A stretch of DNA of 22,560 nucleotides from a virus, in IMG/VR virus record IMGVR_UViG_3300007344_003261, positions 1 through 22,560 of that record; one strand, written 5' to 3'. Under the pieces are notes generated by a model that was not told where the DNA came from, searched no databases, and saw only the letters and a program-made list of their open reading frames with translations. The first letter of the stretch is position 1; every line of letters starts with the position of its first letter. The translations under genes and the position numbers were made by a program. Of the stretch, positions 1 through 22,560 are shown one piece after another.

Positions 1-21
1 AGGTCAAAGGAGTAACAATCT

Positions 22-45
22 AATTTAATTTAATTCAATATAATT
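22..45 (+). promoter_or_regulatory. A/T-only leader of groEL
   Basis: The 24 bases before the groEL ATG are almost pure A/T. They contain AATTTAATTTAAT (22-34), which recurs exactly at 5535-5547 just before another start codon. A purine-rich AAAGGAG lies at 6-12, about 34 bases from the ATG, too far to act as a Shine-Dalgarno site. SD-less, A/T-rich initiation is typical of Bacteroidota and their phages. Whether this is a promoter, a translation enhancer or both cannot be told from sequence alone. Confidence 0.35.
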
Positions 46-1584
46 ATGTCTAACGAAATCGTTAAGAACTTAAACTTCGGAGACGAAGGTAAAAATAAAG
101 TGTTTGAAGGTGTATCAAAATTAACACGAGCCGTTAGTTCCACATTAGGAGCTAGCGGTAAGTGTGTAATGCTTGAGGACTCATCTGGCAAACCACTAAT
201 CACAAAGGATGGTGTAACTGTAGCAAATGCAGTTATACTTCTAGACCCTGTTGAAAATATGGGTGCAACGCTTTTAAAGGAAGCAGCTAGACAAACTGTT
301 AAAGAAGCAGGGGATGGAACAACTACTGCTACAGTATTAGCACACTCTATATTAAAAGAGGCATTTGCAACAGACAACTACAACTCAAGAGAAATCAGAG
401 ATGGTATTAACTCAGCAGTTGAAAAGGTGGTTAAGTACTTAGAGGGCGAATCAGTTGAAGTTAGTGGTGATATGCTAAAGCAGGTTGCCACAATATCTTC
501 TAACAACGACTCTAGCTTAGGTAAAATTATAGCTAAGGCTTTTGAGGATGTAGGAGAGAATGGTGTTGTTAGTATGGAAATATCTAATGACGAGGAAACA
601 TCGGCAGAGATAGTTGATGGAGCTTCAATTGATAAAGGATTAAAGAATCACCACTTTATTAATAACAAAGAGAAAGGTACTTGTGAGTTAAATAACCCAC
701 TTGTATTAATTGTAGAAAGCAAGATACCTAACGTAAGAAAGGTACAAAGCATTCTTGAGTACGTAATTAAGAACAACAAGGAACTACTAATTATCGGAGA
801 TGCCGATGAACAGCTAGTTACAGCGATTTCAATGAACGTATCTAAGGGTAACATTAAAGCTAATATCATTGACGCACCTGACTACGGTATTAATAAAAAG
901 CAAACATTACAAGACTTTGCTGCATTGACTGGAGCAACTGTAATAAATGAGGACTTAGGTGACGATATGGATTTAATTGACGTAAGCCACCTAGGAACGT
1001 GTTTAAAGGCCGTTACTACACAAGATGATACTATCATCCAAGTAGAGGAGATTAATGACGACACAAAGGCTCTAATCAAGCAGATTAAAAAAGAACTTAA
1101 GACAACAAAGATTAATGGTAAGAAACACTTGCTTGAAAGAAGGTTGTCAAGACTAGCTGGTAAGGTTGGTGTAATTAAAGTTGGTGCAAACTCAGAAGTT
1201 GAGTTAAAAGAAAAAGCTGACAGAGTAGAAGATTCTATCTGCGCTACTAAAGCTGCTATTAAAGAAGGTATACTTCCAGGTGGTGGAATTGCATTACTTA
1301 ACGCTAGTGGTAAGGTAACCCCATCTAATATAGGAGAAGAAATACTTTTAAAGGCTATTCAAGCTCCATTTGAAGTTATAATGTCCAATGCTGGTATTAC
1401 TAAGTTTGAATACCCTACTAAAAAAGGACGTGGGTACAATGTAGTTACAGGAGAAGTAGTTAATATGATTAAGGCGGGAATTATTGACCCACTACTTGTT
1501 ACAAAGAGTGCATTAAAAAATGCGGCATCTGTAGCTAATACGATACTTGCAACTGATTGTGTAATTAATAACTTGAGAGCATAA
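46..1584 (+). CDS. groEL: Phage-encoded chaperonin GroEL (Cpn60)
   Basis: ATP-driven folding chamber of 512 residues (E. coli GroEL has 548). The equatorial ATP site is intact: ITKDGVTVA with Asp55, DPVENMGATLLKEAA, AGDGTTTAT with Asp90, RVED with Asp396, then PGGG at 411-414. The apical domain spans roughly residues 190-370, and the chain closes with the ALKNAASVAN region of the C-terminal equatorial domain. Departures: the nucleotide loop TLGPKG is TLGASGK here, several apical hydrophobic substrate-binding positions look polar (His203, Gln234, Ser262), and the Gly-Gly-Met tail is absent, the protein ending NNLRA. The ATG follows an A/T-only leader. The stop overlaps the groES start by one base (TAATG), so the two are probably translationally coupled. 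Likely role: folding capsid or tail proteins in the infected cell. Family assignment is secure; activity is inferred from conserved catalytic residues. Confidence 0.97.
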   Translation: MSNEIVKNLNFGDEGKNKVFEGVSKLTRAVSSTLGASGKCVMLEDSSGKPLITKDGVTVANAVILLDPVENMGATLLKEAARQTVKEAGDGTTTATVLAHSILKEAFATDNYNSREIRDGINSAVEKVVKYLEGESVEVSGDMLKQVATISSNNDSSLGKIIAKAFEDVGENGVVSMEISNDEETSAEIVDGASIDKGLKNHHFINNKEKGTCELNNPLVLIVESKIPNVRKVQSILEYVIKNNKELLIIGDADEQLVTAISMNVSKGNIKANIIDAPDYGINKKQTLQDFAALTGATVINEDLGDDMDLIDVSHLGTCLKAVTTQDDTIIQVEEINDDTKALIKQIKKELKTTKINGKKHLLERRLSRLAGKVGVIKVGANSEVELKEKADRVEDSICATKAAIKEGILPGGGIALLNASGKVTPSNIGEEILLKAIQAPFEVIMSNAGITKFEYPTKKGRGYNVVTGEVVNMIKAGIIDPLLVTKSALKNAASVANTILATDCVINNLRA

Positions 1585-1844
1585 TGAAGGCAGTAGGAAA
1601 GTATATGTTGATAGAGCCTGTAAAAGAAAAAGAAGTATCTACAAAAGGTGGTTTAATTTTAGGAGAGAGTCACAGAGAAGATATAAGATACAGAGAGGCT
1701 AAAGTAAAAACCATTGGAACCTTAGTTGAAGGAGTGCAAGATGGGGATACCATCTACTATGACAGACACGCAGGGTTTGATATGGAGATTGACAAGGTTA
1801 TTTACAAAGTAATCAAGGAGTTTGACGTAGTAGTTGTTTTATAA
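1584..1844 (+). CDS. groES: Phage-encoded co-chaperonin GroES (Cpn10)
   Basis: Lid of the GroEL chamber, 86 residues (E. coli GroES has 97). The N-terminal strand KYMLIEPV aligns with the GroES strand RVIVKR. A mobile loop follows with GGLIL at residues 22-26, matching the GGIVL loop that docks on GroEL. Then come YREAKVKTIGTLVEG and a DGDTIYYD strand that corresponds to VGDIVIFND. The short end KVIKEFDVVVVL replaces LIMSESDILAIVEA. It is shorter than usual mainly in the loop after the mobile segment. One-base TAATG overlaps on both sides join it to groEL and to the next gene, so the three are very likely co-translated. The order groEL-groES is the reverse of the common bacterial groES-groEL order. 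Confidence 0.9.
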   Translation: MKAVGKYMLIEPVKEKEVSTKGGLILGESHREDIRYREAKVKTIGTLVEGVQDGDTIYYDRHAGFDMEIDKVIYKVIKEFDVVVVL

Positions 1845-2308
1845 TGAGAGGTGGAAAGTTAGAGTACTCCGACTTAAGAGACTTAAGCATACTTAAGCAC
1901 TACAGAGTTATTAGAAAGTGGGCAGCGAAGAATAATGATATTAGTACAACAGACTTAGAGATACTAATATACTTAGACTGCGTTGGTCTATTTAATAGGT
2001 TAGACTTTATAGATGGTCAGTACTCACACAGTTGGGACAGTGCAAGGTGGTCTAGGCTTATGGATGGTGGTTGGTTGACAGTATTCTCAAAGAGAGATAG
2101 AGTTAACACTAAGAAGAATATTTACAAGGTATCATTCAAGGGTAAGAACCTCATCAATAGAATCTACAAGATAATGGTTGGAGAGGAAGACATACCAACA
2201 AGTACAAGACGTAATAGTATAATGAAAGGGGCGACCTACACAGATAAAGTTCTTATAAAATCAATAAAAGATGTTAATAAAGATAAAACAATAAACAATG
2301 GGATATAA
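1844..2308 (+). CDS. Putative winged-helix (MarR-like) DNA-binding protein
   Basis: A 154-residue basic protein. Residues about 33-110 read as a winged helix-turn-helix: STTDLEILIYLDCVGLF as first helices, SWDSARWSRLMDGGWL (63-78) as a recognition-type helix, then a basic hairpin wing (KRDRVNTKKNIYKVSFKGK) leading into a helix. The pattern of Y-K-V-S-F-K-G-K before the last helix is typical of MarR-type proteins found in Bacteroidota phages. The C-terminal 40 residues are Lys/Arg-rich and probably disordered. It starts on the groES stop (TAATG) and overlaps the next gene by 11 bases. A regulator of the phage or of host transcription is possible; the fold is inferred from pattern only. Confidence 0.5.
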   Translation: MRGGKLEYSDLRDLSILKHYRVIRKWAAKNNDISTTDLEILIYLDCVGLFNRLDFIDGQYSHSWDSARWSRLMDGGWLTVFSKRDRVNTKKNIYKVSFKGKNLINRIYKIMVGEEDIPTSTRRNSIMKGATYTDKVLIKSIKDVNKDKTINNGI

Positions 2309-2843
2309 AACAAAGTCAATGATTAATGCAGTTGGTAGTACTTATGGAGGGGGGAATGTAGACCCTGGCTATGACACAGCCGCTAATTTAAAAACAAATT
2401 TAACAGAGGCAGGTAAGTCTTTCGGGAAACTTGCAGGGTCATACTATTCTGAGGATGTCAGAAAACCAAGGCTTGAAAAAAGAGCTAAAAAAAATGAGGC
2501 TAAAGCTTTAAAGTTAAGAGAAAGAAGTAAGAGACTTTATGGTGAAGAAAAAGATGCACCAGAGCCAATCACAAATGCTACTTTTAATGTTAAGGAGAGA
2601 AAAGGTATTAACACCCCAACAGAATCAAATCCAGTTGTTGACGAAATTATGAGTCGAACCCAACCTTTTAGTTCTTTAAACACTTCAGAAGACTATGATT
2701 TTAAAACTAAAAACGGTTATTCTTTAGCTAAAGACATTTTTAAGAGTTTAAATGGAGGAACCGAGTTTAGCGAGAGTCCTATTGAAATGAAAGGAGACGG
2801 ATTCAATAAAGGAATGTTAAGAAAAAACAAATACAAAAAGTAA
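2298..2843 (+). CDS. Hypothetical protein with KSMIN-type N-terminus
   Basis: 181 residues, not recognised. The N-terminus KTKSMINAVGSTYGGG resembles the start of the protein at 4227 (DKSMINMAGTSMGSG). Residues about 40-80 are a strongly charged predicted helix (RLEKRAKKNEAKALKLRERSK). The C-terminus is Lys/Gly-rich (KGDGFNKGMLRKNKYKK). No catalytic motif, signal peptide or membrane segment is visible. It overlaps the upstream gene by 11 bases and lies among small proteins next to the lysis and packaging genes, so a minor virion or virion-assembly protein is possible. Function unknown. Confidence 0.6.
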   Translation: MGYKTKSMINAVGSTYGGGNVDPGYDTAANLKTNLTEAGKSFGKLAGSYYSEDVRKPRLEKRAKKNEAKALKLRERSKRLYGEEKDAPEPITNATFNVKERKGINTPTESNPVVDEIMSRTQPFSSLNTSEDYDFKTKNGYSLAKDIFKSLNGGTEFSESPIEMKGDGFNKGMLRKNKYKK

Positions 2844-2844
2844 T

Positions 2845-3096
2845 ATGAAAAATATACTAAATCAACTAGGGGCGACTGCAACTAACTTAGAAGGGGCAAC
2901 TCCACAAGAAATGCAAGCACTAGGTATGAATCCTATGGGTCCTGCTGTTCAAGGCCCTATGGCTACCAATCCTATGATGCCAACAACAGACCCTGCTGTA
3001 ATTCCACCAGTAGTTCCAACAGCTAACAATTTTTCACCAACAACCAAATCAGTTGCTGACTACACATACGGTAGTGATGTAGCTAGAGGTTACTAA
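2845..3096 (+). CDS. Small Pro/Met/Thr-rich low-complexity protein
   Basis: 83 residues, not recognised. After a short helical start (MKNILNQLGATATNLEGATPQEMQAL), the middle (residues about 27-65) is dominated by Pro, Met, Ala and Thr, with repeated NPM and VPT-like units, and is likely disordered. It ends with DYTYGSDVARGY. There is only one base between it and the upstream stop, and the start context is TAATATG. Such low-complexity small proteins are common in this part of marine phage genomes. Role unknown. Confidence 0.55.
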   Translation: MKNILNQLGATATNLEGATPQEMQALGMNPMGPAVQGPMATNPMMPTTDPAVIPPVVPTANNFSPTTKSVADYTYGSDVARGY

Positions 3097-3106
3097 AAAC
3101 AAAACT

Positions 3107-3316
3107 ATGAAAAGCAAGAAGATGGTAGAAACAAAAAGACCTTACGCAGAAGAGCAAGGGTTTGACGCAATTTGGAATGGTCCATTAAATATGGATAATA
3201 TGCCAAGAGGGTATGGCTCAAGTAGTGGATGTAATGGTATTCAGTTACTAGCTAAAAATATGCCAGCATACCAGCCAGGACCTATTACAGAAAAAGCAAA
3301 GGGATTCAAGTTTTAA
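3107..3316 (+). CDS. Small hypothetical protein
   Basis: 69 residues, not recognised. It starts with a basic stretch (MKSKKMVETKRPYAEEQ) followed by a Gly/Asn/Pro-rich body with NGPLNMDNMPRGYGSSSG and PAYQPGPITEKAKGFKF. One Cys, no membrane segment. It is co-directional with its neighbours and 10 bases downstream of the previous stop. A small virion-associated or disordered protein is possible. The reading frame is supported mainly by packing and direction. Confidence 0.5.
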   Translation: MKSKKMVETKRPYAEEQGFDAIWNGPLNMDNMPRGYGSSSGCNGIQLLAKNMPAYQPGPITEKAKGFKF

Positions 3317-3319
3317 GTA

Positions 3320-3484
3320 ATGGCGGCAGACTTAAAGCTCTACGTTGCTAATGCATTAGTAATGATGATAACTATGTCAGACATAGAAGTCATACTTAAA
3401 ATACTTTTATTAGTTGTCACAATAGGTTACACTATTTTTAAGTGGCTATCTGCTATTAAAAAATACAAAGATGGAAAAAATTAG
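3320..3484 (+). CDS. Small holin-like membrane protein (54 residues)
   Basis: An ATG at 3320 opens a 54-codon frame ending at TAG 3482-3484. The peptide has a mildly amphipathic N-terminal segment (DLKLYVANALVMMITMSD), one clear membrane helix (VILKILLLVVTIGYTIFKWL, residues 24-43) and a basic tail (SAIKKYKDGKN). It starts three bases after the preceding stop and its last 14 bases overlap the M15 peptidase start. It fills an otherwise empty 154-base gap. Holins are short membrane proteins that release or trigger the endolysin, and small holin genes often sit directly before the endolysin as here. Role is inferred from topology and position. It could instead be another small membrane protein. 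Confidence 0.65.
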   Translation: MAADLKLYVANALVMMITMSDIEVILKILLLVVTIGYTIFKWLSAIKKYKDGKN

Positions 3485-3932
3485 TGAACACATATCATAC
3501 AAGGAGGCTGTTAGAAGTTCTACTGCTAAAAGATTAGGCATAGAGAACACCCCCACTGAGTTTGATTTGAAGAGAATGAAGTCTATATCCAAAAATGTAT
3601 TTGAACCTCTTAGAGAGGCTGTAAATGGCCCTATACGCATTAATAGCTTCTTTAGGTCTAAGGAACTAAATAAAGCAGTAGGTGGAAGTGGTACGTCTCA
3701 GCACTGTAAAGGAGAAGCTTTTGACTTAGATGACTCTTACGGTCATATGTCAAACGCAGATATGTTTAAATACATAAAAGACAACCTTAGCTTTGACCAA
3801 ATGATATGGGAGTTTGGTGACGATGAGAATCCTGATTGGGTGCACGTTTCTTATGTATCAGAAGATAAAAATAGAAACAGGTGTTTAAGAGCTGTAAAGG
3901 AAAATGGTAGAACTGTTTATATTGTAATATAA
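3471..3932 (+). CDS. M15-family peptidase, putative endolysin
   Basis: 153 residues, a zinc D,D-peptidase of the M15 (VanX/VanY-like, M15_3) type that cleaves peptide cross-links of peptidoglycan. The zinc ligands are visible: His78 and Asp85 in SQHCKGEAFDLD, and His125 in DWVHVSY. The acidic residue three positions before the last His (Asp122) takes the place of the catalytic Glu of VanX (E-W-W-H). Arg62 in SFFRSKELN matches the conserved NSxxRS region upstream. There is no signal peptide, so export would depend on a holin, and the 54-residue membrane protein overlapping its start is the obvious partner. It ends on a TAATG junction with the next gene. A virion-borne role in entry is the alternative. 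Confidence 0.9.
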   Translation: MEKISEHISYKEAVRSSTAKRLGIENTPTEFDLKRMKSISKNVFEPLREAVNGPIRINSFFRSKELNKAVGGSGTSQHCKGEAFDLDDSYGHMSNADMFKYIKDNLSFDQMIWEFGDDENPDWVHVSYVSEDKNRNRCLRAVKENGRTVYIVI

Positions 3933-4207
3933 TGGCAAAGAAGGTAAGTAAGAAAGATATGGCTTGTAATAAGCCAAAGAGAACATCTGGACACCCTAAG
4001 AAGTCTCACGTTGTAAAGGCTTGTGAGGGTGGAAAAGAAAAGATAATTAGGTTTGGTCAGCAGGGTGCTAGTACGGCAGGAAAGCCAAAAGCTGGAGAGT
4101 CTGCTAAGATGAAGGCCAAGAGAAAAAGTTTTAAGGCTAGACACGGGAAGAATATAGCTAAAGGTAAAATGTCTGCTGCATATTGGGCAGACAAAGTTAA
4201 GTGGTAA
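3932..4207 (+). CDS. Small basic DUF-type phage protein
   Basis: 91 residues, very Lys-rich. The middle, HVVKACEGGKEKIIRFGQQG, and the C-terminus, KSFKARHGKNIAKGKMSAAYWADKVKW in segments, match a compact domain of unknown function that I recall from many large marine and Bacteroidota phages. Two Cys residues (12 and 31) and His20, His68 or so are present but do not form an obvious zinc-finger spacing. The charge suggests nucleic-acid contact or a virion-internal role. TAATG overlap with the endolysin stop. The family is probably real; the function is unknown. Confidence 0.7.
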   Translation: MAKKVSKKDMACNKPKRTSGHPKKSHVVKACEGGKEKIIRFGQQGASTAGKPKAGESAKMKAKRKSFKARHGKNIAKGKMSAAYWADKVKW

Positions 4208-4226
4208 AAAATAAACATATATAAAG

Positions 4227-4706
4227 ATGAAAGATAAAAGTATGATTAATATGGCAGGAACTTCTATGGGCTCTGGATTAAAGATGTGTGGAAGCCAAGT
4301 AGGCAAGCATATGAAAATGGGTGGACCAAAGATGATGGGTGGTGACGAAAAGAAAGGGTTTAGAGAGTTATTTGCTGAAAATAGAAAAGCTGGTAAGAAA
4401 GAGTTTAAGTACGAAGGTAAAATGTACAACACAAAAACTGCCGAAGACGTAGCAAAAGGATTAAGTGATAAAGACCTATATAAAGCATATGAAAGAGCAT
4501 ACAACTCTACAAGTTCTTTTGATAATGTGCCTGGTTCTGAGCAATTAAAATCTAGAAACGAAATAGAAAAATCTTATTTTAACGAAGGCGTAAAAAGGGA
4601 ATTAAAACAAGAGGCATTAGACGTTATTAAAAAAGGTATGATTGCTGGTGCTGTACCAGGCCGTAGACAAGCAATGAAAGCTACTTATAAAAAATTAAAG
4701 CCATAA
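4227..4706 (+). CDS. Hypothetical protein, Met/Gly-rich N-terminus (KSMIN type)
   Basis: 159 residues, not recognised. The first 45 residues are rich in Met, Gly and Lys (DKSMINMAGTSMGSGLKM, then KHMKMGGPKMMGG) and share the KSMIN-x-x-G pattern with the protein at 2298. The rest is helical and charged, with FKYEGKMYNTKTAEDVAKGLSDKDLYKAYERAYN in sequence, and the C-terminus is basic (RRQAMKATYKKLKP). No catalytic motif or membrane helix. The two KSMIN proteins may be related minor virion components or share a targeting or packaging peptide. Confidence 0.6.
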   Translation: MKDKSMINMAGTSMGSGLKMCGSQVGKHMKMGGPKMMGGDEKKGFRELFAENRKAGKKEFKYEGKMYNTKTAEDVAKGLSDKDLYKAYERAYNSTSSFDNVPGSEQLKSRNEIEKSYFNEGVKRELKQEALDVIKKGMIAGAVPGRRQAMKATYKKLKP

Positions 4707-4712
4707 TTAATA

Positions 4713-5063
4713 ATGGCATTTAAGTTATCTAACCCACCATATAAGAACGAACCGACCCCAGTCTACCAAGCAGACTTGGGGCCTGGTGTTCTTGGGCAAA
4801 GTAATAACAACGGCACTATCATAATAAATGAGAAGTTAGACCCTAAGTTTCACGATGAGGTTATTAGGCACGAAAAAGTCCACATAAATCAAATGTCACG
4901 AGGCGACTTAGATTATGATGATAAGAACATTTATTGGAAGGGTAAGAAGTACTCAAAGAATAATCCTAAGATAGCTATGGCAAGTCCATCTAATTCTCCT
5001 TGGGAAAAAGAGGCTTATAAGAAATCTAAAACTAAATATAAAGATAAAAAATACAATGTCTAA
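4713..5063 (+). CDS. Mini zinc-metallopeptidase-like protein (HExxH)
   Basis: 116 residues with a textbook zincin motif: His53-Glu54-Lys-Val-His57 inside DEVIRHEKVHINQM. Downstream acidic residues in SPWEKEAYK (Glu98 or Glu100) could supply the third zinc ligand, as in gluzincins. The segment LDYDDKNIYWKGKKY lies between. The preceding NGTIIINEKLDP could be the edge strand that binds substrate. No signal peptide or membrane helix. Small HExxH proteins occur in Bacteroidota phages, but their substrates are unknown. Candidate roles are prohead maturation, processing of a virion protein, or an accessory lysis enzyme. It overlaps the next gene by 8 bases. The motif is seen directly; activity is inferred. 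Confidence 0.6.
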   Translation: MAFKLSNPPYKNEPTPVYQADLGPGVLGQSNNNGTIIINEKLDPKFHDEVIRHEKVHINQMSRGDLDYDDKNIYWKGKKYSKNNPKIAMASPSNSPWEKEAYKKSKTKYKDKKYNV

Positions 5064-5502
5064 GAAATTTAAAGATACAAAGTTAGGTAAGTTTTTAGGT
5101 AAGACTGCTCCACATATATTAAATATAGCTGGAGACTTATTACCAGACGCAGGGGTTTTAGGTATTGTTAAAAACCTTGTAGAGAAAGACGAAAAGATTA
5201 GCCCAGAAGACAAAAAAGAAGCTTTAGCTCAAACTAAAGAAATGTATGAGTTAGAAGTAAAGGATAGAGAATCTGCTAGAAATAGAGAGGTTGAAGTTAA
5301 AAAGGCAGGTGGGAAGGATACTATGATGATGCTTACAGGTATCGTTGGGTTAGCTTCTTTCTTATTTATCATATACGCAGTAGTTTACGAGGAAGGAGTT
5401 TTACATAACGAACTCTTTGTACATTTAATGGGTATGGTTGAAGGTGTTGTAATTTCAAACATATTTGCCTACTATTATGGGACATCAGCAGAAAAACAAT
5501 AA
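5056..5502 (+). CDS. Holin-like membrane protein
   Basis: 148 residues. A basic N-terminus (KLGKFLGKTAPHILNIAGDLLPDAGVLGIVKNLV) is followed by a charged helical linker (about 45-85) and two hydrophobic helices: MMMLTGIVGLASFLFIIYAV (about 90-110) and HLMGMVEGVVISNIFAYYYG (about 122-143). The arrangement, with Glu in the last helix, resembles the 3TM/GTA-type phage holin families annotated in Bacteroidota phages. It overlaps the mini zincin gene by 8 bases. With the 54-residue membrane protein upstream, the phage has two holin candidates; one may be a holin and the other an antiholin or a virion membrane protein. Confidence 0.6.
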   Translation: MSKKFKDTKLGKFLGKTAPHILNIAGDLLPDAGVLGIVKNLVEKDEKISPEDKKEALAQTKEMYELEVKDRESARNREVEVKKAGGKDTMMMLTGIVGLASFLFIIYAVVYEEGVLHNELFVHLMGMVEGVVISNIFAYYYGTSAEKQ

Positions 5503-5547
5503 AAAGTAAGTAATTATAAAAAGAGTAAGAATCAAATTTAATTTAAT
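5503..5547 (+). promoter_or_regulatory. A/T-rich spacer with repeated AATTTAATTTAAT leader
   Basis: A 45-base gap, among the larger ones in this tightly packed section. It ends in AATTTAATTTAAT (5535-5547) directly followed by ATG. The same 13 bases occur before groEL at 22-34. No stem-loop is apparent. A promoter or SD-independent initiation element is plausible. Confidence 0.3.
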
Positions 5548-5787
5548 ATGAATAGAATTACAGATGAAGAGCTAGAGCTTATCAGAGAGCAACAAACAAA
5601 AATTGCTCAAATTAAACAAGACATCGGAACACTAGAACTTAGGAAGCACGAGGTTATGGGCGTAATGCTTGATGTAAATCAAGAAGTCGAAGAAACAAAA
5701 ACCAAACTTGAAGAAAAGTATGGTCGTGTAAATATTAATCTTGACGATGGGAGTTACTCTGAGGTTGAAGATATAACTAAGGAATAA
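5548..5787 (+). CDS. Small coiled-coil protein
   Basis: 79 residues. Residues about 5-57 show heptad-like spacing of Leu, Ile and Val (ELELIREQQTKIAQIKQDIGTLELRKHEVMGVM in part), giving a long coiled coil. The acidic tail is DLDDGSYSEVEDITKE-like. It probably acts by oligomerising or binding another protein; similar short coiled-coil genes are frequent near packaging genes of marine phages. The start follows a repeated A/T leader, and the stop overlaps the next ATG (TAATG). Confidence 0.65.
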   Translation: MNRITDEELELIREQQTKIAQIKQDIGTLELRKHEVMGVMLDVNQEVEETKTKLEEKYGRVNINLDDGSYSEVEDITKE

Positions 5788-6014
5788 TGAGTAATGTTAT
5801 AAGAAAAATCAGCATAGGGTCTGATTACAAAAATGACGCTATGCACTACTCTGTTGGACAGCAGGTGTATGGTGGTCACGAAATATCTGATATTCTCTTC
5901 AATGAGAAAGATAACTCTTATAACATCTATATTCAAAAAGAAAAAGAAACATTGCCTTGGAAAAAGTTTAATTCTAATATGGCAATATCTGTTGAATATG
6001 ACTTGCAGTATTAA
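5787..6014 (+). CDS. Small conserved phage protein of unknown function
   Basis: 75 residues, probably mostly beta: ISIGSDYKNDAMHYSVGQ, then YNIYIQKEKETLPWKKFN and NMAISVEYDLQY. The first segment, with DYKNxAMHY, looks like a short family I recall from Bacteroidota phages, without known role. It is joined by TAATG overlaps to both the coiled-coil gene and the two-domain GroES-like gene, so the three are probably made together. Confidence 0.6.
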   Translation: MSNVIRKISIGSDYKNDAMHYSVGQQVYGGHEISDILFNEKDNSYNIYIQKEKETLPWKKFNSNMAISVEYDLQY

Positions 6015-6613
6015 TGAAAAGTATTCACGATTTTATCGTAAAACCCATAGAGGGTCGATACAATAATACTGTTAAGGTTGACGATGTTGACCTCATTATA
6101 AATACAAGAATTGAGGAATTTAAAAGTGTAAGCAAGGTGGCAGAAGTTGTCGCTTTGCCTTTATCTATAAAAACTGACATTAAAGTTGGAGATAAAGTAG
6201 TAGTACACCATAACGTATTTAGAAGATTCTATGACATTAGAGGGAACGAAAAAAATAGTAGAAGCTTCATTAAAGAAGATATGTATGCTTGTTCCCCTGA
6301 GCAGATATATATGTACGGAGCAAATAAGACTCATCTTAATTATTGTTTTGTAAAACCAATACTAAGTGATAGCATATTTTCTTTAACAAAAGAAAAACCA
6401 CTTATAGGTATTTTAAAGTATGGCAACAAAGGACTAACAAACTTAGGTATAAATGAGGGAGACCTTGTTTCATTTAGACCTGAATCTGAGTTTGAGTTTA
6501 TTATAGATGGGGAATTATTATATTGTATGAAATTTATTAATATCGTTGGAAGCTATGAACGTAAAGGAGATGAAAGAGAGTATAATCCTAGCTGGGCAAA
6601 AAGCAGTTCTTGA
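6014..6613 (+). CDS. Tandem GroES-like (Cpn10-fold) protein, putative two-domain co-chaperonin
   Basis: 199 residues that read as two Cpn10 barrels in a row. Domain 1 (about 1-101): HDFIVKP matches HDRVIVKR of E. coli GroES, SVSKVAEVVALP matches STRGEVLAVG, IKVGDKVVVHHN matches VKVGDIVIFND, and ACSPEQIYMY matches the closing MSESDILAI. Domain 2 (about 106-182): FVKPI, LIGILKYGNKG, INEGDLVSF and IDGELLYCMKFINIVGSY follow the same order; the last aligns closely with IDNEEVLIMSESDILAIV. Neither barrel has a canonical GGIVL loop; domain 1 has a longer one around DLIINTRI (26-33). Chloroplast Cpn20 is the known case of two fused GroES domains. It may cap the phage GroEL or be a virion protein reusing the fold. 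TAATG start; the 3' end overlaps the next gene. Confidence 0.6.
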   Translation: MKSIHDFIVKPIEGRYNNTVKVDDVDLIINTRIEEFKSVSKVAEVVALPLSIKTDIKVGDKVVVHHNVFRRFYDIRGNEKNSRSFIKEDMYACSPEQIYMYGANKTHLNYCFVKPILSDSIFSLTKEKPLIGILKYGNKGLTNLGINEGDLVSFRPESEFEFIIDGELLYCMKFINIVGSYERKGDEREYNPSWAKSSS

Positions 6614-6836
6614 GCTTATTAAAGTTGCTGAAGAAGCTATCATAGACTCAGGGGATGACATAACAGCGGATAGATTAAAGAATGCAGCAGCAACTAAAAA
6701 ACTTGCAATATTTGATGCATTTGAAATACTTCAACGTATACAAAATGAAGAAGATATACTAAACGAAAAACCTAAAGAAGAAACTAAAAAGAAAGAGTTT
6801 AGAGGGTTTGCTGAGGGAAGAGCTAATACTAAGTAA
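6555..6836 (+). CDS. Small helical protein, candidate terminase small subunit
   Basis: 93 residues from the ATG at 6555 (an upstream TTG at 6546 and an internal ATG at 6570 are alternatives). It is mainly helical: ESIILAGQKAVLELIKVAEE, then DDITADRLKNAAATKKLAIF and DAFEILQRIQNEEDIL, with a basic tail KKKEFRGFAEGRANTK. It sits directly before TerL, separated by one base, the usual place of the small terminase subunit that recognises phage DNA. No helix-turn-helix is obvious, so the call rests on position, size and helicity. Its 5' end overlaps the GroES-like gene by about 59 bases (44 if started at 6570), the longest overlap in the window. Confidence 0.45.
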   Translation: MNVKEMKESIILAGQKAVLELIKVAEEAIIDSGDDITADRLKNAAATKKLAIFDAFEILQRIQNEEDILNEKPKEETKKKEFRGFAEGRANTK

Positions 6837-6837
6837 T

Positions 6838-9051
6838 ATGTACGAGCAAAGTTTATACAGAGTACTAGACAACCACATAAAACCATCAACACTAAATAAA
6901 AAGAATATATCTAAGTCTTGGAAGTACGGATACAATGAAGATTTTGATGTTGTTGTAATAAGTAAGACAGGTCAAATAGGTGAGATTTACGAGATACAAA
7001 ACTTAAAGATTGCTCTACCAAAGGAGTTTGATGTTAAAAAACTACCAGGAAATAAGTGGTCTAATATTGAGTATCCAAAAGAACTTAGTAGAATAAAAAC
7101 AATATTTGACTGGGAAGAGTATCCAGAAGAATTTAAAGAAGAATGGTACGATTACATTGAGAAAGAATTTGAAAGAAGAGAACAAGGATTTTGGTTTAAT
7201 AATAAGGGTAATCCTACTTATATTACTGGCACTCATTATATGTACTTGCAATGGTCAAAGATTGACGTTGGACACCCCGACTTTAGAGAATCAAATAGAT
7301 TGTTCTACATATTTTGGGAAGCCTGCAAAGCTGACACAAGGTGCTTTGGAATGTGCTACCTTAAAAATAGACGGAGTGGATTCTCCTTTATGTCGTCTGG
7401 AGAGACAGTCAATCTTGCTACAATATCAGTTGACTCAAGATATGGAATACTATCAAAGTCAGGGCCTGATGCAAAAAAGATGTTTACCGACAAGGTTGTA
7501 CCAATCTCAGTCAACTACCCATTCTTCTTTAAACCTATACAAGATGGAATGGACAGACCCAAGACTGAACTTGCATATAGAGTACCAGCATCTAAATTTA
7601 CGAGGAGGAAACTTGATTCTAACGAAAAGCAAGAAGATATCAAAGGGTTGGATACTACTATTGATTGGAAGAATACAGGCGACAACTCCTATGATGGAGA
7701 AAAATTAAAGTTACTTGTACACGATGAGTCTGGTAAGTGGGAGAAACCTAACAACATACTTAATAACTGGAGGGTAACAAAAACTTGTCTTAGATTAGGT
7801 AGCAGGATAATAGGTAAGTGTATGATGGGTTCAACATCAAATGCTTTAGATAAGGGAGGAGATAATTTTAAAAAGTTATACTATGCATCAGACGTTACGA
7901 ACAGAAATAGCAATGGACAGACTGCTTCAGGACTATATTCTTTGTTCATACCTATGGAATGGAACTACGAGGGATACATTGATTCTTATGGACTACCTGT
8001 ATTCGATAAGCCAGAAAAGCCAATTAAAGACACATACGGAAATTTAATTAGTAAAGGAGTAATAGATTATTGGGAGAATGAAGTAGAAGGTCTTAAAAAC
8101 GACCAAGATGGATTAAATGAATTTTATAGACAGTTCCCTAGAACGGAACAGCACGCATTTAGAGATGAAGCAAAGGAGTCTATATTTAATTTGGCAAAGA
8201 TATACCAACAGATAGACCACAACGAAGGGATGAAGTCTAGTTCATTAATAACTAGAGGAAACTTTCAATGGGAGAATGGAATTCAAGATACAAGAGTAAT
8301 GTTTATGCCAAACCCAAAGGGTAGGTTTTATATAACTTGGATTCCTCCTGTATCTTTACAAAACAGAGTTATCTCTAAAGGTGGAACAAATTACCCAGGT
8401 AATGAGCATTTAGGAGCTTTTGGATGTGACCCATATGACATATCGGGAACAGTAGATAAGAGAGGTTCTAATGGTTCTCTTCACGGACTAACTAAGTTTA
8501 GTATGGAAGATGCTCCAAGTAACCACTTCTTTTTAGAGTACATTGCAAGACCTCAGACAGCAGAGATGTTTTTTGAGGATGTATTAATGGCTTGCGTATT
8601 TTACGGTATGCCAATACTAGCAGAAAATAACAAACCAAGGTTATTGTATCACTTTAAGAACAGAGGGTATAGAGGATACTCAATGAATAGACCTGATAAA
8701 AAGTATACAAGACTATCCGTAACAGAAAGAGAGATTGGTGGGATACCTAACTCTAGTGAGGATATAAAGCAAGCTCACGCTGCTGCAATAGAAACATATA
8801 TAGAGGAACTTGTAGGAATTTTAGGTGATGATGAGATGGGGGACGTTTACTTCCAAAGAACATTAGAAGATTGGGCAAGGTTTAATATAAACAACAGGAC
8901 ATCTCACGATGCTTCTATAAGTTCAGGATTAGCCATTATGGCTTGTAACAGAAATCGTTACGCACCAGTAAATAAAGTAGTAAGAAAAAACATAAGTCTA
9001 GGGTTTAAAAAATATGACAACTCTGGAAGTTATTCAAAAATAAGAAACTAA
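6838..9051 (+). CDS. terL: Terminase large subunit (ATPase and nuclease)
   Basis: DNA-packaging motor, 737 residues from the ATG at 6838, chosen over an upstream TTG at 6808 that would overlap the previous gene. ATPase: Walker-A-like KNRRSGFSF (176-184), Walker B KLLVHDE (291-297) with catalytic Glu297, and coupling motif GSTSN (331-335). Nuclease, RNase H type: Asp531 in GAFGCDPYD, acidic Glu596 near PILAEN, and Asp691 in RTSHDASIS. The N-terminal 170 residues are a long Trp/Tyr/Glu-rich region typical of large terminases of crAss-like and marine podoviruses. It abuts the portal gene with no gap. Motif order and residues make the identity secure; the lineage assignment is from memory of family patterns. 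Confidence 0.96.
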   Translation: MYEQSLYRVLDNHIKPSTLNKKNISKSWKYGYNEDFDVVVISKTGQIGEIYEIQNLKIALPKEFDVKKLPGNKWSNIEYPKELSRIKTIFDWEEYPEEFKEEWYDYIEKEFERREQGFWFNNKGNPTYITGTHYMYLQWSKIDVGHPDFRESNRLFYIFWEACKADTRCFGMCYLKNRRSGFSFMSSGETVNLATISVDSRYGILSKSGPDAKKMFTDKVVPISVNYPFFFKPIQDGMDRPKTELAYRVPASKFTRRKLDSNEKQEDIKGLDTTIDWKNTGDNSYDGEKLKLLVHDESGKWEKPNNILNNWRVTKTCLRLGSRIIGKCMMGSTSNALDKGGDNFKKLYYASDVTNRNSNGQTASGLYSLFIPMEWNYEGYIDSYGLPVFDKPEKPIKDTYGNLISKGVIDYWENEVEGLKNDQDGLNEFYRQFPRTEQHAFRDEAKESIFNLAKIYQQIDHNEGMKSSSLITRGNFQWENGIQDTRVMFMPNPKGRFYITWIPPVSLQNRVISKGGTNYPGNEHLGAFGCDPYDISGTVDKRGSNGSLHGLTKFSMEDAPSNHFFLEYIARPQTAEMFFEDVLMACVFYGMPILAENNKPRLLYHFKNRGYRGYSMNRPDKKYTRLSVTEREIGGIPNSSEDIKQAHAAAIETYIEELVGILGDDEMGDVYFQRTLEDWARFNINNRTSHDASISSGLAIMACNRNRYAPVNKVVRKNISLGFKKYDNSGSYSKIRN

Positions 9052-11457
9052 ATGAATGTAGTTGCAAATCCAAATAGCGTATTTCCTAGCCAGGTTGTTA
9101 CTAACGCTGAGAAAGATAGTCCAGAATATGGAAGGCAAGTTGCTCAAGCTGTAGAGTCTGAGTGGTTTAATCAAGGAGGGTATGGAAATAGATTTGCTAC
9201 AAATTATAATCACTTTCATAGTTTAAGATTATACGCTAGAGGTGAACAGCCAGTTCAAAAATATAAAGACGAACTTGCCATAAACGGAGACCTTTCTTAT
9301 TTAAACTTAGATTGGAAGCCCGTACCTGTAATTTCAAAGTTTGTAGATATAGTTACAAACGGTATCACAGAAAAAAAATATGAGATTAGTGCATACGCAC
9401 AAGACCCTGCATCTATAAAGAAAAGAACTAACTACGCTGAATCTTTAATGCAAGATATGATTGCTAGAGAAGAGTTAGAAATGATAGAGCAGCAGATAGG
9501 GATTAATGCATTTAATACTGCTGACCGTAGTAAAATACCTGAATCTAAAGAAGAGCTTTCTCTTCATATGCAACTTGACTATAAGCAATCAATAGAGATA
9601 GCGGAAGAAGAAGCTATTAATCAAGTACTTGCTAAAAACAAGTTTGATGAAATAAGAAAAAGATTCAACTATGACCTAACCGTTCTTGGTATAGGTGCTG
9701 TCAAAACAAATTGGAATAAAGCTAATGGGGTGAAAATAGAGTACTGCGACCCTGCAAACTTAGTTTACTCATACACTGAAGACCCTAACTTTGAAGACAT
9801 ATACTATGTAGGAGAAGTTAAAGCTGTTACAATACCAGAACTTAAAAAACAATTTCCAAATATACCTCAAGAGGAACTAAAAAGAATTGAGGATATGCCA
9901 GGCAATAGAGAGTACTTGACTGGGTGGAAAGGGTATGATGAAAACACAGTTCAGGTTTTATACTTTGAGTACAAGACTTACAACAACCAAGTATTTAAAA
10001 TAAAGACAGGACCAAACGGGTTAGAAAAAGTTATACAAAAATCAGATGACTTTAACCCACCTGAAAATGATACATTTAAAAAAGTATCAAGGAGTATAGA
10101 GGTTCTTTACAGTGGTGCTAAAATTCTTGGAACAAATACAATGTTGAAGTGGGAACTGTCTGAGAATATGACAAGACCATACGCAGATACTACTAAGGTA
10201 GAAATGAACTATGTTCTGTGTGCACCAAGAATGTATAATGGAAGGATTGAATCTGTTGTAAGTAAGATTACAGGATTTGCTGATATGATTCAAATAACAC
10301 ACTTGAAACTACAGCAAGTTATGACAAGGATGGTCCCTGATGGAGTATTCTTAGATGTGGACGGGTTGGCAGAGGTTGATTTAGGAAACGGAACTAGCTA
10401 CAATCCAGCAGAAGCTCTTAATATGTACTTTCAAACAGGTAGTGTATTAGGTAGGTCAATGACACAAGATGGAGAAATGAATAGGGGTAAGGTTCCAATC
10501 CAAGAGCTTACAAGCTCAAGTGGTGGAGCTAAGATACAGTCATTAATCCAAACGTATCAGTACTACTTACAAATGATAAGAGACGTTACAGGATTGAATG
10601 AGGCAAGAGATGGTTCTGCTCCATCTAAGGATGCACTCGTAGGACTTCAAAAGATGGCCGCTAATCAATCCAATGTTGCAACTAGACACATACTTCAAGC
10701 AAGTTGTTATTTAACTCTTAGAGCTTGTGAAAACATATCTATGAGGATTGCTGATTCATTACAGTTTGCCTTAACTTCTAACTCGCTTCAGAATAGTATT
10801 ACAAAGTTTAACACGGCAACATTATTAGAAATGTCTACCTTAAACTTGCACGACTTTGGTATATTCCTTGAACTAGAGCCAGACGATGAGGCTAAGGCTC
10901 AGTTAGAGCAAAACATACAAGTAGCTCTACAAGGCGGTGGTATAGACTTAGAGGATGCAATTGATATTAGGCAAATAAAAAATCTTCAGCTTGCAAACGA
11001 AATGCTAAAGCATAGAAGAAAGAAAAAACAAGAAGCAGCAAGACAAGCCCAATTAGAAAATATTCAAGCACAAGCAGACGCAAATGCACAGGCTTCAGAA
11101 AGAGCTGCTATGGCAGAAGCACAAAAGCAACAGATTGTAACAGCAGAGAAAGTAAGTCTTGAACAGGCTAAATCTCAGTTTGAAATTCAGAGAATGCAAA
11201 CAGAGGCTGAAATAAAAAGAGGGCTTATGGCTGAAGAGTTTAACTTTAATATGCAACTAGCTCAGATTAGAGCAAATGCTGAATTGTCAAAGGAACAAGA
11301 TATTGAAGATAGAAAAGATAAAAGAGTAAAAATACAAGGAACTCAGCAATCTGAGTTAATTGACCAAAGAAAAAATAACCTATTACCGAAAAACTTTGAA
11401 AGTTCAGGTAATGATGTTATGGGGGGGATTGGTTTAGGACAATTTGACCCAAAGTAA
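9052..11457 (+). CDS. Portal protein
   Basis: 801 residues, forming the dodecameric ring through which TerL packages DNA. The N-terminal region has SLRLYARGEQPVQKYK, LNLDWKPVPVISKFVDIV and the following wing, similar to crAss-like portals. The middle contains the Pro/Asp-rich CDPANLVYSYTEDPNFEDIYYVGE strand region and a DVTGLNEARDGSAP helix-loop. From about residue 644 to 772 it is a long Gln/Ala/Glu-rich helix (a barrel domain), followed by a Gly-rich tail. The start immediately follows the terL stop. The 7-base G run at 11421-11427 lies near the 3' end. Family placement is by size, position and recalled patterns. Confidence 0.88.
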   Translation: MNVVANPNSVFPSQVVTNAEKDSPEYGRQVAQAVESEWFNQGGYGNRFATNYNHFHSLRLYARGEQPVQKYKDELAINGDLSYLNLDWKPVPVISKFVDIVTNGITEKKYEISAYAQDPASIKKRTNYAESLMQDMIAREELEMIEQQIGINAFNTADRSKIPESKEELSLHMQLDYKQSIEIAEEEAINQVLAKNKFDEIRKRFNYDLTVLGIGAVKTNWNKANGVKIEYCDPANLVYSYTEDPNFEDIYYVGEVKAVTIPELKKQFPNIPQEELKRIEDMPGNREYLTGWKGYDENTVQVLYFEYKTYNNQVFKIKTGPNGLEKVIQKSDDFNPPENDTFKKVSRSIEVLYSGAKILGTNTMLKWELSENMTRPYADTTKVEMNYVLCAPRMYNGRIESVVSKITGFADMIQITHLKLQQVMTRMVPDGVFLDVDGLAEVDLGNGTSYNPAEALNMYFQTGSVLGRSMTQDGEMNRGKVPIQELTSSSGGAKIQSLIQTYQYYLQMIRDVTGLNEARDGSAPSKDALVGLQKMAANQSNVATRHILQASCYLTLRACENISMRIADSLQFALTSNSLQNSITKFNTATLLEMSTLNLHDFGIFLELEPDDEAKAQLEQNIQVALQGGGIDLEDAIDIRQIKNLQLANEMLKHRRKKKQEAARQAQLENIQAQADANAQASERAAMAEAQKQQIVTAEKVSLEQAKSQFEIQRMQTEAEIKRGLMAEEFNFNMQLAQIRANAELSKEQDIEDRKDKRVKIQGTQQSELIDQRKNNLLPKNFESSGNDVMGGIGLGQFDPK

Positions 11458-11471
11458 ATAGAATTTTTTAA

Positions 11472-11489
11472 TTTATATTATATTATATT
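11472..11489 (+). promoter_or_regulatory. A/T leader repeat before scaffold gene
   Basis: TTTATATTATATTATATT lies directly against the scaffold ATG. The identical 18 bases recur at 14245-14262, five bases before the next gene's ATG. It probably serves as an SD-independent initiation or promoter element; the low complexity of A/T repeats weakens the case. Confidence 0.35.
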
Positions 11490-12671
11490 ATGTCAGAAGA
11501 AGTAAAACAAGAAGGTGACTTTAAAATAAAGAGTAAGCCTAAAATGAAAAAATTAGGTAAGACCCCTGAAATTTCTAAAGTAAATTTATCTACAGATAAA
11601 AAAGTTGAGGAAGAACCTACCAAGGTTAACTTAAATCAAGACAATGCCAATAAAGAGCAAGAAACAACAACAGTGGTTACAGATAAACCAACCGAAATTG
11701 TACAAAAAGTGGATACAGAAGTATCATCAGGGGAAAGCTCCATTCAAGATGAAGGGGTTATTACTATCCAAGAAATAAAAGAAGAAGAAGAAATTCAGAG
11801 TGTTTCGAAAGAAATGTCAGAGGCTGTTAGAGACTCAAACATTACTGGAAAGCCACTACCTGAAAATGTTGAAAAGCTTGTTGTCTTTATGGAGGAAACA
11901 GGTGGTACTGTAGAAGATTATGTTAGATTAAATGCTGACTACAGCACAGTAGACAATAACACATTATTAAAAGAGTATTACAAAAAAAGCAAACCGCATC
12001 TTGATGATGACGAGATTAATTTCCTTTTAGAAGATAACTTTTCATATGATGAAGACTTAGATGAAGAAAGAGATATACGCAAGAAAAAGCTTGCGTTTAA
12101 AGAAGAGGTTCAAGAAGCCAAAAACTTTTTAGAAGACTTGAAGGGTAAATATTACGATGAGATTAAGTTAAGACCAGGCGTAACCCAAGAGCAACAAAAA
12201 GCAATGGAGTTCTTTAACCGATACAACGAAGAGAAAAACTTAAATAGCCAAAAGCACGACAGGTTTAAAAAAGCTACATCTGAAATGTTCAACAACGATT
12301 TCAAAGGTTTTGATTTTAATGTTGGTGACAAAAAATTCAGGTATGGTATTAATAATCCATCTGGTCTTGCTGAACAACAGTCTGATGTCTCTAATATACT
12401 TGGAAAGTTTCTAGGGGAAAACGGAGAGGTAAAAGACCACAAAGGCTATCATAAAGCGATGTATGCTGCGTCTAACGTAGATAAGATTGCAAGTCACTTT
12501 TATGAGCAAGGTAGAGCTGATGCTGTTAAGGAGGTTGTGAATGGTTCTAAGAATCTATCAGACCAACCAAGACAAACTTCTGGGGATAGCGTGTTTGTAA
12601 ATGGGATTAGAGTTAAGTCTATAAGCGGAGTGGACTCTTCAAAACTAAAAATTAAAAAAAACAAACTTTAA
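11490..12671 (+). CDS. Putative capsid scaffolding protein
   Basis: 393 residues between portal and major capsid protein. The first 110 residues are highly charged and disordered (runs of Lys, Glu, Thr, Val, for example EIKEEEEIQSVSKEMSEAV). The middle is acidic and helical (HLDDDEINFLLEDNFSYDEDLDEERD in segments, 167-195 or so) and contains charged coiled-coil stretches. The C-terminus is short and basic, SSKLKIKKNKL, as in scaffold proteins that bind the inner capsid surface. No protease motif is seen. Position, acidity and the basic tail support a scaffold; a head-core or maturation protein is the alternative. The A/T leader before the ATG contains an 18-base repeat. Confidence 0.65.
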   Translation: MSEEVKQEGDFKIKSKPKMKKLGKTPEISKVNLSTDKKVEEEPTKVNLNQDNANKEQETTTVVTDKPTEIVQKVDTEVSSGESSIQDEGVITIQEIKEEEEIQSVSKEMSEAVRDSNITGKPLPENVEKLVVFMEETGGTVEDYVRLNADYSTVDNNTLLKEYYKKSKPHLDDDEINFLLEDNFSYDEDLDEERDIRKKKLAFKEEVQEAKNFLEDLKGKYYDEIKLRPGVTQEQQKAMEFFNRYNEEKNLNSQKHDRFKKATSEMFNNDFKGFDFNVGDKKFRYGINNPSGLAEQQSDVSNILGKFLGENGEVKDHKGYHKAMYAASNVDKIASHFYEQGRADAVKEVVNGSKNLSDQPRQTSGDSVFVNGIRVKSISGVDSSKLKIKKNKL

Positions 12672-12684
12672 AAATTAAAAAAAA
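12647..12684 (+). repeat. 15-base A-rich direct repeat at the MCP start
   Basis: AAAAATTAAAAAAAA occurs at 12647-12661 and again at 12670-12684, the second copy ending on the A of the capsid ATG. The first copy lies in the basic C-terminal codons of the scaffold gene. A-rich sequence just before a start is favoured for translation in Bacteroidota, so this may boost capsid synthesis. Low complexity means chance cannot be excluded. Confidence 0.4.
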
Positions 12685-14183
12685 TGGGACAATTTGGAAC
12701 TAACGACCCTTTAGGTGTATTTAACCTAAAACCAATGCCAACTAAATCTTTATTGGCATCTAATTACATTGATTTCACTAGCGATACAGGTGGAAACTTT
12801 GCACAGCAATACCTACCAGAACTTTACGAAGCTGAGGTAGAGAGATACGGAAACAGAACTCTATCAGGATTCTTAAGAATGGTTGGTGCAGAAATGCCAA
12901 TGACTTCTGACCAAGTTGTATGGTCTGAGCAAAATAGATTGCATATTGGATACGAGACTTCAGGAGCTGCTAATACTGCTGAATCTGTTACAGTTGGAGT
13001 TGTTGCCGATGGTAGAATTACTTTAGGTTCAGGTCATAATATGGCAATTAGAAAAGGAAACACAGTTGTTATTGAAGGTGTTACTGGAACTGGAATAGGA
13101 GTTACAATTAAAGGTTATGTTTCGGCAATAAACCCTGATGGCGACAATGCTAAAGAATTTACAGTATTACCTTATACTGCTTCTAATTTAGGTACTGCTG
13201 GATTTGGATTAAACGACACAATAAACATATTTGTTTATGGTTCTGAGTTTGCTAAAGGTCAATTTGGAATGGATGGTTCTTTAGAGGCTTCATTTACACA
13301 GTACAGCAACAAGCCAATTATCATTAAGGATAACTACGAAATTAGTGGTTCTGATGCTGCACAAATTGGATGGGTTGAAGTTGCTGCTGAAGATGGAACA
13401 AATGGATATTTGTGGTACTTGAAGTCTGAAGGAGAAACAAGACTACGTTTCCAAGATTACTTAGAAATGGCAATGGTTGAAGGAGAATTAGCTGTTTCTA
13501 CTTCTGCTGTTCCTGCTGCTTTGTCAACTGCTGGAGTTACTAGTGCTGGTACTGAAGGTCTTTTTGCTGCAATTACTGCAAGAGGTAACGTATACCAAAA
13601 TTACGCTAATGGAACTGGAACTTCTGGTGCTGGACAAAGAAGTGCTTTGCAAGACTTTGACAACATTCTTGAAAACCTTGACAAGCAAGGAGCTATTGAG
13701 GAAAATATGTTATTCTTAGATAGAGCTACTGCTTTAGACTTTGACGATATGTTAGCTGCACAAAATTCTTACGGAGCAGGTGGTACATCTTACGGTGTAT
13801 TTGAAAACTCTGCTGAGATGGCAGTAAACTTAGGATTTGACGGTTTCAGAAGAGGTTCTTATGAGTTCTACAAGACTGACTGGAAATACTTAAACGATGC
13901 TTCAACTCGTGGGTTGATTGATAACGTAGAAGGTGTTATGGTTCCTGCTGGAACAAGTACAGTGTATGACCAAATGTTAGGAACTAATATCAGACGACCA
14001 TTCTTGCACGTTAGATACAGAGCTTCTGAAGCTGACGACAGAAGAATGAAGTCTTGGATTACTGGTTCTGTAGGTGGGGCTTATACTTCTGCTGAAGATG
14101 TAATGAGAGTTAACTTCTTATCTGAAAGATGTTTAGTTACTCAAGCTGCTAACAACTTTGTATTATTTACAAAGACTGCGTAA
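12684..14183 (+). CDS. Major capsid protein
   Basis: 499 residues, the main head subunit, HK97-type fold inferred. Residues 71-90 (MPMTSDQVVWSEQNRLHIGY) and the end (RYRASEADDRRMKSWITGSVGG, then TSAEDVMRVNFLSERCL and ANNFVLF) match the pattern I know from crAss-like and marine podovirus capsid proteins. A beta-rich segment at about 100-190 (ITLGSGHNMAIRKGN, VTIKGYVSAI, LNDTINIFVYG) looks like an inserted or E-loop-type domain. Codon choice leans to Ala/Gly/Thr-rich frames with fewer rare codons, as expected for a high-output gene. It follows an A-rich leader and is followed at once by a strong hairpin terminator. Confidence 0.9.
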   Translation: MGQFGTNDPLGVFNLKPMPTKSLLASNYIDFTSDTGGNFAQQYLPELYEAEVERYGNRTLSGFLRMVGAEMPMTSDQVVWSEQNRLHIGYETSGAANTAESVTVGVVADGRITLGSGHNMAIRKGNTVVIEGVTGTGIGVTIKGYVSAINPDGDNAKEFTVLPYTASNLGTAGFGLNDTINIFVYGSEFAKGQFGMDGSLEASFTQYSNKPIIIKDNYEISGSDAAQIGWVEVAAEDGTNGYLWYLKSEGETRLRFQDYLEMAMVEGELAVSTSAVPAALSTAGVTSAGTEGLFAAITARGNVYQNYANGTGTSGAGQRSALQDFDNILENLDKQGAIEENMLFLDRATALDFDDMLAAQNSYGAGGTSYGVFENSAEMAVNLGFDGFRRGSYEFYKTDWKYLNDASTRGLIDNVEGVMVPAGTSTVYDQMLGTNIRRPFLHVRYRASEADDRRMKSWITGSVGGAYTSAEDVMRVNFLSERCLVTQAANNFVLFTKTA

Positions 14184-14201
14184 CAGCAAACAACAAATAC
14201 T

Positions 14202-14250
14202 ACTTGGGGTCGCAAATTGCGACTCCAAGTTTTATTATTATTTTTTTATA
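14202..14250 (+). terminator. Rho-independent terminator after the capsid gene
   Basis: A 13-bp stem (14202-14214 with 14218-14230, ACTTGGGGTCGCA paired with TGCGACTCCAAGT, one G-T wobble) closes on a 3-base AAT loop and is followed by a T-rich run up to 14247. Located 18 bases after the capsid stop. This is the strongest terminator-like structure I see in the window. Confidence 0.85.
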
Positions 14251-14262
14251 TTATATTATATT
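14245..14262 (+). promoter_or_regulatory. Second copy of 18-base A/T leader
   Basis: Identical to 11472-11489. It lies between the capsid terminator and the ATG at 14268, so any transcript of the next gene not produced by read-through must start here. That makes a promoter component possible, though no clear -33/-7 Bacteroidota motif is seen. Confidence 0.3.
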
Positions 14263-14267
14263 TTATT

Positions 14268-15035
14268 ATGGCAACAAAAGAAAAAACAAATTCTGCTGCA
14301 AAGTGGGAAATTAAAGATAGACTTTACTATCTAAAAAATAACGTATCACCTTTAACTTTGACATTGGCATCTAAGCACTCTCAAAGACATCCACTAATGT
14401 ACTTTGACCCAGAACTAGGATACGAGAGAGAACTTAGGTACGCAACAAATCAACTATCCCCATTTGTAGATGAACAAAATGGGCCTGTAACATTGGCTCA
14501 TATTGTTTTTAAAAATGGAGTGTTAATGGTTCCTAAAGAAAAACAAAACTTACAAAAACTTTTGTCTCTATACCATCCTTTAAGAAACAAGATGTATGCA
14601 GAGCAAGACCAAGTTGCTGAAGCAGTAAACGAGTTAGAGGATATTGAGCTTGAAATTGAAGCTTTAAATTTAGCACTACAATTAGAGGTTGACCACGCAG
14701 AGGCAATACTAAGAACCGAGCTTGGTAGTGCTGTGTCTAAAATGACAAGTAAAGAGTTAAGAAGAGACTTAATGCTACTTGCTAAAAACAATCCAGCATT
14801 ATTTATTAGTCTTGCAAATGATGAAAATGTTGAACTTAGAAGCTTTGGTATTAAAGCAACAGAAGCTGGTATTATAAAGTTATCGTCTGACCAGAAGACA
14901 TTTGCTTGGTCTGTTAATGGCAAGAAGTTAATGGAAGTACCATTTGACGAACACCCATACTCAGCATTAGCTAGTTGGTTTAAAACTGACGAGGGTATGC
15001 TAGTATACAAAAGTATAGAGAAAAAATTCTCTTAA
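14268..15035 (+). CDS. Conserved structural-region protein of unknown function
   Basis: 255 residues from the ATG at 14268; an in-frame TTG at 14217 would start inside the terminator and is rejected. The N-terminal half is beta/loop (RLYYLKNNVSPLTLTLASKH, then GYERELRYATNQLSPFVDEQ), with the phrase LQKLLSLYHPLRNKMY in the middle. A helical acidic stretch follows (EAVNELEDIELEIEALNLAL, 125-145 or so), and the C-terminal part has MTSKELRRDLMLLAKNNPALF and FGIKATEAGIIKL. I recall similar proteins just after the capsid gene in marine phages, with no assigned role. Hairpins on both sides suggest its own transcript level. Confidence 0.7.
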   Translation: MATKEKTNSAAKWEIKDRLYYLKNNVSPLTLTLASKHSQRHPLMYFDPELGYERELRYATNQLSPFVDEQNGPVTLAHIVFKNGVLMVPKEKQNLQKLLSLYHPLRNKMYAEQDQVAEAVNELEDIELEIEALNLALQLEVDHAEAILRTELGSAVSKMTSKELRRDLMLLAKNNPALFISLANDENVELRSFGIKATEAGIIKLSSDQKTFAWSVNGKKLMEVPFDEHPYSALASWFKTDEGMLVYKSIEKKFS

Positions 15036-15052
15036 TATGTAACTATATTTAT

Positions 15053-15084
15053 GGGGTAGGCTAACTTAACGGTTGGTCTACCCT
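15053..15084 (+). terminator. Hairpin between gene at 14268 and ring protein 1
   Basis: GGGTAGGCTAAC (15054-15065) pairs with GTTGGTCTACCC (15072-15083), a 12-bp stem with two G-T wobbles and a 6-base loop TTAACG. The following TTATAAATAAAAC is A/T-rich but not a clean T run, so it may be a weak terminator, an attenuator or a 3'-end stabiliser. Confidence 0.65.
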
Positions 15085-15107
15085 TATAAATAAAACAAAA
15101 TATTAAT

Positions 15108-16142
15108 ATGGCAATAAATGTAAATACGGTATATAAAACTGTATTACTGATACTCAATAAAGAAGAACGAGGGTATGTAACTCCTGATGAGTTTAACAAG
15201 ATTTCTGCCCAAGTTCAATTAGAAATTTTTGAGCAGTACAGCGATGATTTAAACCAACAACTTAGAGTGCCTCAAAGCGATAATGACTACGCTGATAGGG
15301 TAGCTAATATTGATGAGAAGCTTGCCATATTTAAGACATTCGGTACAGCCACATACGATGCGGCAACGATACCAACCAACCCTTACTTTACTCTACCAAC
15401 AACCGACATATACGGTAATACGGTGGAGTTTTATCGGTTAGGGGCTGTTGTACACAAGGATACAACTGAGTTGCAAAGACTTCAAAGAATGGAGTTCTAC
15501 AACATACAAAAATCTCCTCTAACTAAATCTACAGAATCTTTCCCAACTTATTTGTTTGAGAATGAAAAGCTATTTGTAAAGCCTGACAGCATTACAAGTA
15601 ATATAGGTGTAAACTTCTTAAGAAAACCACTAGACCCTAGATGGGGGTACTATATCGGCTCTGTTGGGCAATTTATTTATGACCCAACTGTTTATGGAGC
15701 AAATCTTATAAACACAGGGGTTAATACATTAACAAGCAGTATCACTACACCATTAACGGGAGGGATTATTGGAACTTATAACGGTGTTGCCACTACGGGT
15801 GAAACTGGAGTAGGACTTATAGTAAACGCAACAGTTAGTTCTGATACGGTAGTTACAATAGATGTTGTTAGTGCTGGGGTAGGCTATGTTGTTGGAGATG
15901 TAGTTAGCATTGCAGCAGGGTTATTAGGGGGTACTAGTACACAAGTAGACATCACATTAACTGCCGCTAACTTTAATGCTAATAGCACATATGGCTCTAC
16001 ACAAATAGAACTTGATGTATCTGAGCAAACAGACTTTATACTTAGAACATTGTTTTACTTTGGAGTTGTTGTTAAAGACCCACAAATAATACAGGTTGCT
16101 GCAAGTCAAGTACAACGAGATGAAATAAACGAAAAAAGCTAA
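15108..16142 (+). CDS. Ring/connector protein 1, with an inserted beta domain
   Basis: 344 residues. The N-terminus (INVNTVYKTVLLILNKEERGYVTPDEFN as two segments) and the end (QTDFILRTLFYFGVVVKDPQ, then QVAASQVQRDEINEKS) fit the ring (head-to-tail) protein family of crAss-like phages, which join the portal to the tail. The core also shows FLRKPLDPRWGYY and FIYDPTVYG. Residues about 199-290 look like an insertion: GTYNGVATTG, VVSAGVGYVVGDVVSI and STQVDITLT, a Gly-rich beta domain, after which the family pattern resumes at STQIELDVSEQ. A 31% longer protein than the family core results by my estimate. The hairpin before it may insulate its transcript. Confidence 0.78.
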   Translation: MAINVNTVYKTVLLILNKEERGYVTPDEFNKISAQVQLEIFEQYSDDLNQQLRVPQSDNDYADRVANIDEKLAIFKTFGTATYDAATIPTNPYFTLPTTDIYGNTVEFYRLGAVVHKDTTELQRLQRMEFYNIQKSPLTKSTESFPTYLFENEKLFVKPDSITSNIGVNFLRKPLDPRWGYYIGSVGQFIYDPTVYGANLINTGVNTLTSSITTPLTGGIIGTYNGVATTGETGVGLIVNATVSSDTVVTIDVVSAGVGYVVGDVVSIAAGLLGGTSTQVDITLTAANFNANSTYGSTQIELDVSEQTDFILRTLFYFGVVVKDPQIIQVAASQVQRDEINEKS

Positions 16143-16148
16143 TAAGAT

Positions 16149-17309
16149 ATGCCAAATCCAAATGGTGGTTTAATCACCGAAACTAATGCACAATACTACG
16201 CTGGACAGCAGGCTTTTACTGGAGATGCAGTCAACAGGATTTTTATATGCACGTTTAACACTGATTTAGTTGCAACGGTAGCAGGTGTTTCTAATACAAA
16301 CTTTTCTGTAACAGTTAATGGAGTAATTGTAACTAACTATACCTTATCTGCAACAAATACAATTACATTCAATGTAGCACCTATTAACGATGCCGCAGTT
16401 GTTGTAAGTCTTATTGAAACAGCAAAAGAAGGGAACTACGGAGGTTATCAGTACACATCGTTAAATGATGTCATAAATAACTTTATCGTTGCTTACGTTG
16501 GAGCAGGGAAGCTTATACCAAGTGCTAAAAGAACTGACATAATATTTCACGCAAAACGTGGAATGCAAGAGTTTAGTTACGACACACTAAAAAGTATTAA
16601 GTCACAAGAGCTAACTATATCGCCAAGTCTAACGGCAGTTATACCACAAGATTATGTTAACTACGTTAGATTATCTTGGATTGATAGCTTAGGTATAAAA
16701 AGAATTATATACCCAAATACAAACCTTACAATAAATCCAGCAGAAGCTCCTGAGCAAGACTCAACAAGTGAGATTATTCAAGATAATCTTGAAGAAAATG
16801 TAGACACAGACCCATCTCAAACGGTGGAAAGATGGAGAGCAGCAGACACTAAAAAAGTAACTGGGCTATACACTGAAGAGTCTATAAATGCAGGATACAA
16901 TGTTGACGATATGTACGCTAACAGTTTATATTGGGGAGGAGCATACGGACAAAGATATGGAGCAGACCCTGTACTAACTCAAAATAACGGATGGTTTGGA
17001 ATTGATGAGGTAAGAGGAGTGTTTACTTTCTCAAGCAATTTAAAAGGCCGTATAATCGTCATAGAGTACATCTCAGACGGTTTAGCGTATGACTTGGATA
17101 CTAGAGTCCCAAAGATGATAGAAGACGCTATGTACGCTCATATAAGTCACGCAATTATTTCTACAAGAATTAACCAACCTGAGTACATCGTTAATAGATT
17201 AAAGAGAGAGAGGAGTGCAAAGTTAAGAAATGCTAAGATAAGGTTATCTAATATTAAGATAGGTGAGCTTACGCAGCTTATGAGAGGTAAATCTAAGTGG
17301 ATAAAATAA
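16149..17309 (+). CDS. Ring/connector protein 2, with N-terminal beta domain
   Basis: 386 residues. Residues 1-95 are a beta-rich domain (LITETNAQYYAGQQAF, then FSVTVNGVIVTNYTLSATNT and VVVSLIETA). From about 97 on the core reads GGYQYTSLNDVINNFIVAYV, AKRTDIIFHAKRGMQEFSYD, then TLKSIKSQELTISPSL and IPQDYVNYVRLSWIDSLG, a pattern I recognise from the second ring protein of crAss-like and marine podoviruses. The C-terminus is basic and helical (NRLKRERSAKLRNAKIRL). Six bases separate it from ring protein 1, and six from the next gene, so the tail genes form one unit. Confidence 0.75.
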   Translation: MPNPNGGLITETNAQYYAGQQAFTGDAVNRIFICTFNTDLVATVAGVSNTNFSVTVNGVIVTNYTLSATNTITFNVAPINDAAVVVSLIETAKEGNYGGYQYTSLNDVINNFIVAYVGAGKLIPSAKRTDIIFHAKRGMQEFSYDTLKSIKSQELTISPSLTAVIPQDYVNYVRLSWIDSLGIKRIIYPNTNLTINPAEAPEQDSTSEIIQDNLEENVDTDPSQTVERWRAADTKKVTGLYTEESINAGYNVDDMYANSLYWGGAYGQRYGADPVLTQNNGWFGIDEVRGVFTFSSNLKGRIIVIEYISDGLAYDLDTRVPKMIEDAMYAHISHAIISTRINQPEYIVNRLKRERSAKLRNAKIRLSNIKIGELTQLMRGKSKWIK

Positions 17310-17315
17310 TATAAT

Positions 17316-20300
17316 ATGCCAGAAGTTAAAAATATATTTGTCGGGGCTAAGATGAACAAAGACCTTAACCCAAGGATGATTTCAAACCAAGAGTACATAG
17401 ACGCAAGAAATGCGGCAATAATAAATTCTGAGGGTAGTGACTCTGGTTTATTACAAAATGTTAGTGGAAATACTTTACTAACTGACTTTGGGCTAACAGG
17501 AATTAACTTAGAGATTATAGGGTTTTACATAGACCCAACAAATAATATATTGTATTCTTTTATAACAGATTGGAATGACACTAGCCCTGACCAATCTTCT
17601 AGATTTGCCCCATCTACTTCTAGCCACTACATATGTGCATACAATACTAGTACCAACACTGGAACTGTTTTAGTCAGTGGGCATTTTTTAAACTTTTCAA
17701 AAACTAGCCCAATGTTGGGTATAAATTTACTTGAAGATTTATTATTCTTTACTGACAATAGAAATCAACCAAGAAAAATAAATGTAGTTACCGCAGCTTT
17801 AAATCCTACATACTACAGCAAAGAAAATCACATATCTGTAGCGAAGTATTATCCTTGGCAACCAATGAGACTTGCTAAATATACACCAGTAGCAAATCCT
17901 TATGCATTGCTAGTAAACAGTTTACTTACTGTTTCATTGCAACCATTACTAATTCCAGATGGAACATATTCGGGGACAGTTGGATTACTAGGTTCTGGAT
18001 GGACAAGTAATTTTGGAACTGACGCTTTAATAGAATTTCAAGCTAATGGAAATATAGTATCAGATGTTAAGGTTTTATCTAGCGGAAGTTTGTTTATGCC
18101 AGATGTATCTATAATAACAGTAGCTAGTGGCACTTACCCTGGTCAAACCAGCGATATAAAGTTTACTGTTTCTTCAGAAAACATAGACCAAGAGTCTACT
18201 ATGAAGGATGTTGTTTCTAAAAATTTACCTACAACAGAACTAGTCACGATTTCAGGTACGCCAACTTCAACTGAATTTGATTACTCTGGGCTTGCAATAA
18301 ATACTAATTGGATAGGGTCTACCATTACAGCAACTGAATCTGATGGGACAACCCCTAGAATAAAGGTTTCTGATAATATAAAAATAACAAATATCTCAGA
18401 TAATACAATTACCCACAATGCTTTTAGTGGTTTAGTTGCTGGAGATAAAGTAACAATAGGAGCAAATCCTTACTACGATGAATTTTTTGATGGAGATTCT
18501 GAATTTTTATCAGACAAGTTTGCAAGGTTTAGCTATAGATTTAAGTATAATGATGACGAGTATTCTTTAATAGCTCCTTTTTCACAGGCAGCATTTATCC
18601 CAAAACAAGATGGTTACTTCTTAGATGAATTAGGTGTTCCAACAAATGTCAACGATGAGGTAAATATATCAGACGAAAATCGGGCTATAAAAAGCACAAT
18701 AGTAAGTTTTTTTGAAAACAAAGTCAACTCAATGGAGTTAGTTATTGATAAACCTTCTGGCGTAGCTTTATTTAAAGATATAATTGACGAGTTTAAAGTA
18801 CAAGAAATAGAGATACTATATAAACAATCAGACCAGGTAGCAATAAAAGTTATAGACACTATTTCTTCTCAAGACATTATAACATCTGATGGATTGCAAT
18901 ACTTATATAAGTACAAGTCAGCCGCTCCGATAAGAACATTACCTTCAAACGAAACAACAAGAGCCTCTGATAAAGTTCCAATAAAAGCTAAAGCCCAAGA
19001 AATTGCTGGCAATAGAGTTATATATGGAAACTATTTAGTGAGAACATCTAGGCCTACTTCTTTAGGATATTCAGTATCTTCTTCAGAGAAGTTTAAAAAA
19101 GGAGTATTGAACTCCGTAAATCAAATAGAATATCCTAATCACTCATTAAAACAAAATAGGTCTTATAAGGTAGGTATTGTTTTAGTAGACTATTTTGGGA
19201 GGCAGTCTGATGTTATTGCATCAAAAAACTCTACAATATACAGTAGTTATAGAAATGTTGCGGACGGAGTTATTGGAGCCACAAGTTCATATATGGGGAA
19301 TTCTTTAAAAATACTTTGGGATTCTATAATACCTAATGAAAAAGAAGGTGGATATGCTGGAATATATAGCGAGTCAAACCCTCTTGGCTGGTATAGTTAT
19401 AAAGTAGTAGTTCAACAGCAAGAACAAGACTACTACAATGTATACTTACCTACAATACTAAATAACTACCCTCAGGATAGTGGCACTACTACATCTAAAG
19501 ATACTGCATTTATAACTTTATTTTCTGATAACATAAACAAGGTTCCAAGAGATTTAAAAGAAGTTGGTCCACAACAATTGCAGTTTTCAAGTTCCGTTAA
19601 TTTGTTTGCAAGGGTTACCAATACTACATTTAATTCTTCACTATCAACAACAAAACAATATCAACCAAGCACAAGCCCTGATACTGTTACCTTAATAGGA
19701 ACTAGAGATGACATTGGTGTAAACTTAAAAATAGATGGCGTTAAGTACGACACTTCTCCATTTTTTAGTGTACCAAAAGTTTATATTCCTGGAGATGATA
19801 CTGTAAACCCTATTAAACCTATAGTTAGAAACATAGGCTCAAACCCATACATAGCCAAAGTCGCAACTCAAAACAGGGTAGGGGCTACTGGAGCAACTGC
19901 AACTACGGTTACATTTGAAAATACTAGGTTAAATGTTTATGAGACGGAGCCTTTTGAATCTAACTTAGATATATTCTGGGAGACAAGTTCTTCTGGGGTT
20001 ATATCAAACTTAAATAAAAATATTATTTCCTCTTCTAATATAAACCAACCTTTTGCAATATCAGATTGGGTCTGGTCTTTTTCAGAGTCAGATGGTCCAG
20101 GAACTTATGTTACAGAGCCATTTGACGTTGTTAACACAGCAGGGCTTCCTTTAGCAAACTTAGGGACAGTTACAGCTAAATTAATAAATGTTTCTACGCC
20201 TATAGTTGCAGAGGTTGGCGGAATATTTGAACTTGTACAAGAAGCTGACCCAAGTTACAAGTGGAGAATAAAGCTTATTGATTCACCTATTTCTTTTGTT

Positions 20301-20996
20301 CCACAAGTTTTTACAAACTCATCTGCATTACAGTCTGGCAATTGGTCCTTTACAATAGAGTTTACAAATACTGTTGCAGGTGAAATTTTTACAAAAACAA
20401 TTACTAATTCTGGAAACAATATACTTGAAAATGTAACCCCAACATCATTTCAACCATTTGGTATTGCTATAAGCAACAGGGAGTTATTATCATCAAGCCT
20501 AACAACGCAATTTGAACCATTTGTGTATTTTGCAGGCTCAACGCCTTTACCCGTTGAATTTCAATTTAAAAATGGGGCATATTCTGGTTCTCTTTTAGGA
20601 AGTGTTGAGCAAGATATAGGGTTAGTTGTTACGATTTCAAAAGTAGAAGTATTTTCTCTTTATTTAGCACCATTTCCAGGAGGATATATCCCTTATAAGC
20701 CACTAGAGCCAATAAATAGTTATATGAGAGTCACTAAATATCAAGCAAATATTTTTGGCACTCCTATAGGCTATAGATACAATCTTGAATACAACAAAAA
20801 TTTTACTTGTGTAAATCCATATGCAACTACTGAATCAGACTTTTATAGCTATTCCCAAAGAGCAAATAGCCAATTTAGAATAACTATAAATATTAAAGAC
20901 GCTTCTGCAGGAACAGGATTTAAAGAATCAAATCATATTGTTCAAGGTGCTTTAGGAGATTTTATTTACTTGCTAAAAAATACTAATAACAATTAA
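17316..20996 (+). CDS. Large tail nozzle/muzzle-type structural protein
   Basis: 1226 residues, the largest complete gene here. The N-terminus KMNKDLNPRMISNQEYIDAR and DNRNQPRKINVV match a family of large podovirus tail proteins that form the distal nozzle or muzzle of the short tail, beta-propeller-like. Conserved core pieces include DKFARFSYRFKYNDDEYSL (about 400-418) and IPKQDGYFL. Residues about 215-290 resemble the domain inserted in ring protein 1 (GTYSGTVGLLGSG, VKVLSSGSLFMPDVSI). The remainder is Ser/Thr/Asn/Gly-rich beta repeats without membrane helices or Cys clusters. It ends 11 bases before the next tail gene. Exact position in the tail is inferred. Confidence 0.78.
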   Translation: MPEVKNIFVGAKMNKDLNPRMISNQEYIDARNAAIINSEGSDSGLLQNVSGNTLLTDFGLTGINLEIIGFYIDPTNNILYSFITDWNDTSPDQSSRFAPSTSSHYICAYNTSTNTGTVLVSGHFLNFSKTSPMLGINLLEDLLFFTDNRNQPRKINVVTAALNPTYYSKENHISVAKYYPWQPMRLAKYTPVANPYALLVNSLLTVSLQPLLIPDGTYSGTVGLLGSGWTSNFGTDALIEFQANGNIVSDVKVLSSGSLFMPDVSIITVASGTYPGQTSDIKFTVSSENIDQESTMKDVVSKNLPTTELVTISGTPTSTEFDYSGLAINTNWIGSTITATESDGTTPRIKVSDNIKITNISDNTITHNAFSGLVAGDKVTIGANPYYDEFFDGDSEFLSDKFARFSYRFKYNDDEYSLIAPFSQAAFIPKQDGYFLDELGVPTNVNDEVNISDENRAIKSTIVSFFENKVNSMELVIDKPSGVALFKDIIDEFKVQEIEILYKQSDQVAIKVIDTISSQDIITSDGLQYLYKYKSAAPIRTLPSNETTRASDKVPIKAKAQEIAGNRVIYGNYLVRTSRPTSLGYSVSSSEKFKKGVLNSVNQIEYPNHSLKQNRSYKVGIVLVDYFGRQSDVIASKNSTIYSSYRNVADGVIGATSSYMGNSLKILWDSIIPNEKEGGYAGIYSESNPLGWYSYKVVVQQQEQDYYNVYLPTILNNYPQDSGTTTSKDTAFITLFSDNINKVPRDLKEVGPQQLQFSSSVNLFARVTNTTFNSSLSTTKQYQPSTSPDTVTLIGTRDDIGVNLKIDGVKYDTSPFFSVPKVYIPGDDTVNPIKPIVRNIGSNPYIAKVATQNRVGATGATATTVTFENTRLNVYETEPFESNLDIFWETSSSGVISNLNKNIISSSNINQPFAISDWVWSFSESDGPGTYVTEPFDVVNTAGLPLANLGTVTAKLINVSTPIVAEVGGIFELVQEADPSYKWRIKLIDSPISFVPQVFTNSSALQSGNWSFTIEFTNTVAGEIFTKTITNSGNNILENVTPTSFQPFGIAISNRELLSSSLTTQFEPFVYFAGSTPLPVEFQFKNGAYSGSLLGSVEQDIGLVVTISKVEVFSLYLAPFPGGYIPYKPLEPINSYMRVTKYQANIFGTPIGYRYNLEYNKNFTCVNPYATTESDFYSYSQRANSQFRITINIKDASAGTGFKESNHIVQGALGDFIYLLKNTNNN

Positions 20997-21007
20997 GGTA
21001 TATATTT

Positions 21008-22560
21008 ATGGCATTAGTTAGAGAAATTACATACTTCAACTCTTTTATTATAAAGAAGACCGTAGAGTCTGGCCGTGGAAAGGCAAGCTGGCCTTCTCTA
21101 CCTTGGAACCCAAATGGATACCCAACATTTCCACTAGAGGTTTCAACTACAGATTCTGATGTTGAATATGATTGGTATGTTGAGGAATCTAGAATAAGAG
21201 GTGGATATAATAATACACAAGTAGACTTAGGTGTAAAGGCATACATAACAGAAACAGAAGACACAGAGTTAGTCCTTGAGAATGGATTAATATACTCTGG
21301 ATTATATAACTCTAGAACTGGAGTAAACGAAACAAATGTTTTTTCTACAGGGGAGAATATAACAAAAGAAGTAGACCCTAGATATGGAGGCATACAAAAG
21401 TTATATACGTCTGACACAAACTTAATTATTTTTCAAGAGGACAAAGTTAGTAGTGCGTTGATTGATAAGGATGCAATATATACGGCTGATGGAAACCCTG
21501 CACTTACAGCTACTCAACTTGTTTTAGGTCAAATTAACCAATACTCAGGAGAGTACGGTATAAGTGATAATCCAGAATCATTTGCATTCAAAGGTTACAG
21601 AATGTATTTTTCTGACAAAAATAGAGGAGCAATAATGAGGCTTTCAAGAGATGGCCTTACTGAGATAAGTAGGTACGGTATGAGGGATTACTTCCGTGAT
21701 ACGTTAGCAAATATTTCAGAATCTTTTGATGCTACCAGTGAGATTGTATTTTATTCGTTATCTCCAGTGTATCCTCCAGTTGGGCCTGGACAACCTACTC
21801 CTACAAGTACCGATACTTGGGACATTGTAGGTGGAGTTAATGATAGCAGTGTATCTAAAATAGAGTTAGGTATGGCGACAAGTAGAGCATTTGGAGGGTT
21901 AAATGGAATCTATGTAATTAGCATTACATCTATTAATACTACAAATAACACAGCAACAATAAAATTTAATCAAACGATTCAAACTGATAACTTTGCAAGC
22001 GTTGACTTGTATCTAATTAAATTTGTTAAAGATAAAGTTGTAGGTACATACGATAACTTTTACGATAAGTATGTGGTATCAATGCAGCAGACTGAACTAG
22101 AAACTTATGACACCGCATCATTCAACGATAGCAATAACGGATGGACTAGTTTTTGGGACTACGACCCAAGCTTTGGTGGTACACTAAACAATATTTATTA
22201 TACAACAAAAGGTGGTTCTATATGGAAACATTACGATGAAAGTGTAATTAATAATAGGGGGACTTTCTATGGAACTTACTACCCAACATCTGTTACGTTA
22301 TCTTTCAACCCAATGGTATCTGTATCTAAAAACTTTAATACAGTAAACTACGAAGGGACAAACGGTTGGCAGGCTGATTTCTTTTTATCAGACCCTACGG
22401 GAAACTTACAAGGTAATAACTATAAAGACGAATCGTCATTTATATACAGCTATGACGAAGGTTCTTATACTGAATCAGGGGTTACATACAGAGTTGGATT
22501 TAATATAAAAGATAATAAATATTTTGCTAACTTAGTAAACAAAGGAGTTCAAGCTAACGG
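21008..22560 (+). CDS. Large tail protein, 3' end beyond the window
   Basis: Open reading frame from the ATG at 21008 to the window edge (517 codons so far, no stop). The start reads MALVREITYFNSFIIKKTVE. Later come SGLYNSRTGVNETNVFSTG, KLYTSDTNLIIFQEDKV, SALIDKDAIYTADGNP and KGYRMYFSDKNRGAIMRLSR, in the same tail family style as the upstream 1226-residue gene. These signatures, notably ALIDKDAIYTADGN, I recall from marine podovirus tail genes that contact the virion end. No Shine-Dalgarno site; the leader is TATATTT. Truncated only by the window boundary. Confidence 0.8.
   Translation, partial: MALVREITYFNSFIIKKTVESGRGKASWPSLPWNPNGYPTFPLEVSTTDSDVEYDWYVEESRIRGGYNNTQVDLGVKAYITETEDTELVLENGLIYSGLYNSRTGVNETNVFSTGENITKEVDPRYGGIQKLYTSDTNLIIFQEDKVSSALIDKDAIYTADGNPALTATQLVLGQINQYSGEYGISDNPESFAFKGYRMYFSDKNRGAIMRLSRDGLTEISRYGMRDYFRDTLANISESFDATSEIVFYSLSPVYPPVGPGQPTPTSTDTWDIVGGVNDSSVSKIELGMATSRAFGGLNGIYVISITSINTTNNTATIKFNQTIQTDNFASVDLYLIKFVKDKVVGTYDNFYDKYVVSMQQTELETYDTASFNDSNNGWTSFWDYDPSFGGTLNNIYYTTKGGSIWKHYDESVINNRGTFYGTYYPTSVTLSFNPMVSVSKNFNTVNYEGTNGWQADFFLSDPTGNLQGNNYKDESSFIYSYDEGSYTESGVTYRVGFNIKDNKYFANLVNKGVQAN

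Follow-up and report, generated by a model that had tools for sequence, protein, structure and literature searches.

The window, by which we mean the whole 22,560-base virus record analysed here, encodes a protein of 116 residues (ZN116) that looks like a real enzyme and does not appear to be part of the particle-building machinery. It carries a conserved HExxH motif, is under purifying selection, has a predicted fold that moderately matches those of small zinc peptidases, is linked to a holin gene across related loci and is absent from relatives with the same head genes. With about even confidence we read ZN116 as a gluzincin-type zinc endopeptidase, soluble and cytoplasmic, that would be made late, in linkage with the holin, and would act as an accessory protease of the lysis stage and not in capsid building.

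The 23 genes predicted in the window follow the order GroEL, GroES, small proteins, M15 endolysin, ZN116, a membrane protein, four small proteins, terminase and portal, after which come a 393-aa protein at the scaffold position and further proteins of structural size. The features needed below are:

46-1584: phage-encoded GroEL (PF00118, E 1.9e-55)
1584-1844: phage-encoded GroES (PF00166, E 1.6e-10)
3471-3932, + strand: M15 peptidase, endolysin, upstream of ZN116 (PF08291, E 3.4e-14; phrog_894 endolysin, E 2.4e-27)
3932-4207, + strand: small basic protein matching phrog_7595
4227-4706, + strand: 159-aa protein with no assigned function, directly upstream of ZN116
4713-5063, + strand: ZN116, minimal HExxH zinc-peptidase-like protein of 116 aa (from homologues, conservation and structure models)
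4713-4742, + strand: N-terminal segment MAFKLSNPPY of ZN116, low model confidence; Met1 and Phe3 invariant, Lys4 and Pro9 nearly so
4869-4883, + strand: HEKVH, residues 53-57 in helix 44-63; His53 and His57 predicted zinc ligands, Glu54 predicted catalytic residue
5004-5006, + strand: Glu98, first Glu of WEKEA in helix 96-105, predicted third zinc ligand
5056-5502, + strand: membrane protein of 148 aa, taken as a holin from its relatives, overlapping the end of ZN116, stop codon included, by 8 nt
6014-6613: 199-aa protein upstream of the terminase, relatives of which are annotated as co-chaperonin GroES/cpn10
6808-9051, + strand: terminase large subunit (phrog_6681, E 3.5e-168)
9052-11457, + strand: portal protein (phrog_6547, E 7.3e-147)

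The first-pass annotation had placed ZN116 in a phage structural region. This holds insofar as the terminase, portal and capsid genes lie downstream, but the gene itself sits among chaperonins, the M15 endolysin and the holin. The GroEL and GroES pair keeps its syntenic order across many related loci among the matches listed. The 199-aa protein shows a weak Cpn10 match (residues 141-179, E 0.03) and may be a second, enlarged co-chaperonin. The small basic protein at 3932-4207 weakly matches a minor head or DNA pilot protein family (E 0.0009) and may be a virion protein that binds DNA.

The portal shares 26-51% identity with its counterparts in phages of Flavobacterium, Cellulophaga, Maribacter and Tenacibaculum (named relatives being the Flavobacterium elemo phages, Cellulophaga phi38:1, Maribacter phage Panino and Tenacibaculum phage Gundel_1) and in the uncultured phage MW202828. 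A study of viral genomes from the sea describes diverse Bacteroidetes phages including phi38:1, 36 with GroEL (PMC5332604), and we infer that the window phage is a member of the same wider group.

ZN116 was initially picked out by its HEKVH motif, and it is the only one of the 23 predicted proteins with HExxH. Since HExxH arose in 5 of 2000 residue shuffles of ZN116 and at least once in 118 of 2000 shuffles of all 23 proteins, the motif alone is only mildly improbable, and its conservation is the real evidence. HExxHxxQ is kept in all 109 distinct homologues, as it was in all 93 of an earlier set, so that none has lost the motif, as the first-pass annotation had asked to be checked. Invariant throughout this set are His53, Glu54, His57, Gln60, Gly64, Asp65, Leu66, Tyr68, Asp69, Tyr74, Trp75, Lys76, Gly77, Glu98, Ala101 and Tyr102. 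Compared with the window gene, the homologues have a median dN/dS of 0.083 (58 usable of 66 of equal length; range 0.05-1.11; 7 saturated), and ZN116 is thus under purifying selection. No hydrophobic segment is present, the maximum 19-residue Kyte-Doolittle mean being 0.26, and there is therefore no sign of a transmembrane helix or, in agreement with the initial annotation, of a signal peptide. One scan of IMG/VR returned 471 relatives, 80 of which were kept, and a second scan gave at least 557 matching stretches. Seven relatives sit in genome bins and are probably phage contigs binned with their hosts. One record of 129,537 bases (G008) contains ZN116 twice, at 59736 and at 123579, as well as two M15 genes, with about 63 kb between the copies; it may consist of two joined genomes.

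A later Glu in WEKEA (residues 97-101, nt 5001-5015; WEKEAY spans 97-102) had been put forward as a metal ligand. The homologues bear this out and allow the proposal to be refined. Gluzincins of the M48 and M78 types bind the metal through the first Glu of an ExxA[DN] motif. Glu98 is the first Glu of such an ExxA[DN]-like site and never varies (109/109), Glu100 being kept in 107 of 109 and replaced by Gln in two; for these reasons Glu98 appears the better candidate for the third ligand. It lies in a later helix (96-105), where it could serve as that ligand. Replacement of Glu100 by Gln was seen in a single lineage (L110 and L111, reading YEAQAY), which retains Glu98 and HExxH. In the relatives from T4-like phages this stretch is PWELEA, PHEVEA or PWEIEA, with both Glu residues kept.

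Known sequence families recognise ZN116 only faintly. No Pfam or NCBIfam family scored above cut-off, a PADLOC search gave nothing useful, and PDB sequence searches returned noise only, the best profile match being selecase (4qhj) at E 1. Below threshold, Pfam links the family weakly to DUF6782, M78, SprT-like and WLM. DUF6782 (PF20573) weakly matches 13 of 21 alignment members (best E 4.7e-4), with 13.6 bits for the window protein against a cut-off of 27; Peptidase M78 (PF06114) weakly matches three of the 21, all short of its cut-off (best E 0.074). The window protein does match phrog_16532 (E 4.1e-9) and phrog_10499 (E 5.2e-9), and all 21 members of alignment A2 match both. No paper naming ZN116 was found among the titles and abstract openings searched.

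When the window protein was compared by tblastn with 50,697 phage records, Synechococcus phage S-SM2 was the sole hit (two records). The S-SM2 protein as query in turn matched 34 records, which include viruses from marine single cells, cyanophages, phages of Sinorhizobium and one of Stenotrophomonas. A ZN116 profile recognises four of six tested phage relatives; the two missed, from P-HM1 and phiM12, match the same PHROGs. The signature common to ZN116 and these distant relatives is HExxHxxQ...WkG...PWExEA. The cyanophage proteins belong to T4 gene cluster 70 (T4-GC 70), mostly hypothetical and noted with PF06114, the one from S-BM3 being named a WLM protease domain protein. Like ZN116, the phrog_10499 and phrog_16532 proteins of T4-like cyanophages (T4-GC 70; S-SM2, P-SSM2, P-HM1, S-BM3), Sinorhizobium phage phiM12 and Stenotrophomonas phage DLP6 carry HExxHxxQ, a Trp motif in the middle (mostly WkG or WhG) and PxExEA. 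They differ from it in length (136-165 aa), with about 45 additional N-terminal alignment columns, whereas ZN116 starts with the MAFK segment and has different gene surroundings. Because the relatives carry the longer N-terminal part, ZN116 is seen as a trimmed version.

Another small zinc peptidase, this one with a membrane segment, is encoded at L331:8649-9029 (- strand; the same gene as L324:2147-2530). It reads HESIHIKQQ ... FEREAY, matches phrog_15610 protease (E 6.9e-30) and occurs in the ZN116-positive record G012, far from ZN116.

Two AlphaFold2 models, built from 18 and 21 sequences, reached pLDDT 77.7 and 78.3 and pTM 0.69 and 0.67. Both predict strands at 17-20, 28-30 and 36-39, a helix at 44-63 carrying HExxH, strands within 66-81 and a helix at 96-105, with residues 1-12 poorly modelled. 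The helical setting suggested for the motif is thus reproduced in both models. The first three Foldseek ranks against the PDB are proabylysin 4jiu (probability 0.96), selecase 4qhi (0.82) and IrrE 3dti (0.85), at E 0.1 and none of them significant. VIA-align places IrrE 3dte first with Z 6.1 over 82 residues, a second IrrE reaching 5.8 and PprI 6.0, followed by Spartan 6mdx (5.2), proabylysin 4jiu (4.7), selecase (4.3), CapP (3.8), BlaR1 (3.7) and Wss1 (3.4). Each Z value is weak by itself, and the moderate case for a small zinc-peptidase fold comes from nearly all leading rows being zinc peptidases or their kin. The predicted viral structures of BFVD yield eight matches with E <= 0.001, and three of these carry SprT-like names. 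The weakness of the PDB matches (Foldseek E 0.1; Z below 8) and the moderate quality of the models (pLDDT about 78) count against our reading.

The minigluzincins proabylysin (4jiu) and selecase/projannalysin (4qhi, 4jix) resemble ZN116 in size (about 105-110 residues), carry HExxH and are the top Foldseek matches, but they are archaeal and show no sequence homology above noise; 72-76 residues were aligned at rmsd 3.1-3.6 in most rows. IrrE and PprI (Peptidase M78) give the highest VIA-align Z values, 6.1 and 6.0 over 81-82 residues, but IrrE is larger and ZN116 does not match PF06114 above cut-off. SprT/Spartan and the WLM protease Wss1 have a related fold (Z 5.2 and 3.4), and some phage relatives of ZN116 bear SprT-like or WLM names. 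The third zinc ligand of SprT/Spartan and WLM proteases is a His, whereas no His after His57 is invariant in the 109 ZN116 homologues. In our reading the fold would be of the proabylysin/selecase, IrrE and SprT/WLM type, in which His53, His57 and Glu98 would hold zinc and Glu54 would activate water.

The genomic neighbourhood was counted in 79 distinct intervals, selected because each contains orf69, ZN116 and orf79, with proteins clustered by single-linkage BLAST, in which remote or low-complexity links may merge families. For comparison, 63 ZN116-negative loci were taken from 100 fetched, anchored on orf199 and with enough upstream sequence, near-duplicates and fragments included; 33 of them have more than 7 kb upstream and, with L081-L083, make up a set of 36. 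A holin of the phrog_3427 type lies downstream of ZN116 in 77 of the 79 loci (cluster 1 in 72, cluster 14 in five). In 38 of these 77 the holin start overlaps the ZN116 stop, the overlap being 8, 4 or 1 nt; in 11 more it follows within 50 nt, and in 28 it lies farther away, with genes between. The 148-aa protein of the window matches no holin family in Pfam or PHROG directly; it clusters with proteins that match the phrog_3427 holin at E 4.6e-24 and 4.6e-18. The holin family also occurs in 7 of the 36 relatives that lack ZN116 and extend far enough upstream, which shows that the holin does not need ZN116. The association between the two has p 2e-18, a descriptive value that ignores shared descent. 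Shared descent may in fact account for the linkage, the loci forming one clade and the ZN116-less set a different branch.

An M15 endolysin falls within the interval in only 35 of the 79 loci. PF08291 was found in 13 of 18 long records, among them G010, where it is far from ZN116, and an M15 search gave no match in G015, G009, G017 and G018. G011 has an amidase at 48 kb, far from ZN116, in place of an M15 gene, and in both G010 and G011 ZN116 is still upstream of the holin. Since the holin is present in 77 of 79 loci, and M15 in only 35 and relocated in some genomes, ZN116 keeps the holin as its lasting partner and not the endolysin; as a lysis gene, only the former is stably linked to it. In 35 of the 79 intervals a 51-aa protein (GLGDxIEKFTKATGIK...CGC...LNKxFPY; for example L061:2721-2873) is encoded directly upstream of ZN116; its consensus, entered as typed, matched in only two records of the phage collection.

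The proximity of ZN116 to the M15 endolysin and the holin in the window, and to M15 in those 35 intervals, could suggest a peptidoglycan endopeptidase, that is a second endolysin. We regard this as highly improbable, as the close folds are those of protein-cutting proteases and, where no endolysin adjoins ZN116, an M15 enzyme (G010) or an amidase (G011) is located elsewhere. ZN116 as an endolysin substitute was rejected on the latter ground.

In the favoured reading of ZN116 as an accessory lysis-stage protease, it would be expressed at a late stage of infection, its translation tightly linked to that of the holin, and would most likely act at or just before lysis; its target would be a protein of the host envelope, a host regulator or a protein that controls lysis. 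In a more specific form of this idea, ZN116, having no leader, would stay in the cytoplasm until it escapes through the holin holes, and would then sever the proteins that tie the outer membrane to the cell wall, so that proteolysis would do the job that spanins do by membrane fusion. A spanin-like protein of 181-207 aa with one N-terminal membrane helix was seen in four of seven ZN116-less genomes and none of eight ZN116-positive ones (p 0.026). Its identity as a spanin is a guess from its anatomy, and two of the four proteins, when scanned, had no PHROG match. Since G021, G022 and G024 have neither ZN116 nor a spanin-like protein, replacement of spanins by ZN116 stays a weak lead, and we find the holin-hole route improbable.

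ZN116 could instead serve host takeover or quality control and have no part in lysis, its place beside the holin reflecting no more than the late expression of both genes. IrrE cuts a repressor, and SprT/WLM enzymes cut proteins stuck to DNA, so the target would be a host regulator or a DNA-bound protein, respectively. The closest folds, IrrE, Spartan/SprT and Wss1, point this way, as do the relatives in P-SSM2, S-SM2, P-HM1 and phiM12, which lie among small hypothetical and metabolic genes and not among annotated lysis genes. No annotated lysis genes are found near the T4-like relatives in the stretches read, which favours a host-directed or housekeeping role. However, the third ligand would be a Glu, with no conserved later His, unlike in SprT and WLM, no repressor partner was identified for ZN116, and the position beside the holin is very stable. 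We give this reading, which includes the action on a host protein that the first-pass annotation offered as an option, a lower but appreciable probability. Taken broadly, ZN116 most likely serves as an accessory protease, either during lysis or in taking over the host.

The first-pass annotation had also suggested that such a protease could process a virion or scaffold protein, which comparison with related genomes does not support. In favour of a virion, prohead or scaffold maturation protease, ZN116 shares a gene run with the terminase and portal and lies upstream of them in most loci among the matches listed. Such a protease should be present wherever the head module is. Whole-record searches found ZN116 in nine of nine records already known to be positive and in none of 12 related records carrying relatives of the same head genes, and head assembly in this phage group therefore does not generally need it. 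The stable neighbour is the holin, and ZN116 does not lie between the portal and the major capsid gene. Zincins are not known among prohead protease families. A maturation function is accordingly unlikely, and ZN116 as prohead protease was rejected as the main reading.

The N-terminal segment raises a further alternative, in which ZN116 would be packaged into the virion and injected with the DNA, the disordered MAFK start serving as a packaging tag shared with other small proteins. Phe3 is invariant although the segment is unstructured. M.FK starts occur in 6 of 55 other clusters confined to the intervals against 0 of 177 confined to the outside, and an M.FK partner is present in 12 of 79 ZN116-positive against 0 of 63 ZN116-negative intervals (p 0.0006). 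By cluster, SP[FLM] (in effect within the first 60 residues) was counted in 14 of 55 against 11 of 177, and a looser M.[FY][KIYQ] start, also enriched, in 16 of 55 against 12 of 177; two further patterns gave p 0.10 and 0.04. These counts are set against the low share of positive intervals with a partner (only 12 of 79), the similar frequency of SP[FLMI] motifs in positive and negative intervals (60/79 and 45/63) and the lack of a second M.FK start among the listed window ORFs. Many partners also directly follow ZN116, and copying of the start region would be a simpler cause; we consider it as likely as a protein tag. Codon choices differ between the M.FK-start genes. A packaged, injected protease is quite improbable, and a MAFK tag system was not adopted, SP motifs not being enriched per locus and no second M.FK protein occurring among the window ORFs. 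Proteins directly downstream of ZN116 that do not group with it and start with MAFK[ILM] are found at L108:8275, L110:2821, L114:10324, L059:392, L149:4515 and L195:1504.

ZN116 defines an abundant, strictly conserved and uncharacterised subfamily of phage proteases close in size to the smallest zinc peptidases known. Should it prove active, it would provide a simple soluble model for gluzincin catalysis, and its linkage to the holin offers a testable link from proteolysis to lysis in marine flavobacterial phages.
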